Shown: positions 1-64,000 of the stretch, in pieces
Layout: each line of letters opens with the position of its first letter
Numbering within the stretch: position 1 is the stretch's first letter
Source: Blautia coccoides
GTDB lineage: Bacteria > Bacillota > Clostridia > Lachnospirales > Lachnospiraceae
Assembly (NCBI RefSeq): GCF_034355335.1
Contig: NZ_CP136422.1
Span: forward strand, 2,948,501-3,012,500
DNA: 64,000 bases
Reading direction: 5' to 3'
The notes under the pieces: generated by a model
Databases searched by the model: none
What the model was told of the DNA's origin: nothing
Seen by the model: only the letters and a program-made list of their open reading frames with translations
Position numbers and translations under genes: made by a program

Positions 1-1256
1 TGACACAGAAAATTCTGGCTGCAGCAGCCGGACTTGATAAAGTGGAAGCCGGACAGTTGATCGAGGCTGATCTGGATCTGGTGCTGGGTAATGATATTAC
101 ATCTCCTGTAGCAATTCACGAGATGGATAAAATGACGGTTAAAAATGTATTTGATAAAGACAAGATCGCGCTGGTTATGGACCACTTTATTCCGAACAAG
201 GATATCAAATCAGCAGAGCACTGCAAATGCGTGCGTGAATTCGCATGTAAGAATGAGATCACCAATTATTTCGATGTGGGTGAGATGGGTATAGAGCACG
301 CGCTGCTTCCGGAGAAAGGCCTGACAGTGGCAGGAGATGTGGTGATCGGAGCGGATTCCCATACATGCACTTACGGAGCGCTGGGCGCTTTTTCCACAGG
401 TGTGGGCAGTACAGATATGGCGGCAGGCATGGCGACAGGAAAAGCATGGTTTAAAGTGCCCTCAGCCATCAAATTCAATATTGTGGGCAAGCCGGCCAAA
501 TGGGTCAGTGGAAAAGACGTGATCTTACATATCATCGGCATGATCGGCGTGGACGGTGCTCTTTACAAATCCATGGAGTTTGTGGGAGAGGGCATCAAAA
601 ATTTGAGTATGGATGACCGTTTTACCATTGCCAACATGGCTATTGAGGCAGGCGGAAAGAACGGGATCTTCCCGGTTGATGAGCTGGCTGTAGAATACAT
701 GAAAGAACATTCCAAACGCCCGTATAAAGTTTACGAGGCAGATGCGGATGCGGTTTATGATGAAGAATATACCATTGATCTGAGCCAGCTTAAACCGACC
801 ATCGCATTCCCGCATTTGCCGGAAAATACAAAGACAATGGATGAGATCACAGAGGATGTTGTGATCGACCAGTCTGTGATCGGTTCCTGTACCAACGGCA
901 GGATCGAGGACCTTCGCTGTGCAGCAGAGATCTTAAAGGGCCGCAAAGTGAAAAAAGGTGTGCGCTGTATCATTATACCTGCAACACAAAACATCTATCT
1001 TCAGGCAATGGAGGAAGGGCTTCTGAAAATCTTTATCGAAGCAGGCGCTGTTGTCAGCACTCCTACCTGCGGACCATGCCTGGGCGGATATATGGGAATC
1101 CTGGCAGAAGGAGAGCGCTGTATCTCCACCACAAACAGAAACTTTGTGGGACGTATGGGACACGTGGACTCTGAAGTATATCTGGCAAGCCCGGCCGTAG
1201 CAGCAGCAAGCGCAGTGACCGGCAAAATTTCCGTGCCGGAAGAACTTGGATTATAG
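1..1256 (+). CDS. leuC: 3-isopropylmalate dehydratase large subunit (5' end cut by window)
   Basis: Large, iron-sulfur subunit of isopropylmalate isomerase, which converts 2-isopropylmalate to 3-isopropylmalate in leucine synthesis. The frame is open from base 3 ([11 protein letters not shown]...). Bases 1-2 are TG, so the start codon is probably cut by one base; about 417 residues are visible, the usual length. The 4Fe-4S ligands are in [12 protein letters not shown] and in [10 protein letters not shown] near the C-terminus. It lies 14 bases upstream of leuD, which supplies the other subunit, so the two are co-transcribed. The promoter and any upstream leucine genes lie outside the window. 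Assignment is secure. Confidence 0.96.
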
Positions 1257-1270
1257 GAGGGAAGGAAGAC

Positions 1271-1759
1271 ATGAAAGCAAACGGAACAGTTTTTAAATAC
1301 GGCGACAATGTGGATACGGATGTTATCATTCCGGCAAGATATCTGAATTCTTCTGATCCTGCGGAACTGGCACAGCACTGTATGGAAGACATTGACAAGG
1401 AATTTGTGAAAAAGGTTAATAAAGGCGATATTATTGTGGCGAACAAGAACTTTGGCTGCGGCTCCTCCCGTGAGCATGCGCCCATTGCTATCAAGGCGGC
1501 AGGGGTGAGCTGTGTCATAGCAGAGACGTTTGCCCGCATTTTTTACCGAAACTCCATCAATATTGGTCTGCCTATCATTGAATGTCCGGAGGCGGCACAG
1601 AACATTGAGGCAGGAGATGAGGTGGAAGTGGATTTCGACAGCGGGATCATTACCAACAAGACAAAGGGAACCAGCTTCAAAGGCCAGGCGTTCCCGGAAT
1701 TCATGCAGAAGATCATCAAGGCTGAAGGTCTAATCAACTATATTAATAGCCAGCAGTAA
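1271..1759 (+). CDS. leuD: 3-isopropylmalate dehydratase small subunit
   Basis: Small subunit of isopropylmalate isomerase, 162 residues, partner of the leuC product immediately upstream. It carries the swivel-domain signature [10 protein letters not shown], which contributes substrate binding. The length matches the short bacterial and archaeal-type LeuD of Clostridia. The ATG is preceded by an AGGAGGGAAGG ribosome binding site that overlaps the end of leuC, so translation of the pair is probably linked. A stem-loop at 1775-1816 ends the operon. Confidence 0.96.
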
Positions 1760-1774
1760 AAAGCAGGACAAAGA

Positions 1775-1816
1775 ACGGTTCATTTTGCAAAAAAAGAGCA
1801 GAATGGGCCGTTTTTC
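1775..1816 (+). terminator. Rho-independent terminator after leuCD
   Basis: A 14-bp stem (arms at 1775-1788 and 1798-1811, with G-U or mismatch positions) has an A-rich loop and is followed by a run of T. It sits 15 bases after the leuD stop and before the Nudix gene. Confidence 0.75.
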
Positions 1817-1840
1817 CAGTCCAGCGGGAAGGGGATACGT

Positions 1841-2302
1841 ATGAAAAGACAGACAAAGTTTTACAATTCTCCCAATGCTCCAAAACCCAATCGGCCCATA
1901 CATATGGGAGCGGTAGGTATTATAAGAAAGAATGAAAAGGTACTTCTGGAACGACGCACAGATTCTGAGAGGTGGGCTTTCATCGGCGGCGGGTTGAAAA
2001 TGGAAGAGTCATTGGAGGAGTGCGTACAGAGAGAAATCAGAGAAGAGACAGGTCTGGTAGTGGAAGATTTAAAATTATTGGATGTATTTTCCTATCCTTA
2101 CAGAATTGCCGCGTACCCTGATGGAAACATTGTGCGTATCATCACAGCGGTATATGAGGTTTTCGTAAAGGATTTCAAGGAACTGAAATGCAGTGAAGAA
2201 TCCATAGAACTGCGTTTTTTGAGTATGAGCGAATTGTCCGGTCTGAATATCGCAGAGACGCATCAGGATATCCTGCGGTTTATTATGGAACATAAAATTT
2301 AG
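1841..2302 (+). CDS. Nudix (NUDIX) hydrolase
   Basis: A 153-residue single-domain Nudix hydrolase. It contains the full Nudix box GX5EX7REUXEEXGU, seen as GGLKMEESLEECVQ followed by REIREETGLV near residues 50-73, which binds the metal and cleaves a nucleoside diphosphate linked to another group. The substrate cannot be told from sequence. The ATG at 1841 follows GGGAAGGGGAT. The 3' end overlaps the end of the convergent DUF3298-type gene by 20 bases. It lies downstream of the leuCD terminator and is probably expressed separately. Confidence 0.88.
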   Translation: MKRQTKFYNSPNAPKPNRPIHMGAVGIIRKNEKVLLERRTDSERWAFIGGGLKMEESLEECVQREIREETGLVVEDLKLLDVFSYPYRIAAYPDGNIVRIITAVYEVFVKDFKELKCSEESIELRFLSMSELSGLNIAETHQDILRFIMEHKI

Positions 2303-2915
2303 GCAATCCCGTAGAATAAGGCGCTATATCATACTGCTGATAATAAATGACCACCCTTCCCGGCTGTATATAAAAACTATTTGCATTGAAGGTGTCTTGC
2401 AGAAGCTTTCTGTAATCTTCAAAATAAATACCCGGGTCTGTCTTTAGCCTTTCTGCCGTCTGTTCCGCCATGGAATTTTGAAGCTGATACAAGGAGGCTG
2501 GGGTAAAGGGATAGAAGTCTGTGAGGCGCAGTTTTTTTCCTGTGTTAAAGTCCCAGGTGTCAGAGGTGCGCAGCGTTTGGCCGTGAGCGCCGCCCGCATA
2601 GGTATAAGTATCTGTGTATAAACTGACGAGGCATCCTGTATTATAAGTGATCTGATAAACGACATCCAGCGTATAAATAGGAAATGGCCGGGGGCTTTTG
2701 GGGTATTTAGCATCTGCTGCGGCCTGCGTGTAGAGTTCTTTTCTGCCGTATTCCTCGGTCTTCCGCGCCAGTTGGGCATAATGAGCGTTTATGGATTTAC
2801 CGGCATTATCACTGCATGTTGTGGTGAAGGAAGGGTAATTGATCTTGTAGGTGAATACGGGTATCTCATTATAGTACATGGTATCACTCAAGGTATTTGT
2901 AGTGACTGTCTGCAT
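2283..2915 (-). CDS. DUF3298-type protein
   Basis: A 210-residue protein matching the DUF3298/DUF4163 (RsiV-like C-terminal) type: the core has the characteristic YTDTYTYAGGAHG followed by a WDFNTGKKLRLTDF segment. In RsiV the same fold forms the extracellular part of an anti-sigma factor that binds lysozyme, but here there is no membrane segment or signal peptide, so that function cannot be assumed. The ATG follows a GGAGG site 8 bases upstream. It lies 14 bases after the TspO gene on the same strand, so the two likely form an operon. Its last 20 bases overlap the convergent Nudix gene. Confidence 0.75.
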   Translation of the reverse strand: MQTVTTNTLSDTMYYNEIPVFTYKINYPSFTTTCSDNAGKSINAHYAQLARKTEEYGRKELYTQAAADAKYPKSPRPFPIYTLDVVYQITYNTGCLVSLYTDTYTYAGGAHGQTLRTSDTWDFNTGKKLRLTDFYPFTPASLYQLQNSMAEQTAERLKTDPGIYFEDYRKLLQDTFNANSFYIQPGRVVIYYQQYDIAPYSTGLPKFYVP

Positions 2916-2929
2916 TTTGGTTCCTCCGT

Positions 2930-3415
2930 TTATTTATTCATAATATATATCATAAAATTTAGATATGCCGCAAATATGCACCAGACAATATAAGGTATTT
3001 GTAAATAGGCAGCAGCAGGGCTGATCTGGTAGAACTGATAAATCATAACGGCAATAAGGATGATTAAGGCCAATAGCCAAAAAAAAGCAAACAGATATTG
3101 TGATAAACCAAAGAATATGATGCTCCAGAAGAAATTAAAGAACAGTTGTACTGCATATGTCCTGAGTGCATTGGATTTATCCGGTGACTTTGATTCATAA
3201 ATGATATAGGAAGAAATACCCATGAAAACATAAAGTATTGTCCATACAACCGGAAAAATAAAAGCCGGAGGACTAAGCGCGGGCTTATTTATTGAAAAAT
3301 ACATAGACCTGTTTTTGCTGATCACTGTGGACAAAGATCCAATGGCAAGTGGAATAAGAATGGAGATCACCAAAGCGCTTCTATTATTTTTATTCATGTC
3401 CGTAATATACTCCAT
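2930..3415 (-). CDS. tspO: TspO/MBR family membrane protein
   Basis: An integral membrane protein of about 155-161 residues with five hydrophobic segments, matching the tryptophan-rich sensory protein family. Family marks include NKPALSPPAFIFPVVWTILYV (residues about 44-64) and NFFWSIIFFGL. TspO proteins bind porphyrins or sterols; the bacterial role is usually regulatory or in porphyrin turnover. The start is uncertain: ATG at 3415, or an internal ATG at 3397 (MNKNN) that has a GGAG 12 bases upstream. It is first in a likely two-gene operon with the DUF3298-type gene. Confidence 0.85.
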   Translation of the reverse strand: MEYITDMNKNNRSALVISILIPLAIGSLSTVISKNRSMYFSINKPALSPPAFIFPVVWTILYVFMGISSYIIYESKSPDKSNALRTYAVQLFFNFFWSIIFFGLSQYLFAFFWLLALIILIAVMIYQFYQISPAAAYLQIPYIVWCIFAAYLNFMIYIMNK

Positions 3416-3539
3416 ACACCGGCAATTATTTAATACTATGCAGTTTTATAACTGCTTATGAGAACAGATTGAAGGCTGGAAGGTGTCTTTAGCTGATTCT
3501 TCTTCCGAACAGATGCCGGAGAGGACACGATCTATATAG

Positions 3540-4991
3540 TTATTTTACGTCTCGTTCTTCAATCAGATAGGAAAGTAACAGATGCAGACGGATTTCTTCA
3601 TTCTCCAGGTCAATGTCCGTCAGTTCTTCGATTCTTTTCAGTCTGTATAGAAGGGAATTCCTGTGGATATACAGACGGGCTGCGGTCTTTACATAATTTC
3701 GTTCACAGTTCAGATATTCTTTCAGGGTTTTTTTGAGTTCTGTATGGTTTTTACGGTCATATCTGCCAAGGACCGATAGTGCTGGATGGGAAATGTTTAC
3801 ATGGGCATGATTCCGTATCAGTTCTATTGTATAAGAGACAGCACAGGACTCAAAGTCATTGATGCAGCCGGGTGTTTTATCACCATATGCAGCAGATATT
3901 TCTGCCATTTTAAAATATTCCTGCAGGCTTAAGATATCTGTAAATTCCGGACTTGTGCCGCAGTAAGTCTTTGTCTGGAGCATAAAATCCTTTAGTTTCA
4001 GGAGAAAATCCCGGTATAGAACGATCTTTCTATTGACGATCAGTGCCGTTTTATTCTCCCAGCAAATGGTGAAGCACCCGTCAGCAAGGCGTTCCAGTTT
4101 GTGATGAAAAAAATCCTGCATATTGGCACCTGTATGGACGCCATTTAAGATGTATATCTGTTTTTCATCTTCAGGATACCAGCCTATAGAACGAAGCCGT
4201 GTATCCTGCTGCCTTTTGTCTTTCTCTTCACCCGAGAGGATTTTTTGGAAAATATCAGTATAGGACAAAAGCTGGAGCCTGTCTTCATGCATATCTGACC
4301 AGTATTCTATTATGTTTCCAAGTTCATCCAGCAAATGCTTTGTTCCTTCTGTCGCAGGATGTTCTTCCAGGATCACCAGAACCCAGCCGATATGATGGTT
4401 TCTGGAAAATAGATTTCGGCAGAAACAAGGAGCGCCTAATTCGCCGTAATCCATGATATAGGAATGGGGATTCTTTTCACGTATCCGTGGATCATTGTTG
4501 ATTGCCATAATAGTTTTCAGGGGCATGATTCCGGTCTGCTTCATGGCATCTAAATTTTTATTAGGCAGCCCTCCTTCTAGATTTGTATGTGCAATTACCA
4601 GATATCCGGGATCCGTGATGATCAGTTTCTGACCAAAAATTTCATAACTGGATCCAAGCAGATCATCCAGGGATGACCCGTTTCGGATCATTTCTCTCAG
4701 TCTGTCTGACCAGCCATTGTAGTAGTCAAAAGCGTCCAGGATCTCATTGAAGATCTGATCTGTGTCTTCCGTATCCAGCAGTATCATGTCGTGGCCCTGA
4801 ACACAGATCACCTGAGCGCTGTTTCCGTCCACAAAATTTTTCATGGCTCCCATATAGACGTCCATGGATTCCATTTTCACATTTTCTGAGAGCAGACGGA
4901 CATTTCTCAGAGTACGTCTGCCATCTTTGATATTAATCTGAGGATTATATTTCTTCAGCCAGTCGGCCAGTATCCACATAGATAGTTTCAT
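3540..4991 (-). CDS. PucR-family transcriptional regulator
   Basis: A 483-residue regulator with a PucR C-terminal helix-turn-helix. The C-terminus carries the family signature LKEYLNCERNYVKTAARLYI followed by HRNSLLYRLKRIEELTDIDL, and the middle is a GAF-like or PucR-linker region (about 100-270). PucR/CdaR-type proteins sense a small ligand and control adjacent catabolic genes. The start is placed at 4991 because a GGAGGTG site lies 7 bases upstream; a 36-base extension to 5027 is open but would run through a perfect inverted repeat. It is divergent from the URO-D-family gene at 5148, its likely target. Confidence 0.85.
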   Translation of the reverse strand: MKLSMWILADWLKKYNPQINIKDGRRTLRNVRLLSENVKMESMDVYMGAMKNFVDGNSAQVICVQGHDMILLDTEDTDQIFNEILDAFDYYNGWSDRLREMIRNGSSLDDLLGSSYEIFGQKLIITDPGYLVIAHTNLEGGLPNKNLDAMKQTGIMPLKTIMAINNDPRIREKNPHSYIMDYGELGAPCFCRNLFSRNHHIGWVLVILEEHPATEGTKHLLDELGNIIEYWSDMHEDRLQLLSYTDIFQKILSGEEKDKRQQDTRLRSIGWYPEDEKQIYILNGVHTGANMQDFFHHKLERLADGCFTICWENKTALIVNRKIVLYRDFLLKLKDFMLQTKTYCGTSPEFTDILSLQEYFKMAEISAAYGDKTPGCINDFESCAVSYTIELIRNHAHVNISHPALSVLGRYDRKNHTELKKTLKEYLNCERNYVKTAARLYIHRNSLLYRLKRIEELTDIDLENEEIRLHLLLSYLIEERDVK

Positions 4992-5005
4992 TGCTGCACC
5001 TCCGG

Positions 5006-5040
5006 ATTTCTGATTTGTACTTTTCATACAAATCAGAAAT
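5006..5040. promoter_or_regulatory. Perfect 14-bp inverted repeat upstream of pucR
   Basis: Two perfect 14-base arms (5006-5019 and 5027-5040, ATTTCTGATTTGTA and its complement) are separated by 7 bases. They lie directly upstream of the pucR ribosome binding site in the divergent pucR/URO-D intergenic region. It could be an operator for PucR or a hairpin in the pucR leader; it lacks a T-run typical of a terminator. Confidence 0.6.
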
Positions 5041-5097
5041 GACTTTATCTTCTTCTATTTTAGCACATCATACATAGATTGTATTGCAAAAAATACA

Positions 5098-5103
5098 TAT
5101 AAT
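5098..5103 (+). promoter_or_regulatory. Probable -10 element of the URO-D-family gene
   Basis: A perfect TATAAT lies 45 bases before the start codon of the URO-D-family gene. No good -35 hexamer is seen at 17 bases, which would fit an activator-dependent promoter served by the divergent PucR protein. Confidence 0.4.
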
Positions 5104-5147
5104 GAAGAAGAAAACAGTAAGTGGTTTTGAAATGGGAGGTTTTATTT

Positions 5148-6179
5148 ATGACGAACAGAGAGAACTGCCTTTTGGCATATCAACACAAGACACCTGCTTA
5201 TATTCCCTGCTTCTTTACAGATATCGCTTTGATACAGGCCTGTCCGCAGATGGAGAGGTATACGGGGCTTTCACGGGGGGAAGATTACTGGGGATGTGAA
5301 TGGATCTATGAAGACAATATCCATGCCTGTATTACCACACCGGGAAAGTATCTCTTTACAGATATTGCAGACTGGAAAGAAAATATGAAGTTTCCGGATC
5401 TGGAAGCCATAGACTGGGAAAAACAGGCGGATATTGATATACATTCAGATTTTTTTGCGTTTGTTATGGGATACGGTCTGCATCCAAGAGCGGATGGAAA
5501 GTCCATATATGATGATGACAGAGCGAGAGTGTGTATGGTTTTAAACGGCATGTTCGAGCGTATGCATGCGTGCATGGGATTTGAAAACGCGCTGATGGCA
5601 CTGATTGAAGACCCTGACTCCTGCAGAGAATATTTTCACGCCATGGCGGACTGGAAGATTGAATATTTTAAGAAAATAGGAAAATATTATGATATGGATA
5701 TTCTGAATGCCCATGATGATTATGGCAGCAATGACCGTATGTTCATGTCTCCGGATCTGTGGCGAAGTCTGATCAAACCGGAGCTGGCGAGAATGGTAGA
5801 GGCCTGTCATGATGCGGGAATGCTTTATCAGCATCACAGCTGTGGCTTTATTGAGCCAATAGTACCTGATTTGGTGGAAATCGGCTGTGACGCCATTGAT
5901 ACCTTTCAGGCATGTAATAAAAATACAGCAGAACTAAAGAAAAAATATGGAGATAAGATTACATTCTGCGGCGGTTTTAACAATATGAATGTTCTGGATG
6001 TGCCGGGTGTTTCACCAGAAGCAGTTAAAAAGGAATACCGAAGAGTGATTGATTCCCTGGCGCCGGGAGGAAGCTATGTCATTTACCCTATTGGCGGAAC
6101 ATTTGAGTTTGTGGAACCCTTTTTAGAGGAACACTTTTCCTACGGGATGCAGTTTTACGCGAATCTCCAGAATAGGTAA
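5148..6179 (+). CDS. Uroporphyrinogen decarboxylase-family (MtaA/CmuA-like) protein
   Basis: A 343-residue protein of the URO-D superfamily. In anaerobes many members are cobalamin- or CoM-dependent methyltransferases (MtaA, CmuA, vanillate demethylase type) rather than heme enzymes. Family features include the motif NAHDDYGSND near the middle and YQHHSCGFIEPIVPDLVEIG with the His/Cys pair used as zinc ligand in the methyltransferase branch, then CGGFNNM. The start at 5148 follows GGGAGG at a good distance; the longer reading frame from 5121 lacks a site. No hem genes or corrinoid protein are adjacent, so a heme role is unlikely and the methyl donor is unknown. The divergent PucR regulator probably controls it. 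Confidence 0.8.
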   Translation: MTNRENCLLAYQHKTPAYIPCFFTDIALIQACPQMERYTGLSRGEDYWGCEWIYEDNIHACITTPGKYLFTDIADWKENMKFPDLEAIDWEKQADIDIHSDFFAFVMGYGLHPRADGKSIYDDDRARVCMVLNGMFERMHACMGFENALMALIEDPDSCREYFHAMADWKIEYFKKIGKYYDMDILNAHDDYGSNDRMFMSPDLWRSLIKPELARMVEACHDAGMLYQHHSCGFIEPIVPDLVEIGCDAIDTFQACNKNTAELKKKYGDKITFCGGFNNMNVLDVPGVSPEAVKKEYRRVIDSLAPGGSYVIYPIGGTFEFVEPFLEEHFSYGMQFYANLQNR

Positions 6180-6231
6180 AATCAGTCTATACACGGATAC
6201 ATATTGTTTAATCTGAATATTTAGAAATGAA

Positions 6232-6264
6232 AGCTGCCGGTGAATAAATCCGGTGGCTTTTTTG
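6232..6264 (+). terminator. Terminator after the URO-D-family gene
   Basis: A 9-bp stem (AGCTGCCGG with CCGGTGGCT) has a 9-base loop and is followed by TTTTTT. Confidence 0.8.
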
Positions 6265-6285
6265 ACGGGAGGCTGGTAAAATAAA

Positions 6286-6429
6286 ATGTATAAAGCGGAC
6301 TGCCGTGGGAATTGTGCTGGGAAAAATGCACCTCCACAGAGAAAGCGTTATTCGATCAAAAATACCAAAGGGTTAATTGGTATTATTGAGAAGAAGGGAT
6401 TTAGCAATAAATACATCCTGAATGAATAG
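6286..6429 (+). CDS. Possible small basic protein of 47 residues
   Basis: An open frame of 47 codons starts at ATG 6286 and ends at TAG 6427-6429. The product is basic and begins MYKADCRGNCAG, with two cysteines and a Lys-rich remainder. A GGGAGG lies about 13 bases before the ATG, further than usual. I recognise no family. It occupies most of the otherwise empty gap between the URO-D gene and the lipoprotein gene. It may be a chance frame or a remnant. Confidence 0.2.
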   Translation: MYKADCRGNCAGKNAPPQRKRYSIKNTKGLIGIIEKKGFSNKYILNE

Positions 6430-6551
6430 TAATGAAAAATTTTATTAAATGAGGTACAATATGTTGAGCAATATCCAAAGAGCAATATGCGGCATGGGCG
6501 CAAAGCTGATGCTCTAACTGGAAAAGGATAGTATTATGAGGGGGTGATATA

Positions 6552-7433
6552 TTGAAAAGTAAAAAAATGAGGAAAGCTATGGCGGAATCTGTTCTGGTTC
6601 TTGCAATGGGCGGCATTTTAGCAGGATGTGCTGTAAATCCGGAATCGTTTGATAAGCAGGTATCTGAAGAGAAAGTTCAGAAAGAAAGTCCGCAAAAGCC
6701 GGATGTAGAATTGACTGGTCAACAATTGATATTTAAATCAGACATGGAAGAGCTGACTGAAAAGACTGTTCCGGACTATGCACTGGAGAAAATCTTAAAA
6801 CATTATGAAGGAAACAAAGAAGTAGGAGGTAGAATTTATACAGAAAGCGAAGGTCTGACCAGTATATCATATGGTGAGATAGGAGACAAAGCTGTCAGTA
6901 TGAATGAAAACCAGGCTGTTGCAAAGGCGGATGAATGGATCGGTACAGCATTTATAGGGTTTGATATAAGTCTGTTGGATAATATAAAGCCTATAGTGGG
7001 GGATATGCGTAAAACACAGTTGGGGGATGAATCTGAGGAATCCGTTATCGGATACAGAATTGAATACCCAAACGAGTATAACGGTGTTAGAATACAATAT
7101 GAGGGCGTCAGTGTATTGCTTGATGATTCCGGCGTACTGCACGGACGGATAGAATGGAATCAATACAAAAAAATAGATTTGCCGGAAAATACAAAAACTG
7201 CTCAAATAGTTGATTTTGAGCAATCAAAAATATTATTGGCAAATGCAATAACCAAGGAAAATAAAGAATTGGGATTAGATGAAAATAGTGAGGAGGCAAG
7301 ATCCGTCTATAAGATTGAGTTGGTTTTTGCAGATAATGGTGAAGAAGAGTATATACCGGTTTGGTACTATGAAATGGAAGATGGGAGAACCTATTACGTA
7401 AATTGTATTGATGGTCTGGTTACCGGATTATGA
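6552..7433 (+). CDS. Putative lipoprotein of unknown function
   Basis: A 293-residue protein with a lipoprotein signal: a basic start, a hydrophobic run, then the lipobox LAGC near residue 25. It is therefore probably tethered to the outer face of the membrane. The TTG start at 6552 is chosen because a GAGGGGGTGAT site sits just upstream. The mature part is acidic and looks like two repeats of a small alpha/beta fold (segments around 100-160 and 210-290, the latter ending YIPVWYYEMEDGRTYYVN), vaguely like PepSY/YycI-type extracytoplasmic domains. That resemblance is too weak to name. No operon partner is seen. Confidence 0.7.
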   Translation: MKSKKMRKAMAESVLVLAMGGILAGCAVNPESFDKQVSEEKVQKESPQKPDVELTGQQLIFKSDMEELTEKTVPDYALEKILKHYEGNKEVGGRIYTESEGLTSISYGEIGDKAVSMNENQAVAKADEWIGTAFIGFDISLLDNIKPIVGDMRKTQLGDESEESVIGYRIEYPNEYNGVRIQYEGVSVLLDDSGVLHGRIEWNQYKKIDLPENTKTAQIVDFEQSKILLANAITKENKELGLDENSEEARSVYKIELVFADNGEEEYIPVWYYEMEDGRTYYVNCIDGLVTGL

Positions 7434-7632
7434 TTTATATATGATCAGAAGAAGGGCTCGTTTGGGGGAAGGTCATCATTTCTTGATTCTTACTTCAAAT
7501 GAGCATTTATTATGATGGTAAATATTAATTTATTATATTGTAGAGTGTTTTCGTTTCATGGATGGGTTTTAAATCTTACTAAATGATAAAAAGTATCTTT
7601 AACTGTCTTTAAGAGAATCAGTTAACAAATAC
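7434..7632. other. AT-rich intergenic stretch, nothing recognised
   Basis: No convincing coding frame, RNA or repeat is seen between the lipoprotein gene and the terminator of the tRNA-Pro unit. Confidence 0.5.
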
Positions 7633-7671
7633 AAAAAATGCCGGAACCTATTCTTCATAAGCTTCCAGCAT
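7633..7671 (-). terminator. Terminator of the tRNA-Pro transcript
   Basis: Read on the minus strand, arms ATGCTGGAA and TTCCGGCAT form a 9-bp stem followed by a T-run, 12 bases after the tRNA 3' end. Confidence 0.75.
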
Positions 7672-7682
7672 CTTAATTCTAA

Positions 7683-7756
7683 TCGGGGCAACAGGATTTG
7701 AACCTGCGACCTCACGGCCCCCAGCCGTGCGCGCTACCAAGCTACGCCATACCCCG
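7683..7756 (-). tRNA. tRNA-Pro (anticodon GGG)
   Basis: A 74-base tRNA on the minus strand. The acceptor stem pairs CGGGGTA with TGCCCCG, followed by discriminator A. The anticodon stem CACGG/CCGTG encloses loop CTGGGGG, giving anticodon GGG (reads CCC/CCU). The T-arm GCAGG TTCAAAT CCTGT is canonical. The CCA tail is not encoded. It has its own promoter and terminator. Confidence 0.95.
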
Positions 7757-7768
7757 TAACGATTATTA

Positions 7769-7796
7769 ATTATAACAGAATTTTTGGAAAATGCAA
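7769..7796 (-). promoter_or_regulatory. Promoter of tRNA-Pro
   Basis: On the minus strand TTGCAT (7791-7796) and TATAAT (7769-7774) are separated by 16 bases. The expected start is a few bases before the tRNA. Confidence 0.7.
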
Positions 7797-7934
7797 GAAA
7801 AAATAGAAAAAAAGTTTAATTTTTTTTGTTTAAAATATATTTAGGGGAAAAAACGTACATTTTGCTCTGATATACAGGGGGTAAATGCACCGATATATGG
7901 GTAGTATAGGCGGCAAATAGGCAGTTTCCTGTTC

Positions 7935-7968
7935 GGAGGACTGCAGATTCTCACTTTAACAGTCCTCC
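7935..7968. other. 9-bp perfect stem-loop downstream of the PNPOx-like gene
   Basis: Arms GGAGGACTG (7935-7943) and CAGTCCTCC (7960-7968) enclose a 16-base loop. No T-run follows on either strand, so it is not an obvious intrinsic terminator. It lies 35 bases beyond the stop of the minus-strand PNPOx-like gene and may protect the 3' end. Confidence 0.45.
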
Positions 7969-8002
7969 AAATTAACGTGAAGTAAAATCATTGAGAATCA
8001 CT

Positions 8003-8395
8003 TCAGAAGTGGATCACTCTCGGTTCATCCGTAAAGGACGCAAATGTGGCAGTGGCATTTTTCAGATAGAACACCTGGGTATTTCCGTCACCGGGCTGAT
8101 ACATGGACTGTAAGTTAGGATAGCCGTCCAGCATGTGCTTCTGTGCCTCTATTCTGTCATCCAACACGGCAGTGGCTTCGATCCGCAGCCAATGTCCGCC
8201 GTCAAATGCACAGATTTCTATTTGAGGGTTAGCAAGGATCTGCCTGGAAACATTTTTGACCTTTCCTGTCTGGATGTAGAGTTTGTCTTCAAAGATGTCA
8301 ACAGTTCCAAAAGGACGAACTCTGGGCTGAGTGCCTTCTGTGGTTGCCAGATAATAAGTTCCGCATTTCTTTAGAAAATCATAGATTTCCTGCAT
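8003..8395 (-). CDS. Pyridoxamine 5'-phosphate oxidase-family flavin-binding protein
   Basis: A 130-residue split-barrel protein of the PNPOx-like superfamily. The N-terminus MQEIYDFLKKCGTYYLATTEGTQPRVRPFGTV is typical of the short clostridial members that bind FMN or F420-like cofactors, with KLYIQTGKVKNVSRQI and a WLRIEATA strand following. Such proteins are usually NimC/NimA-like or general flavin oxidoreductases; the substrate is unknown. It lacks the PLP-specific C-terminus of true PdxH. The ATG is preceded by AAAGGAGGT. It is a single-gene unit. Confidence 0.85.
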   Translation of the reverse strand: MQEIYDFLKKCGTYYLATTEGTQPRVRPFGTVDIFEDKLYIQTGKVKNVSRQILANPQIEICAFDGGHWLRIEATAVLDDRIEAQKHMLDGYPNLQSMYQPGDGNTQVFYLKNATATFASFTDEPRVIHF

Positions 8396-8689
8396 AAAAC
8401 AGACCTCCTTTGTGAGAGTGACATTTTTTACACCTATACCAGTATTATAGCAAATGCTCAGAAAAAAGGAAGTGAACTTGTTAAAGACAGAAGATTTGAA
8501 CGGCGATTTTAGACGGACACGGTGTCATTGTCAAATGTTTATGCGAAAATATCAGAAAATGCCAGTACCACTACAAATGGATTGAAGTTTAACGGGCACT
8601 GTCTGCAGAACTGCTTTTTGCAGGGGTGTGAAACATGGTGTTTTACCTGTCAGTTCAATGAGTTTTTGGAAAATACATACGTTTATCAC
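8396..8689. other. Intergenic region upstream of the leuA leader
   Basis: No gene is supported. A 71-codon frame on the plus strand (8522-8737) has no ribosome binding site and runs into the leuA promoter, so it is dismissed. Confidence 0.5.
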
Positions 8690-8718
8690 TTGACATTTTC
8701 TGTAAGGAATGGTATCGT
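8690..8718 (+). promoter_or_regulatory. leuA promoter
   Basis: A consensus -35 TTGACA (8690-8695) and TATCGT (8713-8718) are separated by 17 bases, placed just upstream of the T-box leader. Confidence 0.65.
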
Positions 8719-8725
8719 AACTTTA

Positions 8726-9055
8726 ACACAACAGTAATTAACTGTTGCAATAGGATAAATGCAAAGATAAGGATTAGTATAGATTCATATCGGATTTCAG
8801 AGAGCCGCTGGCTGGTGTGAAGCGGCAGACGCAGAATCTGGAACTGCCCTTGGAGCAGCTGCCCGAACTTTCTTAAGGAAATAGTAGACGCAGACGGAAC
8901 CCTGCCGTTATCAGAAGGGAAAGATATAAGGTGTACATATCTGTATCTTATTAAGCGTATGAAGTATATTCATAAAGTAGAGTGGTACCGCGCAGGACAG
9001 TAGTCTTTCGTCTCTATTACAAGCATATTGTAATAAGGATGGAGGGCTTTTTTTG
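8726..9055 (+). ncRNA. T-box leader of leuA (Leu specifier CUG)
   Basis: A T-box riboswitch that reads uncharged tRNA-Leu. Stem I has the conserved AGAGAGCCGCTGGCTGGTG region at about 8798, the specifier context GGAA-CTG-CCCTTGGAGC puts the codon CUG at 8844-8846, and the antiterminator T-box element with TGGTACCGCG is at 8983-8992. The competing terminator (about 9010-9055) ends in a run of T. Uncharged tRNA-Leu should allow read-through into leuA. The choice of specifier is by alignment with common T-box context and not by folding. Confidence 0.88.
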
Positions 9056-9153
9056 TACCGTTTGGGAAGCTCCAAAATCCCCGAAGGTCTGTGCAGACTA
9101 CCTGTTATAAAAGCTTAGATATAGGTATCCAAAAAAGTCAGGAGGAAAAAAGA

Positions 9154-10809
9154 ATGAAAAATTGCAGTAAGTACAAGAGACAGTATTTCATGCCGCCGGT
9201 AAAATGCATGAAGTGGGCGGAAAAAGAGTATGTGGATAAAGCTCCCGTTTGGTGCAGCGTTGACCTGCGTGACGGCAACCAGGCACTTGTTATCCCTATG
9301 AATCTGGAACAGAAAGTGGAGTTTTTCAAACTTCTGGTGGAAATTGGATTTAAAGAGATAGAAGTGGGATTCCCGGCAGCTTCAGAGACAGAGTATACGT
9401 TCCTCAGAAAGCTGATCGAGGAGGATTTGATCCCGGATGATGTGACCATTCAGGTTCTGACTCAGGCCAGAGAACATATTATCAAAAAGACATTTGAAGC
9501 AGTAAAAGGGGCTAAGAATGTAATCGTCCATGTATACAATTCCACATCTGTTGCTCAGCGTGAGCAGGTGTTTAAGAAGTCAAGGGAAGAGATTCTGCAG
9601 ATTGCAGTGGAAGGTGCAAAGCTGTTAAAGCAGCTCACAGAGGAAGCAGGAGAAAATTACAGGTTTGAGTACAGCCCGGAGAGCTTTACAGGAACAGAGC
9701 CGGAATATGCACTTGAGGTATGTAATGCAGTGCTTGACATCTGGCAGCCTGAAGCAGACAGAAAGCCGATCATCAACCTTCCTGTAACCGTAGAACATTC
9801 CATGCCTCATGTATATGCGAGCCAGGTGGAATATATCTGTGAAAACTTAAAATACAGAGAAAATGTTATCGTATCCCTTCATCCCCATAACGACAGAGGA
9901 TGTGGTGTTGCAGATTCTGAGATGGGGCTTCTGGCAGGGGCAGACCGTATTGAGGGAACACTTTTTGGAAATGGTGAGAGAACCGGTAATGTAGATATTA
10001 TCACTTTGGCACTGAACATGTATTCACAGGGTGTTGAGCCGAATCTGGATTTCACTAATATGGGCGCTATCTGTGAGAAATACGAGGAGTTCACCGGCAT
10101 GAAGATCGGTGAGAGAAGTCCATACTGTGGCGCGCTGGTATTTGCGGCCTTCTCCGGATCCCATCAGGATGCCATCGCAAAAGGCATGCACTGGCTGGAT
10201 GAAAAGAAACCGGAACACTGGACGGTTCCTTATCTGCCCATTGATCCGAAAGATGTGGGTAGAAATTATGATGCCGATGTTATCCGTATTAACAGCCAGT
10301 CAGGAAAAGGCGGTGTCGGATATATTCTGGAAACGAAATATGGTTTAAATCTGCCGGCAAAGATGCGGGAGGCTATGGGATATACAGCAAAAGCTGTCTC
10401 AGACCATACACAGAAAGAATTGCTGCCTGAACAGATTTTCGAGCTGTTTAAAAAGACATTTGAGAATGTTACCTCCCCGCTTGTGATCCAAAGTGTTCAT
10501 TTCCAGCAGAAGGATGGCGGAATCACCACACAGGTGACGTCCAGCTTTAACGGGCGTGAAGTGACGACAGAGGCAGCAGGAAACGGACGTCTTAATGCGG
10601 TCAGCAATGCGCTGAAAAAGGAATACGGTTTCCAGTATGACCTGGTGACTTACCAGGAACACGCTTTAGAGCAGAGTTCCAGTTCAAAAGCCATTGCCTA
10701 TGTGGGAATCCGCAAACCGGATGGCAGCCTGGCTTGGGGAGCAGGCGTTGATTCCGATATCATACGGGCATCCATTGACGCACTGGTGACAGCCATTAAT
10801 AACAGATAA
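9154..10809 (+). CDS. leuA: 2-isopropylmalate synthase
   Basis: Catalyses the first committed step of leucine synthesis, condensing acetyl-CoA with 2-oxoisovalerate. The product has 551 residues, the long fungal/actinobacterial-like LeuA form. Catalytic features are the N-terminal VDLRDGNQALVIPM and the metal-binding HPHNDRG followed by GNGERTGN. The C-terminal third is the LeuA dimer/leucine feedback domain. The ATG at 9154 has an AGGAGG site; an in-frame extension to 9091 would overlap the leader and is rejected. It is controlled by the T-box leader and lies apart from leuCD at the left edge; leuB is not in the window. Confidence 0.95.
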   Translation: MKNCSKYKRQYFMPPVKCMKWAEKEYVDKAPVWCSVDLRDGNQALVIPMNLEQKVEFFKLLVEIGFKEIEVGFPAASETEYTFLRKLIEEDLIPDDVTIQVLTQAREHIIKKTFEAVKGAKNVIVHVYNSTSVAQREQVFKKSREEILQIAVEGAKLLKQLTEEAGENYRFEYSPESFTGTEPEYALEVCNAVLDIWQPEADRKPIINLPVTVEHSMPHVYASQVEYICENLKYRENVIVSLHPHNDRGCGVADSEMGLLAGADRIEGTLFGNGERTGNVDIITLALNMYSQGVEPNLDFTNMGAICEKYEEFTGMKIGERSPYCGALVFAAFSGSHQDAIAKGMHWLDEKKPEHWTVPYLPIDPKDVGRNYDADVIRINSQSGKGGVGYILETKYGLNLPAKMREAMGYTAKAVSDHTQKELLPEQIFELFKKTFENVTSPLVIQSVHFQQKDGGITTQVTSSFNGREVTTEAAGNGRLNAVSNALKKEYGFQYDLVTYQEHALEQSSSSKAIAYVGIRKPDGSLAWGAGVDSDIIRASIDALVTAINNR

Positions 10810-10821
10810 GATAAAATATAA

Positions 10822-10886
10822 CAATTAAAAAGTAATAATTAAAAAGTAATAATAACTAAAGAGTAATAATAGCTAAAGAGCAATAG
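10822..10886. repeat. Degenerate AT-rich tandem repeat
   Basis: About four imperfect copies of a 14-17 base unit resembling TAAAAAGTAATAAT lie directly after the leuA stop. It is non-coding and lies before the leuA terminator. Confidence 0.6.
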
Positions 10887-10901
10887 GTAGATGAGAAGTA
10901 A

Positions 10902-10946
10902 CAGGGCTGAATGAATATCACAGAGTATTCCTTCAGCCCTGTTTGC
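10902..10946 (+). terminator. leuA terminator
   Basis: Perfect 10-bp arms CAGGGCTGAA and TTCAGCCCTG have a 20-base loop and are followed by TTTGCTT. Confidence 0.75.
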
Positions 10947-10986
10947 TTATAAATATACTGAGATACAGCAGATGTTGTAAAAAGGG

Positions 10987-11718
10987 GTGAGAAAGATAAG
11001 AAAATGGATATTCCTACTGATAACTTGTTCCATATGTCTTACAGGCTGCGGCAGCATCAGAAGGGTAAAGATAAATGCAGATGAAATTACGGAAGATACG
11101 GTTGTATCCTTTGACAATGAAATGTTCTATGAATATATGTATTCTTATCCTGATATTGGGGCACTGGCCGGCGACAGCGAAGAGATTATTTATGGTGAAA
11201 CAACAAAGCTGCGCTATTATATCGACTGGTTTGGCATGTGCCATACAAAAGCGGATATTAAAGTCCTGCGCTCCTTCAAAGGGGATCTTAAAGAAGGGAA
11301 AATAATGAAATTAGTAAAAGACCAGGGATATGTATCGGTAAAGGATTATATAGATTCTCTGTATTTCAGGGAGGAAAAGAAAGATTGGCGCCAGAAATAT
11401 AAACAGTACAGCGCTGAAGAGCAAAAGCATATTTACATACAGCAAAAAGAGAAAAATGATATCATGCTGGAAATCGGCCAGAAAAGTATCTATTTTCTAC
11501 AGAAGTCTAACTATTACAATACAGATGGTACATATGCAAGACTGAATGGACCTGAGGGGGAGTATGTAGAGATTGAAGGTGATCATTTTATGCAGGCGGC
11601 AGCATTTACTGATTACTGGAATAATACTGAAATACAGGAAAATGCCCATTTACCGGGTGCAGAAGATGAATGCTTTACTTTAGATGAAATAGCGTCTCAG
11701 ATATATATGACAGAATAA
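10987..11718 (+). CDS. Putative lipoprotein of unknown function (start uncertain)
   Basis: A 243-residue secreted protein with a lipoprotein signal: KIRKW, a hydrophobic stretch, then LTGC. The mature part is hydrophilic and charged, with several Tyr-rich segments; I recognise no family. The start is odd. The frame opens with GTG at 10987, but the AAAGGGG site abuts it. A normally spaced start would fall on an ATA codon at 10996. Either the GTG is used inefficiently, or an ATG has mutated to ATA. It stands alone between leuA and a SleB-like gene. Confidence 0.65.
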   Translation: MRKIRKWIFLLITCSICLTGCGSIRRVKINADEITEDTVVSFDNEMFYEYMYSYPDIGALAGDSEEIIYGETTKLRYYIDWFGMCHTKADIKVLRSFKGDLKEGKIMKLVKDQGYVSVKDYIDSLYFREEKKDWRQKYKQYSAEEQKHIYIQQKEKNDIMLEIGQKSIYFLQKSNYYNTDGTYARLNGPEGEYVEIEGDHFMQAAAFTDYWNNTEIQENAHLPGAEDECFTLDEIASQIYMTE

Positions 11719-11928
11719 GAAGACTTGCTGTACTTCATGGTCCAAAGCTGTCCAATGGTTCCGATCGTATGGTCCATGTCCGGGTGTCATGAGCAGATAG
11801 AATAAAAGTGAGAGCCGATAATTATTGATTTTAGTGAAATAGAGGAAAAAAGCACAAAAAATTAGATAAAATATCTTTCTTTAAACAAGATAATATTGTG
11901 AAGATTAGCTAAAAGAGGCCCCGGCTTA
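11719..11928. other. Intergenic region, nothing recognised
   Basis: AT-rich DNA between the lipoprotein gene and the promoter of the SleB-like gene. No open frame with a ribosome binding site is seen. Confidence 0.5.
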
Positions 11929-11958
11929 TTGACTTCCATTGCCCAAATATTTTATAAT
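11929..11958 (+). promoter_or_regulatory. Promoter of the SleB-like gene
   Basis: TTGACT (11929-11934) and TATAAT (11953-11958) are separated by 18 bases, leaving a leader of about 80 bases. Confidence 0.6.
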
Positions 11959-11971
11959 CCATATAATTCAT

Positions 11972-12008
11972 GACATCAGAAATTGAACTATGTGTTATAA
12001 CTGATGTC
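11972..12008 (+). promoter_or_regulatory. Leader stem-loop before the SleB-like gene
   Basis: Perfect 8-base arms GACATCAG and CTGATGTC enclose 21 bases in the predicted 5' untranslated region. It could be an operator dyad or an mRNA hairpin. Confidence 0.45.
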
Positions 12009-12043
12009 TATTCGATTTAAGAAAACAGGCAAAGGAAAAAGGT

Positions 12044-12874
12044 ATGGACATTATTCGTACGATTGCGGCCGGATTTTTATTCTTGATCCGGAAGATATCT
12101 AAAAAGAGCCGGAGGACCTGTGCGTTGGTTGTGACAGGGGCAGTGGTGATCGCTGCCGTGGCATTTACCTTTCACGGGCTTCATGCTGGCGGAAAAAATA
12201 ATGTATATGCATCTGTGAGTGACGACAAAGATCCGCCGAAAGAGAAAGATGAGCCGGAGGAGGAACAACTGTACGGCTTGGACGCAATTATTTCAGGCGT
12301 ACTGATAAGTCAGGATACCCAGAGCGAAGTACATCGGCTTGGCACCTCCTGTGAGGCAGTGCTGGTAGGACAGAGAACAGGAAAAAAGGTGCAGGAATCA
12401 CGTTTCGATTTTAGCGAGGAGACAGCCAGCAGTGTGGCTGAACTGGAGAATCACTCCATCGGCGCTTCTGAGAGTCTTCTAAGGATGACGGATCAGGATT
12501 ATGAGACGCTTCTGAAAATTGTGGAGGCGGAGGCCGGAGGTGAAGATATCAAGGGCCGCATTTTGGTGGCTAACGTGATCTTCAACCGGGTGAAAAGCCC
12601 TGATTTCCCCAACAGCATTCACGATGTAGTGTGGGAGAATTCGGACGGAAGTCCCCAGTTTTCACCTACCGTTGACGGCAGAATCGATACGGTTACCGTT
12701 TCAGAGGGGACCAGAGAGGCAGTCAACCGGGCCATTGACGGGGAGGATTACTCCCAGGGCGCGCTGTTCTTCATGGAAGAGGCTTATGCTGAACAGCATA
12801 ATATTAAATGGTTTAAAGAGGATTTAAAATTTTTATTCCAATATGGGGTACATGACTTTTTCACGTATCCGTAA
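12044..12874 (+). CDS. SleB-like cell wall hydrolase
   Basis: A 276-residue membrane-anchored protein. One N-terminal membrane segment (about 25-45) is followed by an acidic linker (about 60-75) and a C-terminal Hydrolase_2/SleB-type domain (about 150-270). The domain has the family motif LKIVEAEAGGEDIKGRILVA with its catalytic Glu, then NVIFNRV. SleB proteins are lytic transglycosylases that cut cortex or cell wall peptidoglycan; non-spore relatives act in wall remodelling. ATG 12044 follows AAAGGAAAAAGG. It lies 20 bases before thrC, perhaps transcribed together with it. Confidence 0.85.
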   Translation: MDIIRTIAAGFLFLIRKISKKSRRTCALVVTGAVVIAAVAFTFHGLHAGGKNNVYASVSDDKDPPKEKDEPEEEQLYGLDAIISGVLISQDTQSEVHRLGTSCEAVLVGQRTGKKVQESRFDFSEETASSVAELENHSIGASESLLRMTDQDYETLLKIVEAEAGGEDIKGRILVANVIFNRVKSPDFPNSIHDVVWENSDGSPQFSPTVDGRIDTVTVSEGTREAVNRAIDGEDYSQGALFFMEEAYAEQHNIKWFKEDLKFLFQYGVHDFFTYP

Positions 12875-12894
12875 AGAAGAAAGGACATAGAAAG

Positions 12895-14382
12895 ATGGAG
12901 ATTTTGTACAAAAGCACAAGAGGAACAGGGGAATGCGTAAAGGCATCTGAAGCAATTTTAAAAGGGCTTTCAAAAGACGGAGGATTGTTTGTGCCCACAG
13001 CGATTCCCAAACTGGACATTTCCATGGACAGACTGGCAGAGATGTCTTATCAGGAAATCGCGTATGAGGTCATGAGCCGTTTTCTGACAGATTTTACAGA
13101 GGAAGAGTTAAAGGCATGTATCGCCAAAGCTTATGATTCAAAATTTGATACCCAGGAGATCGCACCTTTGGTAAAAGCAGGAGGCGCGTATTATCTGGAG
13201 CTGTTCCACGGAGCAACCATTGCGTTTAAAGATATGGCGCTTTCTATTCTGCCTCATCTTCTGACCACCTCCGCAAAGAAAAACCATGTGAAAAATGAAA
13301 TCGTCATCCTCACCGCCACATCAGGCGATACAGGAAAAGCAGCCATGGCCGGTTTTGCAGACGTGCCGGGTACAAGGATCATTGTCTTTTATCCCAAGAA
13401 CGGTGTCAGCCCCATCCAGGAAAAACAGATGGTGACACAGAAGGGAAATAATACATATGTAGTGGGTATCACGGGCAATTTTGATGATGCCCAGACCGCA
13501 GTGAAAAAAATGTTCAATGACAAGGCAATGGAGGAGGAGCTTGACAAGGCAGGCTTCCAGTTCTCCTCTGCCAACTCCATCAATATCGGCCGTCTGGTGC
13601 CTCAGATAGTGTACTATGTTTACGCCTATGTGAATCTTTTCAAGAATGGTGAGATAAAAGATGGTGAAAAAATTAACGTAACTGTGCCCACCGGCAACTT
13701 CGGAAACATCCTGGCAGCCTATTATGCAAAAAATATGGGTCTGCCCATTGATAAACTGATCTGCGCCTCCAATGAGAACAAAGTTCTCTTTGACTTTTTC
13801 TCCACGGGAAGCTATGACAGGAACCGTGATTTCATCCTGACCTCTTCCCCATCTATGGATATCCTTATATCCAGCAACCTGGAAAGGCTTATTTACCGCA
13901 TTGTAGGGGAAAATGCAGACAAAAACCGTGAGATGATGGAGCAGCTTTCCAAGGGTGGAATCTATCAGATAACAGAGGAAATGCGCAGCCAGCTCGCAGA
14001 TTTCTACGGCAATTTTGCCACAGAGAAGGAGACTGCCGATGCTATAAAAGCTCTTTATCAGAATACCGGCTATGTCATTGATACCCACACAGCCGTAGCG
14101 GCTTGTGTCTATGAAAAATACGTGAAAGACACAAAAGACAGTACCAAAACAGTTATTGCATCTACAGCCAGCCCCTTTAAATTCACAAGAAGTGTTATGG
14201 ATGCCATTGACAGCAAATACGATTCCATGGGTGATTTCGAGCTGGTGGATGAATTGTCCAAAATTGCAAATGTGAAGGTGCCCAATGCCATCGAGGAAAT
14301 CCGTACAGCACCTGTTCTGCACGATACAGTTGTGGATGTTCCGGATATGCCGGCAGCGGTAAAAAATGTTCTTGGAATTTGA
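12895..14382 (+). CDS. thrC: Threonine synthase
   Basis: A PLP enzyme that converts O-phosphohomoserine to threonine. The 495-residue length fits the class with an N-terminal domain. The PLP lysine is in FHGATIAFKDMALSIL (about residues 103-118), and the phosphate-binding loop is TATSGDTGKAAMAGF (about 141-155). The start ATG follows AAAGGACATAG. It follows the SleB-like gene closely. No terminator is seen after it before the pckA promoter. Confidence 0.95.
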   Translation: MEILYKSTRGTGECVKASEAILKGLSKDGGLFVPTAIPKLDISMDRLAEMSYQEIAYEVMSRFLTDFTEEELKACIAKAYDSKFDTQEIAPLVKAGGAYYLELFHGATIAFKDMALSILPHLLTTSAKKNHVKNEIVILTATSGDTGKAAMAGFADVPGTRIIVFYPKNGVSPIQEKQMVTQKGNNTYVVGITGNFDDAQTAVKKMFNDKAMEEELDKAGFQFSSANSINIGRLVPQIVYYVYAYVNLFKNGEIKDGEKINVTVPTGNFGNILAAYYAKNMGLPIDKLICASNENKVLFDFFSTGSYDRNRDFILTSSPSMDILISSNLERLIYRIVGENADKNREMMEQLSKGGIYQITEEMRSQLADFYGNFATEKETADAIKALYQNTGYVIDTHTAVAACVYEKYVKDTKDSTKTVIASTASPFKFTRSVMDAIDSKYDSMGDFELVDELSKIANVKVPNAIEEIRTAPVLHDTVVDVPDMPAAVKNVLGI

Positions 14383-14440
14383 AAATATAAAAATTCTATT
14401 AAATGTAAAAAAAACGTCAAGAAAATACATTGTTAAAGTA

Positions 14441-14469
14441 TTGACTTTTAAAAACTAACATGAGATAAT
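14441..14469 (+). promoter_or_regulatory. pckA promoter
   Basis: TTGACT (14441-14446) and GATAAT (14464-14469) are separated by 17 bases. Confidence 0.65.
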
Positions 14470-14505
14470 GAATTGACTTTGAGATAAGATTAAGGAGGAA
14501 ACCAT

Positions 14506-16197
14506 ATGTCAACAAAAGCATATTACCCAATCAACGAGATTGGAGCAGGCAAAACTGGCTTCAGCAAAACTCGTTCCATTATTGAAGCAGCGTTCTATGG
14601 CAACAATGTTGTTAAGGTTAACACATTAAAAGAGGCATATGAATTAGCGAAAAACTCACCTGGAACAGTCGTTACAGATATGCCTGTTTATAGAGGCGAA
14701 GAGTTTGGTCTTGAGAGAGATGCTAAAGTTTTATTATTTAACGATGGTGCTATCACAGGACGTTACGCAGCTGCACGCCGCATTGCCGGAGAACCAGGTG
14801 TTGACTGCGCAGCTCTTGACAAAGTGGCTATGGATGCTATTTATGAAGCTCGCTGGAAAACCATGTACCACGCAGAGGTATATGTAGGACTGGATCCTGA
14901 ATTCATGGTAAAAGCTCACCTGCTGATTCCGGAAGGTGAAGAGAACATCATGTACTCCTGGATGCTGAACTTCCAGTATATGTCTGATGACTATGTTAAA
15001 ATGTATAAAAATTCTCAGCCTGTAGGCGAAGGAAAAGAGGCAGATGTTTACATCTTCTCAGATCCTCAGTGGTCACCGGCAAGCACTCCGGGTGTTGACT
15101 ACAGCTGCTTAAGCGATCCGCAGACTCTGTGCTACTTCAACACAGACCAGAACTGTGCTTGTATCCTTGGTATGAGATACTTCGGTGAGCACAAAAAAGG
15201 TACTCTGACTATGGCTTGGGCAATTGCCAACAGAAACGGCTATGCAGCATGCCACGGCGGACAGAAAGAATACACACTGGCTGATGGTTCCAAATACGTT
15301 GCATCTGTATACGGTCTGTCAGGATCAGGTAAATCCACCATCACACACGCAAAACACAATGGCAAATACGAAATCAAAGTTCTGCATGATGACGCTTTCA
15401 TCATCAACACAGATACTTGTGCTTCCGTAGCATTAGAGCCTACATACTTCGATAAAACACAGGATTATCCGGCAGGATGTGATGACAACAAATTCCTCCT
15501 GACATCCATGAATAACTCTGCTACATTAGATGAGGATGGAAACATCCAGCTTGTAACAGAAGATATCAGAAATGGTAACGGACGTGCAATCAAATCCAAA
15601 CTGTGGGCACCGAACCGTGTTGATAAGATCGACGAGCCGGTTAACGCTATCTTCTGGATCATGAAAGACCCGACCATTCCGCCAGTAGTTAAATTAAAAG
15701 GTGCTTCCTTAGCATCCGTAATGGGCGCTACTCTGGCTACAAAACGTTCTACAGCAGAGCGTCTGGCACCAGGTGTTGACCCGAATAAGCTGGTTGTTGT
15801 TCCTTACGCTAACCCGTTCAGAACATATCCGTTAGCTGATGACTACGAGAAATTCAAAAAACTGGTTGAAGAGAAAAATGTAGACTGCTACATCATCAAC
15901 ACAGGCGATTTCATGGGCAAGAAAGTTCAGCCGAAAGATACTTTAGGTATCCTGGAAGCAATCGTAGAGAAAAAAGCAGAGTTCAAACCTTGGGGACCGT
16001 TCTCCGATATCGAAATCTTCGATTGGGAAGGATTCGTTCCGGATATGAATGATGCTGACTACGTTGATCAGCTCAAAGCTCGTATGAATGACCGCGTAAA
16101 TGAGATCAAAGCATTCGAGACCAAGAAAGATGGATATGACAAACTTCCTGCTGATGCTTTAGAGGCAATCCAGAAAGTTGTTGATGAGCTGAAATAA
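14506..16197 (+). CDS. pckA: Phosphoenolpyruvate carboxykinase (ATP-type)
   Basis: Interconverts oxaloacetate and phosphoenolpyruvate with ATP/ADP. In fermentative gut anaerobes it often runs in the CO2-fixing direction. The 563-residue protein has the kinase loop GLSGSGKSTITHAK (about 269-282) followed by the metal site LHDDAFII. It is a somewhat longer member of the ATP-PEPCK family. The start follows AAGGAGG. Codon use is noticeably more restricted than in neighbours, with many optimal codons, which suggests very high expression. It has its own promoter and terminator. Confidence 0.94.
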   Translation: MSTKAYYPINEIGAGKTGFSKTRSIIEAAFYGNNVVKVNTLKEAYELAKNSPGTVVTDMPVYRGEEFGLERDAKVLLFNDGAITGRYAAARRIAGEPGVDCAALDKVAMDAIYEARWKTMYHAEVYVGLDPEFMVKAHLLIPEGEENIMYSWMLNFQYMSDDYVKMYKNSQPVGEGKEADVYIFSDPQWSPASTPGVDYSCLSDPQTLCYFNTDQNCACILGMRYFGEHKKGTLTMAWAIANRNGYAACHGGQKEYTLADGSKYVASVYGLSGSGKSTITHAKHNGKYEIKVLHDDAFIINTDTCASVALEPTYFDKTQDYPAGCDDNKFLLTSMNNSATLDEDGNIQLVTEDIRNGNGRAIKSKLWAPNRVDKIDEPVNAIFWIMKDPTIPPVVKLKGASLASVMGATLATKRSTAERLAPGVDPNKLVVVPYANPFRTYPLADDYEKFKKLVEEKNVDCYIINTGDFMGKKVQPKDTLGILEAIVEKKAEFKPWGPFSDIEIFDWEGFVPDMNDADYVDQLKARMNDRVNEIKAFETKKDGYDKLPADALEAIQKVVDELK

Positions 16198-16221
16198 TTC
16201 AGACATTTTATAGAAATCTTG

Positions 16222-16252
16222 CGGACCGTCAGTATAGACGGTCCGTTTTCTT
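16222..16252 (+). terminator. pckA terminator
   Basis: Perfect 9-bp arms CGGACCGTC and GACGGTCCG have a 6-base loop and are followed by TTTTCTTT. Confidence 0.9.
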
Positions 16253-16358
16253 TACTTGGAGAGCATTTGAATTGTTTTCGGCAAGCTATGTGTTACATTT
16301 TGCCGGAATGGGTTTTCTTACACACTTTATGGCCTACTAGGACAGCGGAGATGAGAAT

Positions 16359-17129
16359 ATGATTGATTTGGAATATGCAAAAGAGAGTTTCCGGCAATAT
16401 CTCAGCAACTACGACAGAAGCGATGACAAGATCCTGCTGAAGGAAGTCCATACGTTCTGTGTCCTGGACGCGGCGGACCTTATCTGCAGACAGGAGAACA
16501 TTTCCGGGGAAGATCATGAACTGGCGCTTCTCATTGCACTGCTTCATGACATCGGAAGATTTGAGCAGTTGAAAACCTTCCACAGCTATGACGATGATCT
16601 GTTTGACCATGCCCAATTTGGTGTGAAAGTCCTTTTTGAAGAGGGTATGATCAGAAGCTTTATAGAAGAAGACAGGTATGACAGTATTATCAGGACAGCC
16701 ATCGCCTGTCATTCCCTCTATGAGATACCAAAAGAAATTGAGGGAAGAGAGCTTTTTCACTGCAAGATCATCAGGGACGCGGATAAACTGGATAATTTCA
16801 GAGTAAAAGATACAGAGAATACGGAAGCCATCTTTGGAATTTCGGCAGAAGAGGTAGGTCTTGAACCTGTCTCGGAAAATATCCTGAATGCAGTGAGAGA
16901 GCACCGGTGCATCCGGCGCGGGGACAGGACCACGCATATGGATATGTGGATTTCTTATCTGGCGTTTATCTTTGATCTCAACTTCCGTTCCAGTTTCCTG
17001 TACATTAAAGAACAGGATTACATGAACCGGAACATAGACCGCATCCCATATGGGAATGCAAAGACAAAGGCAGATATGGAAGAAGTGCGTTCTATCTGTA
17101 ATATTTATATTGAAGAAAAAATTTATTAA
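16359..17129 (+). CDS. HD-domain phosphohydrolase-family protein
   Basis: A 256-residue protein with an HD superfamily metal site. The HD pair is in LIALLHDIGRFEQ (about residues 61-73), with an upstream His in HTFCVL and downstream His in AIACHSLYEIP and IIRDADKLDNF. HD proteins hydrolyse nucleotides or phosphomonoesters; the substrate is not evident and there is no GYP signature of c-di-GMP phosphodiesterases. ATG 16359 follows GGAGATGAG. It is a single gene between the pckA terminator and the 6S RNA promoter. Confidence 0.85.
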   Translation: MIDLEYAKESFRQYLSNYDRSDDKILLKEVHTFCVLDAADLICRQENISGEDHELALLIALLHDIGRFEQLKTFHSYDDDLFDHAQFGVKVLFEEGMIRSFIEEDRYDSIIRTAIACHSLYEIPKEIEGRELFHCKIIRDADKLDNFRVKDTENTEAIFGISAEEVGLEPVSENILNAVREHRCIRRGDRTTHMDMWISYLAFIFDLNFRSSFLYIKEQDYMNRNIDRIPYGNAKTKADMEEVRSICNIYIEEKIY

Positions 17130-17144
17130 GTGTGTGCATTTTTG

Positions 17145-17173
17145 TTGAAAAAGTTCATATACTAGAGTATAAT
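17145..17173 (+). promoter_or_regulatory. 6S RNA promoter
   Basis: TTGAAA (17145-17150) and a perfect TATAAT (17168-17173) are separated by 17 bases. Start is expected near 17180. Confidence 0.8.
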
Positions 17174-17179
17174 AAAGAT

Positions 17180-17366
17180 ACGAAGTAATCCTGGGGTGTG
17201 CGATGCTCCTACAGTTTTTGAACCTACATTTCTTTAAACGGGATTCCTATATTTCTGTTCAGATGTCAGGCCGTCATTGCGCAGCGGAAGGCAGAAGAAC
17301 AGTTGCGGTTGCCCACCTGGCTTAGGCTAGGAGTCAGAAAGTAGGAAACGGCATCCTGGGATTATA
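17180..17366 (+). ncRNA. ssrS: 6S RNA
   Basis: About 180 bases with no coding potential. The ends pair over roughly 14 bp (TAATCCTGGGGTGTGC at 17186 with GGCATCCTGGGATTA ending 17364). The segment TTTTTGAACCTACATTT near 17214 matches the Firmicutes 6S RNA consensus, and the 3' side contains CCCACCTGGCTTAGGCTAGG. 6S RNA mimics an open promoter and binds the housekeeping RNA polymerase holoenzyme. A consensus promoter sits just upstream. I did not run a covariance model. Confidence 0.85.
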
Positions 17367-17440
17367 AATATAACAGCAGTCAGGCTGTATATATGATTGA
17401 ATAGTGGACATTTGCAGCAGGAACGCCGCATTTGGTGCGA

Positions 17441-17466
17441 GAGTCTGAAAAATCAGACTCTTTTTG
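17441..17466 (+). terminator. Terminator between 6S RNA and galM
   Basis: Arms GAGTCTGA and TCAGACTC enclose a short A-rich loop and are followed by TTTTTGTTT. It is 75 bases after the 6S RNA end and before the galM ribosome binding site, so it may end the 6S precursor. Confidence 0.8.
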
Positions 17467-17514
17467 TTTACAACAATAGGAACACAGTAAAACATGAAAA
17501 CAGGAGATGAAGAC

Positions 17515-18579
17515 ATGGGAGTGACAAAAAAAAGCTTTGGAAAAAGCCCTGAAGGAAAAGATGTATTTTTGTATGAACTGAGTAATGAAAATGGGATGTC
17601 TGTTTCTGTGACAGATTTCGGTGCCATACTGGTCCGTGTGATGGTTCCGGATAAGGATAAGAATCTGACAGATGTGGTTCTCGGTTATGATAATGTAGAG
17701 GGATACTACGAGAATAAACCTCATTTTGGTTCTCCTATCGGTAGAAACGGAAACCGTATCGGCGGAGCTAAATTCACCATAAACGGCAAAGAGTATGTGC
17801 TGGCTCAGAATGATAACAAAAATAATTTACATAGCGGCCCGGACTTCTACCGCATCCGTGTATGGGATGTGGAGAGAGTGGAGGAACAGGAAAACAGTAT
17901 TACCTTCCGTATCTTCAGCCCGGACGGTGACCAGGGATTCCCGGGAAACTTTACAGGATATGTGACGTATAAGCTCACACAGGACAATGAACTTGTAATG
18001 CATTACACCGGCAGCGCAGACGCTGACACCGTTGTGAATATGACCAACCATTCCTATTTCAATCTGGCAGGCCATAATGCGGGGGCAGAGAGCATGCTGA
18101 ACCATGTAGTTCAGATCCATGCACCGGAGTTTACGCCGGTATCAGACTCAGAAGCTATCCCAACAGGGGAAATTTTAAAAGTAGAGGGCACTCCTATGGA
18201 CTTTACTTCTCCAAAGAAGATAGGACAGGATGTGGAGGACAGCTATGAACAACTTGTTTTCGGAGGCGGCTATGACCACAATTACGCACTCTCCAGAGAA
18301 AAGGGTGATGTAAAAGAGGCTGCGTCAGTTCACAGCCATGAGACAGGCATTACCATGAAGGTATTTACAGATCTTCCGGGAATGCAGTTTTATATCGGCA
18401 ATTTCATCAATAATGAGAATGGAAAGGGCGGCAGTGTCTATACAAAGCGTGCCGGTTTCTGTATGGAGACACAGTATTATCCCAATGCCTGCAATGAGGC
18501 AAACTTCCAGTCCTCTGTTCTGAAAGCCGGAGAGGAATACGATACTACCACAATTTATCAGTTTATGACAGAAGCATAG
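17515..18579 (+). CDS. galM: Aldose 1-epimerase (mutarotase)
   Basis: Interconverts the anomers of galactose, glucose and related aldoses. The 354-residue protein shows family motifs SPIGRNGNRIGGAKF (about 71-85), NNLHSGPDFYRIRVWD and MTNHSYFNLAGHN with the catalytic His, and FCMETQYYPNACNEANF near the end. The start at 17515 has AGGAGATG upstream; a 7-codon longer frame from 17494 overlaps that site. It is a single-gene unit with a terminator on each side. Confidence 0.94.
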   Translation: MGVTKKSFGKSPEGKDVFLYELSNENGMSVSVTDFGAILVRVMVPDKDKNLTDVVLGYDNVEGYYENKPHFGSPIGRNGNRIGGAKFTINGKEYVLAQNDNKNNLHSGPDFYRIRVWDVERVEEQENSITFRIFSPDGDQGFPGNFTGYVTYKLTQDNELVMHYTGSADADTVVNMTNHSYFNLAGHNAGAESMLNHVVQIHAPEFTPVSDSEAIPTGEILKVEGTPMDFTSPKKIGQDVEDSYEQLVFGGGYDHNYALSREKGDVKEAASVHSHETGITMKVFTDLPGMQFYIGNFINNENGKGGSVYTKRAGFCMETQYYPNACNEANFQSSVLKAGEEYDTTTIYQFMTEA

Positions 18580-18590
18580 GCATAAAAGAA

Positions 18591-18661
18591 AAGGGCTGCC
18601 TTGGGCAGGTACGCCGGCGCCGGATCGCGGCGCGGACGGCCTTGGGGCAGTCTGTTTTTTT
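18591..18661 (+). terminator. galM terminator
   Basis: A long GC-rich stem-loop has outer arms AGGGCTGCC (18592-18600) and GGCAGTCT (18646-18653) and ends in a run of seven T. Confidence 0.75.
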
Positions 18662-18707
18662 GCCGCATAAGAAGGTGGGGTAAATCAAGAGACAACAGGA
18701 GGCAAAA

Positions 18708-20276
18708 ATGGAGTCCAGATTATTAAAAAACAAATATTTTTTGTATGTAACTGAGTTTTTTTCCGGTATGTCGGTGATGGCTGTGGAGCTGGGAGCCAGC
18801 AGGCTGATGGCGCCTTATTTCAGTTCCTCCCAGATTGTATGGACCGTGATCATCGGTGTGATCATGATCGCCATGGCTATGGGAAATGTATGGGGCGGGC
18901 GCTCTGCAGATAAGCGTCATGATCCGGACAGGCTCTACCGCAGGCTTTTGATCGCGGCAGTGTGGATCGCGCTGATACCCTTTGTGGGCAGATATCTGAT
19001 CGCGGGAATCTCCCTTCTTTTGGCAATTTTTATCAAGTCAAATTTTCTTGTGTGGGCAGCGCTTTTTACCTGTCTGGCAATTTTTGCGTTTCCCTGTGTA
19101 CTGTTGGGAACTGTGACACCGTCCCTTGTGAAATTTTCTGTGAGCAATCTGGATGACAACGGAAAAACGGTGGGAGAATTGGGGGCATTAAATACCATTG
19201 GTAGTATTATCGGCACTTTTCTTCCAACATTTGTCACCATTCCGGCAGTTGGAACAGCGGCTACCTTCCTGATATTTTCAGCGGTTCTGGCAGCAATAGC
19301 AGTGGTTTATTTTGTGACAGTCAAGAGAAAAAGAGGGCTTTGCATCGGAACAGCAGCGGTACTTCTCATTTTGGCCCTGCTGACACCCGGTTTCAGCTTT
19401 GCCTTCTGGGAAAAGGATGTGACACTGGAAGACGAATCCATCTATAATTATCTGCAGGTCAAAGACAGTGAGGAACAGACCATCCTGTCCACCAACGTGC
19501 TTTTCGGCGTGCAGTCCATAAAGACAAAGAACCAGGAGCTGACTGGAATGTATTATGACTATGCGCTGGCAGCTCCGGTCATGGCTGGTATTAACACGAA
19601 AGAGGACAACCAGGTGATGATACTGGGCCTTGGAAGCGGTACCTTTGCCGACTACTGTGACCGGTATTTCCCGGGAACAAAAATCCAGGGGGCAGAGATT
19701 GATAAAAAGATTGCTGATATTGCCACAGACTATTTCGGGCTGCCCGAGAGTGTGGAGGTGGCAGTGGAGGACGGAAGAGCCTATTTGACAGCCTCTGAGG
19801 ATTCTTATGACGTGATCATGGTGGATGCCTATCAGGATATCACCATACCCTTTCAGATGTCTTCCGTGGAATTTTTCAGTCAGGTTAAAAACCATTTAAA
19901 GGATAACGGAGTGATGGTGGTCAACATGAATATGAAATCCAGTTCTGAGGATTCCATCAATGATTATCTCTGTGATACCATAGCCTCCGTGTTCAAATAT
20001 GTGTACACTGTACCGGTGGACGGTGGTACCAATATGGAGGTTTTTGCCTCCAATGAAGCAGGGCTTCCCGCAATGCTTGAGAAAAATACGGAAAAACTTC
20101 CAAAGGGGGAGTTGAAGAGCATGATGGAGACAGTTTCAGCAGAAATTTCCGATTATGAAGGGAAAGACAGGATCCTGACAGATGATAAGGCTCCTGTGGA
20201 GCTTTTGGGTATGAAGGTTCTGGATGAGATCATCGGGGAAGAACTGGATTATTATCGGGAACTGTATCTGGGTTAA
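18708..20276 (+). CDS. Fused MFS/spermidine synthase-like membrane protein
   Basis: A 522-residue protein. The N-terminal half (about 1-235) has seven or so membrane segments, starting with FFSGMSVMAVELGASRLMAPYF, a feature of the SpeE-like fused family. The C-terminal half (about 260-480) is a Rossmann methyltransferase-type fold like spermidine synthase, with VMILGLGSGTFADYC as nucleotide/SAM loop and VEDGRAYL and DVIMVDAY further on. True aminopropyl transfer is unproven for these fusions. The start follows AGGAGG. No polyamine genes are adjacent. Confidence 0.82.
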   Translation: MESRLLKNKYFLYVTEFFSGMSVMAVELGASRLMAPYFSSSQIVWTVIIGVIMIAMAMGNVWGGRSADKRHDPDRLYRRLLIAAVWIALIPFVGRYLIAGISLLLAIFIKSNFLVWAALFTCLAIFAFPCVLLGTVTPSLVKFSVSNLDDNGKTVGELGALNTIGSIIGTFLPTFVTIPAVGTAATFLIFSAVLAAIAVVYFVTVKRKRGLCIGTAAVLLILALLTPGFSFAFWEKDVTLEDESIYNYLQVKDSEEQTILSTNVLFGVQSIKTKNQELTGMYYDYALAAPVMAGINTKEDNQVMILGLGSGTFADYCDRYFPGTKIQGAEIDKKIADIATDYFGLPESVEVAVEDGRAYLTASEDSYDVIMVDAYQDITIPFQMSSVEFFSQVKNHLKDNGVMVVNMNMKSSSEDSINDYLCDTIASVFKYVYTVPVDGGTNMEVFASNEAGLPAMLEKNTEKLPKGELKSMMETVSAEISDYEGKDRILTDDKAPVELLGMKVLDEIIGEELDYYRELYLG

Positions 20277-20341
20277 TTTAAAATATGCATGGAAAACGCT
20301 CTCCAGGGTATGAAATCTTTTCTTCTTTCATATATTAATAT

Positions 20342-21829
20342 ATGGACTGGAAACAAAAACTAAAATGGAAAATGCTGATCATACTGCTTGCCGTGATCGG
20401 TATCCTGATCGTATGGCAGGCGAACAGGGCTGGAGTGAGAAGACAGGAAGTTTACCGGACACAGAGCCTGCAGGAGAATATGATAAAAGAAAATGAGCGG
20501 GCCAGTGCCGGCGTGACATTGCCGGCTTCCTCCACCGATGACACAGAGGAAAAAGGACAAAAGAGTGCGGAAGCTTCTGGGGATACAGAGGCCCAAGCTG
20601 ATGATACAGCTGATGATACAGCTCAGGACAGCAGCAAAGGCGCCGAGGATACAGAGAGTGAAGCGGCAGCAGCAAAAGTGCAGGAGCCTGAGATTTCGGT
20701 ACTTCTTATGACAGACGGATATAAAGGATATACACACCAGAGCGTAAAGTTACAGTTTCATGGAAGTTATCATCTTCTGGGCAGCCAGGAGATGGACTAT
20801 GCAGACGGCGAGACATTGGAGCTGACTGCAGACAGTCCCCTTTTTGGGGATGGAAAGCTGGAACTTCAGGCAAGTGGAGCGGAAAACAGGGCGACCCTGC
20901 TGTCAGTGGAAAGGCAGCAGGGCAATCCTGCTTATAGGGGCAATTTTACTGTCTATCAGGAGGCGGGAGGTCTGCGTATCGTAAATACACTGCCTCTGGA
21001 AGCGTATCTGTACGGTGTGGTACCCAGTGAAATGCCTGCGTCTTACCATATAGAAGCTCTGAAAGCCCAGGCCGTCTGTGCCAGAACGTACGCCTGTGTA
21101 CAGATGCAGAAGAGTGCCTTGTCTGATCTCGGTGCGGATGTGGATGACAGTGTGGCCTATCAGGTCTATCAAAACGGCGGAGAGGCTGCCCAGGCCAATG
21201 ATGCTGTGGATGAGACAAAAGGAGAAATCCTGGAGAGCGGAGGCCAGCCTATCACCGCATACTACTTTTCTACTTCCAGCGGAAAGACCAGTACAGATGA
21301 AGTGTGGGAGGTTTCAGCTCCGGCTTCTTATCTGAAAAGTGTGGACTGCAGTTATGACGCGCAGGAACCATGGCATCAGTGGAGTATTGCTTTTTCGGCG
21401 GAACGTATGCTGACAGCCATACAGGCTAAATATGCGGGGGTACAGGAAATCCATGATATTGACGCGTCAAAGACAAGTGACAGCGGTGCTGTCATGAATC
21501 TGACTCTTGATACAGACCAAGGAGTTTACAATATCAGTAATGAGTACGATATACGTGCCTTGTTGTCTCCGGACGGACTTTCCATAACGAGACAGGATGG
21601 TTCCGTGGTGAAAGGGTCAACGCTTCTTCCAAGCGCTTATTTTACACTGGAAGAACAGCGGGATGAAAATAATGTCCTCACAGGCTATGTGATAAGCGGC
21701 GGCGGTTACGGCCACGGCGTGGGTCTGAGCCAGAATGGTGCAAAAGGAATGGCAGAAGCGGGGATGAGTTACCAGGAGATACTTGCCTATTTTTATAAGG
21801 ATGTAGAGCTGGCTGATATAGCGGATTAG
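20342..21829 (+). CDS. SpoIID/LytB-domain protein
   Basis: A 495-residue membrane-anchored protein. The N-terminal membrane segment (about 11-27) is followed by an acidic low-complexity linker (about 55-115). The SpoIID/LytB domain (about 215-495) has NTLPLEAYLYGVVPSEMP, then EALKAQAVCARTYA, and ends GHGVGLSQNGAKGMAEAGM. SpoIID is a lytic transglycosylase acting on peptidoglycan; paralogues occur widely in Clostridia outside sporulation. The start ATG at 20342 has no clear ribosome binding site, which is unusual in this window. The next gene has its own promoter. Confidence 0.85.
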   Translation: MDWKQKLKWKMLIILLAVIGILIVWQANRAGVRRQEVYRTQSLQENMIKENERASAGVTLPASSTDDTEEKGQKSAEASGDTEAQADDTADDTAQDSSKGAEDTESEAAAAKVQEPEISVLLMTDGYKGYTHQSVKLQFHGSYHLLGSQEMDYADGETLELTADSPLFGDGKLELQASGAENRATLLSVERQQGNPAYRGNFTVYQEAGGLRIVNTLPLEAYLYGVVPSEMPASYHIEALKAQAVCARTYACVQMQKSALSDLGADVDDSVAYQVYQNGGEAAQANDAVDETKGEILESGGQPITAYYFSTSSGKTSTDEVWEVSAPASYLKSVDCSYDAQEPWHQWSIAFSAERMLTAIQAKYAGVQEIHDIDASKTSDSGAVMNLTLDTDQGVYNISNEYDIRALLSPDGLSITRQDGSVVKGSTLLPSAYFTLEEQRDENNVLTGYVISGGGYGHGVGLSQNGAKGMAEAGMSYQEILAYFYKDVELADIAD

Positions 21830-21902
21830 CCGTTACTGTCCATATGGTGCGTGGCTGCCTTGGGACTGCATTGCATTTGCAAGGCAACACCTCGCGGGAC
21901 AC

Positions 21903-21931
21903 TTGTCATCCGAAGGGGCACATGCTATAAT
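21903..21931 (+). promoter_or_regulatory. Promoter of the YihY-like gene
   Basis: TTGTCA (21903-21908) and a perfect TATAAT (21926-21931) are separated by 17 bases. Because start is then near 21938, any start codon upstream of that point is unlikely. Confidence 0.65.
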
Positions 21932-21970
21932 GGGAAAATAATGCGTAAATTACATGCGGGTACAGATAAA

Positions 21971-22942
21971 ATGAAAATTATAAAAAGTATGGTGAACACA
22001 GTCACCGGATTTATGGAAAAAATGAATAAGAATCACGTGTCAGCCTATTCTGCACAGGCTGCCTATTTCATCATACTTTCTTTTATCCCATTTATGCTCC
22101 TTCTCATGACTTCCGTGCGGTATACCCCCCTTAACAGGCAGGAAGTGATCAATGCAGTGATGCAGATCTGTCCTGAGAGCTTTGAGACCTTTATCCAGGG
22201 AATTGTCAATGAAGTGTATGAGAAATCCCTGACGGTTGTGCCGCTTTCCGGTTTTATTGCTCTGTGGTCGGCAGGAAAGGGAATCCAGTCACTGACCAAT
22301 GGCTTTAACTGTATTTATCAGGTAAAAGAGACCAGGAATTACATTGTGACAAGGATCCGGTCTGTATTTTACACCTTTGTCTTTGTCATTGCCATTGTAC
22401 TGACTCTGATCCTTCAGGTATTCGGCAACAGCCTGCAGAGGGAACTGAGCAAGCGCCTGCCGTTTCTCGATAAGCTGGTGTCCATGATCATCAGTATGAG
22501 AGTGACCATCACTTTGCTGGCCCTGTGTGTGGTGTTCCTGTTTCTATATAAATTTGTGCCCAACAGGAAAGCAACCTTCAGAAGCCAGATGCCCGGTGCT
22601 GTGTTTACAGCGGTGAGCTGGTCTGCTTTTTCTTTTGGATTTTCTCTCTACTTTGACTATTATGAGGGAGCGTCCAATATGTACGGAAGCATGACCACCA
22701 TTATATTGATTCTCCTGTGGATGTACTTCTGTATGAATATCATGATGATAGGCGCACAGATCAACTGCTATTTTGAGGAGAAATTCAAATGGGTACACCA
22801 GGTGGCAACCGAAACCCTCAAGAGAGAATATCAGCAGCTCATCGGGAGAGACGATGAGGAAGACGATGAAGATGAGGAGGATATGGGAGATTTTTCAAAA
22901 AAATCGGAAGAAAAAGAAATAAAAGCTGACAAACCTTCTTGA
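21971..22942 (+). CDS. YihY/BrkB-family inner membrane protein
   Basis: A polytopic membrane protein of the YihY/virulence factor BrkB family (once misnamed ribonuclease BN). Six hydrophobic segments begin with SAQAAYFIILSFIPFMLLL; the conserved GFIALWSAGKGIQSL region (around 85-100) and MTTIILILLWMYFCMNIMMIGAQIN near the end are family signatures. The C-terminus is acidic and Glu/Asp-rich. The start is uncertain: 21971 (MKIIKSM, 323 residues) is preferred; ATG 21941 is possible; GTG 21851 lies upstream of the promoter. The function is unknown. Confidence 0.82.
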   Translation: MKIIKSMVNTVTGFMEKMNKNHVSAYSAQAAYFIILSFIPFMLLLMTSVRYTPLNRQEVINAVMQICPESFETFIQGIVNEVYEKSLTVVPLSGFIALWSAGKGIQSLTNGFNCIYQVKETRNYIVTRIRSVFYTFVFVIAIVLTLILQVFGNSLQRELSKRLPFLDKLVSMIISMRVTITLLALCVVFLFLYKFVPNRKATFRSQMPGAVFTAVSWSAFSFGFSLYFDYYEGASNMYGSMTTIILILLWMYFCMNIMMIGAQINCYFEEKFKWVHQVATETLKREYQQLIGRDDEEDDEDEEDMGDFSKKSEEKEIKADKPS

Positions 22943-22967
22943 CAGAATGCGAATTAATGGCTAAAAT
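22939..22967 (+). promoter_or_regulatory. pheST promoter
   Basis: A perfect TTGACA (22939-22944) and TAAAAT (22962-22967) are separated by 17 bases. The -35 element overlaps the stop codon of the YihY-like gene. Confidence 0.75.
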
Positions 22968-22973
22968 GGGTTA

Positions 22974-23240
22974 CAGACAATACATGAAAAAGCTATGAAG
23001 GTGTCAGTAGATGTTTATCTTCTGCCAGAGATGAGGAGTCACCGGCTGCAAGCTCCTCTCAGTTCAGATAACCGTTGAGATTCCCACCGGAGCTGCATTT
23101 CTGAAACAGCAGTAGGAAATGACGTCACTGTGCGTTAAACAGATACGAGTGCCCTCTGTATTTTTACAGATGGGAACAAGGGTGGTACCGCGGACTTAAC
23201 AGGCTTCGTCCCTTTTGGGGTGAGGTCTTTTTTTATTGTC
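22974..23240 (+). ncRNA. T-box leader of pheST (Phe specifier UUC)
   Basis: A T-box riboswitch sensing uncharged tRNA-Phe. The specifier context GAGA-TTC-CCACCGGAGC places UUC at 23081-23083, and the T-box sequence AAGGGTGGTACCGCGGA is at 23178-23193. A competing terminator ends at about 23237 with a run of seven T. It sits directly before pheS with a matched promoter. Confidence 0.92.
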
Positions 23241-23301
23241 AAAAACAGTAACTGTGAGGGTAATGAACAGTTACCGGAAATAAAAGTATAAGGAGATAGC
23301 C

Positions 23302-24321
23302 ATGAAAGAAAAATTACAGCGAATTCAGGAAGAAGCGGCAAAGCGCATCCAGGAGTCGGATTCCCTGGACAAATTAAATGATGTACGTGTTGCTTTTCTT
23401 GGAAAAAAAGGAGAACTGACAGCAGTTTTAAAGGGCATGAAAGAGGTAGCCGCTGAGGACAGACCAAAGGTTGGTCAGTGGGTAAATGAAACCCGTGCCC
23501 AGATCGAAAAGTATCTGGAAGATACAAAAGGAAAGCTGGAAGCTGCCCTTATGGAGGAAAAACTGAAAACAGAAGTGATCGACGTTACACTTCCTGCAAA
23601 AAAAATGGAAATCGGCCACAGACATCCCAACACCATAGCACTGGAGGAAGTGGAGCGTATCTTCATCGGTATGGGTTATGAGGTTGTGGAAGGCCCGGAA
23701 GTGGAGTACATGGATTACAACTTCACAAAACTGAATATCCCGGAGGGACATCCTGCCAGAGATGAACAGGATACTTTCTTCATTGACGATAAGATCTGTC
23801 TGCGTTCCCAGACTTCCCCGGTACAGGCCCGTACCATGGAACAGGGCAAACTGCCGATCCGTATGATCGCACCGGGACGCGTGTTCCGTTCTGATGAGGT
23901 GGATGCCACCCATTCTCCTTCTTTCCACCAGATCGAAGGCCTTGTCATTGATAAACATATTACATTTGCCGACTTAAAAGGAACTCTGGAAGAGTTCGCG
24001 AAAGAGCTGTTCGGACCGGAGACAAAGACAAAATTCCGTCCCCATCACTTCCCGTTCACAGAGCCAAGCGCAGAGGTGGATGTTTCCTGCTTCAAATGCG
24101 GCGGCAAGGGCTGCCGTTTCTGTAAAGGTTCCGGCTGGATCGAGATCCTGGGCTGTGGTATGGTACATCCCCATGTTCTTGAAATGTGCGGCATTGATCC
24201 CGAGGAATATACAGGCTTTGCCTTTGGTGTGGGACTGGAGCGTATCGCTTTGCTGAAATATGAGATTGATGATATGAGACTTCTGTACGAAAACGACACC
24301 AGATTCCTGAAACAGTTCTGA
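23302..24321 (+). CDS. pheS: Phenylalanyl-tRNA synthetase alpha subunit
   Basis: The catalytic alpha chain of the alpha2-beta2 synthetase, 339 residues. It has an N-terminal coiled coil (about 1-90), class II motif 2 around FRSDEVDATHSPSFHQIEGL and motif 3 GFAFGVGLERIALLKYEIDD. A Cys-rich segment before motif 3 (CFKCGGKGCRFC) is common in Gram-positive PheS. The start follows AAGGAGATAG. It is co-transcribed with pheT 63 bases downstream under the T-box. Confidence 0.97.
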   Translation: MKEKLQRIQEEAAKRIQESDSLDKLNDVRVAFLGKKGELTAVLKGMKEVAAEDRPKVGQWVNETRAQIEKYLEDTKGKLEAALMEEKLKTEVIDVTLPAKKMEIGHRHPNTIALEEVERIFIGMGYEVVEGPEVEYMDYNFTKLNIPEGHPARDEQDTFFIDDKICLRSQTSPVQARTMEQGKLPIRMIAPGRVFRSDEVDATHSPSFHQIEGLVIDKHITFADLKGTLEEFAKELFGPETKTKFRPHHFPFTEPSAEVDVSCFKCGGKGCRFCKGSGWIEILGCGMVHPHVLEMCGIDPEEYTGFAFGVGLERIALLKYEIDDMRLLYENDTRFLKQF

Positions 24322-24384
24322 TCAAAGAGAAATGACTCGTCGGGAAATCCTGAGGCAGAATATTAATTATAGAGGAGAACAACA

Positions 24385-26802
24385 ATGAATACATCTTTAT
24401 CATGGATTAAAATGTATGTGCCGGATCTGGACGTCACGGCACAGGAATATACAGATGCAATGACTTTATCCGGAACGAAAGTGGAAGGCTTTGAGGAGCT
24501 GGATGCGGATTTGGAAAAAATCGTTATCGGACAGATTGAGAAGATTGAACGCCATCCGGACGCTGATAAGCTGATCATCTGCCAGGTCAATGTGGGGACC
24601 GAGACAGTTCAGATCGTGACCGGCGCGCCCAATGTAAAAGAGGGAGACAAAATTCCGGTGGTTCTGGACGGAGGCCGTGTTGCAGGCGGTCACGACGGCA
24701 AAAAGACACCGGGAGGTGTCAGCATCAAAAAAGGCAAGCTGCGCGGCATTGAATCCTGCGGCATGATGTGCTCCATTGAGGAACTGGGTTCCACCAGGGA
24801 GTTTTACCCGGAAGCTCCGGAATACGGCATTTATATATTCCCGGAGGACGCAGTGGTTGGTGAGAGTGCCATCCATGCACTTGGACTGGATGACGTGGTA
24901 TTTGAATATGAGATCACCTCAAACCGTGTGGACTGTTACAGTGTGATCGGTATTGCAAGGGAAGCTGCGGCAACCTTCAATAAGAAGTTTATCCCCCCTA
25001 CAGTGGAGGTAAAGGGAAATCAGGAGGATGCCCATGATTACGTCAAGGTGACCGTGGAGGATACAGACCTCTGCCCGCGCTACTGTGCAAGGGTTGTAAA
25101 AAATGTAAAAATCGGACCTTCACCCAAATGGATGCAGCGCTGTTTGGCTGCCAACGGCATCCGTCCTATCAACAACCTGGTGGACATCACCAACTATGTG
25201 ATGGAAGAATACGGACAGCCCATGCACGCCTATGATATGGACACCATCGAAGGACAGGAGATCATTGTGCGCCGTGCCTCAAAAGGAGAAAAATTTGTGA
25301 CACTGGATGGACAGGAACGTGATCTGGATGATTCTGTGCTGATGATCTGCGATGGTAAAAAGCCTGTAGGACTTGCAGGTATCATGGGAGGAGAGAATTC
25401 CATGATCACAGATACCGTGAGCACGGTGTTATTCGAGGCCGCTTGCTTTGACGGTGTAAATATCCGTCTCTCCAGCAAGAAAGTAGGACTCAGAACCGAT
25501 GCCTCCGGCAAGTTCGAGAAGGGACTTGATCCCAACAATGCCCAGGCAGCCATTGACAGAGCCTGCCAGCTCATCGAAGAATTCGGCTGCGGTGAAGTCG
25601 TAGGCGGAATGGTTGATGTGTATTCAAAAGTGAAAGAGCCGGTTCGTGTAGCTTTTGAGCCGGAGAAGATAAACGATTTGCTGGGTACAGAACTCTCCAA
25701 AGAGGAAATGCTCTCTTATCTCGCAAAAGTAGAGTTGGCATATGATGAGAAGACAAATGAGATCGTAGCACCTACCTTCCGCGCAGATATTTTCCGTACT
25801 GCGGATATTGCAGAGGAAGTGGCACGTTTCTACGGATATGACAATATTCCTACAACTCTTCCTAAGGGAGAGGCTACCACAGGAAAGCTGCCGTTTAAGC
25901 TGCGCATTGAGCAGGCGGCAAGAGATATGGCGGAATGCAACGGATTTTCACAGGGATACTGCTATTCCTTTGAAAGCCCCAAAGTATTTGACAAGCTGCT
26001 GATCCCGGCAGAGGATGAACTGCGAAGGGTGATCACTATTTCCAATCCTTTGGGTGAGGATTTCAGCATTATGAGGACAACTCCCCTAAACGGTATGTTG
26101 CAGTCTCTTGGAACCAACTACAAGAGAAGAAATAAAGATGTCCGTCTCTATGAGCTGGGCAATGTATATCTGCCGAAAGAACTGCCGCTGAAGGATCTGC
26201 CGGAGGAGAGAATGATGTTTACTCTGGGCATGTACGGTGCCGGTGATTTCTTTGTCATGAAAGGCGTTGTTGAGGAGTTCCTGGATAAGATCGGAATGCA
26301 TGAGAAAGAGGAGTATGATCCGAAATCAGGCAAACCTTTCCTGCATCCCGGACGCCAGGCTGATATTATATACAAGGGAACCGTGATCGGTTATCTGGGA
26401 GAGGTACACCCGGCTGTGGCAGACACTTACGGCATTGGTGAGAGAGCTTATGTGGCTGTGCTGGAGATTCCGGCCATCCTGGAGTTCGCTACCTTTGATA
26501 GAAAATACGAAGGGATCGCAAAATTCCCCGCAGTGAGCCGTGACATCAGTATGGTAGTGTCGAAAGATGTACTGGCAGGAGAGATAGAGCGCGTTCTTGT
26601 ACAGCGCGGCGGCAAGATCCTGGAGAGCTATAATCTTTTCGATATCTATGAGGGAAGCCAGATCAAAGACGGGTTCAAGTCCCTGGCATACTCCATCACC
26701 TTCCGGGCAAAGGACAAGACACTGGAGGAAAATGAGATCACAGCTGCTATGAAGAAAATCTTAAACGGGCTGGAAAGCCTTGGTATAGAGCTGCGTAAAT
26801 AA
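24385..26802 (+). CDS. pheT: Phenylalanyl-tRNA synthetase beta subunit
   Basis: An 805-residue beta chain. Domains in order are the N-terminal EMAP/OB tRNA-binding fold (about 40-155, with RHPDADKLIICQVNVG), the B3/4 editing domain (about 210-390), the B5 domain (about 405-475), the inactive synthetase-like core (about 485-690), and the C-terminal FDX-ACB anticodon-binding domain (about 710-805, starting YEGIAKFPAVSRDIS). The start follows AGGAG. It works only with PheS; the two genes share one T-box leader. Confidence 0.97.
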   Translation: MNTSLSWIKMYVPDLDVTAQEYTDAMTLSGTKVEGFEELDADLEKIVIGQIEKIERHPDADKLIICQVNVGTETVQIVTGAPNVKEGDKIPVVLDGGRVAGGHDGKKTPGGVSIKKGKLRGIESCGMMCSIEELGSTREFYPEAPEYGIYIFPEDAVVGESAIHALGLDDVVFEYEITSNRVDCYSVIGIAREAAATFNKKFIPPTVEVKGNQEDAHDYVKVTVEDTDLCPRYCARVVKNVKIGPSPKWMQRCLAANGIRPINNLVDITNYVMEEYGQPMHAYDMDTIEGQEIIVRRASKGEKFVTLDGQERDLDDSVLMICDGKKPVGLAGIMGGENSMITDTVSTVLFEAACFDGVNIRLSSKKVGLRTDASGKFEKGLDPNNAQAAIDRACQLIEEFGCGEVVGGMVDVYSKVKEPVRVAFEPEKINDLLGTELSKEEMLSYLAKVELAYDEKTNEIVAPTFRADIFRTADIAEEVARFYGYDNIPTTLPKGEATTGKLPFKLRIEQAARDMAECNGFSQGYCYSFESPKVFDKLLIPAEDELRRVITISNPLGEDFSIMRTTPLNGMLQSLGTNYKRRNKDVRLYELGNVYLPKELPLKDLPEERMMFTLGMYGAGDFFVMKGVVEEFLDKIGMHEKEEYDPKSGKPFLHPGRQADIIYKGTVIGYLGEVHPAVADTYGIGERAYVAVLEIPAILEFATFDRKYEGIAKFPAVSRDISMVVSKDVLAGEIERVLVQRGGKILESYNLFDIYEGSQIKDGFKSLAYSITFRAKDKTLEENEITAAMKKILNGLESLGIELRK

Positions 26803-26842
26803 AAAGTACGCGGTTTGCAGAAATTTTGGGAGAGCAGGTATT

Positions 26843-27445
26843 ATGAAGCTTTATATTATCCGTCATGGGGAAACCTCCTGGAATGTCCAGAGAAGGCTTC
26901 AGGGGGCCTCGGATACGGATCTGAATGAAAACGGTATTACTCTGGCAAAGCGGACCGGGGAAGCATTAAAAGAAATCCCTTTTGATCTCTGCTTTACCAG
27001 CCCGTTAAAACGGGCGAAAATGACTGCAGAACTGATACTGGCAGGAAGAGATATCTCTATATATGACGATGAACGTCTCAGGGAGATTTCCTTCGGCGAA
27101 TGGGAAGGGCGGGATTCCGCCCTTTTGCCTGCCCATATGCTGGACAACTTTTTCCATCATACAGAGGTCTACGAACCTCCGAAAGGCGGGGAGAGTATCA
27201 GGGAAATCTGCACAAGGACAAAGGATTTTTTCCAGGAGCTTATATGCAGGGAAAAGCTGCAGGATAAAACCCTGCTCATTGCATCCCACGGCTGTGCTGT
27301 GCGGGCACTTCTGCAGAATGTTTACTCCGACGCGGCGATTCAAAATTTCTGGCACGGCTGTGTGCCGCCAAACTGCGGTGTGAATATTGTGGAAGTTGCA
27401 GATGGAAGGGCAGAACTTTTGGAAGAGGATGTAGTATTTGGCTGA
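26843..27445 (+). CDS. Histidine phosphatase-family protein
   Basis: A 200-residue member of the phosphoglycerate mutase-like (histidine phosphatase) superfamily. The catalytic RHG is at residues 7-9 (LYIIRHGETSWN), the second Arg is in SPLKRAKMTAE, the acid is in ISFGEWEGRD, and the second His is in LIASHGCAVRALL. The substrate cannot be named; CobC- and GpmB-like annotations are used for such proteins. It sits 40 bases after pheT and may be in the same transcript, followed by queA. Confidence 0.85.
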   Translation: MKLYIIRHGETSWNVQRRLQGASDTDLNENGITLAKRTGEALKEIPFDLCFTSPLKRAKMTAELILAGRDISIYDDERLREISFGEWEGRDSALLPAHMLDNFFHHTEVYEPPKGGESIREICTRTKDFFQELICREKLQDKTLLIASHGCAVRALLQNVYSDAAIQNFWHGCVPPNCGVNIVEVADGRAELLEEDVVFG

Positions 27446-27519
27446 GAAAGCCGTTTACTTAAAAGCTGCCGGCGGACATGTCCGGTTCGTCTGCTGTTGG
27501 CAGAAATAAAGGAGAAAAA

Positions 27520-28545
27520 ATGAAGACATCAGATTTTTATTACGATTTGCCGGAAGAACTGATCGCGCAGGACCCCCTTGCCGACCGTTCCGCTTCCAGG
27601 CTGCTGCATCTGGACCGGGAAACAGGAGAAATCCAACATACTGATTTTAAACATATCACTAGATATCTGAACCCGGGGGACTGCCTTGTCATCAATGACA
27701 CGAAGGTCATTCCGGCCCGCCTGTACGGAAGTAAGGTGGGAACAGATGCAGGGATTGAGATACTGCTTCTGAAAAGAAAAGGTGACAATGTGTGGGAGAC
27801 ACTGGTAAAGCCGGGAAAAAAGGCAAAACCGGGAACGGTCATCAGCTTCGGGGACGGACTTCTCACAGGTGAGGTCATTGATGTGGTGGAAGAGGGAAAC
27901 CGCCTGATCAGATTCCATTATGAAGGGATATTTGAGGAGATCCTGGATAAACTGGGCGAAATGCCTCTGCCTCCGTATATCACCCACAAACTGGAAGACA
28001 AGAACAGATACCAGACCGTTTACGCGAAGAATGAAGGCAGTGCCGCGGCGCCTACGGCAGGTCTGCATTTTACGGAGGAGCTGTTGGAGGAGATACGTCA
28101 AATGGGTGTCAATATCGCCCATGTTACGCTGCATGTGGGGCTTGGAACCTTCCGCCCGGTCAAGGTAGATGACGTGGAGAAGCATCATATGCATTCTGAG
28201 TTCTATGTGGTGGAGGAAGACCAGGCAAAACTGATCAATGACACCAAAAAGAACGGCGGCAGGATCATCTCTGTGGGGACTACAAGCTGCCGTACCCTGG
28301 AATCCGCTGCGGACGAGGATGGAAACCTTCAGGCGAAAAGTGGATGGACAGAGATCTTTATCTATCCGGGATATCAGTTTAAGATCATTGACGGACTGAT
28401 CACGAATTTTCATCTGCCGGAATCTACACTGCTGATGCTTGTCTCGGCTTTGGCGGGGAAAGAGAATATTATGAAGGCGTATGAGGAGGCAGTGAGGGAG
28501 AGATATCGGTTCTTTTCCTTTGGGGATGCCATGCTGATCCAGTAA
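27520..28545 (+). CDS. queA: S-adenosylmethionine:tRNA ribosyltransferase-isomerase
   Basis: Transfers and isomerises the ribosyl part of SAM onto preQ1-tRNA to make epoxyqueuosine. The 341-residue protein has the family N-terminus [20 protein letters not shown], the [13 protein letters not shown] segment, [14 protein letters not shown] and [12 protein letters not shown]. The start at 27520 is set by AAAGGAG; the 14-codon extension to 27478 lacks a site. It follows the histidine phosphatase by 74 bases. No tgt gene lies within the window. Confidence 0.95.
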
Positions 28546-28601
28546 CAGCGGTTCACTGAAAATACCGTCAAACACTTTCAAAATAAAATAACAGGAAATA
28601 G

Positions 28602-28636
28602 AGAAGCCAGGGGTTTATGCCTCCGGCTTCTTTTTA
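28602..28636 (+). terminator. queA terminator
   Basis: Arms AGAAGCCAGGG and CTCCGGCTTCT enclose a loop and are followed by TTTTT. Confidence 0.8.
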
Positions 28637-28758
28637 TACATGGAAATATTGTCATTCATGTTAAAACGCAGGCAGTTTGTATTATAATAACATGGATTAG
28701 GTTCCAAGTGCGATTTACAGAAGCCATCAACAATTTGAAAGGAAAGTCGGTAAGCAAT

Positions 28759-30207
28759 ATGAAACGAAATAAAAAAGAGAAAAAAGGCAGCCAATGGGAG
28801 GTATCATTCTCCCCCATCATCCGATACAGCCTGGTGTTTTGTGCGTTTGTCACAGCGTTCATTTTGCTTGGAGGAGCGCTGCTCTCGGTAAGCCGGATGA
28901 GATCGGACGCCAAGGCTTCTCTGAACAGCAGTCAGGCGCAGATCTCACAACGGGTCACCGGAGCCATAAATCTCCTGGAATCTCTGGCAAGTTTACCGGA
29001 CTACTATGACCCGGAGATTCCGCCAATTGATAAGGTAAAAAGGCTGGATCGGCTTAGTCCATACTTTGGATACATGATGATATGCTATGTGGATAAAAAT
29101 ATTATAGTTTATTCGGACGGTGCCGAGCCGGCCAGTCTTGCAAGCCGCGACTATATGCAGCAGCTTTTTGCCACTGGTCAGAGACAGGTCACGGATAGTT
29201 TTGCCGCAGGTGCAGACGGCACAACTTTGAATTATACGGTGGCTGTTCCCCTAAAAGACCAGCAGGAGAATATCACAGGCGCTCTTTTCTGCGCTATTTA
29301 CTTTGATGAGGCTGTGCAGATCCTGAAGGAGTCAGTGGGCAGCCTGCGTGCGGATGCCACCCTGATCGGCTCCAAGGGGCAGATCATGTCCTCCACTGCA
29401 GGATTGACTTACGGCGACTCAGTGATGGAGGCACTGAGGGATGACACACTATTTGGTGTCACTTCAGACCGGCTGGAGGAACTGATGCTTGCCGCTCAGC
29501 CCGGTACTTACTGGAGCATTCAAGACGGAAGTCTTTGCTATACTGCTTATCGGCGTGTAGACAATACCAACTGGGATATCCTGTGTACGGTCAGATTTGA
29601 AACTGCTTTTTCCCAGGTGTTTCCATTTTTGTGCATTGTGGCCAGTATGACCATGCTGGCATGTATCGGCCTGATGGTATTTATTAGAAAATACATGGCG
29701 AAACAGATGGTGGTTGTGGATACCCTGGTGCAGTCCATGGGAGAACTGGAAAAACGAGTCTATCAGAGTGAGCGCCCTGAAAGTGTAGATTTTCAGGAAA
29801 TCCTGCGCCTGACCAGCGATGGCCTCTCTGATGGCTTGACTGGCGTAGTCACCCGGACCGTATTTCTCAATAAAGCGGAAGCCCACCTAAAAAAAGCAGA
29901 TCCGGAAAAGGTTAAGGCACTGCTTTTTGTGGATATGGATAATCTGAAATACATCAACGACAGTTGCGGGTATGACGGCGGGGATATCGCTTTAAAAAGT
30001 GTAGGATATATTCTCAGGGAATATGAAAAGAAATATGACGGTGTGGTAGGGCGGTACGGCGGCCAGAACATTCCGGTACAGTGCAGTATCGGTGTGTCCA
30101 TTTACCAGCCGGGAATGAAACTGGAGGAAATGATTTCCAATGCGGATGAGGCGCTCTATTATGTGAAACAGAATGGAAAAGGATATTACCATATCCATCA
30201 GAATTGA
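28759..30207 (+). CDS. Membrane sensor protein with an internally deleted GGDEF domain
   Basis: A 482-residue protein related to diguanylate cyclases. Domains in order are a membrane segment (about 22-45), an extracellular Cache-like sensor (about 46-285), a second membrane segment (about 289-310), and a GGDEF-type domain (about 359-482). That domain starts normally (DGLTGVV...; metal-binding VDMDNLKYIND), but after GRYGG it jumps to QNIPVQCSIGV. The DEF of the signature and some 40 following residues are missing, in frame, so cyclase activity is very unlikely. The start at 28759 has AAAGGAAAG upstream; an earlier GTG at 28708 is possible. The next gene starts 8 bases after its stop and probably acts with it. 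Confidence 0.85.
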   Translation: MKRNKKEKKGSQWEVSFSPIIRYSLVFCAFVTAFILLGGALLSVSRMRSDAKASLNSSQAQISQRVTGAINLLESLASLPDYYDPEIPPIDKVKRLDRLSPYFGYMMICYVDKNIIVYSDGAEPASLASRDYMQQLFATGQRQVTDSFAAGADGTTLNYTVAVPLKDQQENITGALFCAIYFDEAVQILKESVGSLRADATLIGSKGQIMSSTAGLTYGDSVMEALRDDTLFGVTSDRLEELMLAAQPGTYWSIQDGSLCYTAYRRVDNTNWDILCTVRFETAFSQVFPFLCIVASMTMLACIGLMVFIRKYMAKQMVVVDTLVQSMGELEKRVYQSERPESVDFQEILRLTSDGLSDGLTGVVTRTVFLNKAEAHLKKADPEKVKALLFVDMDNLKYINDSCGYDGGDIALKSVGYILREYEKKYDGVVGRYGGQNIPVQCSIGVSIYQPGMKLEEMISNADEALYYVKQNGKGYYHIHQN

Positions 30208-30215
30208 GGAATGGA

Positions 30216-32930
30216 ATGAAAAAAAGAAACAGACGTACAATTTTCCTCTATGCCGGTGTGATACTGTCCATTTTCGCTGTGGTTACAGCCATAGGAATAG
30301 GTTTGCGCAGCGAAATGATACGGATACGGCAAAGAGAAGCCAAGAATGTTTTATTCTATTATAATGAAAAAATTGTGCTGCAGCTCCAGGGCACTATGAA
30401 TGATGCCGGTGCTTTGGCGGAGACTGCCCTGGTGGCAGGACAGAGCGGGCCGGAATGGTTTAAGCATGCGGCCGAACCCCTTTTGGCACGGGAAGAAGTA
30501 CATTTTGCCGGCCTTTTTGAGGGAGATAAATTGGTGAGTGCACAGCCCGAAGAAAAATATAAAGACCTGAAAGGGAGGGAGCTGCAGGAGTTTTCCTATG
30601 CATTTACACTGGCGAAGGTTGTGGGTGAACTGGTCGTGGAAGGGCCGTGTATACTGGATGTTGATCCGGAACAGTCCAAAGTTTTTGTGTTTCTGCAGCC
30701 TGTTATGAAGGACGAAACCTATTTAGGCGTGGTAGCTGTGGCTGTGGATTGGGAATATGTTCTGAAACAGCTTGGTTTGGAGGATTTAAGTGCTCGGGGG
30801 TATGATTATGAGCTTTGGCGGGTAGAACCCCAGGAAGGCGCAAAGGAGGTTATTGCCAGAACCGTGGAGAATGTAGACTTCTCCACGGCCGAAAAAACCA
30901 TTTTCTATCTGCCGAGCCAATGGAATCTCAGTATCCAGCCAACAGATGGCTGGCTCAGTCCGTCGCAGAGAAGAGGGCTTACCCTGACCTGTCTGCTGCT
31001 CACCGGCCTGCTGGCAGTGTTGGCCTATTATGTGTGCCGGCATTACCATTGCAGACGCAGCGTCAAGGCGCTCAAAACAACAGATGAGGCTACCGGTCTC
31101 TATAACCGCAGGGGCTTTACAGAGGAATTGGAACGGCGGCTTTCCGAAAACAGGAAGTCTGTCATGCTGTTTTATTTTTCCATAGAGGGCTATAGCAAGG
31201 CAGCCAGAATGATCGGCCCAAAACAGGAGGAGGCCTTTTTAAAAAGCATTCCAGGACACCTGAAAGAGTATATTCACAGCCCGTTTTTTGCAGGATACCT
31301 GGGAGCGGGGAACTTTCTTCTTGCTCTCTTTGACGACATGAACGAGCTCCAGCGTCTGGAGTTTGCAAAAGGCTTGTCGCTGGAGATGATGCTGAAGGTA
31401 CGTATCAACAATGAGAAGCAATTCCTTTTGGCACACTATCAATGCGTGAAATGCCAGCCGGGCAGCGGGCGTGCAGAGGAGGAAATCAATTCGCTGATCC
31501 AGGATTACTATAACAGGATCATGCAGGAATCCCCGGTACGTACAATGAGGGAGAAATGCGAACAGCTCATTGAGGGTAAAAACGACGTTGCATTTGACGA
31601 ATATACCGATCTTGAGATGACAGAGCTATCCAAGACCTTTAACCGTTACCGGAAACAGGTGGAACAGCTAGCCTACTTTGACCCGGTATTTAATGTGGGA
31701 AACCGGCCAAAATACCTCAGGGATACAGATATGCTGATCTCTTATGACCACAAGAGACGGTTTAGTCTTTTTTGCGTTGATATCTGCGGCTTCAGTCAGT
31801 ATAATGAACTGTTTAACGCCGATGTGGGTGACGAGATCATCCATGAGATGCTGCGGCGCCTTGCGAGGCCTTTCGGCTCCTATCTGTATCGTATCAACGG
31901 CGATGTATTTCTGGGGATATCATTGTCAGAAGAGAATCCGGAGAGTTTTGCAGAACGCCTCCGACAATTATTCACAACACCTGTCATGGTGGGGAATTTT
32001 ACGATTCCTCTGCAGGTTCGCCTTGTGTCATGCAGTTATCCGGAACATGGAAACACACCTGGTGAATTGCTTGAGCGCGTTCAATCGGCCATGAACTTTT
32101 CCAAGACGTCAGGCAGAAACCTTGTTATTTACAACGATGCGCTGGATGAACTGCTGCGTACAGAAGCTGATATTCTGCATCGTCTGAACGACGCGATCAA
32201 GCAGCATACCCTGGAGGTGTGGTATCAGCCGTTAATGCATATGACAACAGGACGTTATGAGGCAGCAGAAGCGCTGGTTCGTCTGCCAAACGGAAAAGGC
32301 GGCTATTTCTCTGCCGGTCAGGTCATATCACTGGCCGAGCGCAATGGAAGAGTGGAAGCGCTTGGCGACTATGTGCTGATCCATTCCTGTACGTTTATGA
32401 AAAAATATGGGGATTTGCTGGGACTGCAGCGCATATGTATCAATCTTTCCGTACAGCAGCTTTTGGTCGGGAACAGTGCGGAACATCTGCTGAATCTGAT
32501 TTCAGATACAGGGGTCAGTCCTCATCGGATCACTCTTGAGATCACGGAGAGAATTTTGATCCAGTCTATAGATCATGCGGCTGAGACACTTCAGAAGCTG
32601 CGTCAGACAGGTATCCATATTGCGCTGGATGATTTCGGTGTGGGCTACAGCAGTTTGAATTATTTATCCAATCTGCCAGTAGATATCATCAAGATCGACC
32701 GTTCTCTGACCACACAGATACTGACTAATGAAAAGCAGTATGCTCTGTTGGAGTCCATTGTGGGCATGTCTTTGGTCAATGACTTGATCGTTGTGGTGGA
32801 AGGGGTAGAGAGAGGAGCCGAGAAAGAGATCATTGCCTCTTCCGGTGTGCAGTTTATACAGGGCTATTACTATGCCCGCCCTATGCCGGGAGCTAAATTA
32901 ATTTCCTTTTTGGGCGGAGAAGGAGCATGA
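30216..32930 (+). CDS. Membrane EAL-domain c-di-GMP phosphodiesterase with two degenerate GGDEF domains
   Basis: A 904-residue protein. Membrane segment (about 8-28), extracellular sensor (about 30-250), membrane segment (about 254-275), GGDEF-like domain 1 (about 290-420, signature replaced by GAGNF), GGDEF-like domain 2 (about 485-640, signature INGDVF), and EAL domain (about 655-900). The EAL domain keeps the active residues: AEALVR, LEITERI, DDFGVGYSSL, KIDRS, VVEGVE, IQGYYYARP. It should therefore degrade c-di-GMP, perhaps with GTP-binding regulation from the dead GGDEF domains. ATG 30216 follows GAGGA; the frame opens four codons earlier at TTG 30204. Confidence 0.88.
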   Translation: MKKRNRRTIFLYAGVILSIFAVVTAIGIGLRSEMIRIRQREAKNVLFYYNEKIVLQLQGTMNDAGALAETALVAGQSGPEWFKHAAEPLLAREEVHFAGLFEGDKLVSAQPEEKYKDLKGRELQEFSYAFTLAKVVGELVVEGPCILDVDPEQSKVFVFLQPVMKDETYLGVVAVAVDWEYVLKQLGLEDLSARGYDYELWRVEPQEGAKEVIARTVENVDFSTAEKTIFYLPSQWNLSIQPTDGWLSPSQRRGLTLTCLLLTGLLAVLAYYVCRHYHCRRSVKALKTTDEATGLYNRRGFTEELERRLSENRKSVMLFYFSIEGYSKAARMIGPKQEEAFLKSIPGHLKEYIHSPFFAGYLGAGNFLLALFDDMNELQRLEFAKGLSLEMMLKVRINNEKQFLLAHYQCVKCQPGSGRAEEEINSLIQDYYNRIMQESPVRTMREKCEQLIEGKNDVAFDEYTDLEMTELSKTFNRYRKQVEQLAYFDPVFNVGNRPKYLRDTDMLISYDHKRRFSLFCVDICGFSQYNELFNADVGDEIIHEMLRRLARPFGSYLYRINGDVFLGISLSEENPESFAERLRQLFTTPVMVGNFTIPLQVRLVSCSYPEHGNTPGELLERVQSAMNFSKTSGRNLVIYNDALDELLRTEADILHRLNDAIKQHTLEVWYQPLMHMTTGRYEAAEALVRLPNGKGGYFSAGQVISLAERNGRVEALGDYVLIHSCTFMKKYGDLLGLQRICINLSVQQLLVGNSAEHLLNLISDTGVSPHRITLEITERILIQSIDHAAETLQKLRQTGIHIALDDFGVGYSSLNYLSNLPVDIIKIDRSLTTQILTNEKQYALLESIVGMSLVNDLIVVVEGVERGAEKEIIASSGVQFIQGYYYARPMPGAKLISFLGGEGA

Positions 32931-32978
32931 GAGAAAGAAACATATTGTGAGAGCTTGCCGCCGCATCATTGAATTTTC

Positions 32979-33006
32979 TTGTTTTTATAACCTGGGCGTG
33001 TATAAT
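32979..33006 (+). promoter_or_regulatory. Promoter of the tandem GntR gene
   Basis: TTGTTT (32979-32984) and a perfect TATAAT (33001-33006) are separated by 16 bases. Confidence 0.6.
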
Positions 33007-33084
33007 ATATATTGAGGTACCAAGAAATGCTTTGGAAAAAGAAGCAGCAGAGCAGGAAAGGTAAAGACAGGTTAGAATTACGAT

Positions 33085-34539
33085 ATGATGATGTATGAGC
33101 GGGTATTTCAGATTATAAAAAATAAAATTGAATGCGGACTACTGCCGGCGGGGTCAAGCCTTCCGTCACGCAGTAATTTATGTGAGGAGTTCGGAACTTC
33201 TGAAAAGACAATAAGACGTGTATTGAAGATGTTGGAAGAAAATGGTCTCATCAAAACGCAGCAGAGACGACGTCCTGTTGTACGATATACATTTAATGAA
33301 GACACACAGATAACTGCGCTTGCACCGGAGAAAATAGATACTAAGATCACAAAGGATGTGCTGAAAGCCGGCGAAATATTGTGTTATCCATTGATCCAAA
33401 ACGGGATTTCCCTTTGCGGCAAAGAGGATCTGAAAATACCTCGCAGAATTTTGGACAATATGCGGATCAGGAATGCAGATGAATTTTGGAAATTGTCAAA
33501 ACTTTTCTGGAGATTTTTCGTTGCAAGAAATGAGAATGATCTGAGTTTCTGGGTAGCGCGTAATATGGGACTTTCGGATATCAGGCCGTTACGGGATGGG
33601 ATGGAGAGCAGAACCAGGTATTATGAACAGCTTCAGGAGTTCATGGGAGTGGTAGAAAGCGGAGGCGTTCCGGAAAGTGTTCCTTTTGATGATATGTCTG
33701 TGTTATATGGACTCACGTGTGGGACACAACCCGGATTTCACGCGCCCTCTGATTCTCCTGTGGTCCTTGGGAGAAAACAACTGGAAAAACTCCTGACAGA
33801 TGCTGAGGTCAGATATGCGGCAGTGTATATGGATATTCTGGGACTGATCGCGGCGGGGCGTTATAAGTTAGGGGATAAGCTCCCTTCCCACAAAGAACTA
33901 CAGGAGATATACCATGTCAGTGTGGATACGACGAGAAAGGCCATCCAACTGATGCAGGAATGGGGTGTCGTAAAAACAGTCAGAGGGAACGGCATTTTCG
34001 TTGTGATGGATTCAGCCGGATTGCAGAAGATTCAAATACCCTCACATCTGATCGCAAATCAGGTCAGGCGATATCTGGACAGCCTGGATTTGCTGGCTTT
34101 GACCATTGAGGGAACGTCCGCCTGTGCCGCGCCCCATGTTACACAGGAAAAAATCCAAGCAGCAAAAACAAAGATCCATCTGCTGTGGGACGAAGAATAC
34201 TTATATGGACGTACGCCTGCTGTGCTTCTGGATCTCATAATCGAACATACAGGGATTGAGGCACTGAACGCAGTCTATGCGCTCCTGCAAAGAAATCTTC
34301 GGATCGGCCGCAGTATTCCGGGTTTGCTCAATACAGATAAGACCGATGCCAACTGTAATATCCATGAGCAATGTATAGAAGCGGTAGATCTGCTGTGCGC
34401 AGGAAAGCATGAAGAATTCTCTAAAAAGACTGCGGAAGCATTTCAGAGTATATATCATTTGGTAATTAGGGAGTGTAAGCGTCTGGATTACTTTGAGGCC
34501 GCCATGGGGGCCTATGATGGAAGTGCTTTGTGGAAATAA
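33085..34539 (+). CDS. GntR-family regulator with two DNA-binding domains
   Basis: A 484-residue transcription factor built as a tandem duplication. A GntR winged helix (about 4-70, GLLPAGSSLPSRSNLCEEFG) is followed by a helical region (about 120-225), then a second GntR winged helix (about 243-312, GRYKLGDKLPSHKELQEIYH), then a second helical region. Ordinary GntR proteins have one such unit of about 230 residues and dimerise. This one may bind as a pseudo-dimer. The effector is unknown. The gene has its own promoter after the EAL gene and may control it or the divergently ending surface-protein gene downstream. Confidence 0.82.
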   Translation: MMMYERVFQIIKNKIECGLLPAGSSLPSRSNLCEEFGTSEKTIRRVLKMLEENGLIKTQQRRRPVVRYTFNEDTQITALAPEKIDTKITKDVLKAGEILCYPLIQNGISLCGKEDLKIPRRILDNMRIRNADEFWKLSKLFWRFFVARNENDLSFWVARNMGLSDIRPLRDGMESRTRYYEQLQEFMGVVESGGVPESVPFDDMSVLYGLTCGTQPGFHAPSDSPVVLGRKQLEKLLTDAEVRYAAVYMDILGLIAAGRYKLGDKLPSHKELQEIYHVSVDTTRKAIQLMQEWGVVKTVRGNGIFVVMDSAGLQKIQIPSHLIANQVRRYLDSLDLLALTIEGTSACAAPHVTQEKIQAAKTKIHLLWDEEYLYGRTPAVLLDLIIEHTGIEALNAVYALLQRNLRIGRSIPGLLNTDKTDANCNIHEQCIEAVDLLCAGKHEEFSKKTAEAFQSIYHLVIRECKRLDYFEAAMGAYDGSALWK

Positions 34540-34564
34540 ATATGGTAACATTTTGCCGGTGAAA

Positions 34565-34599
34565 GACAGCCAGAAGAATTAATCTTTTGGCTGTTTGTG
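34565..34599 (+). terminator. Terminator after the tandem GntR gene
   Basis: Arms ACAGCCAGAAG and CTTTTGGCTGT form a stem-loop followed by TTGTGT. It may serve both convergent genes, although the T-run is weak. Confidence 0.6.
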
Positions 34600-34658
34600 T
34601 CTTCGGAATAGATCATTGGTGTAAATATTTACGTTTGTATCTTTACCGCATTTGTCTA

Positions 34659-36461
34659 TTATTGGTGTTTACAACATGGGCAGGGCAGTTTTGGCAGGCA
34701 GGGAAAGCATTGCTTCGGAGGACAGGGAGGCTCCGGAGGGCAAGGAGGCATTGGAGGGCAGGGAGGCTCTGGGCAGCAAGGAGGCATTGGGGGGCAGGGA
34801 GGCTCCGGGCAGCAAGGAGGTTTTGGAGGGCAAGGAGGCTCTGGGCAGCAAGGAGGTTTTGGAGGGCAGGGAGGCTCTGGGCAGCAAGGAGGTTTTGGAG
34901 GGCAGGAAGGCTCCGGACAGCAGGGTGGTTTCGGAGGACAAGGCGGTATTGGAAGACAGGGAGGCTCCGGGTAGCAGGGCGGTATTGATGGATAAGGTGG
35001 TTCCGGACAGCAGGGTCTTATGGGGAGACAGGGCTGCCCTGGTCTGCAAGGCGATACCGGCGGATAGGGCGGTGTCGGCGGGTATGGCGGTATCGGTGGG
35101 TATGGCCACTGCGGCGGGTATATAGGCATGCAATTGAAGCAGGGTATACATCCAAACCCGGGAAATCCGCCGTTATTAGCATTATTGTTGTTATTGCTGC
35201 TGTTATTATCGTTGTTATTATTGTTATTATTATTGTTGTTATTATTGTTGTTATTATTAGTGCTATTATTACTGTTGTTTGACTGGCTGCTGTTGTTGAT
35301 GGATATACTCTGACAGGAATGAGAGGTACCTGCCGAAGGCTCGGGGACAGCGACGCATAAGCAGATAGAGGTCGTGACAGTGGTATTTGTGTTTTCAAAA
35401 GTGGCCCCTATAGGCTGATAGTTCTGTGCATTTGGCTCCATAGTTACAACGCGTGTTACATTTCCGGTAACAGAGACGTTTATCTGGAAGCACATAAATT
35501 TGCGTACTGCGCGTACTACCAGATAAAATTCATCACCTATTTTGGGTGAGGAGACTGCATTTCCACAGAAGTCTGCGAAGGAAGCAGAGAATCCATTTTC
35601 ACAGGAGCAGAGCGGCTCAACGGTGATGGATGGAGTTCCTGTGAAAGAGGACTGAAGGCAGAACGGACCGATCAAAAGGCGCCCGCAGATGGTACGGACT
35701 TCGTCCGGACAACCATGAAAAACAACATAGGGAATGCTGGGGTCACCAGGGATCACACCTTTGTTGCAGCACTGAAGAAAGTCCTGAGTACAACAGTTCC
35801 TGCTGCCAAAGGAGTTGGCTGAGAGAGAGACAGAGGGTGCACTGGAGGCTTCATCGGCAAATCTGCCTGCCATTTCCAACAGCCGTAGTACGGCGGCACG
35901 CATACGCTGTGATTTCGGATGTTCCGCGTCGGAGCCGCAGTCTAAAAATTCCACTTCGGACGGGGCGATTTGACCCAAAAGAACCCAAAGTGCCACCTGA
36001 ACAGCAGCATAGGCATCGTTATCATCCAGAACAGGACTCTCCTGGCTGTCTACACCTACAAGGGAAAAGGTCTGGTCTGCTGTGACGGTTGGAAAAGCGT
36101 TGGCCATGATCCAGGCCAGCATTTTTTTCTGACGGGCTGTGGCTGTAGGAAATAAAGACTCAAATGATGTGCTCTGATAGGGGATATCCCCGTAAGGGCC
36201 ATCGGCAAATTTGTCCAGACAGTATGCCATACGCGTACTTCCCTGGGAAGTGAGAAAAAACTGAAAGATTTGATTGTGATCATCACGATTCAGCCGATAT
36301 CTGGAATTTTCTGTTGTATCCAGGGCACAATAGCTCTCCACACCGGGATTGCCGGTTGCCGTGCCGCTGATATCTGTTCCCGGATATATAATAAATGGCC
36401 GTGTTGGCGGCATATCTGCCTTTGTCTGTACAGAGGCAGCAACAAATTCTATTTTAGACAT
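34659..36461 (-). CDS. Thioester-domain-like protein with Asn tract and Pro/Cys repeat tail
   Basis: A 600-residue protein of very unusual composition. The N-terminal part (about 45-170) resembles a Cys-Gln thioester (TED/TQXA) adhesin domain: RMAYCLDKFADG supplies the Cys and AYAAVQVALWVLLGQ the Gln. A Cys-rich middle domain (about 210-375) follows. Next is an Asn/Ser tract (about 388-430) with 16 consecutive Asn, then a Pro/Cys-rich tail (about 435-600) with about five copies of a 12-residue unit like PPKPPCCPEPPC. There is no signal peptide, membrane anchor or LPXTG motif, unlike known thioester adhesins. The start is ATG 36461, with GGAG 8 bases upstream. A spore-surface or other cross-linked surface role is an inference; cytosolic function is hard to picture. 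Confidence 0.75.
   Translation of the reverse strand: MSKIEFVAASVQTKADMPPTRPFIIYPGTDISGTATGNPGVESYCALDTTENSRYRLNRDDHNQIFQFFLTSQGSTRMAYCLDKFADGPYGDIPYQSTSFESLFPTATARQKKMLAWIMANAFPTVTADQTFSLVGVDSQESPVLDDNDAYAAVQVALWVLLGQIAPSEVEFLDCGSDAEHPKSQRMRAAVLRLLEMAGRFADEASSAPSVSLSANSFGSRNCCTQDFLQCCNKGVIPGDPSIPYVVFHGCPDEVRTICGRLLIGPFCLQSSFTGTPSITVEPLCSCENGFSASFADFCGNAVSSPKIGDEFYLVVRAVRKFMCFQINVSVTGNVTRVVTMEPNAQNYQPIGATFENTNTTVTTSICLCVAVPEPSAGTSHSCQSISINNSSQSNNSNNSTNNNNNNNNNNNNNNNNDNNSSNNNNNANNGGFPGFGCIPCFNCMPIYPPQWPYPPIPPYPPTPPYPPVSPCRPGQPCLPIRPCCPEPPYPSIPPCYPEPPCLPIPPCPPKPPCCPEPSCPPKPPCCPEPPCPPKPPCCPEPPCPPKPPCCPEPPCPPMPPCCPEPPCPPMPPCPPEPPCPPKQCFPCLPKLPCPCCKHQ
34740..34937 (-). repeat. 36-bp tandem repeat encoding the Pro/Cys tail
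   Basis: About five near-identical 36-base units encode the 12-residue repeat. The units differ mainly at Lys/Met and Pro/Ser positions. Long stop-free frames on the opposite strand arise from the same repeats and are not genes. Confidence 0.85.
35172..35297 (-). repeat. AAT/AAC triplet tract encoding poly-Asn
   Basis: A triplet microsatellite (plus-strand ATT/GTT) mixing AAT and AAC codons, encoding Asn with a few Ser and one Asp. It is prone to length change by slippage without loss of frame. Confidence 0.85.
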
Positions 36462-36517
36462 AAACATAACTCCTTTTATATAGAAATGGCAGCAGGAATT
36501 AACCCTTTGCCTATAAA

Positions 36518-36545
36518 TAAAGTATGCGGGAAAAGCTTAAAGGTA
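36518..36545 (-). promoter_or_regulatory. Candidate sporulation-type promoter of the thioester/Pro-Cys gene
   Basis: On the minus strand CATACTTTA (36518-36526) matches the -10 pattern CATANNNTA of SigE/SigK-type promoters, with a TACC (36542-36545) 15 bases upstream resembling the SigK -35. It lies about 60 bases before the start codon. No SigA-like promoter was noticed. Such a short motif can occur by chance. Confidence 0.3.
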
Positions 36546-36582
36546 CTGTCCAAAAGAATGTTGTCTGTAAAAAGCATGCACA

Positions 36583-36605
36583 CAGACTGCAAAAATCGCA
36601 GTCTG
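36583..36605. other. Perfect 8-bp inverted repeat between the surface-protein gene and tetR
   Basis: Arms CAGACTGC and GCAGTCTG have a 7-base loop. It lies 48 bases after the tetR stop on the minus strand and could act as its terminator, although a T-run appears only about 10 bases later. Confidence 0.45.
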
Positions 36606-36652
36606 GCGCGTGGCTGCCTCTGTATTGCCTTGCAAATGCAGGATATAGAAAA

Positions 36653-37240
36653 TCAACAATCCTGCTCAATGGAGAATCCCAAAACACCATTTGCGACCAA
36701 ACCCTGTGCCAGTTTAAAAAATTCATCATCAGTTAGGTTATTCCCATTTTCATACCACTTGGTCATTAAACCAACCATGGCCGAGTAGGTATATTCCATC
36801 AGATAATCCAGGTATTTTGTCTGAGTAGGCAAATTCCAGAACTGGATCAGCATAGACTGAAAACTTTCTCGGAATCTGCTTGTGAATTTAGGATCACCGT
36901 TTTTTCCGATCAATGTAAAAAGTTTCTCCTCATGTTTTTTGAAAATCGGCATACTGATGGAATAAAGCAGATTCAAATCTTTTAAACTCGTTTCAAAGGA
37001 ATTGATGCGAAAAGCATTACTCACTTCCATGTGCACTTCTTTTATCAGATCGCCTTCAATCTGCTCTAAAACCCCATAGACGTCTTTAAAATAGTGATAA
37101 AAAGTCCCTCTGTTATTTCCCGTAATATTTGTGATCTCAGCGATTGATATTTTGTCAATTGCTTTTTCCTTGTAGAGAGTCCAGAATGCATCCATCAATT
37201 TTTGTCTTGTAGCTGCTGTTACTTCCGGTTGTTTTTTCAT
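36653..37240 (-). CDS. TetR/AcrR-family regulator of the adjacent ABC locus
   Basis: A 195-residue repressor-type protein. The N-terminal helix-turn-helix is typical: ISIAEITNITGNNRGTFYHYF (about 26-46). The C-terminal ligand domain is of the group often found beside drug or lipid exporters. The start is set at 37240 by AAAGGAG; the longer frame to 37285 is rejected. It is divergent from an ABC transporter gene, and the shared region contains matched inverted repeats around the ABC promoter, so it very likely represses that operon and itself. Confidence 0.88.
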   Translation of the reverse strand: MKKQPEVTAATRQKLMDAFWTLYKEKAIDKISIAEITNITGNNRGTFYHYFKDVYGVLEQIEGDLIKEVHMEVSNAFRINSFETSLKDLNLLYSISMPIFKKHEEKLFTLIGKNGDPKFTSRFRESFQSMLIQFWNLPTQTKYLDYLMEYTYSAMVGLMTKWYENGNNLTDDEFFKLAQGLVANGVLGFSIEQDC

Positions 37241-37291
37241 AGAACCAGCTCCTTTTTCATAATAATTTTGAAAAATATCACGCATTATCAG

Positions 37292-37316
37292 GCAACAATG
37301 CGTTCAACATTGTTGC
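37292..37316. promoter_or_regulatory. TetR operator O1
   Basis: Perfect 9-bp dyad GCAACAATG...CATTGTTGC with a 7-base centre, ending one base before the -35 of the ABC promoter. Confidence 0.7.
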
Positions 37317-37345
37317 TTGATAAACCATATCATCTTATATATAAT
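37317..37345 (+). promoter_or_regulatory. ABC operon promoter
   Basis: TTGATA (37317-37322) and TATAAT (37340-37345) are separated by 17 bases, flanked by repressor-like sites. Confidence 0.75.
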
Positions 37346-37355
37346 CACATCATAC

Positions 37356-37369
37356 AACGCATTGTTGCA
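37356..37369. promoter_or_regulatory. TetR half-operator O2
   Basis: AACGCATTGTTGCA repeats in inverted orientation the left half of O1 (GCAACAATGCGTT). It lies just downstream of the expected transcription start. Confidence 0.55.
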
Positions 37370-37395
37370 TAAATCAAGAAAAAGGAGAGATATGA

Positions 37396-38307
37396 ATGTC
37401 AGTTATAGAAGTCGATCATTTGACAAAGGACTACGGACATGGCAGAGGCGTGTTCGATGTATCTGCTCATGTGGACGAGGGAGAGTGCTTTGGATTTCTT
37501 GGCCCAAACGGGGCAGGCAAGAGCACGACCATCAGACATTTGATGGGGTTTTCAAAGCCGCAGAGCGGAACTACTGTCATAGATGGAAAGAACTGCTGGG
37601 AATATTCAGCAGAGCTTCAGCATGAAATCGGGTATTTGCCGGGAGAGATTGCTCTGCCTGCCGGAATGACGGGCACACAGTTTTTGAAAATGCAGAAGAA
37701 AATGAGAGGTGTCACTGACGCGTCCTATTTAGATAAACTGCTGAAAAAGTTTGAACTGAACCCCAACATCGGATTAAAGCAGATGAGCCTGGGAACCAAG
37801 CGAAAGTTGGCGGTGGTCACCGCGTTTATGCATGATCCTAAAATCCTGGTCCTGGATGAGCCGACTTCCGGGCTTGATCCCATTATGCAGGAAATCTTTA
37901 TCGAATATATTCTCGAGGAAAAGAAACGGGGAAAAACCATATTCCTGTCCTCCCATATCTTCCATGAAGTAGACGCCTCCTGCGACAGGATCGCCATAAT
38001 CAGAGACGGAAAGATCGTGTCGGAATTTGATCCGGAAGTGTTAAAAAAAGAGAGTGACAAGATCTACAGAGTTGCCTTCCGAGAGAAAAAACAGTGGCAG
38101 GAATTCACCTCGCACAACTATCATTTTACGTCCGTAAATGAAAGAAAACTGCGGGCCAGAATCCAATTAAAAAACAGCGAGATCACATCCTTTCTTGCAG
38201 ATATTGCCCAATATCATATCTGTGATTTTACAGAGTTTCCCTTTTCTTTGGAGGATTATTTTATGCAGTTTTATCATGAGGATAAGATCTTTGAGGGGGT
38301 GAAGTGA
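37396..38307 (+). CDS. ABC transporter ATP-binding protein
   Basis: A 303-residue nucleotide-binding subunit of an ABC-2-type exporter. Walker A is GPNGAGKSTT (about 36-45), the signature is degenerate (QMSLGTKRK), Walker B is ILVLDEPTSGLD, and the H-loop is LSSHIFHE. The C-terminal 80 residues form the extension common to drug/antibiotic exporters. The start follows AAAGGAGAG. Its stop overlaps the start of the next gene (TGATG), so translation is coupled. The only permease here is the damaged fusion downstream. Confidence 0.92.
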   Translation: MSVIEVDHLTKDYGHGRGVFDVSAHVDEGECFGFLGPNGAGKSTTIRHLMGFSKPQSGTTVIDGKNCWEYSAELQHEIGYLPGEIALPAGMTGTQFLKMQKKMRGVTDASYLDKLLKKFELNPNIGLKQMSLGTKRKLAVVTAFMHDPKILVLDEPTSGLDPIMQEIFIEYILEEKKRGKTIFLSSHIFHEVDASCDRIAIIRDGKIVSEFDPEVLKKESDKIYRVAFREKKQWQEFTSHNYHFTSVNERKLRARIQLKNSEITSFLADIAQYHICDFTEFPFSLEDYFMQFYHEDKIFEGVK

Positions 38308-39497
38308 TGCGTGATGTCATAATAGAGACAAAAGGACTGACCAAAGACTATGGTCAAGGCCGTGGAATTTTCGATATAGATTTAGAGATCCACAGAGGAG
38401 AAGTCTTTGGCTTTGTGGGAACAAATGGTTTAGGAAAGACCACAACCATCCGTAATAAGTCAGATGTTGATGTTACATCGTACCAGGAAGATTTTTACAC
38501 ATATCTGGGTGCGCTGGCTGCTTATGACACAATGGCACAGCAGGAGCTGTCCTACGATGACTTTGTAAATGGGAACAATGAGGCTGCGTATGAAGCTGCT
38601 TTTGAGATGCTCAATGCCCAGTCTGATATGAACCTCAGCACAGAGGGCTTTCAGGCATCCATCGACGGATTGTCTAAGTCTGATATCAGCCTTGATAAAT
38701 ATGTAAAGCAGTTTGAATATGTATATGCTTTGAAGCAGTCGGAAGGTGTGTTTGACAAAGAGGAGCTGACGATTTCGGAAATGCTCACGACTACGCTTGA
38801 TATGATGGGAGTTTCATCGGAAATGGTTGAGAAGATGAGCGAAATGAATCCAGCCTCTATGATGAATCAGATGTATTATACCGCAATGGGTCTGCTCCCC
38901 ATCTTTATCCTTATTGTCATTCTGGCAAATTCCCTGATCTCAAGCCAGGTGGACCGGGGCTCCATGGCATATGTGCTTTCTACGCCCACAAAGCGCTCGG
39001 CTGTTGCCATAACACAGATGGTATTTATGCTTGTTGTACCGTTTTTAATGATTGCCGTTGTATGTGCGACACGAATAGGAACCACCTTTATGTTTTATGA
39101 TGAAGTGAATGTACCGGGAATACTGGCTTTGTTTGGCGGAATGTATATTCTGGTGGAAGCAGTATGCGGGCTGTGTTATATGGGAAGCTGCCTGTTCTCA
39201 CAGAGCAAAAAGTCAATGGCCTTTGGCGGCGGACTTGCGGTTTGGTTTTTCCTGGCGTCCATGATCGGCCTGTTCGGGTCAGAGAATATGGTCAATACCG
39301 GTATGGGTGTAGAAGAACTCAGTATATTTAACAAACTCACATTGGTGGGATTATATGATGTAGATGCCTTGGCAACCGTGGGAACAAGTAATGTGGACAC
39401 TGCTTTTGTATGGAAGCTTTTGATCTTGCTTGCAGTGGCAGTTGTTTGTTATACCATCGGAGCGGTCAGATTTTCTAAAAAAGATTTGCCGCTGTGA
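38307..39497 (+). CDS. Fusion of an ABC ATPase N-terminal stub to an ABC-2 permease C-terminal part
   Basis: A 396-residue chimera. Residues 1 to about 50 are the start of an ABC ATPase nearly parallel to the upstream gene (LTKDYGQGRGIFDIDL), ending right after Walker A (GTNGLGKTTTIR). At about 38454-38460 it switches to an extracytoplasmic permease segment (SDVDVTSYQEDFYTYLGAL) and then five or six membrane helices with the exporter motif SSQVDRGSMAYVLSTPTKR. Most of a second ATPase and the permease's first membrane helix are absent. The frame is intact, so it is a fusion by deletion. Probably non-functional or altered; an assembly collapse is possible. Confidence 0.8.
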   Translation: MRDVIIETKGLTKDYGQGRGIFDIDLEIHRGEVFGFVGTNGLGKTTTIRNKSDVDVTSYQEDFYTYLGALAAYDTMAQQELSYDDFVNGNNEAAYEAAFEMLNAQSDMNLSTEGFQASIDGLSKSDISLDKYVKQFEYVYALKQSEGVFDKEELTISEMLTTTLDMMGVSSEMVEKMSEMNPASMMNQMYYTAMGLLPIFILIVILANSLISSQVDRGSMAYVLSTPTKRSAVAITQMVFMLVVPFLMIAVVCATRIGTTFMFYDEVNVPGILALFGGMYILVEAVCGLCYMGSCLFSQSKKSMAFGGGLAVWFFLASMIGLFGSENMVNTGMGVEELSIFNKLTLVGLYDVDALATVGTSNVDTAFVWKLLILLAVAVVCYTIGAVRFSKKDLPL

Positions 39498-39506
39498 GAT
39501 AGCAGC

Positions 39507-40076
39507 TTAATTTTCTTTATCCCCTTTTTTAGATGATCCGGTAATACGGCAGACGAGCAGCGCCAGATCTTGGGCGCTCAGTCTGCTTTCGGCGCCTTCC
39601 CGAATCCATTGTTCCAGCATTGCCACCATGCCGCATATGACAAAGGCAGCGGCATATTCCTGCTCCTGCTCTGTGCGGGTTTCACGGAGAGCGTAATGCA
39701 CAAATTTTTCTCTTTGCAGATACTCCCGGCATTTGCTTTGCAGTACACTGTTATTTCCGCTGCGGATGATAACTCCCAGAGAATCCTTGTATTCCTCAAA
39801 AAAACCAAAGAACAGCCTGGCCGCATCACAAAGATTATGAACCGTGTTTATCCTGTAGTGAGCGGTGAATTTTCCGAATACAGAATCCAGATAATATTCC
39901 AGGATTTCTTCTTTGGAAGAAAAAATCTGGTAAAAGGTCTGCCGTGAAAGACCGGCGGTATCCATGATCTGTTTAATGGTGATCCGGTCAATGGAAGAAT
40001 GCTGCAGAAGCGTCATAAAAGCGTTCACGATTTCTTCTCGTGAGCGCAGAGCGGATGGATTATTTCCCTGGTACAT
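39507..40076 (-). CDS. TetR/AcrR-family regulator
   Basis: A 189-residue regulator. The helix-turn-helix is ITIKQIMDTAGLSRQTFYQIF (about 32-52), and the C-terminal domain is of the TetR_C_7-like type. The start at 40076 follows AAAGGAG; the 10-codon extension to 40106 has no site. It is transcribed away from the CGGC-domain gene, with the intergenic region holding a strong promoter and a palindrome; that gene is the likely target. It ends 9 bases from the end of the chimeric ABC gene, so it could alternatively act on the ABC operon. Confidence 0.87.
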   Translation of the reverse strand: MYQGNNPSALRSREEIVNAFMTLLQHSSIDRITIKQIMDTAGLSRQTFYQIFSSKEEILEYYLDSVFGKFTAHYRINTVHNLCDAARLFFGFFEEYKDSLGVIIRSGNNSVLQSKCREYLQREKFVHYALRETRTEQEQEYAAAFVICGMVAMLEQWIREGAESRLSAQDLALLVCRITGSSKKGDKEN

Positions 40077-40139
40077 ATATTTTCTCCTTTTCCAAAAATC
40101 AGACATTTATACGGATATGTCAAACTTGCCATGGATGGA

Positions 40140-40168
40140 TTGACAATCCCATATTACGTGTTTATACT
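40140..40168 (+). promoter_or_regulatory. Promoter of the CGGC-domain gene
   Basis: A perfect TTGACA (40140-40145) and TATACT (40163-40168) are separated by 17 bases. Confidence 0.7.
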
Positions 40169-40179
40169 ATATCAAAAAG

Positions 40180-40193
40180 ACATACACGTGTCA
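40180..40193. promoter_or_regulatory. Palindromic operator candidate
   Basis: The palindrome ACACGTGT (40184-40191) is set within GACATACACGTGTC about 12 bases downstream of the -10. It is a likely site for the divergent TetR protein. Confidence 0.45.
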
Positions 40194-40275
40194 AAGTTTT
40201 AATGCGGGTATACACTGTTTTGAAGAATGGTATTCTGCACGTTATTTTGAGCGTATTCAAAGGGAGGAAATGATC

Positions 40276-40608
40276 ATGAAGATTGGAATTATCCGCTGTA
40301 TGCAGACAGAGGACTTTTGCCCGGGAACTGCTGATTTTAAAATGATCCAGGACCATAAGGGGGTATTTGCTGGAATAGAGGAGGATATTGAGATCGTTGG
40401 TTTTATAAACTGCGGCGGATGTCCCGGAAAAAAGGCTGTCCTGCGGGCAAAAGAACTGGTGAAGCGGGGGGCGGATACCATAGCCTTTGCGTCCTGCATC
40501 AAAAAAGGGACGCCTATAGGATTTCCGTGTCCCACAGCTTCCGCAATGATGGAGGCAGTGAAAAAAGCAGTGGGAGATGATGTTCGGATACTGGATCATA
40601 CCCACTGA
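40276..40608 (+). CDS. CGGC-domain protein
   Basis: A 110-residue protein of the CGGC family, found mainly in anaerobes. It has the signature NCGGCPGKK (about 46-54) plus other conserved cysteines (GIIRCMQTEDFCPG, FASCIKKG, FPCPTA), suggesting a metal- or cluster-binding site of unknown role. The start at 40276 is 8 bases after GGGAGG; the upstream ATG at 40270 is too close. It is divergent from a TetR gene and followed by a terminator. Confidence 0.85.
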   Translation: MKIGIIRCMQTEDFCPGTADFKMIQDHKGVFAGIEEDIEIVGFINCGGCPGKKAVLRAKELVKRGADTIAFASCIKKGTPIGFPCPTASAMMEAVKKAVGDDVRILDHTH

Positions 40609-40720
40609 TCTATGAAAATAGGCGGATGTGTACGTCTATGTGAAAAACGGGAATCATTTCTCTGATATTCCCTGACATTACCGTGCTCATGATCGCCGCT
40701 TTGATACACAGGCGAAAAAA

Positions 40721-40761
40721 AGAACCGGGAGGGCCGTATGGTCTTTCCGGTTCTTTTTTTG
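40721..40761 (+). terminator. Terminator after the CGGC-domain gene
   Basis: A 15-base arm pair beginning AGAACCGG and ending CCGGTTCT is followed by seven T. The 110 bases between the gene and this hairpin hold nothing recognised. Confidence 0.85.
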
Positions 40762-40802
40762 AGAGAAGGTTTCATTGTCAGCACAGATAGGGAGTAAAAA
40801 CA

Positions 40803-40831
40803 TTGCGTATTTGATAGCTCTGAATTATAAT
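40803..40831 (+). promoter_or_regulatory. Promoter of the hybrid kinase/cyclase operon
   Basis: TTGCGT (40803-40808) and a perfect TATAAT (40826-40831) are separated by 17 bases. Confidence 0.6.
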
Positions 40832-40904
40832 AAGATGAAAAGGATTAATATGAACAAGATTACGTGGATACGGAGAACTTAGAGAAGGTAAAGGGATAAA
40901 ATAT

Positions 40905-43304
40905 ATGTGGGAAAATGAGGAAAAAGACGGCGCGCAGGTGAAACGACAGACAGCAGAAGATTACGAATACAGTACACTGATGCAGCTTTTGGGGGTAAGT
41001 GTGAGCAAACATCTGCTGGATGAGCATTTTACTCTCATCTGGGCCAATGATTTTTATTACCAGTTGATCGGATGGCCAAAAGAAGAATATGAAAAGGTGT
41101 TCCATAACAGACCTGATCTGTATTATGCAAATGACCGGGAGGAGTGGAAACGGATCACAGAAGTAGTCATGGAAACAATGAGAAGAGGGGAAAAAGGCTA
41201 CAAGCTCGCAACACGTATGAGGAGAAAAAATGGAGAGCATATCTGGGTTCAGTTCTCTGTCAGGTTTGCCGATGAATATGTGGACGGTTATCAGGTAGGA
41301 TATACAGTGATAACAAATATTGATGACCTGGTCCAGATCCAAAAGGAACAGTCTGTCACTTATGAAAGCCTTCCCGGTTTTGTGGCAAAATACCGGATCG
41401 ACCAAGAGATGAACATGAATCTTCTAGAGGCAAATGCCCGCTTTACAGAATATTTTGGATGTGAAGCGGAACGAGGTGAAAACAGCCTGTATAAGAGAAA
41501 TATTAAGGACAATATGGAAAGCATCACGAGACAGCGGGAGAATATCCTGAGTGGAAAGCCGCTTCATTTCACTATGCATGTGAAGAACCGAGAGGGCCAG
41601 ATGCTCTGGCTGCAGGTTAATGCCGCCTGCGTGGACTGGCAGAAGGGGTGTCCCGTTTATCTGGCAATCTTTATTGATGTCACGGATATCACAGAGCTTA
41701 GGGAAATGCAGAAGAAACTGACCGAACAGACAGAGGCACTTAAAAAAGCCCTGGAGGAAGCTGAGAAAGCAAACAGTGCAAAGTCAGACTTCCTGTCCAG
41801 AATGAGCCATGATATCCGTACCCCTATGAATGCCATACTGGGTATGACTACCATAGCGGAGTCCCATATCCATGATCCGGAAAGGATTCAGGACTGTCTG
41901 GGAAAGATCACGGTTTCCTCTAAGCTGCTGCTGAGCCTGATCAATGAAGTGCTGGATATGTCGAAAATAGAGAGTGGGCGCATTGTATTGGCGGAGGAGG
42001 AAGTGAACCTGGCTGAGCTGGTACACGGCGTTGTGACAATGGTACAGCCCCAGATCCACAGCAAAGACATTACCTTCAAAACCTATGTGGATCACCTCTC
42101 CCATGAGATCGTGATCAGTGACATGCAGCGTCTGCAGCAGCTTATCCTGAATCTGCTGTCTAATGCGGTAAAATATACACCCTCCAAGGGCAGTATATGC
42201 ATGGAGATCAAAGAGACGCCTTCACCCAAAAAGGATATGGCCTATTATGAATTTGTGGTGTCAGATACGGGAATCGGAATGAAGCCTGAATTTTTAAATC
42301 GTATTTTTGAACCTTTTGAGCGGGCAGATGATGAGCAGATCCAATCCATCCAGGGCACGGGCCTTGGACTTTCCATCTGTAAGAGTATTGCAGAACTCAT
42401 GGGAGGAACCATTCAGGTGGAGAGCACTTATGAAAAAGGAAGCCGGTTTACTGTATCGGTTTGCCTCCAGATCCAGGAAGAGCCTATGGATGAGCGCGCG
42501 CTGGAAGGATTTTCCGTGCTGATCGTGGACGATGATGAATTTATCTGCCAAAATACCTGTGAACGTCTGGCAGAATTCGGACTTAAAACAGAATGGGCAT
42601 CCAAGGGTGAGGAGGCCATTGAAAAGATAGAAAAGGCACAAAAGTTGGGGGAGGACTACTTTGCTGTGATCATAGATTATAAGATGCCTGACATGGATGG
42701 GATAGAGACCACACGGCGGATTCGTGAGAAAGTCGGAAATGAGCTTCCTATCATCATGATCTCTGCCTATGATCTGTCTGAACAGATGGATGAGGCGAAA
42801 CAGGCGGGTGCAAATGGATTCATCACAAAACCTTTGTTTTGTTCCCGGCTGATCTATAAACTGAAGAAGTTTGCGGACGGCAGTTTTAAGGAGGTGGATT
42901 CCCGTCCGGTGATCCGGGGATCCTACAGTGGGAAAAGGGTGCTTCTGGCAGAGGATAACCAATTGAACCGGGAGATCGTGGTAGAAATCCTGTCAGACGC
43001 AGGTGTGGCTGTGGAGACTGCTGAAAACGGAAAAGCCGCTGTTGCGAAAATGACAGAATCCCCTGAAGGTACCTATGACCTGATTTTTATGGATATGCAG
43101 ATGCCGGTCATGGATGGTTGTACAGCGGCTGAAAAAATCCGCATGCTTCCCCGGAAAGATGTGAAGTCGGTCCCTATCATTGCCATGACTGCCAATGCCT
43201 TTGCGGATGACCGCCAAAAAACCAGAAAGGCCGGGATGAATGGACACCTTGCAAAGCCCATTGACATGGAACAGTTGCAGATGGTACTGGATAAATGGCT
43301 TTGA
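40905..43304 (+). CDS. Cytosolic hybrid histidine kinase (PAS-PAS-HisKA-HATPase-REC-REC)
   Basis: A 799-residue multidomain kinase with no membrane segment. Two PAS-type domains (about 35-145 and 150-270) are followed by a coiled coil, HisKA with SRMSHDIRTPMNA (His near 303), HATPase with NLLSNAVKY, DTGIGM and GTGLGLSI, and two receiver domains (about 531-655 and 669-799). Both receivers keep the acceptor Asp (VIIDYKMPDMDG; LIFMDMQMPVMDG) and the Lys (ITKPL; LAKPI). No DNA-binding output exists. The diguanylate cyclase gene follows on the same strand, so it may act in the same pathway. Confidence 0.92.
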   Translation: MWENEEKDGAQVKRQTAEDYEYSTLMQLLGVSVSKHLLDEHFTLIWANDFYYQLIGWPKEEYEKVFHNRPDLYYANDREEWKRITEVVMETMRRGEKGYKLATRMRRKNGEHIWVQFSVRFADEYVDGYQVGYTVITNIDDLVQIQKEQSVTYESLPGFVAKYRIDQEMNMNLLEANARFTEYFGCEAERGENSLYKRNIKDNMESITRQRENILSGKPLHFTMHVKNREGQMLWLQVNAACVDWQKGCPVYLAIFIDVTDITELREMQKKLTEQTEALKKALEEAEKANSAKSDFLSRMSHDIRTPMNAILGMTTIAESHIHDPERIQDCLGKITVSSKLLLSLINEVLDMSKIESGRIVLAEEEVNLAELVHGVVTMVQPQIHSKDITFKTYVDHLSHEIVISDMQRLQQLILNLLSNAVKYTPSKGSICMEIKETPSPKKDMAYYEFVVSDTGIGMKPEFLNRIFEPFERADDEQIQSIQGTGLGLSICKSIAELMGGTIQVESTYEKGSRFTVSVCLQIQEEPMDERALEGFSVLIVDDDEFICQNTCERLAEFGLKTEWASKGEEAIEKIEKAQKLGEDYFAVIIDYKMPDMDGIETTRRIREKVGNELPIIMISAYDLSEQMDEAKQAGANGFITKPLFCSRLIYKLKKFADGSFKEVDSRPVIRGSYSGKRVLLAEDNQLNREIVVEILSDAGVAVETAENGKAAVAKMTESPEGTYDLIFMDMQMPVMDGCTAAEKIRMLPRKDVKSVPIIAMTANAFADDRQKTRKAGMNGHLAKPIDMEQLQMVLDKWL

Positions 43305-43454
43305 TGGAAAAAATACTTTTAAAAGTGCCGGAAGAAAGATATAATGGACAGAGGATATGAAAAGCTTTCATCCCGGACAGAAAGACAGAATGCGGTATTT
43401 TGGCAGAAGAATATACAGCCGGAAACAGGAAAAAAGGGCGGAGAGGATGTCAGA

Positions 43455-45359
43455 ATGAAGAAAAATGTTTTAGTGCGGACGAATTTTCTGGTTTGTATTG
43501 TAATCGTCATTGGATTTGTGGTCACATCAGTTATCAGTTACCAGTCAAATCAGGGAATCTTCAGAAAAGATATGGAAAGTGTATCAAGACTGACATCAGA
43601 GGATATCTACCATCAGATCGACTCCATTTTTACGAAGCCCATCAATATCTCGCTGACCATGGCAAATGACAGCCTGTTGAAAGATTTCCTGGAAGGGGAA
43701 GAACAGCATATAGGAGATCAGGAATTCATTGACACCATGCGGGATTATCTGAATACCTATCGGGATAAGTATGGATATGACTCTGTGTTCCTGGCTTCCG
43801 TAAAAACAAAAAATTACTATTATTATAATGGCTTTGACCGGATCCTGGATGAAGAAGATCCAGAAAACCTATGGTTTTACAACTTTCTCAAACAAGAGAA
43901 AGATTATGGGATCCAGATTGACAATGATCAGGTGGAGGGTGCCGGGAATGAGGTCACTGTTTTTATCAACTGCCGGATAACCGACCAGGACGGGGCAGCA
44001 ATGGGGGTGGTAGGCGTAGGGTTCCGGGTGGATTCTCTCCAGTCTCTGCTTCAGACGTATGAGGATGATTTTGGCGTCAACGCCTATCTGGTGGATGAAT
44101 CCGGAAATGTGGAGATCTCCGGCGCTTATACCAGGTTTGAGGGCGACCGCAGTCTGTTTGACACCTGTGCTTTTTCAGAGCTTAGAGATACCATACTGGG
44201 CAGCCGTGAAGGAATACAGGACCTGTGGTATTCCTCCAAAAAAAGTGATGGATATGTTGTCAGCCGTTTTATTGAAAATCTCAACTGGTATTTGATCATA
44301 GACAACGATACAACCCTGCTCAATAAGAGGCTTGCGCTGCAGCTTTTAAGAGAAATCCTGATCGTGGCAGCCACGATCCTTTTGGTGCTGATAACCATCA
44401 CATCTGTAATACGCAGATATAATAAAAAGATCATTGAGCTGACTGTGGCTACAGAGAAGGTGCACCAGGCAGTGTTCCAGGAGGCAACAGAACAACTCTA
44501 TGAAAATATATATGAGATTGACATTACCCATAACCGGGCAGCAAGTGAATCCACGGCAGGGTATTTTGAAAGTCTTGGTTCACCACCGGATATTCCTTTT
44601 GATGAAGCCCTGCGCATTATCGCGCAAAAACAGATCAAGGAGGAATACCGGGAGGGATATATCCATACCTTTCATCCGGAAAGAGTGTTGGAAGCCTTTG
44701 AAAGCGGGAAGGAAAATCTGCAGTATGATTTCATGATCACCTCAGATGGTCAGACGTATTACTGGATGCGCATTACGGCTCATATTTTCCGCTGGCAGGA
44801 AGATGGCTCTGTGCGGATGCTGGTATACCGCCAGAATATAGATGAGCAGAAACGCCATGAACTGTACATGATGGAACAGATGCAGAGGGATTCTCTTACC
44901 GGGCTGTACAACAAGGTAGCTGCGCAGGAGCATGTCCGTCAAATGCTGGAACAGAGGCCGGAGCGTTTATATGCCTTTTTTATCCTGGATATTGATCATT
45001 TCAAGGAGGTCAATGATCAGCTGGGACATGCGGCAGGCGACCAGGTGCTTGTGGAATTTTCCCGGGCGCTGGCAGGTGCATTTGAGAAGGATGCGGTTGT
45101 GGGCCGGATCGGCGGGGATGAGTTTATAGGCTTTTTGGCCGTCAAAGATATGGCAGCAGCAGAGGAGCAGGCGGAGAAATTGCTGACAGCACTCAGAAGG
45201 AGAACAGAGGAGGGCGTCAATATCACAGCCAGTATAGGGGTGGCTGTTGCTAAGGGACAGGGGACAGATTTTGAGACTTTTTACAAAAAGGCGGATTTTG
45301 CTTTGTATAAGGCAAAAAAACAAGGCAGAAGCAGATATGTGACTACAACAGTTGACTAA
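43455..45359 (+). CDS. Membrane diguanylate cyclase (Cache-PAS-like-GGDEF)
   Basis: A 634-residue protein. Membrane segment (about 7-28), extracellular Cache-type sensor (about 35-285), second membrane segment (about 298-318), a PAS-like domain (about 340-470), and GGDEF (about 480-634). The signature GRIGGDEF (about 547-554) is intact, with metal-binding ILDIDHFKEVND, so it should make c-di-GMP. No RxxD inhibitory site is evident before the GGDEF. The start at 43455 follows GGAGAGGATG; the frame extends to 43344 without a site. It is 150 bases after the hybrid kinase. Confidence 0.9.
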   Translation: MKKNVLVRTNFLVCIVIVIGFVVTSVISYQSNQGIFRKDMESVSRLTSEDIYHQIDSIFTKPINISLTMANDSLLKDFLEGEEQHIGDQEFIDTMRDYLNTYRDKYGYDSVFLASVKTKNYYYYNGFDRILDEEDPENLWFYNFLKQEKDYGIQIDNDQVEGAGNEVTVFINCRITDQDGAAMGVVGVGFRVDSLQSLLQTYEDDFGVNAYLVDESGNVEISGAYTRFEGDRSLFDTCAFSELRDTILGSREGIQDLWYSSKKSDGYVVSRFIENLNWYLIIDNDTTLLNKRLALQLLREILIVAATILLVLITITSVIRRYNKKIIELTVATEKVHQAVFQEATEQLYENIYEIDITHNRAASESTAGYFESLGSPPDIPFDEALRIIAQKQIKEEYREGYIHTFHPERVLEAFESGKENLQYDFMITSDGQTYYWMRITAHIFRWQEDGSVRMLVYRQNIDEQKRHELYMMEQMQRDSLTGLYNKVAAQEHVRQMLEQRPERLYAFFILDIDHFKEVNDQLGHAAGDQVLVEFSRALAGAFEKDAVVGRIGGDEFIGFLAVKDMAAAEEQAEKLLTALRRRTEEGVNITASIGVAVAKGQGTDFETFYKKADFALYKAKKQGRSRYVTTTVD

Positions 45360-45381
45360 GGAGATAAGGAACAGATATCAT

Positions 45382-46092
45382 ATGGGAACTCATTCCAAAA
45401 AAAATATATTGATCGTAGAAGATGATCTGAAACTGAACAACGGTATCCGGCTGGCCCTGAAAGGTCCGGAGTATGACTGCATCCAGTGTGACTGTGTCTC
45501 TTCCGGAAGAGAAGCAGTCCAAAAAGAGAACATACATCTGATCTTGCTGGACATTAACCTGCCGGATGGAAACGGACTGGACTGGCTGACGGAAATCCGG
45601 CAAAAAAGCGCGGTGCCGGTGATCCTGATCTCGGCAAATAATATGGAGATGGATATTGTCACTGGCCTGAAGCTGGGGGCAAATGATTATATCACCAAGC
45701 CTTTCAGCCTGATGGTGCTTCGCGCAAGAATAGAAGTACAGCTCAGAGAAAATGAGACAGCAAGTGCAGAAATATTTCAGACCGAAAACTATTCATTTGA
45801 TTTCCGCAAAATGGATTTCCGGGTAGACGGAACCGGTGTGGAATTGAGCCGGACGGAACAGAGGCTTTTGAGAAAGCTGGTGGAGAATCCCGGTGTGGTC
45901 TTGACCAGGGAGGTCCTCACAGATGAGATATGGTCCGGTGACTCCGAATATGTGGAAGAACACGCGTTGACTGTGGTGATAAAGAGGCTGCGGGGCAAAC
46001 TGCAGGAAACGGAGCATAAGGCAGCCTATATCAAGACCGTTTACGGCATCGGCTATGTGTGGGAACGGCAGGAAAAGGGAACGCAGGTATGA
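45382..46092 (+). CDS. OmpR-family response regulator
   Basis: A 236-residue regulator with a receiver domain (about 8-120; acidic pocket VEDD, acceptor Asp in LILLDINLPDGNG, Lys in ITKPF) and a winged-helix DNA-binding domain (about 135-230, ending TVYGIGYVWE). The start at 45382 is preferred; a TTG at 45352 overlapping the upstream stop is possible. The stop overlaps the start of the sensor kinase (ATGA). Together with the kinase and the ABC exporter downstream it forms a BceRS-AB-like module often tied to peptide antibiotic defence. Confidence 0.93.
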   Translation: MGTHSKKNILIVEDDLKLNNGIRLALKGPEYDCIQCDCVSSGREAVQKENIHLILLDINLPDGNGLDWLTEIRQKSAVPVILISANNMEMDIVTGLKLGANDYITKPFSLMVLRARIEVQLRENETASAEIFQTENYSFDFRKMDFRVDGTGVELSRTEQRLLRKLVENPGVVLTREVLTDEIWSGDSEYVEEHALTVVIKRLRGKLQETEHKAAYIKTVYGIGYVWERQEKGTQV

Positions 46093-47036
46093 AAACAAAT
46101 ATTATGACAGGAATCTGTGTGTTCGTGATCCTCTGTCTTCTGGCAGCGCTTCTCATAGTTCTTGCAGCGGGCAGGGCACGGGAGAAAAAATTGCTGAGGC
46201 GTCTTCAGGAGATGCTGGAGGATGCCTCTGCGGGCACTTTTTTAGAGGGAAAGCTTGAGGATACCAAAATCTCAGAGCTGGAGAGCGCCATGTGGCGTTT
46301 TTTAAATGACAGCCGCCTATCCTCTGTACAGCAGGCGGAGCAGAAGCAGCGGATACAGTCTTTGATCTCTGATATCTCCCATCAGACGGTTACACCCATC
46401 GCAAACATTAAAATCTATGCGGAGCTTTTGAAGGAGCAGCAGGAAAAATGGAAGGCAGGAGACTGTTCTGTAAAGGAAGATATCGCTGAGGAAATTGACG
46501 CTGTCATAGACCAGGTGGATAAGCTGGATTTTCTCATTGGATCTTTGGTGAAGCTGTCACGGCTGGAGAACGGGATCCTGGAGCTGGAGCCGCACAATTG
46601 TTGTATCCGGGAGGTTTTGACTGCCATTCGCAGACAGTTTACAAAAAAAGCACAGCAGAAGGGTGTCACTCTTATAGTAGAAGATTCTGTGGAAGAGGCA
46701 GTGTTTGATCTGAAGTGGACCACAGAAGCGGTGGGAAATATTGTAGATAATGCTTTAAAATATACACCGGAGGGCGGAACGGTATGGCTGCGCGTGATCT
46801 TGTATTCCCTGTTCCTGCGCCTGGATGTGACGGATACGGGGATCGGAATTCCAGAGCAGGAACAGGCATCTGTCTTTACACGGTTTTACCGTTCCAGGAC
46901 AGTATCCGGACAGCCGGGGGTGGGGATTGGGTTGTATTTTGCAAGAGAAGTGGTAAGAAGGGAAAAAGGGTATATCAAGTTGGCTTCAGAACCGGAAAAA
47001 GGGTCAACATTTTCGATTTTTTTGTACAGGGGATAA
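46089..47036 (+). CDS. Membrane sensor histidine kinase
   Basis: A 315-residue kinase with one or two closely spaced N-terminal membrane helices (about 5-28) and no extracellular sensor domain. The H-box is SDISHQTVTPIANIK (about 99-113); the N, D and G boxes are IVDNALKYTPEGG, DTGIGIP and GVGIGLYFAREVV. Kinases of this size without sensors commonly take their signal from a partner ABC permease, which is encoded directly downstream. The start ATG overlaps the response-regulator stop by four bases; a longer frame from 46059 is not supported. Confidence 0.9.
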   Translation: MKTNIMTGICVFVILCLLAALLIVLAAGRAREKKLLRRLQEMLEDASAGTFLEGKLEDTKISELESAMWRFLNDSRLSSVQQAEQKQRIQSLISDISHQTVTPIANIKIYAELLKEQQEKWKAGDCSVKEDIAEEIDAVIDQVDKLDFLIGSLVKLSRLENGILELEPHNCCIREVLTAIRRQFTKKAQQKGVTLIVEDSVEEAVFDLKWTTEAVGNIVDNALKYTPEGGTVWLRVILYSLFLRLDVTDTGIGIPEQEQASVFTRFYRSRTVSGQPGVGIGLYFAREVVRREKGYIKLASEPEKGSTFSIFLYRG

Positions 47037-47135
47037 TGTGTCAGAACTGATATATTCCTGACACCGGGTGGAAATATTTCTATGATATAGTCTGTATTGT
47101 AATAATACAGGCTATTTTGCGTGAAGGAGATCATT

Positions 47136-47801
47136 ATGGTAATTTTACAGGCAAAAGATTTAAGAAAAGTGTACGGCAGCGGGGAGTCGGAGGTGACAGC
47201 CCTGGACGGCGTAAACCTCTCCGTGGAAAAAGGAGAATTTGCAGCCATCGTAGGAACTTCCGGCAGCGGCAAGTCCACCCTTCTGCATCTGCTCGGCGGT
47301 CTGGATGTCCCCACAAGCGGAAGTGTGATCATGGATATGAAACAATTGGAACAACTCAGTGATGATGAACTGACAATCTTCCGAAGAAGAAAGATAGGAT
47401 TTATTTTCCAGCAGTTTAATCTGATCCCTATGCTGAATGTATGGGAGAATATTATCCTGCCCCTGAAGCTGGATAATAAAAGAGTGGATCAAAGATATAT
47501 CCAGGAGATCATTGAAATATTGGGATTGGAGAAGAAGTGTGACAGTCTGCCGGGACAGCTTTCAGGAGGGCAGCAGCAGAGGGTTTCAATCGCAAGGGCA
47601 ATGGCGATCAAGCCTTCTGTTATTCTGGCAGATGAACCAACCGGAAACCTCGACTCCAAGACCAGTCAGGATGTGCTCGGAATCCTGAAGGTGACCAGTG
47701 AACGGTACTGTCAGACCATTGTCATGATCACACACAATGAAGAGATCGCACAGATGGCTGACCGCATTGTCCGTATTGAGGATGGGAAAATAGTTATGTG
47801 A
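47136..47801 (+). CDS. MacB/LolD-type ABC ATP-binding protein
   Basis: A 221-residue ATPase. Walker A is [12 protein letters not shown] (about 37-48), Q-loop [10 protein letters not shown], signature [14 protein letters not shown], Walker [14 protein letters not shown]. This subtype pairs with FtsX-like permeases in peptide-sensing or detoxifying exporters. ATG 47136 follows AAGGAG; a GTG at 47121 is rejected because it precedes that site. It is 13 bases before the permease gene. Confidence 0.94.
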
Positions 47802-47814
47802 TGGGAGGATACCG

Positions 47815-50412
47815 ATGGAAATAAGAGAAAAAGCGGACAGCAGGCTCGGTCTGCGGCATCGCTTTATGAAAAGCTATAAAAAAAATACGCTTGCGCTGTT
47901 TTCCTGCTTTGTGTTCAGTATAACGCTCATCACATCCCTGCTGATCCTGGTCCATACGAACCACAGGATGGAAAATATCCAGGCAAAGATGCTTTTTACG
48001 GATTCTGACTGCAGCATCAATGAAATCGACAGCAGCAAAGTGAAAAAACTGGCTTCTGATCAGGACCTTGTGTGGTATGCCGTGACACAGCTTGATAATT
48101 TTGAATACGCAAAAAATTCAGCGGATGTTCGTCTGGAGCGGGGGGATAACCAGTATATAACACTGACGACTGTGGTAGAAAAAGGAAGGCTTCCAAAGTC
48201 AGAAAATGAGATCGTAGCGGAACGCTGGACACTTTTGAATATGGGGGTCGAACCGGTATGCGGACAGGAAATCGAGATATACGACGAGAATGCCGGCCAT
48301 ACGGAGATGCATCAATTAGTGGGAATCCTGTCGGATGTGCCGAGCAACAAAAAATACGGTCTTAAAACACTCTATGCGCCTGTAAAATCAGGGGAAGAGG
48401 ATAACTATTCCGTATTTGTCCGTTTTCAGGACAAAACGGATTATGAAAAGAAAGTCAGTGCTGTCTGCAGGAATCTGGATATAGAGAAAAAGCAGGTAAA
48501 GAAATGTCCGGGCAGGGAAGATTTCCAGGGACTATGGCTGACGGATCTGAAGTTTTCCAGTGTTCTGCTGATGATCACTATGATCGTTTTTTATGGGATT
48601 TTTCAGATCACTATGATGTCACGGAGAAGTCCATACGGCATCCTAAGGGCCATAGGCATGCAGTCCGGGCAGCTTCGGCGGCTGATCCTGTCCGAATTAT
48701 ATGAAATTTTTCTGTTCAGTATACCCGCAGGGGGAATCCTGGGCTTTGCGATTGCGCTGCTCATTTCCTATTTGTCGGGAGACAGCAGCCAGGAAATCTA
48801 TCTGAACAATAAAAGAGTATCCTTTGCGCCGGTGATCCCTGTTCTTCCCATTGGCATCTGTATGATCGTCATTGGGCTGCTGATCGGCCTTGTGGGGTAT
48901 TTTACAGGGAAGAAGATGGTGCGGGAACCGGTGACGGATCTGATCGCCAATTACGGAAACAAGGAGAATAAAAATTCTTTTCCCATGGGGCATTTTCATT
49001 GGAAAAAGAATGATAACAGGCATGGAAGAGCATATACACTGTTCTCTCTTGGAAACAAATATATCTTCAAGGAGAAAAAGACCTCTGTTTTTGTTGTGCT
49101 TACCATTTGTGCCGGAGTTACCCTGTTTACCGGTCTGGCCTATCAAAAGAAAATAGCTGAAAATTACAGGGAAGATACTGCGGAAATGTATTATCTGAAT
49201 GGGGAGTATGATATGGGAACGCTCCGGTTAGACAGTACATCTGACGGCATATCCAGGGAGGCTGCCGGGGAGATTGCTTCCCTTAAGGAGGTCCGTAATC
49301 TGAAGACGCAGTCAGGGATTCCTGTCCGTGTGATCGATGATAAAGAGGTAGGGCGGAATGAGGCATATTATGAGGAGATGAACGAGGGGTACCTCACACA
49401 TCAGGGATATCCTCTTGCGGGGAATGATGGAAAGGATCAGATTTATAAATCCCTCATCTACGGGTATAATAAAAATGCACTGGCGGAATTAAAAAAATAT
49501 ATCATAGAGGGAGACTTTGATGAAAATGGGCTGAAAGACGATGAGATCATACTCTCCGTGCTGCGCATGGATGATGCCAGGAAGAAGAACCCGTATCCCG
49601 GCAGCTTTAAAGAGGGAACTCCGCTTATGGAATATCGGGCGGGAGACCGGATCCAGGTCAAGTACCGTCAGGATTTTGACACCGGGAATCTATCGTATGA
49701 GCAATTGTCAGATACGGATGCCCAGTATTGCTACAAAACATATAAAGTGGCGGCGATCGTTTCTTTCGCATATATGTATGACTGCAATATTACGGTGTAT
49801 CCGCTTTTGATCACCAGTGATGACCAGGTGGAAAAGCTGTGCCCGGACAGCAACATACAGCGTTTGAACATGGACGGGGATGAGAATCTGACGGAAGAAG
49901 GCAGGGAGAAGCTGGAGAGAAAGCTGATCCGGCTGGGCAGCCAGTTTCAGGGAATCTCCACCCGCAGTATGCTGTCAGACATCCAAAAAAATGAGACGCT
50001 TTTCAGGAAACAGATGGTATATGTGGTGGGAATCGCGGTGATCTCTTTTATCTTGGTACTGATCAATGTGATAAACAATCTGAGCTATCGGATGCAGATA
50101 AGGACCCAGGAGATCTGTATGTTCCGCGCCATAGGCATGAGTGTAAAAATGATCCGCCGGATGATGATATTTGAAAATACTGTGCTGGGACTTTGTGGTG
50201 TGGCTCTGGCATATCTTTGCTCCATTCCTGTACTGAAGTATCTGTATGAGCAGTCGGATATGAGGGCATTCGGCCATAAATACCATTTTGACTATCCTGC
50301 ATTTTTCATGATCTCTGCCATGGCAGTTCTTTTGTGTATCCTGTTGGCAGGCCATCTGTCAAAGGACTGGAAGACAAAAAAGATCATGGAGCAGATGAAT
50401 AAGGTGGAATAG
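47815..50412 (+). CDS. FtsX-like ABC transporter permease
   Basis: An 865-residue permease with an N-terminal membrane helix (about 25-48), a first FtsX core with three helices (about 240-390), another membrane helix around residue 425, a large extracellular region (about 440-740) and a final three-helix FtsX core (about 745-855). The arrangement resembles permeases of antimicrobial-peptide modules, though the middle extracellular domain is larger than in BceB. It follows GGGAGG closely. It probably works with the ATPase at 47136 and signals to the kinase at 46089. The substrate is not evident. Confidence 0.9.
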   Translation: MEIREKADSRLGLRHRFMKSYKKNTLALFSCFVFSITLITSLLILVHTNHRMENIQAKMLFTDSDCSINEIDSSKVKKLASDQDLVWYAVTQLDNFEYAKNSADVRLERGDNQYITLTTVVEKGRLPKSENEIVAERWTLLNMGVEPVCGQEIEIYDENAGHTEMHQLVGILSDVPSNKKYGLKTLYAPVKSGEEDNYSVFVRFQDKTDYEKKVSAVCRNLDIEKKQVKKCPGREDFQGLWLTDLKFSSVLLMITMIVFYGIFQITMMSRRSPYGILRAIGMQSGQLRRLILSELYEIFLFSIPAGGILGFAIALLISYLSGDSSQEIYLNNKRVSFAPVIPVLPIGICMIVIGLLIGLVGYFTGKKMVREPVTDLIANYGNKENKNSFPMGHFHWKKNDNRHGRAYTLFSLGNKYIFKEKKTSVFVVLTICAGVTLFTGLAYQKKIAENYREDTAEMYYLNGEYDMGTLRLDSTSDGISREAAGEIASLKEVRNLKTQSGIPVRVIDDKEVGRNEAYYEEMNEGYLTHQGYPLAGNDGKDQIYKSLIYGYNKNALAELKKYIIEGDFDENGLKDDEIILSVLRMDDARKKNPYPGSFKEGTPLMEYRAGDRIQVKYRQDFDTGNLSYEQLSDTDAQYCYKTYKVAAIVSFAYMYDCNITVYPLLITSDDQVEKLCPDSNIQRLNMDGDENLTEEGREKLERKLIRLGSQFQGISTRSMLSDIQKNETLFRKQMVYVVGIAVISFILVLINVINNLSYRMQIRTQEICMFRAIGMSVKMIRRMMIFENTVLGLCGVALAYLCSIPVLKYLYEQSDMRAFGHKYHFDYPAFFMISAMAVLLCILLAGHLSKDWKTKKIMEQMNKVE

Positions 50413-50422
50413 ATTCCGAAAA

Positions 50423-50467
50423 AAACATCCGGCATCCTGTCAGAAAACAGGGTGCCGGATGTTTTTT
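50423..50467. terminator. Bidirectional terminator between the ABC permease and fprA
   Basis: Near-perfect 18-bp arms AAACATCCGGCATCCTGT and ACAGGGTGCCGGATGTTT are flanked by A-run and T-run. It serves both convergent genes. Confidence 0.9.
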
Positions 50468-50469
50468 GT

Positions 50470-51684
50470 TTATAGGGAAACGTTTTGGAGGGATTCCAGA
50501 ATGCTGTTTTTCAGTTCGTTCAGACGTTCCATGGAATCTCCCTTCAGAGCGGATTTGATGGTGACCGCCGGTTCCAGGATCTGCATATTTTTCATTTCTT
50601 CCAGCAGTGTTCTCACCTGCTTTGTGCTGGTTGGCGCCCAGGTGCCGTTTTCGATCAGTCCGATGGTCCGGTTCTGAAGATTCAGCGCTTTCATATCATG
50701 CAGCAGAGTGAGTGTGGCCGGATATATGCCGCCGTTGTAAGTGGGGGAGGCAATGACCAGATGGCTGCAGCGGAAGGACTCTGCGATCAGTGTGGAAACA
50801 TGCGTATTGGATATATCGTAGACGGCAACGTTTTTTACGCCTGCTTCAGCCAGACCAGCAGCCAGAATATCGGCAGCGTTCTCTGTATCTCCGTACATGG
50901 AGGCGTAAAACAGTGCGACAGCCTTTTCTTCCGGCTGATAGCTGCTCCAATGTGAATATTTATCCAGAAGATAATCCAGGTTTTCTCTCCAGACTGGGCC
51001 GTGCAGAGGGCAGATCATGCGGATGTCAAGCGCGGACAGCTTTTTCAGTGCGGATGTGACCTGAACGCCGTATTTTCCCACAATATTGCTGTAATACCGG
51101 CGTGCATCGGACAGCCAGTCTCTGTCAAAGTCAACCTCATCGCTGAAGAGATGACCGTTCAGTGCCCCGAAGCTTCCAAAGGCATCTGCGGAGAAGAGGA
51201 TTTTTTCGCTCTCCTCATAAGTCACCATAACCTCCGGCCAGTGTACCATAGGTGCAAAATAAAAACGAAGTGTATGTGACCCAAGAAAGATGGAATCATT
51301 TTCCTTGACAGTTATGGTCTTGCCCTCCATATCCATATCATAAAACTGTTTTGCGAATGTCAGAGTTTTGGCATTTCCTACAATTTTCAGATCCGGGAAG
51401 CGAAGCAAAAGCTCTTCGATATTGGCACAGTGATCCGGCTCCATGTGATTGATGACCAGATAGTCAAGAGAACGTCCGTCCAGAACTGAGTAAATATTTT
51501 CCAGGAACTGGTGGGAGATAGAGGCATCCACAGTGTCGATCAAGGCAGTTTTTTCATCTGTGATCAGGTAGGAGTTGTAAGAGACACCCCGCGGTATAGG
51601 AAATAAGTTTTCAAAAAGTGCCAGTCTGCGGTCATTGCCGCCCACCCAGCTAATCGAGTCATTGAGTTTTCGCGTGCAGTGCAT
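50470..51684 (-). CDS. fprA: FprA-type flavodiiron protein
   Basis: A 404-residue A-type flavoprotein that reduces O2 (or NO) to protect anaerobes. An N-terminal metallo-beta-lactamase domain holds the diiron site: HMEPDH (His80, Glu82, Asp84, His85), VHWPE, SADAFG and CPLHGP. The C-terminal flavodoxin domain (about 255-400) has YASMYGDTENAADILA as FMN loop. No rubredoxin domain is fused. The start follows AAAGGAGC. It lies near ahpC and the AhpF-like gene, consistent with an oxygen-defence role. Confidence 0.95.
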   Translation of the reverse strand: MHCTRKLNDSISWVGGNDRRLALFENLFPIPRGVSYNSYLITDEKTALIDTVDASISHQFLENIYSVLDGRSLDYLVINHMEPDHCANIEELLLRFPDLKIVGNAKTLTFAKQFYDMDMEGKTITVKENDSIFLGSHTLRFYFAPMVHWPEVMVTYEESEKILFSADAFGSFGALNGHLFSDEVDFDRDWLSDARRYYSNIVGKYGVQVTSALKKLSALDIRMICPLHGPVWRENLDYLLDKYSHWSSYQPEEKAVALFYASMYGDTENAADILAAGLAEAGVKNVAVYDISNTHVSTLIAESFRCSHLVIASPTYNGGIYPATLTLLHDMKALNLQNRTIGLIENGTWAPTSTKQVRTLLEEMKNMQILEPAVTIKSALKGDSMERLNELKNSILESLQNVSL

Positions 51685-52050
51685 AAATGATTGCTCCTTT
51701 CATAAGAGAAACAGCCCGCCGCCATATGTCTAAAGTCAGCAAAAAAATGCCGGTGGTTTTGAAATGAAATGTGCAGAAAGGCTGCTCTGTTAGTTGGTAA
51801 AATATGTATTATGTTTGTGAATATTAGAATTTGCTAACCTATAAAAGAATATAACATTTTATTGAAAAAATCAATAGAACCGGGAGAACAACTTTTGCTT
51901 TTCGTAACTTTTATTTTTAAATATTTCATTGCTGCACATGATATCAGATTTCTTTGGAGCCGATGGCTGCTGAAATGTGATATACTGGAAATAACAGGTA
52001 CAGACATTACAGCACACCACAGAAAATATTCTGTATATGTGCAGGAAAAG
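51685..52050. other. AT-rich intergenic region between fprA and the next gene
   Basis: No gene is supported. Promoter-like pieces for both flanking genes are expected here but none matches consensus well enough to report. Confidence 0.5.
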
Positions 52051-52066
52051 AGGAGGGTGATCAAGC

Positions 52067-52648
52067 TTGGGACTGATCAGTTATGAAACGTATTTGAGAC
52101 AAATATTATTTGGGAATGTTCTGTTGATAGTCTGCTGTATATTCTATCTGGCGTGGTGGCTGCTGGCATTTAGGCCAAAGAATGCTGTCAAGGGAATGAA
52201 GACGGGGTGGCTGCTCATACCAGCGGCAGTATCCGGTATCGCAGCCATTCTTTTGATCCTTAGAGGCATAAAAGTTTCCCAGTGCTGCAGAGAACCATTT
52301 TCAGACAGCGTTGTGCTGTGGGGCGGTATCGCGGTGTATGCTCTGTTAGTGGCAGTCACCCTGTTTTTCTTTAAAAGACCGGTGACCACAGAGCTGATGC
52401 TTATCGTAGGCTGGGCTATGCTTACATTAGCGGAGATCAACGCACTGTATTTTTATCAGTGCTTTTCCTGGGGAACGGCGGCTTTTTTTATTGCGGCAGC
52501 CGTGGCCGCGGCAGTTATCAGTCTGGTCTGCTATGTACTCTATTACCGCCTGGACAGCCGGGCCGGTTATTATGACGGTATGGTGCCCTTAGTCTTAGCA
52601 GCACTGGTGATGCTGGGAATTTCCGTTGTCATGGTGCTGTGCAGGTAA
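52067..52648 (+). CDS. Membrane protein of unknown function
   Basis: A 193-residue protein with about six membrane helices (first near 14-34, last near 170-191) and almost no soluble part. I recognise no family. The TTG start at 52067 is supported by AGGAGGG 9 bases upstream. It stands alone between fprA and ahpC, so a stress role could be guessed only from position. Confidence 0.7.
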   Translation: MGLISYETYLRQILFGNVLLIVCCIFYLAWWLLAFRPKNAVKGMKTGWLLIPAAVSGIAAILLILRGIKVSQCCREPFSDSVVLWGGIAVYALLVAVTLFFFKRPVTTELMLIVGWAMLTLAEINALYFYQCFSWGTAAFFIAAAVAAAVISLVCYVLYYRLDSRAGYYDGMVPLVLAALVMLGISVVMVLCR

Positions 52649-52694
52649 ATGCAGCAGACAGCAGTTTTGGTTTTGTATTTCCTGTTTTTTCTAC

Positions 52695-52723
52695 TTGATT
52701 TTTTTATGGAAGTCTGTTATATT
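52695..52723 (+). promoter_or_regulatory. ahpC promoter
   Basis: TTGATT (52695-52700) and TATATT (52718-52723) are separated by 17 bases, about 255 bases before ahpC. Confidence 0.55.
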
Positions 52724-52727
52724 GAGA

Positions 52728-52749
52728 ATAGTTAGTGATAACTAACTAT
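52728..52749. promoter_or_regulatory. Perfect 9-bp operator-like dyad upstream of ahpC
   Basis: ATAGTTAGT-GATA-ACTAACTAT spans the predicted transcription start. The spacing and position fit a repressor operator, but it does not match the PerR box (TTATAATNATTATAA) closely. The remaining 230 bases before ahpC hold nothing clear. Confidence 0.6.
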
Positions 52750-52978
52750 GTAAAATTCAAGCAGGTATCATCCATTTGGCATTATTGCCGCTGAGGCTGA
52801 ACAGCTTATGCGGAAAGAAAATAAGAATGGATTAAGAGACAGCGGGAATGATTTGACACCATGCAGACAATAATAAGGCTATAGTGTGTCTCCAGATTCA
52901 ACACGGCAGATTGTAACGTACAGCATGCCGAAAATAATAATAAGACACACGCCGGTACATTACAAGGAGGTAATAGAT

Positions 52979-53542
52979 ATGTCATTGATAAACAAAGAAA
53001 TTGGAGATTTTACAGTTCAGGCCTATGCAGGCGGAGAGTTTAAAACAGTAACAAAAGCAGATGTGCTTGGAAAGTGGAGTGTGTTCTTCTTCTATCCTGC
53101 GGATTTTACTTTTGTGTGCCCCACAGAACTGGAAGATCTGGCTGATAAATACCAGGAATTCAAAGGTATCGGATGCGAGATTTACAGTGTATCCTGTGAT
53201 TCACATTTTGTGCACAAAGCATGGCACGATGCATCCAAGACCATTAAAAAAATCACCTATCCCATGCTGGCAGACCCCACCGGCGCTCTGGCAAGGGATT
53301 TTGAAGTGATGATCGAAGCCGATGGTATGGCTGAGCGGGGGAGCTTCATTGTGAACCCGGAAGGAAAAATCGTGGCCTATGAAGTGATCGCGGGCAATGT
53401 GGGAAGGAATGCGGATGAACTGTTCCGCCGCGTTCAGGCATCCCAGTTTGTAGCAGAACACGGAGACCAGGTTTGCCCGGCAAAGTGGAAGCCGGGAGCA
53501 GAGACGCTGAAGCCAAGCCTTGATCTGGTTGGCTTGATTTAG
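52979..53542 (+). CDS. ahpC: Alkyl hydroperoxide reductase subunit C (peroxiredoxin)
   Basis: A 187-residue typical 2-Cys peroxiredoxin that reduces H2O2 and organic peroxides. The peroxidatic Cys47 is in YPADFTFVCPTELED and the resolving Cys in GDQVCPAKWKPG. The length is exactly that of AhpC. The start at 52979 follows AAGGAGG; a frame 31 codons longer has no site. The electron donor is encoded 71 bases downstream. Confidence 0.96.
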   Translation: MSLINKEIGDFTVQAYAGGEFKTVTKADVLGKWSVFFFYPADFTFVCPTELEDLADKYQEFKGIGCEIYSVSCDSHFVHKAWHDASKTIKKITYPMLADPTGALARDFEVMIEADGMAERGSFIVNPEGKIVAYEVIAGNVGRNADELFRRVQASQFVAEHGDQVCPAKWKPGAETLKPSLDLVGLI

Positions 53543-53560
53543 GAATTATAATGAAAAGGA

Positions 53561-53596
53561 ACCCTCCCATCTCCCTTTGAGATGCGGAGGGTTTTC
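53561..53596 (+). terminator. Hairpin between ahpC and the AhpF-like gene
   Basis: Arms ACCCTCC and GGAGGGT with extra pairing inside are followed by TTTT. Probably a partial terminator that lowers expression of the downstream reductase relative to AhpC. Confidence 0.65.
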
Positions 53597-53613
53597 AAAA
53601 GAAAGGAGATGTC

Positions 53614-55275
53614 ATGGATACAGAAAAGAATCTATATGATCTTGTGATCATAGGCGGCGGCCCGGCGGGTCTTTCAGCAGCCCTTTACATGGCACGTGCA
53701 AAGTACAGGGTCTTGGTTCTGGAAAAGGCAGAGATCGGCGGACAGATCACCATAACCTCAGAGATTGTAAATTATCCGGGAGTGGAGAAGACCAGCGGAA
53801 AAGAGCTGACAGAGAATATGTTCCGTCAGGCCCAGAATTTCGGTGCCGAGTTCGCACCCGCAGAGGTGCTGGATATGAAGCTTGACAGTGAGATCAAGAC
53901 TCTCTATACCACAAAAGGAGAATATAGGTCTCTGGGAGTGCTGCTGGCAACCGGCGCAAATCCCCGTAAATTGGGATTTAAGGGTGAGCGGGAGTTTCAG
54001 GGAAGAGGTGTCGCCTACTGTGCCACCTGCGACGGGGAATTCTTTTCCGGGCTGGAGGTCTTTGTCATCGGAGGCGGATTTGCCGCTGTGGAGGAAGCTA
54101 TGTTTCTGACAAAATACGCCAGGAAGGTGACCATAGTTGTGCGGAAGAAAGAATTTTCCTGTGCCAGGACAGTCTCTGACCGGCTGAAAGAATTCGGGAC
54201 GATCCGGGTACTTTTCGAGACGGAGCTTTTGGAGGTGGGCGGTCAGGATATGGTGTCTTATGCCAGATTCAGAAATAACCGTACACAGGAAGAGTGGGTT
54301 CATGAAGCAGGGGAGGATCCGGGCTTCGGTGTTTTTGTGTTTGCCGGGTATGTGCCCAATACGGACTGGATCGGGGATGAAGTGGAAAAGGACGCTAAGG
54401 GTTATCTGATCACAGACCACGACCAGAAGACAAATCTGGACGGAATCTACGCGGCAGGAGACGTGTGTGTGAAAAATCTACGTCAGGTTGTGACCGCTGT
54501 TTCGGACGGAGCTGCCGCGGCAACTGCCCTTGAAAAAGCAGTGTCTGAGCTTCACACAAAGTTGGGAATCCCTGAATTGGTATCAGAGAGAAGGCTGCAC
54601 CAGGCAAAAAAGGCGGAGCCTTCGGCAGAGACGAAGAAAAGAACGGAGGGAAAGGCGGAAGGATTTTTAAGCGATACCGTCAGGGAACAGCTCGAGGGTA
54701 TATTTGCAAAATTCAGTCAGCCTGTGATGCTAAAGGCTTGGCTGAATGAAGAGCCTTTGTCCGGAGAGATCACCGGATTTTTGCGGGAATTAGAAGGAAT
54801 GACGGATATGCTGACCTGGGAAGAAGCAAAAGATGTGGAAAACGCAGAAAGCCGCATTCTGCCATCTATTGAAGTGTGTTATCCTGACGGTGTAAGCAGC
54901 GGCATAGAGTTTCATGGGGTGCCGGGAGGACATGAGTTTAATTCCTTTATCATAGCCCTTTACAATGTGGCCGGACCGGGACAGGAGATCCGGCAGGAGA
55001 TCAGAGAGCAGTTGGAAGCCCTGGATCATCCGGTCAATCTAAAGGTATTGGTTTCCCTGTCCTGTACCATGTGCCCGGAAACGGTCATGTCTGCACAGAA
55101 GGCAGCCGCCGTTTCCAAATACGTGGAGGCGGAAATGTTTGATCTTGCCCATTTCCCGCAGTTGAAAGAAAAGTATAAAGTGATGAGTGTTCCCTGTTTG
55201 ATCCTCAATGATGAGAAGGTGTTTTTCGGCAAAAAAGGAATTGGGGATATCGCCGAAATCCTGAACAGTAATTAA
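53614..55275 (+). CDS. AhpF-like disulfide reductase with permuted domain order
   Basis: A 553-residue flavoprotein. Residues 1-320 are a thioredoxin-reductase module (GGGPAGLSAALYMARA for FAD, AYCATCDGE as redox pair, GGGFAAVEEA for NAD(P)H). A charged linker (about 325-360) leads to a C-terminal domain (about 360-553) resembling the two-thioredoxin-fold N-terminal domain of AhpF, with redox pair SCTMCPE. In enterobacterial AhpF the thioredoxin part is at the N-terminus, so the order is reversed here. It very likely passes electrons from NAD(P)H to AhpC upstream. The start follows AAAGGAG. Confidence 0.9.
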   Translation: MDTEKNLYDLVIIGGGPAGLSAALYMARAKYRVLVLEKAEIGGQITITSEIVNYPGVEKTSGKELTENMFRQAQNFGAEFAPAEVLDMKLDSEIKTLYTTKGEYRSLGVLLATGANPRKLGFKGEREFQGRGVAYCATCDGEFFSGLEVFVIGGGFAAVEEAMFLTKYARKVTIVVRKKEFSCARTVSDRLKEFGTIRVLFETELLEVGGQDMVSYARFRNNRTQEEWVHEAGEDPGFGVFVFAGYVPNTDWIGDEVEKDAKGYLITDHDQKTNLDGIYAAGDVCVKNLRQVVTAVSDGAAAATALEKAVSELHTKLGIPELVSERRLHQAKKAEPSAETKKRTEGKAEGFLSDTVREQLEGIFAKFSQPVMLKAWLNEEPLSGEITGFLRELEGMTDMLTWEEAKDVENAESRILPSIEVCYPDGVSSGIEFHGVPGGHEFNSFIIALYNVAGPGQEIRQEIREQLEALDHPVNLKVLVSLSCTMCPETVMSAQKAAAVSKYVEAEMFDLAHFPQLKEKYKVMSVPCLILNDEKVFFGKKGIGDIAEILNSN

Positions 55276-55293
55276 GTTTATGATTTTTTAGAA

Positions 55294-55335
55294 AGAGCAG
55301 AAAATGGCTGACAAGTGTTTTCTGCTCTTTTTTGT
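55294..55335 (+). terminator. Terminator after the ahpC-ahpF unit
   Basis: Perfect 11-bp arms AGAGCAGAAAA and TTTTCTGCTCT are followed by TTTTTGT. Confidence 0.9.
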
Positions 55336-55426
55336 ACGCGAAAGGGCAAAATATTACACAAAACCACCTGGTAATGACATTTAAATTAAGCTATAATATA
55401 TCTATCAAGGTACACAGGAGGTTGGT

Positions 55427-57103
55427 ATGCCTAATTTGATCAAAGAAGCAATGTTTTCTGCCGGTGTATTTCTGGACCTGCTGTCTGAGACAACGGATGA
55501 TTACCTTTATATGTGGGACATTCAGAACGGGACTTTTTACGTATCGGAAAACGCTTATGATGATTTTGGTATTGACCGCAGCATAGAGAACGATGTGCTG
55601 ACCATATGGGGAAGTGTTATGGTGGCCGAAGACTTGAAGCTCTGGCTTGAAGATCTGCAGCTAATCCAGGCCGGCGTCAAGGATTATCATGATATGGAGT
55701 ACAGAGTCTACAGAAAGACAGGCCAGATCATATGGGTGTCCTGCAGGGGCAAGGTGAAGACCGATGAACAGAACCGTCCCCTTTTTATGATAGGCAGGAT
55801 TTCCAATATTGGCAAGCAGAACAAATTTGATAACGTCACTGGGCTGATGAACAGAAACCAGTTTGAGCATGATGTCTGCCAGATCCTGAAATGCGGAAAG
55901 CGTATGCAGGGTGTTATGGTGGTACTGGATATTGACAATTTTAAAAATATCAATGAGAAGTACAGCTATGCCTTTGGAGACAGGGCTTTGAATATGATTT
56001 CCACACGAATCCAAGAGCTGCTCCCTCCGGGATGTCAGATGTATCGTCTGGACGGTGATGAGTTTGCCTTTCTGATGGAGGGCGGTACCAGAGAGATCAT
56101 TCAGGAGATCTATGAAAATATACAGATGTTTGTGGCCAATCATTTCACAGTGGATGAGCAGTCGCTGCTGATATCCATCTCAGCAGGTGCCTGTGTGATC
56201 CCGGAAGACGGAAGAACTTATCAGAAATTATTCAGACATGCGGAAAATGCAGTGGAGATCGCAAAGATGAACGGAAAGAACCAGCTTGTGTTCTTTTCCA
56301 GAGAAATGTACAACAGAAGGCGGAAGATCATGGAGCTGCAGGAGAGCCTGCACGCCTGTGTGAATAACGGGTGCAGTGAATTTGAGCTGTTCTATCAACC
56401 CCAGATCGACACTTCTACCCAGAAGGTTATCGGGGCGGAGGCTCTGCTGCGCTGGCATTCTCCAAAGCATGGGGAGGTTTCTCCTATTGAATTTATTCCT
56501 CTTTTGGAGGAGAATCACCTGATCATCCAGGTTGGAAAATGGGTTCTGGAGGAGGGCGCCAAGCAATGTCTGGAGTGGCAGAAATATGACCCTGATTTTA
56601 CTATGAGCATCAATGTTTCCTATGTCCAGTTAAAAGAAAATGCCCTGTTGGAATATCTTAAAAATGAGCACGTGCCAAAAGTGTCCGCAAAGAATCTCAT
56701 TCTGGAACTGACAGAGAGCTGCTGGGTGCCAAATCTTCATTTTCTGAACCAGGAGTTTAGGGATATGCATGAGATGGGGTACGGAATTGCCATAGATGAT
56801 TTTGGAACCGGGTATTCCTCCCTGAGCCATCTAAAGGAACTCCCTGCAAATGTCATCAAGATAGACCGCAGTTTTATCAAGGGACTCAGCAAAGGCAGCT
56901 ATGAGTACATATTTCTGGAATATATTGTAAAACTGGCGCATATCATTCACCTAAAAGTCTGTGTGGAGGGTGTGGAGACGAAAGAGGAATTTGATACGGT
57001 TATGCAGGCTTCCCCGGACTATATACAGGGGTATTTATTCGGACGGCCGGTATGTGCCCGTGAATTTGAACGCCTTTATTTTGCCCCGACTCAAGAGAGA
57101 TGA
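55427..57103 (+). CDS. Cytosolic PAS-GGDEF-EAL protein
   Basis: A 558-residue soluble protein with PAS (about 15-125), GGDEF (about 138-290) and EAL (about 305-555) domains. The GGDEF signature is DGDEF in RLDGDEFAF, which can be active, with metal-binding VLDIDNFKNIN. The EAL domain keeps all catalytic motifs: AEALLRW, LELTES, DDFGTGYSSL, KIDRSF, CVEGVET and IQGYLFGRP. It may therefore make and break c-di-GMP, with net direction set by the PAS domain. The start follows AGGAGGT. A TATAAT lies at 55392-55397. It is a single gene. Confidence 0.92.
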   Translation: MPNLIKEAMFSAGVFLDLLSETTDDYLYMWDIQNGTFYVSENAYDDFGIDRSIENDVLTIWGSVMVAEDLKLWLEDLQLIQAGVKDYHDMEYRVYRKTGQIIWVSCRGKVKTDEQNRPLFMIGRISNIGKQNKFDNVTGLMNRNQFEHDVCQILKCGKRMQGVMVVLDIDNFKNINEKYSYAFGDRALNMISTRIQELLPPGCQMYRLDGDEFAFLMEGGTREIIQEIYENIQMFVANHFTVDEQSLLISISAGACVIPEDGRTYQKLFRHAENAVEIAKMNGKNQLVFFSREMYNRRRKIMELQESLHACVNNGCSEFELFYQPQIDTSTQKVIGAEALLRWHSPKHGEVSPIEFIPLLEENHLIIQVGKWVLEEGAKQCLEWQKYDPDFTMSINVSYVQLKENALLEYLKNEHVPKVSAKNLILELTESCWVPNLHFLNQEFRDMHEMGYGIAIDDFGTGYSSLSHLKELPANVIKIDRSFIKGLSKGSYEYIFLEYIVKLAHIIHLKVCVEGVETKEEFDTVMQASPDYIQGYLFGRPVCAREFERLYFAPTQER

Positions 57104-57127
57104 GCACAGAGAGCAGCAGAGCCGCGA

Positions 57128-57156
57128 TTGCACATTCCTTCTTCTTATGTTAAGAT
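57128..57156 (+). promoter_or_regulatory. Promoter of the solute-binding protein/hybrid kinase operon
   Basis: TTGCAC (57128-57133) and TAAGAT (57151-57156) are separated by 17 bases. Confidence 0.55.
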
Positions 57157-57239
57157 AGAACGAGTGTGAACAAGGTTTGCAGAAACTTGAAAATTGCCGT
57201 GCATATACAGGGTATATGGGGCAGAGGAGTACCGACAAG

Positions 57240-58517
57240 ATGAAAAAAAGAAAACAGCCGCTGCTACTGGCAGTGACTTTGATGGGTAGCTGTACGCTTG
57301 TGGGATGCGGTGAGAGGAATACAGTGACAAACTATCAGGATCTGCCGGAGGATATCACTTCCATAACCTTTTTCGGCAACAAATACGAACCTGAAAATGT
57401 CACTGTGATCGAAGAGATAATATCCGGATTCATGGATGAGAATCCGGATATTCGTGTGTCCTATGAGAGCCTGAAGGGAAATGAATATTTCGAGGCTCTC
57501 CGTAAGAGAATGGATGCCGGTAAAGGTGATGATGTCTTTATGGTGAATCACGATATTGTGCTGGAACTGGAAGAAGAGGGGAAACTGGCGGAGCTTTCAG
57601 AGTTGGATATTATTACGGACTATACAGATACCATGCTGAGTCAGATGGAGGATCAGGGGGATATTTACTGGGTGCCCACCACAGTGTCCGCCTTTGGTCT
57701 GTATTGCAATCAGACACTGCTGAGAGATCATGAGCAGGAGATTCCCGAGAACCTGGCCCAGTGGGAACAGATCTGTGAGCATTTTGTAGAAGAGGGAATC
57801 ACCCCTGTGATAGCCAATAATGATATTTCGCTGAAAACATTGGCAATCGGAAAAGGGTTCTATTATACATATCAGGAGGATAGTCAGAGGGAAGTGTTTG
57901 CACAGCTCAATGAGGGACAAGAAATGCTGAGCAAATATCTGTACCCCGGTTTTTCTCTGGCTGAGGAGTTTATCGAAAAGGGATATGTCAGCGCCGCGGA
58001 CACATTAAAAACGAATAAGACCTCAGATGATTTAGATGAATTTGCCAGGGGAGAGTCCCCTTTTATGCTGACCGGAGCCTGGGCTGCGGGAAGGGTAAAG
58101 AGTATGGTGCCGGATCTTGAGTTTGAGGTGGTTCCGTATCCGGTGCTGGAAGACGGTTCCCTTTTGGTCATCAATGCAGATACCAGGCTGAGTGTAAACG
58201 CTGACAGTGAACACATGGCAGCATCATTAAAATTCGTGGAATACTTCACCAGACCTGATAACGTCCAGAAATTCGCGGACCAGCAGTCTTCCTTTAATCC
58301 TCTGAACAACGGAAGCCCTTCTTCTGTCCAGGAAATCCAACCGTTGGTATCCTGTTACCAGTCAGGAAGAACTGTGATCGGAACGGACGGCCTGCTGGAA
58401 CTTCCCATATGGGAATGGACAAAAGAGGTTTCAGTTAAACTGCTTTCCGGTGAGAAACTGGATTCTGCAATGGAATGGCTGGATGAAGAAAATAAAAAGG
58501 AAAGGGGTATGCGGTGA
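57240..58517 (+). CDS. Extracellular solute-binding lipoprotein (family 1)
   Basis: A 425-residue lipoprotein with signal and lipobox LVGC (Cys23), then a periplasmic-binding-protein fold of the carbohydrate (family 1) type (features YWVPTTVSAFGLYCNQTLL, FMLTGAWAAGRV). No ABC permease or ATPase genes for sugar import are near. Instead, the stop overlaps the GTG start of a membrane hybrid kinase, so it is translated with it. It is best read as the ligand-capturing subunit of that sensor. The start at 57240 follows GAGGAG; a longer frame from 57177 is rejected. Confidence 0.88.
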   Translation: MKKRKQPLLLAVTLMGSCTLVGCGERNTVTNYQDLPEDITSITFFGNKYEPENVTVIEEIISGFMDENPDIRVSYESLKGNEYFEALRKRMDAGKGDDVFMVNHDIVLELEEEGKLAELSELDIITDYTDTMLSQMEDQGDIYWVPTTVSAFGLYCNQTLLRDHEQEIPENLAQWEQICEHFVEEGITPVIANNDISLKTLAIGKGFYYTYQEDSQREVFAQLNEGQEMLSKYLYPGFSLAEEFIEKGYVSAADTLKTNKTSDDLDEFARGESPFMLTGAWAAGRVKSMVPDLEFEVVPYPVLEDGSLLVINADTRLSVNADSEHMAASLKFVEYFTRPDNVQKFADQQSSFNPLNNGSPSSVQEIQPLVSCYQSGRTVIGTDGLLELPIWEWTKEVSVKLLSGEKLDSAMEWLDEENKKERGMR

Positions 58518-61500
58518 GTCAGAATAAAGAAACTTCCGGCATAAAGAGAAAGACAGCCTTGGCTGCAGTGATCGTAGGGAGCGTCCTTTTCCTCTTTACC
58601 TTTCTTTTTGTGCAGGGGGTCAGAAAACAGCTCTGGGAACAATCCATCAATACGATCATGGAAAGTACCCGGCAGGGATGCAGCACTCTTAAAGTGCAGC
58701 TACGTAAAAATTTTGAATCTATGGATACCGTAGCCGGTTATGCGGAGGGATTTACAAAAGAACAGAAAAAAGAGCTGGGCAGACTGATAGAAAATTACAG
58801 TGATATAGAAGACGGTGTGTATCTCTATCTGTCGGACGGCACCTGTATCCCGGAGGCATCACAGAAGGATAAGGGCGTGGAGGATGCACTTAAGAATATA
58901 GACAAGGATTCCGGCATACTGGATCCCCATATCAGCAGTGCCACCGGCGTCAATGTCTTTGATCTTTTTGTCAGGACAGAGCTTAAAGATGGGACCACAG
59001 GATATCTCATTAAGCAGTATGAGGTGGAGAGTATTGTGGACAGCTTCAGCCTGTCCTTTTACAACAATGCGGGATTTTCCTATGTTGTAAATACAAAGGG
59101 AAATGTACTTATACGTTCCCCTCACCCAAACAGCAATAAGACCGTGCAGAATTTGTTCGATATGCTGCCTTTGACCAGAAATGAGGAGGTCGGCATAACC
59201 AGCTTCAGGCAGTCTCTGAAGGAACTGCGCACGGGATGGGCGGTCTTTTATTATCAGGGTGAGGATACGGTATTCAGCTATACACCTCTGAAGCTGGATA
59301 CAGACTGGTATCTGATCTCTATCATACCGAAGCGTGTGGTGAACGCGCAGACAAATGTGATCCTGATGCGTTCCATGGCGTTGATCGTGAGTATACTGGC
59401 TGGTATTTTCCTGTTGGTGGCTTTCTATCTGTACTATGTGAACAAAGTCAATAAAAGACTGAGAAGCCAGGCGAATTACATCGGCCACCTATATAACGCC
59501 ATACCCGAGGGGGTTGCCCTTATGACAGTGGAACAGCCGTATCATCTGCTTCAGCTCAACCGGGAAGGGCTGCGCCTTTTGTCCTATCCTGAAAGTGCGT
59601 CCAATGATGCGCCAAAGGGTATCAGCCTTCATGACATTATCCATCCGGATGAACTGGAACAGGTAATGCGGATCTCGGAAGAGAAACCGGACAGGGATAA
59701 CAAGCATGTTTTTGAAAACAGGGTGATGAAAAGGGACGGCAGTTATTTCTGGGCAGCCGGAATTGTGGAGAAAACCTTGGATGAAAATGATTCTCCGGTT
59801 TTGATCGCTGCCTTCCGCGATGTGACAGAAGAAAAGGCAAGGGCAGAGGCAGAAGAGCGGGCAAAACTGCAGGAGCGCCTCACCTTGGTAGGAGCAATTT
59901 CTAATGCATATCCTGTGATCATCAGCATCAATCTTACAAAAGATACTCTGGGTTTTATCTATATCGATCCGGATCTAATGCTGGGCATAGGAAGACAGAA
60001 AACATACAGTGAGCTTTTTGAAGACATGCGCCATACCATCCATGGAGACAATATGGAGGATTATATGGAGCGGTTTGCCCTTGATAACATCAGGGAGATA
60101 CTGGAGGAGAAAAAAGAGATATTCCTGGAAGCAAAGCAGAAGCTTACGGATAATATTTATCACTGGACCTCCACGCAGATCATCCATGTGGATAATCCCT
60201 ATTCAGAGGATAGGTTGGCAATCCTCATTTCCCGCCGTATTGATGAACAGCGCCACGAGGAGGAGCAGCAGCGCCAGGCACTTCAGAGTGCCCTTGATAA
60301 TGCCATGGCCGCCAGCAGCGCCAAGAGCCGGTTTTTGTCTAATATGAGCCATGATATCCGTACACCTATGAATGCCATTGTAGGAATGGCGGCCATAGCT
60401 GCGGCCCATATCAACGACAGGGACAGGGTGTCTGAATGTCTGAAAAAAATCGGTCTTTCCAGCAAACATCTTCTCAGTCTGATCAACGATGTGCTGGATA
60501 TGTCAATGATCGAGAGCGGCAAGCTCTCCCTGAGATATGAGCCGTTTAATTTCGCGGAGCTTATTTCTGATCTGACAGAGCTTTTGAAGCCTCAGGCAGA
60601 TGCAGGAAGACTGAATCTGGAGGTCAGCCTTGCCGGGCTGAAAAACGAAAAAGTCATTGGAGACCCTCTGCGTGTTCAGCAGGTGTGTATTAATATTATG
60701 AGCAATGCCATAAAATATACTTCCGCAGGGGGAAGTATCCGGGTATCTGTGACGCAGAAAGCAGGAGGCCGGAAGGGATATCTGAACTATGTGTTTTGCT
60801 GCAGGGACACGGGGATCGGCATGAGCGAGGCGTTTATCGAACGGCTCTTTCAGCCCTTTGAACGCGCCCAGGATTCCACAAAGAGCAAAGTTACTGGAAC
60901 TGGTCTGGGCATGGCTATCACAAAAAATGTGGTTGATCTGATGAACGGCAGCATCCAGGTGGAAAGTACACCCGGAGCAGGTTCTGAATTTACAGTGACC
61001 TTCCCCTTAAAACTGCAGGATACCGGGGGAGATGAAGTGCCTCATGAGTGGCTGGGGGTACGCTGCCTCATGGTCGATGATGACAGGAAGATCTGCGAAA
61101 ACGCGGCAGAACTTCTGGACGACATGGGCCTTCGGGCTGAGTTTGTCACAGATGGGAGAACAGCAGTTAAAAATGTCCTACAGGCAGAGAAAGACGCGGA
61201 TCCCTTTGGTCTGGTGATCGTGGATTGGAAGATGCCGGATATGGACGGCGTAGAAGTGACACGCCGCATCCGAAAGGTCATAGGGGCAGATACGCCGGTG
61301 ATCGTGCTGACTGCCTACGACTGGTCAGAGATAGAAAGTGAAGCAAAGGCCGCGGGTGTAACAGCATTCCTGGCAAAACCATTCTATCATGCTAAGTTCT
61401 GTAATCTCCTGGGTGAGCTGAGCGGCAAAACCGTACAGGAAGAGATAAGACGTCCTTCTGACAGAATGGATTATTCGGATAAACGGATCCTTCTTGTGGA

Positions 61501-61864
61501 AGACAATGAGATCAACAGGGAGATAGCCCGGGAACTGATCGGCGAGTCAGGGGCAGAAATAGAGGAAGCCTGTGACGGTGTGGAAGCTGTGAAGATGGTT
61601 ATGGATTCCCGGGAAGGGTATTATGATATGATCCTGATGGATATTCAGATGCCGCGTATGGATGGGTATGAAGCTGCGAAAGCGATCCGAAGAATGGACC
61701 GGAGGGATGTGAAGAAAATACCCATTATAGCCATGACAGCCAATGCCCTCGCTGAGGATGCCCAGGCCGCTGTGCATGCAGGAATGGATGCGCATTTTCC
61801 AAAGCCCATAGATATCAATGCGCTGGATAAATTGTTGTATCAGTTCCTGGGAGCAGAATCTTAA
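58514..61864 (+). CDS. Membrane hybrid histidine kinase (sensor-PAS-PAS-HisKA-HATPase-REC-REC)
   Basis: An 1116-residue kinase. Membrane helix (about 14-35), extracellular Cache-like domain (about 40-283), second helix (about 285-308), one clear PAS domain with PAC (about 320-440), a second PAS-like region (about 455-585), HisKA with SNMSHDIRTPMNA (His near 613), HATPase (NIMSNAIKY, DTGIGM, GTGLGMAI) and two receivers (about 848-970 and 988-1110) with intact Asp and Lys. It has no DNA-binding output. The GTG start at 58514 overlaps the solute-binding gene stop by four bases. It is similar in plan to the kinase at 40905 but adds the membrane sensor. Confidence 0.92.
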   Translation: MSQNKETSGIKRKTALAAVIVGSVLFLFTFLFVQGVRKQLWEQSINTIMESTRQGCSTLKVQLRKNFESMDTVAGYAEGFTKEQKKELGRLIENYSDIEDGVYLYLSDGTCIPEASQKDKGVEDALKNIDKDSGILDPHISSATGVNVFDLFVRTELKDGTTGYLIKQYEVESIVDSFSLSFYNNAGFSYVVNTKGNVLIRSPHPNSNKTVQNLFDMLPLTRNEEVGITSFRQSLKELRTGWAVFYYQGEDTVFSYTPLKLDTDWYLISIIPKRVVNAQTNVILMRSMALIVSILAGIFLLVAFYLYYVNKVNKRLRSQANYIGHLYNAIPEGVALMTVEQPYHLLQLNREGLRLLSYPESASNDAPKGISLHDIIHPDELEQVMRISEEKPDRDNKHVFENRVMKRDGSYFWAAGIVEKTLDENDSPVLIAAFRDVTEEKARAEAEERAKLQERLTLVGAISNAYPVIISINLTKDTLGFIYIDPDLMLGIGRQKTYSELFEDMRHTIHGDNMEDYMERFALDNIREILEEKKEIFLEAKQKLTDNIYHWTSTQIIHVDNPYSEDRLAILISRRIDEQRHEEEQQRQALQSALDNAMAASSAKSRFLSNMSHDIRTPMNAIVGMAAIAAAHINDRDRVSECLKKIGLSSKHLLSLINDVLDMSMIESGKLSLRYEPFNFAELISDLTELLKPQADAGRLNLEVSLAGLKNEKVIGDPLRVQQVCINIMSNAIKYTSAGGSIRVSVTQKAGGRKGYLNYVFCCRDTGIGMSEAFIERLFQPFERAQDSTKSKVTGTGLGMAITKNVVDLMNGSIQVESTPGAGSEFTVTFPLKLQDTGGDEVPHEWLGVRCLMVDDDRKICENAAELLDDMGLRAEFVTDGRTAVKNVLQAEKDADPFGLVIVDWKMPDMDGVEVTRRIRKVIGADTPVIVLTAYDWSEIESEAKAAGVTAFLAKPFYHAKFCNLLGELSGKTVQEEIRRPSDRMDYSDKRILLVEDNEINREIARELIGESGAEIEEACDGVEAVKMVMDSREGYYDMILMDIQMPRMDGYEAAKAIRRMDRRDVKKIPIIAMTANALAEDAQAAVHAGMDAHFPKPIDINALDKLLYQFLGAES

Positions 61865-61915
61865 ATTGCCGTGTACAGTCATTGGCGGTTTATTATCTGC
61901 GAGTTACGTGGAAAT

Positions 61916-61958
61916 GGAAAGCCCGGTATCCGGTTTACGGATATGGGGCTTTCCTTTA
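61916..61958. terminator. Bidirectional terminator
   Basis: A 17-bp stem with one mismatch (GGAAAGCCCGGTATCCG with CGGATATGGGGCTTTCC), a 5-base loop and a following TTT run, lying between the convergent hybrid kinase and DUF2461 genes. Confidence 0.85.
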
Positions 61959-61974
61959 TGGGAATCTTATAAAC

Positions 61975-62661
61975 TCAAGGTTTCCTGGGCATTTGGAATC
62001 CCTCCAATGCAGTGTTTAAAAAGCGGTTAAAGGGCTGCATCTTCGTAAATACATCCTCCGCCAGATCCAGAAAATCATCTGCAGATCTGATGAGTTCATC
62101 ACTTACCGGATATTCCAGGTACCAGCTCTTATATTTTAGATATTCAGCCTGGGGATGTGTCTTGTCGTAGCCGGCGGGAACATTTTTAAGGGAAGTTCCG
62201 CTGACGGTAAAATATTTAGTAAAGTCCCGATCCGTGATGAGGGCTTCCCATTGTTCCGGGTGATCCGCTATGTACTCTCTTATCATAGAAGTGGCCTCTT
62301 TGAACATATCCGCGAACAGTCCGCCGCCTAAAAAGGAGCTTCCTCCCGGTTTTATCATGAGATAATACCCTACAGGTACAGGCAGCTTTCCCATAGGGGC
62401 AATATGTGCCCGGAACGCAGGGTTATAGGGGGATTTATCATGGCTGAAACGGGTGTCCCTTGTAAGTCTGAAGGTCAGATCCTTCGGTTCATTGTGGAGG
62501 ATACTGGTGTCAGTGGAGCCGATCCTGAGGATCAGTTCTCTGATCAGTTCTTCAAACTCCGCGCCGGCGGCTTTGTATTCCTCCTTGTGGGCGTGATACC
62601 ATTCCCGGCAGTTATTTTGTTCCAGATCGGTAAGATAAGTCAATATTCGTTCTGTATTCAT
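61975..62661 (-). CDS. DUF2461-family protein
   Basis: A 228-residue member of the DUF2461 (TIGR02453) family. Family features are the N-terminal LTDLEQNNCREWYHAHKEEY, LTFRLTRDTRFSHDKSPYNP and GGGLFADMFKEATSMIREYI. The biochemical role is unknown. Its ATG directly follows the stop of the sigma-factor gene with no gap, so the two are translationally coupled. Confidence 0.88.
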   Translation of the reverse strand: MNTERILTYLTDLEQNNCREWYHAHKEEYKAAGAEFEELIRELILRIGSTDTSILHNEPKDLTFRLTRDTRFSHDKSPYNPAFRAHIAPMGKLPVPVGYYLMIKPGGSSFLGGGLFADMFKEATSMIREYIADHPEQWEALITDRDFTKYFTVSGTSLKNVPAGYDKTHPQAEYLKYKSWYLEYPVSDELIRSADDFLDLAEDVFTKMQPFNRFLNTALEGFQMPRKP

Positions 62662-63528
62662 CTATACATTCTCCGTTTCGTTATTTATAATGGTGGATAT
62701 CTGCGTGGATTTTAAGAAATCCTGAATAAAGCGTTTTGTATGGTCAGGGGTCCTGTAGGCTTTACAGAACTGAAAACTCCCTGACAGTCCGTCTATATCC
62801 TCCATGGCATTTTTAACCTCCATAAGTGTATCCGGTGGGATTTCTGCATAAGAGGTATATTCTGTTTTTGACGGATCGATTCGGTGGTTTTGAATGGCAT
62901 AGCTGACCCTGTTTTTGCATCGGCATGTTCCACGGCCATATTCTCCGCAGTATTCTTCCAGGAAATCAGCCATTTTCTTACGCACACGTCTGAGCCTCTG
63001 CCGGTATGCCTCCGGGCTGATACCTAGAATTTCCCCTGCAATACGGCTGTCTGCCCTAAACATAGTGCCCAGAATGAAAATACAGCGGCTCTCAGTGTCG
63101 AGACACTGGAGCATGACATTGGTGCATGACAGTTTCAGCTCCTCAGCCAGCACGGCCTTTTCTATGTCCTGAGCCGGATCCGGGATATCCAGGGCTTTGC
63201 CATGTTCAATGTCATATCCGTAGAATTCAAAACTGAGCGGATGACGGGAAAACATACTTTTTTTATAGTTTTTCAGATGGTTGGACGCAATGCTGAAAAC
63301 CCATGTGGTAAATGAACTCTCTCTTCGGAAGGAGGAGAGATGAGTGATGAGCTTCAGGAGTATTTCCTGGGTGGCGTCCTCAGCGTCGGGGAAACTTCCC
63401 AGCATCCGGAGAGACAGATTGAACACCAGATCCTGTACGCTTAAAATAATGGTTTCCAGGGATTTTTCGTGACCGGCAGTTGCCTTCTCAATCAGTACGG
63501 TCAGTTCTTCGTTATTTTTTATATTCAT
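62662..63528 (-). CDS. ECF-like RNA polymerase sigma factor with C-terminal extension
   Basis: A 288-residue sigma-70-family protein. Region 2 (about 25-95, LRMLGSFPDAEDATQEILLK, then FTTWVFSIASNHLKNYKK) and region 4 (about 130-190, IAGEILGISPEAYRQRLRRVRKKM) are clear; regions 1 and 3 are missing as in ECF factors. After region 4 comes a Cys motif (CGEYGRGTCRC, about 202-212) and about 75 further residues of a kind seen in some ECF groups. No anti-sigma gene is adjacent. The start follows AGGAGG. It is coupled to the DUF2461 gene. Confidence 0.88.
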   Translation of the reverse strand: MNIKNNEELTVLIEKATAGHEKSLETIILSVQDLVFNLSLRMLGSFPDAEDATQEILLKLITHLSSFRRESSFTTWVFSIASNHLKNYKKSMFSRHPLSFEFYGYDIEHGKALDIPDPAQDIEKAVLAEELKLSCTNVMLQCLDTESRCIFILGTMFRADSRIAGEILGISPEAYRQRLRRVRKKMADFLEEYCGEYGRGTCRCKNRVSYAIQNHRIDPSKTEYTSYAEIPPDTLMEVKNAMEDIDGLSGSFQFCKAYRTPDHTKRFIQDFLKSTQISTIINNETENV

Positions 63529-63682
63529 TATAATTACCTCCTATTAAGTTAGACAGGAAATTTACATGTTTGTGACACATAAAATGCGCTGAGGCGCTGA
63601 TCATTTACATCATAAAAGATGGGACCCCAAAAAGCAATGGAAGATCGTGAAAGAAAATAGTCTGTTGAAGGGCTATGCGTAG
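63529..63682. other. Intergenic region between the sigma factor and the right-edge gene
   Basis: The divergent intergenic DNA holds the ribosome binding site of the sigma gene and, beyond this stretch, the promoter of the edge gene. No other feature is recognised. Confidence 0.5.
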
Positions 63683-63711
63683 TTTACATTATTTTCGATA
63701 AGTGTTAAGAT
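63683..63711 (+). promoter_or_regulatory. Promoter of the right-edge gene
   Basis: TTTACA (63683-63688) and TAAGAT (63706-63711) are separated by 17 bases. Confidence 0.55.
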
Positions 63712-63773
63712 AAAATGAACAGGCAAAAAAGAGAAACAGCGGGAATGCTGCTGTAATGAGAGGATTGAACGAA

Positions 63774-64000
63774 TGGGAAAGACAATGGATGCCGGGCGTG
63801 CTGTCAAAGAATTCTGCAATACCTGTTTTATGCTTAGGAAACCGGAGCTGGCTGCAGAATTTCTGGACAGTGATGTACGCTTTGCAGGGGCAGGAGACAG
63901 GGAATATGCGTGTGGAAAACAGAAGGTGGTGGATTATTTCTGTAAGGACATACATAATATAAGGGATGCATTTTATCCGGAAGTTTCTGTTATCGATGAA
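63774..64000 (+). CDS. Start of a protein with a SnoaL/NTF2-like N-terminus (3' end outside window)
   Basis: An open frame begins at ATG 63774 and is still open at the window end (75 codons). GAGAGGA lies about 7 bases upstream. The visible part, including FCNTCFMLRKPELAAEFL and DREYACGKQKVVDYFCKD, resembles the SnoaL/NTF2-like small domain that opens several Lachnospiraceae sensor proteins, where a PAS, GGDEF or kinase part follows. The remainder is not visible, so the function stays open. A consensus-like promoter supports it. A competing frame at 63756-63962 is rejected. Confidence 0.6.

Follow-up and report, generated by a model that had tools for sequence, protein, structure and literature searches.

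A Class II thioester domain protein of Blautia coccoides without export signals and with a putative sigma-K-type promoter

The window analysed here, a 64,000-nucleotide stretch of the Blautia coccoides genome, carries on its reverse strand a gene for a protein in which a thioester domain (TED) is followed by a Cys-rich region, an Asn-rich stretch and a Pro/Cys tail (Table 1). Two in-frame ATG codons could serve as start. The one at position 36461 was preferred to that at 36467, which would give 602 residues, because an AAAGGAG motif lies 8 nt upstream of the former. Residue numbers are counted from ATG 36461 and are 2 lower than those of a preliminary description of this DNA, which counted from 36467; its Cys83 and Gln157 are Cys81 and Gln155 here.

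Table 1. Features of the TED gene and its upstream region (positions in the window).
Feature	Position	Strand	Basis
CDS, 600 aa, without signal peptide or LPXTG	34659..36461	-	ORF and sequence
Ribosome-binding site AAAGGAG	36470..36476	-	sequence
-10 element CATACTTTA of sigma-K-type site, 65-57 nt ahead of start codon	36518..36526	-	motif scan
-35 element AC of sigma-K-type site, 16-nt spacer	36543..36544	-	sequence, family pattern
TED head lobe, residues 23-207	35841..36395	-	Pfam and model
Cys81, predicted thioester Cys (Y-C-L-D)	36219..36221	-	family alignment
Gln155, TQxxΦW-type motif, not the predicted bond partner	35997..35999	-	family alignment and literature
Class II TED beta-sandwich and P/Q hairpin, residues 222-373	35343..35798	-	structure comparison
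Gln349, predicted thioester Gln (NYQPIG)	35415..35417	-	family alignment and structure comparison
16-Asn run, residues 402-417	35211..35258	-	codon count
Pro/Cys tail, residues 431-600	34662..35171	-	sequence
36-nt tandem repeat, 6.1 copies, coding 12-residue Pro/Cys units	34717..34937	-	repeat search

The assignment to the TEDs, proposed earlier, was borne out by a match to Pfam PF08341 (45.9 bits, E 7.9e-12, cut-off 22) and by a predicted structure with the TED fold (pLDDT 83.6, pTM 0.80), for which the PDB matches among the best 9 and the best 12 Foldseek rows were TEDs. The NCBIfam TQXA model scored 22.1, below its cut-off of 30.4, and PF08341 is matched at E<=0.01 by 16 of the 22 aligned family members. 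As in Class II TEDs, a beta-sandwich separates the helical lobe from the Gln hairpin. The Cys-rich region of the preliminary description is present, but it is not a separate domain and belongs to this sandwich. An Ena-like fold was considered for it but not supported, the only hint being a single weak row from Foldseek (8pdz, E 0.14, probability 0.08). When isopeptide and ester domains were looked for with Pfam, the TED was the only domain over cut-off in this protein and likewise in the heads of the 22 members.

The run of 16 Asn residues noted earlier is encoded by 9 AAT and 7 AAC codons, and since these are interspersed it is not a single-codon repeat. The 12-residue units of the tail, also noted earlier, are mirrored in the DNA by the 36-nt repeat, whose copies match at 89%. 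Cys makes up 49 of the 600 residues, and 32 of the 49 lie in the tail. One related protein, P0016, matches P0019/L056 over its first 400 residues or so, but the Asn run is followed there by an NlpC/P60 domain and not by a Pro tail; either domains were exchanged at the Asn tract or the sequence is a chimera of assembly.

A protein database search, in which scoring was limited to the 8000 candidates with the most shared words, returned at least 31 proteins with the same architecture, among them one (P0002) nearly identical to that of B. coccoides. Twenty-seven of them (P0002-P0028) are close and four (P0029-P0032) are divergent, with 25-29% identity. The database names, where given, were thioester domain-containing protein and, once, 'Beta antigen'; several proteins are partial. 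A scan of one genome per species over 84,980 species gave 29 loci. The first group (L019-L033) comprises an 83% identical copy in a MAG and loci in Hungatella, Faecalicatena, Diplocloster, Murimonas, Dorea sp. D27, Emergencia timonensis, Bacilliculturomica and others, and the second (L034-L047) consists of 14 loci in 13 Oscillospiraceae MAGs, with 24-42% identity over the best segment. Within the taxonomic family of the host, 5 of 200 genomes, host included, have real members; a candidate in a further genome (L013 in G174) was rejected, its match lying in the tail part of the profile, with internal stops and a Pro-Glu set against a Gly-Ser repeat. The family is thus rare, yet spread across distant groups, and the TED protein is accessory, because 135 of the same 200 genomes have SpoIVA. 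A phage origin was discarded, as tblastn gave no match in a phage collection.

A class-wide search matched 3 of 391 genomes, namely the host, G378 with a true member (L056) and G539. The last encodes a different protein (L058:1-2670, reverse strand), which starts with a signal peptide-like segment and has a TED-like head and DUF11 repeats; the Pfam TED model misses its head at E 0.01, and its sandwich is matched by the profile of the present family. A protein search with the sandwich profile for standalone sandwiches gave two partial members, both of which also have the TED. Some loci are unusual in their layout. An Oscillospiraceae MAG carries a tandem cluster of six relatives (L039:29-11773), in which one TED lobe and sandwich are split over two adjoining genes and two copies (L039_0 and L039_4) consist of sandwich and tail without TED; such TED-less copies were seen in this locus alone. 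In L045 a Cys-less copy lies beside a Cys-bearing one. The Bacilliculturomica gene (L032:9962-11049) looks broken: its TED frame ends ahead of the sandwich, and a separate downstream ORF contains a Pro/Cys fragment.

The protein has the Cys of the TED motif [YFL]CΦζ as Cys81 (YCLD), followed by a later Gln, Gln349 (NYQPIG). The preliminary description had paired the same Cys with Gln155. The Cys stands as the predicted thioester residue; the partner does not, and Gln349 is predicted in its place. In described TEDs, according to the available text of two studies, the bond-forming Gln is the later one, on strand Q, and the Gln of the TQxxΦW motif is dispensable for the bond (PMC6194298, PMC4450167). 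Cys81, Gln155, Trp159 and Gln349 are invariant in all 22 members of an alignment that reaches down to 25% identity and excludes L039 and L043-L047, where losses occur. In a wider alignment of 38 rows, with five (L039_0, L039_3, L039_4, L046_0 and L047) set aside for a missing lobe or site and the broken L032 copy left out, Cys81 and Gln349 are both kept in 29 of 33 sequences and both lost in four, and in none is just one kept. In the four, namely L043, L044, one L045 copy and one L046 copy, the two residues are replaced by Phe or Tyr and by Arg; the four look like one clade, and the joint loss may perhaps be a single event. Gln155 was rejected as the partner, since it is retained in these four and is Ala in L039_5, where Cys and Gln349 stay. 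Cys83-Gln157 in the earlier numbering is therefore the wrong pair for judging the thioester, and the predicted pair is Cys81-Gln349. Counted back from the aligned ends, Gln349 maps to residue 256 of 6fwy and 235 of 6fwv, an estimate that assumes gapless last 24 residues. With offsets of 36 and 31 in the numbering of the two entries, these positions would correspond to the published Gln292 and Gln266.

Because some relatives have lost Cys and Gln together, the fold can serve without a thioester. The whole domain might then be a Cys-rich building block in the spore coat, with a thioester that is vestigial or does not form; the four substituted relatives and the two copies with sandwich and tail but no TED head would suit such a role. 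The invariance of all four residues in the 22-member set, drawn up without L039 and L043-L047, argues against it, and we consider it improbable.

Neither a signal peptide nor an LPXTG motif had been seen earlier, and N-terminal hydropathy and a motif scan agree. No strongly hydrophobic N-terminal segment of the Sec type is present in any of the 28 family sequences with a located start, that of B. coccoides included (maximum 1.62, median 0.70), compared with 2.20-2.46 in four TED proteins of the same genome with signal peptide-like starts. LPxTG is absent from 36 of 36 family sequences, four of which (L019, L020, L027 and L047) run off the contig before the C-terminus. As judged from its sequence, the protein is a TED protein and not a wall-anchored adhesin. 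The same genome contains five other TED-containing ORFs (L003-L007), all with signal peptide-like N-terminal segments; the N-termini of L005 and L006 are nearly alike and that of L007 is close.

Upstream of the gene lies a sigma-K-type site. The pattern AC-N15-18-CATANNNTA lies no more than 150 nt from the start in 21 of 28 members (19 until the starts of L035 and L042 were set by hand), taking one ORF per locus with script-chosen starts and ignoring kinship, vs 6 of 351 other, mechanically chosen ORFs of the same loci, after L029, a family member, was removed from 7 control matches. In 200 dinucleotide shuffles of the uncorrected set at most 3 of 28 had a site. L046 and L047 are outside the 28, their matched ORFs running off the contig start. 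The site is present in 15 of 16 members when the host and L019-L033 are considered and in 6 of 12 for L034-L045; six of the seven members in which it is missing are divergent. Outside this set it was also found in L008 and L056, both near relatives of other members, and in 1 of 7 further paralogues of the L039, L045 and L046 clusters, one of which has a sequenced upstream stretch of just 28 nt. None of the members scanned has a site of the sigma-E type, with ATA at -35, and no sigma-70-type site was detected in the 239 bases scanned upstream of the B. coccoides gene. Sigma-K and sigma-E promoters of C. difficile are described, in the text available, as having the same -10 and differing at -35, AC vs ATA (PMC3789822). 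The gene is thus a candidate for sigma-K-dependent expression during sporulation.

The genome content is consistent with such expression. The host has a SigK-type gene that scores 302 bits on PRK05803 (cut-off 252), a model that SigE also passes (258), and 294 on TIGR02846, just below the cut-off of 298.65, with 202 on the SigE model; it also carries a SigE gene and SpoIVA. Of 28 carrier genomes, 27 have SpoIVA, the one without it being a 1.4-Mb genome; the background level in the host's taxonomic family is 135 of 200. In Emergencia timonensis a collagen/BclA_C gene is followed 0.8 kb downstream by the TED gene as the next ORF and is itself preceded by a glycosyltransferase gene; these two neighbours both have a sigma-K-type site. 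A BclA_C search of 16 carrier genomes gave 11 matches in 7 of them, 4 over the cut-off; L064 and L065 were rejected because they encode a different sort of protein, with signal peptide-like starts. The other nine served as a positive control, and the sigma-K-type site was found at 6 of these 9 BclA-type genes, including 3 of the 4 over the cut-off, in about 320 nt around the frame start (150 nt for the Emergencia gene, as for the family). It was not found at L060, L067 and L068, the first being the host's own BclA-type gene, which has no strict sigma-K motif. No gene neighbourhood or operon conserved across genera was seen among the loci compared. The promoter motif, the genome content and one neighbour give indirect evidence for the earlier idea of a spore-coat or exosporium protein.

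These findings bear on whether the protein might instead be an adhesin of vegetative cells that leaves the cell by a non-classical route. TED proteins are described as surface adhesins of Gram-positive cells in the accessible text, and other TED proteins of this genome have signal peptide-like starts. The lack of a signal peptide or anchor, a sigma-K-type instead of a sigma-70-type site, and the near-constant presence of SpoIVA in carrier genomes make this alternative very unlikely.

We favour another reading, to which we give a probability of about 0.7: a Class II TED protein made under sigma-K control in the mother cell, placed on the spore exterior, with a thioester that acylates an outside or neighbouring amine. 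It builds on the TED sequence and predicted fold, the co-conservation of Cys81 and Gln349, the lack of export signals, the sigma-K-type sites and the occurrence in genomes with a sporulation gene; from these we infer the location on the spore. Several observations count against it: the promoter is a motif match that some members and most of the clustered paralogues lack, as does the host's own BclA-type gene in its strict form; few genomes of the taxonomic family carry the gene; no neighbourhood common to several genera was seen; and in some relatives Cys and Gln are both lost. Sigma-K RNA polymerase would transcribe the gene in the mother cell late in sporulation, and because the protein would be made there and laid onto the developing spore, no signal peptide would be needed. 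The head (residues 23-373) would fold and form the Cys81-Gln349 bond by itself. That a thioester can form without secretion follows from recombinant TEDs, presumably expressed in the cytosol, which showed a 17-Da loss in the portion of the report available (PMC6194298). The Asn-rich stretch would be a flexible spacer, and the Pro/Cys tail an extended rod, probably locked by disulfides into the outer coat or exosporium. The displayed thioester would then acylate an amine, either on an external target, giving covalent spore adhesion, or on a neighbouring spore protein, giving cross-linking.

For gut Lachnospiraceae and for Oscillospiraceae known from MAGs, the first option would mean endospores that bear, on a disulfide-linked Pro/Cys rod, a still reactive surface thioester as covalent adhesin to host or diet molecules, an adhesin that would reach the exterior by lysis of the mother cell and not by secretion; this is a tentative proposal to which we give somewhat under even odds. 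The second option, an inward-acting thioester that during assembly spontaneously bonds to Lys residues in adjacent proteins of the coat or exosporium, as a glue of the shell and not as an adhesin, is a minority reading, although a serious one. The inferred site of synthesis, inside the mother cell, would place the protein next to other proteins of the spore, and the L039 cluster, with its TED-less and split copies, and the Cys-less and Cys-bearing pair of L045 resemble a mixed scaffold. Against it, solved Class II TEDs keep the bond in a narrow pore and the identified TED target, fibrinogen, is external, as given in the available text (PMC6194298), and in the closer relatives a single locus per genome was found.

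Among known proteins, Class II TED adhesins and the Cys-rich proteins of the exosporium come nearest. With the former (E. faecium TIE86, 6fwy; B. anthracis BaTIE, 6fwv; S. aureus TIE, 6fx6) the protein shares the YC-motif head, the TQxxΦW-like helix, the sandwich between helices and Gln hairpin and the Cys-Gln pair, as far as these are described (PMC6194298). Those are wall proteins with isopeptide domains, BaTIE having a Sec signal and LPATG according to the same partial source (PMC6194298), whereas the B. coccoides protein has no signal, LPXTG or isopeptide domain and has instead a Cys-rich sandwich, an Asn spacer, a Pro/Cys tail and a sigma-K-type site. Its high Cys content recalls the exosporium morphogenetic proteins CdeC and CdeM of C. 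difficile and CotY/ExsY of Bacillus. CdeC and CdeM have 9% and 8.7% Cys, and CdeM has Asn-rich repeats, reminiscent of the Asn run; in the text available both are set apart by having no conserved domain and by their reported absence from Lachnospiraceae (PMC6101409). BclA-type collagen exosporium glycoproteins belong to the spore-surface class predicted for the TED protein, but they have a collagen stalk and a BclA_C head and no TED. In the part of the open-licence PMC literature covered, neither a report of a spore-linked TED family nor, as the preliminary description had supposed, a family with this domain order was found.

If true, a sigma-K-controlled, non-secreted Class II TED family would bring thioester chemistry to spores, which are the transmissible form of many gut Clostridia, and would offer an answer on how they attach to the host or cross-link their shell; spores may in that case bear a covalent glue of a sort described to date for growing cells alone. 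The 29 sequences with and the four without the Cys/Gln pair form a natural set with which the role of the thioester could be separated from that of the fold.

Two further kinds of genes were observed in these genomes. L062:1144-1866 and L069 (reverse strand) encode a Pro/Cys-rich segment like the tail of the TED protein together with a weak BclA_C-like domain (26.6 and 23 bits, cut-off 38), and each has a sigma-K-type site upstream. A D-Ala-D-Ala carboxypeptidase-like gene, for which every NCBIfam match is under the cut-off, lies upstream of the family gene in three related genomes (L023:7742-9073, L026:8414-9775 and L029:7734-9065), and L008 contains an ORF similar to it.
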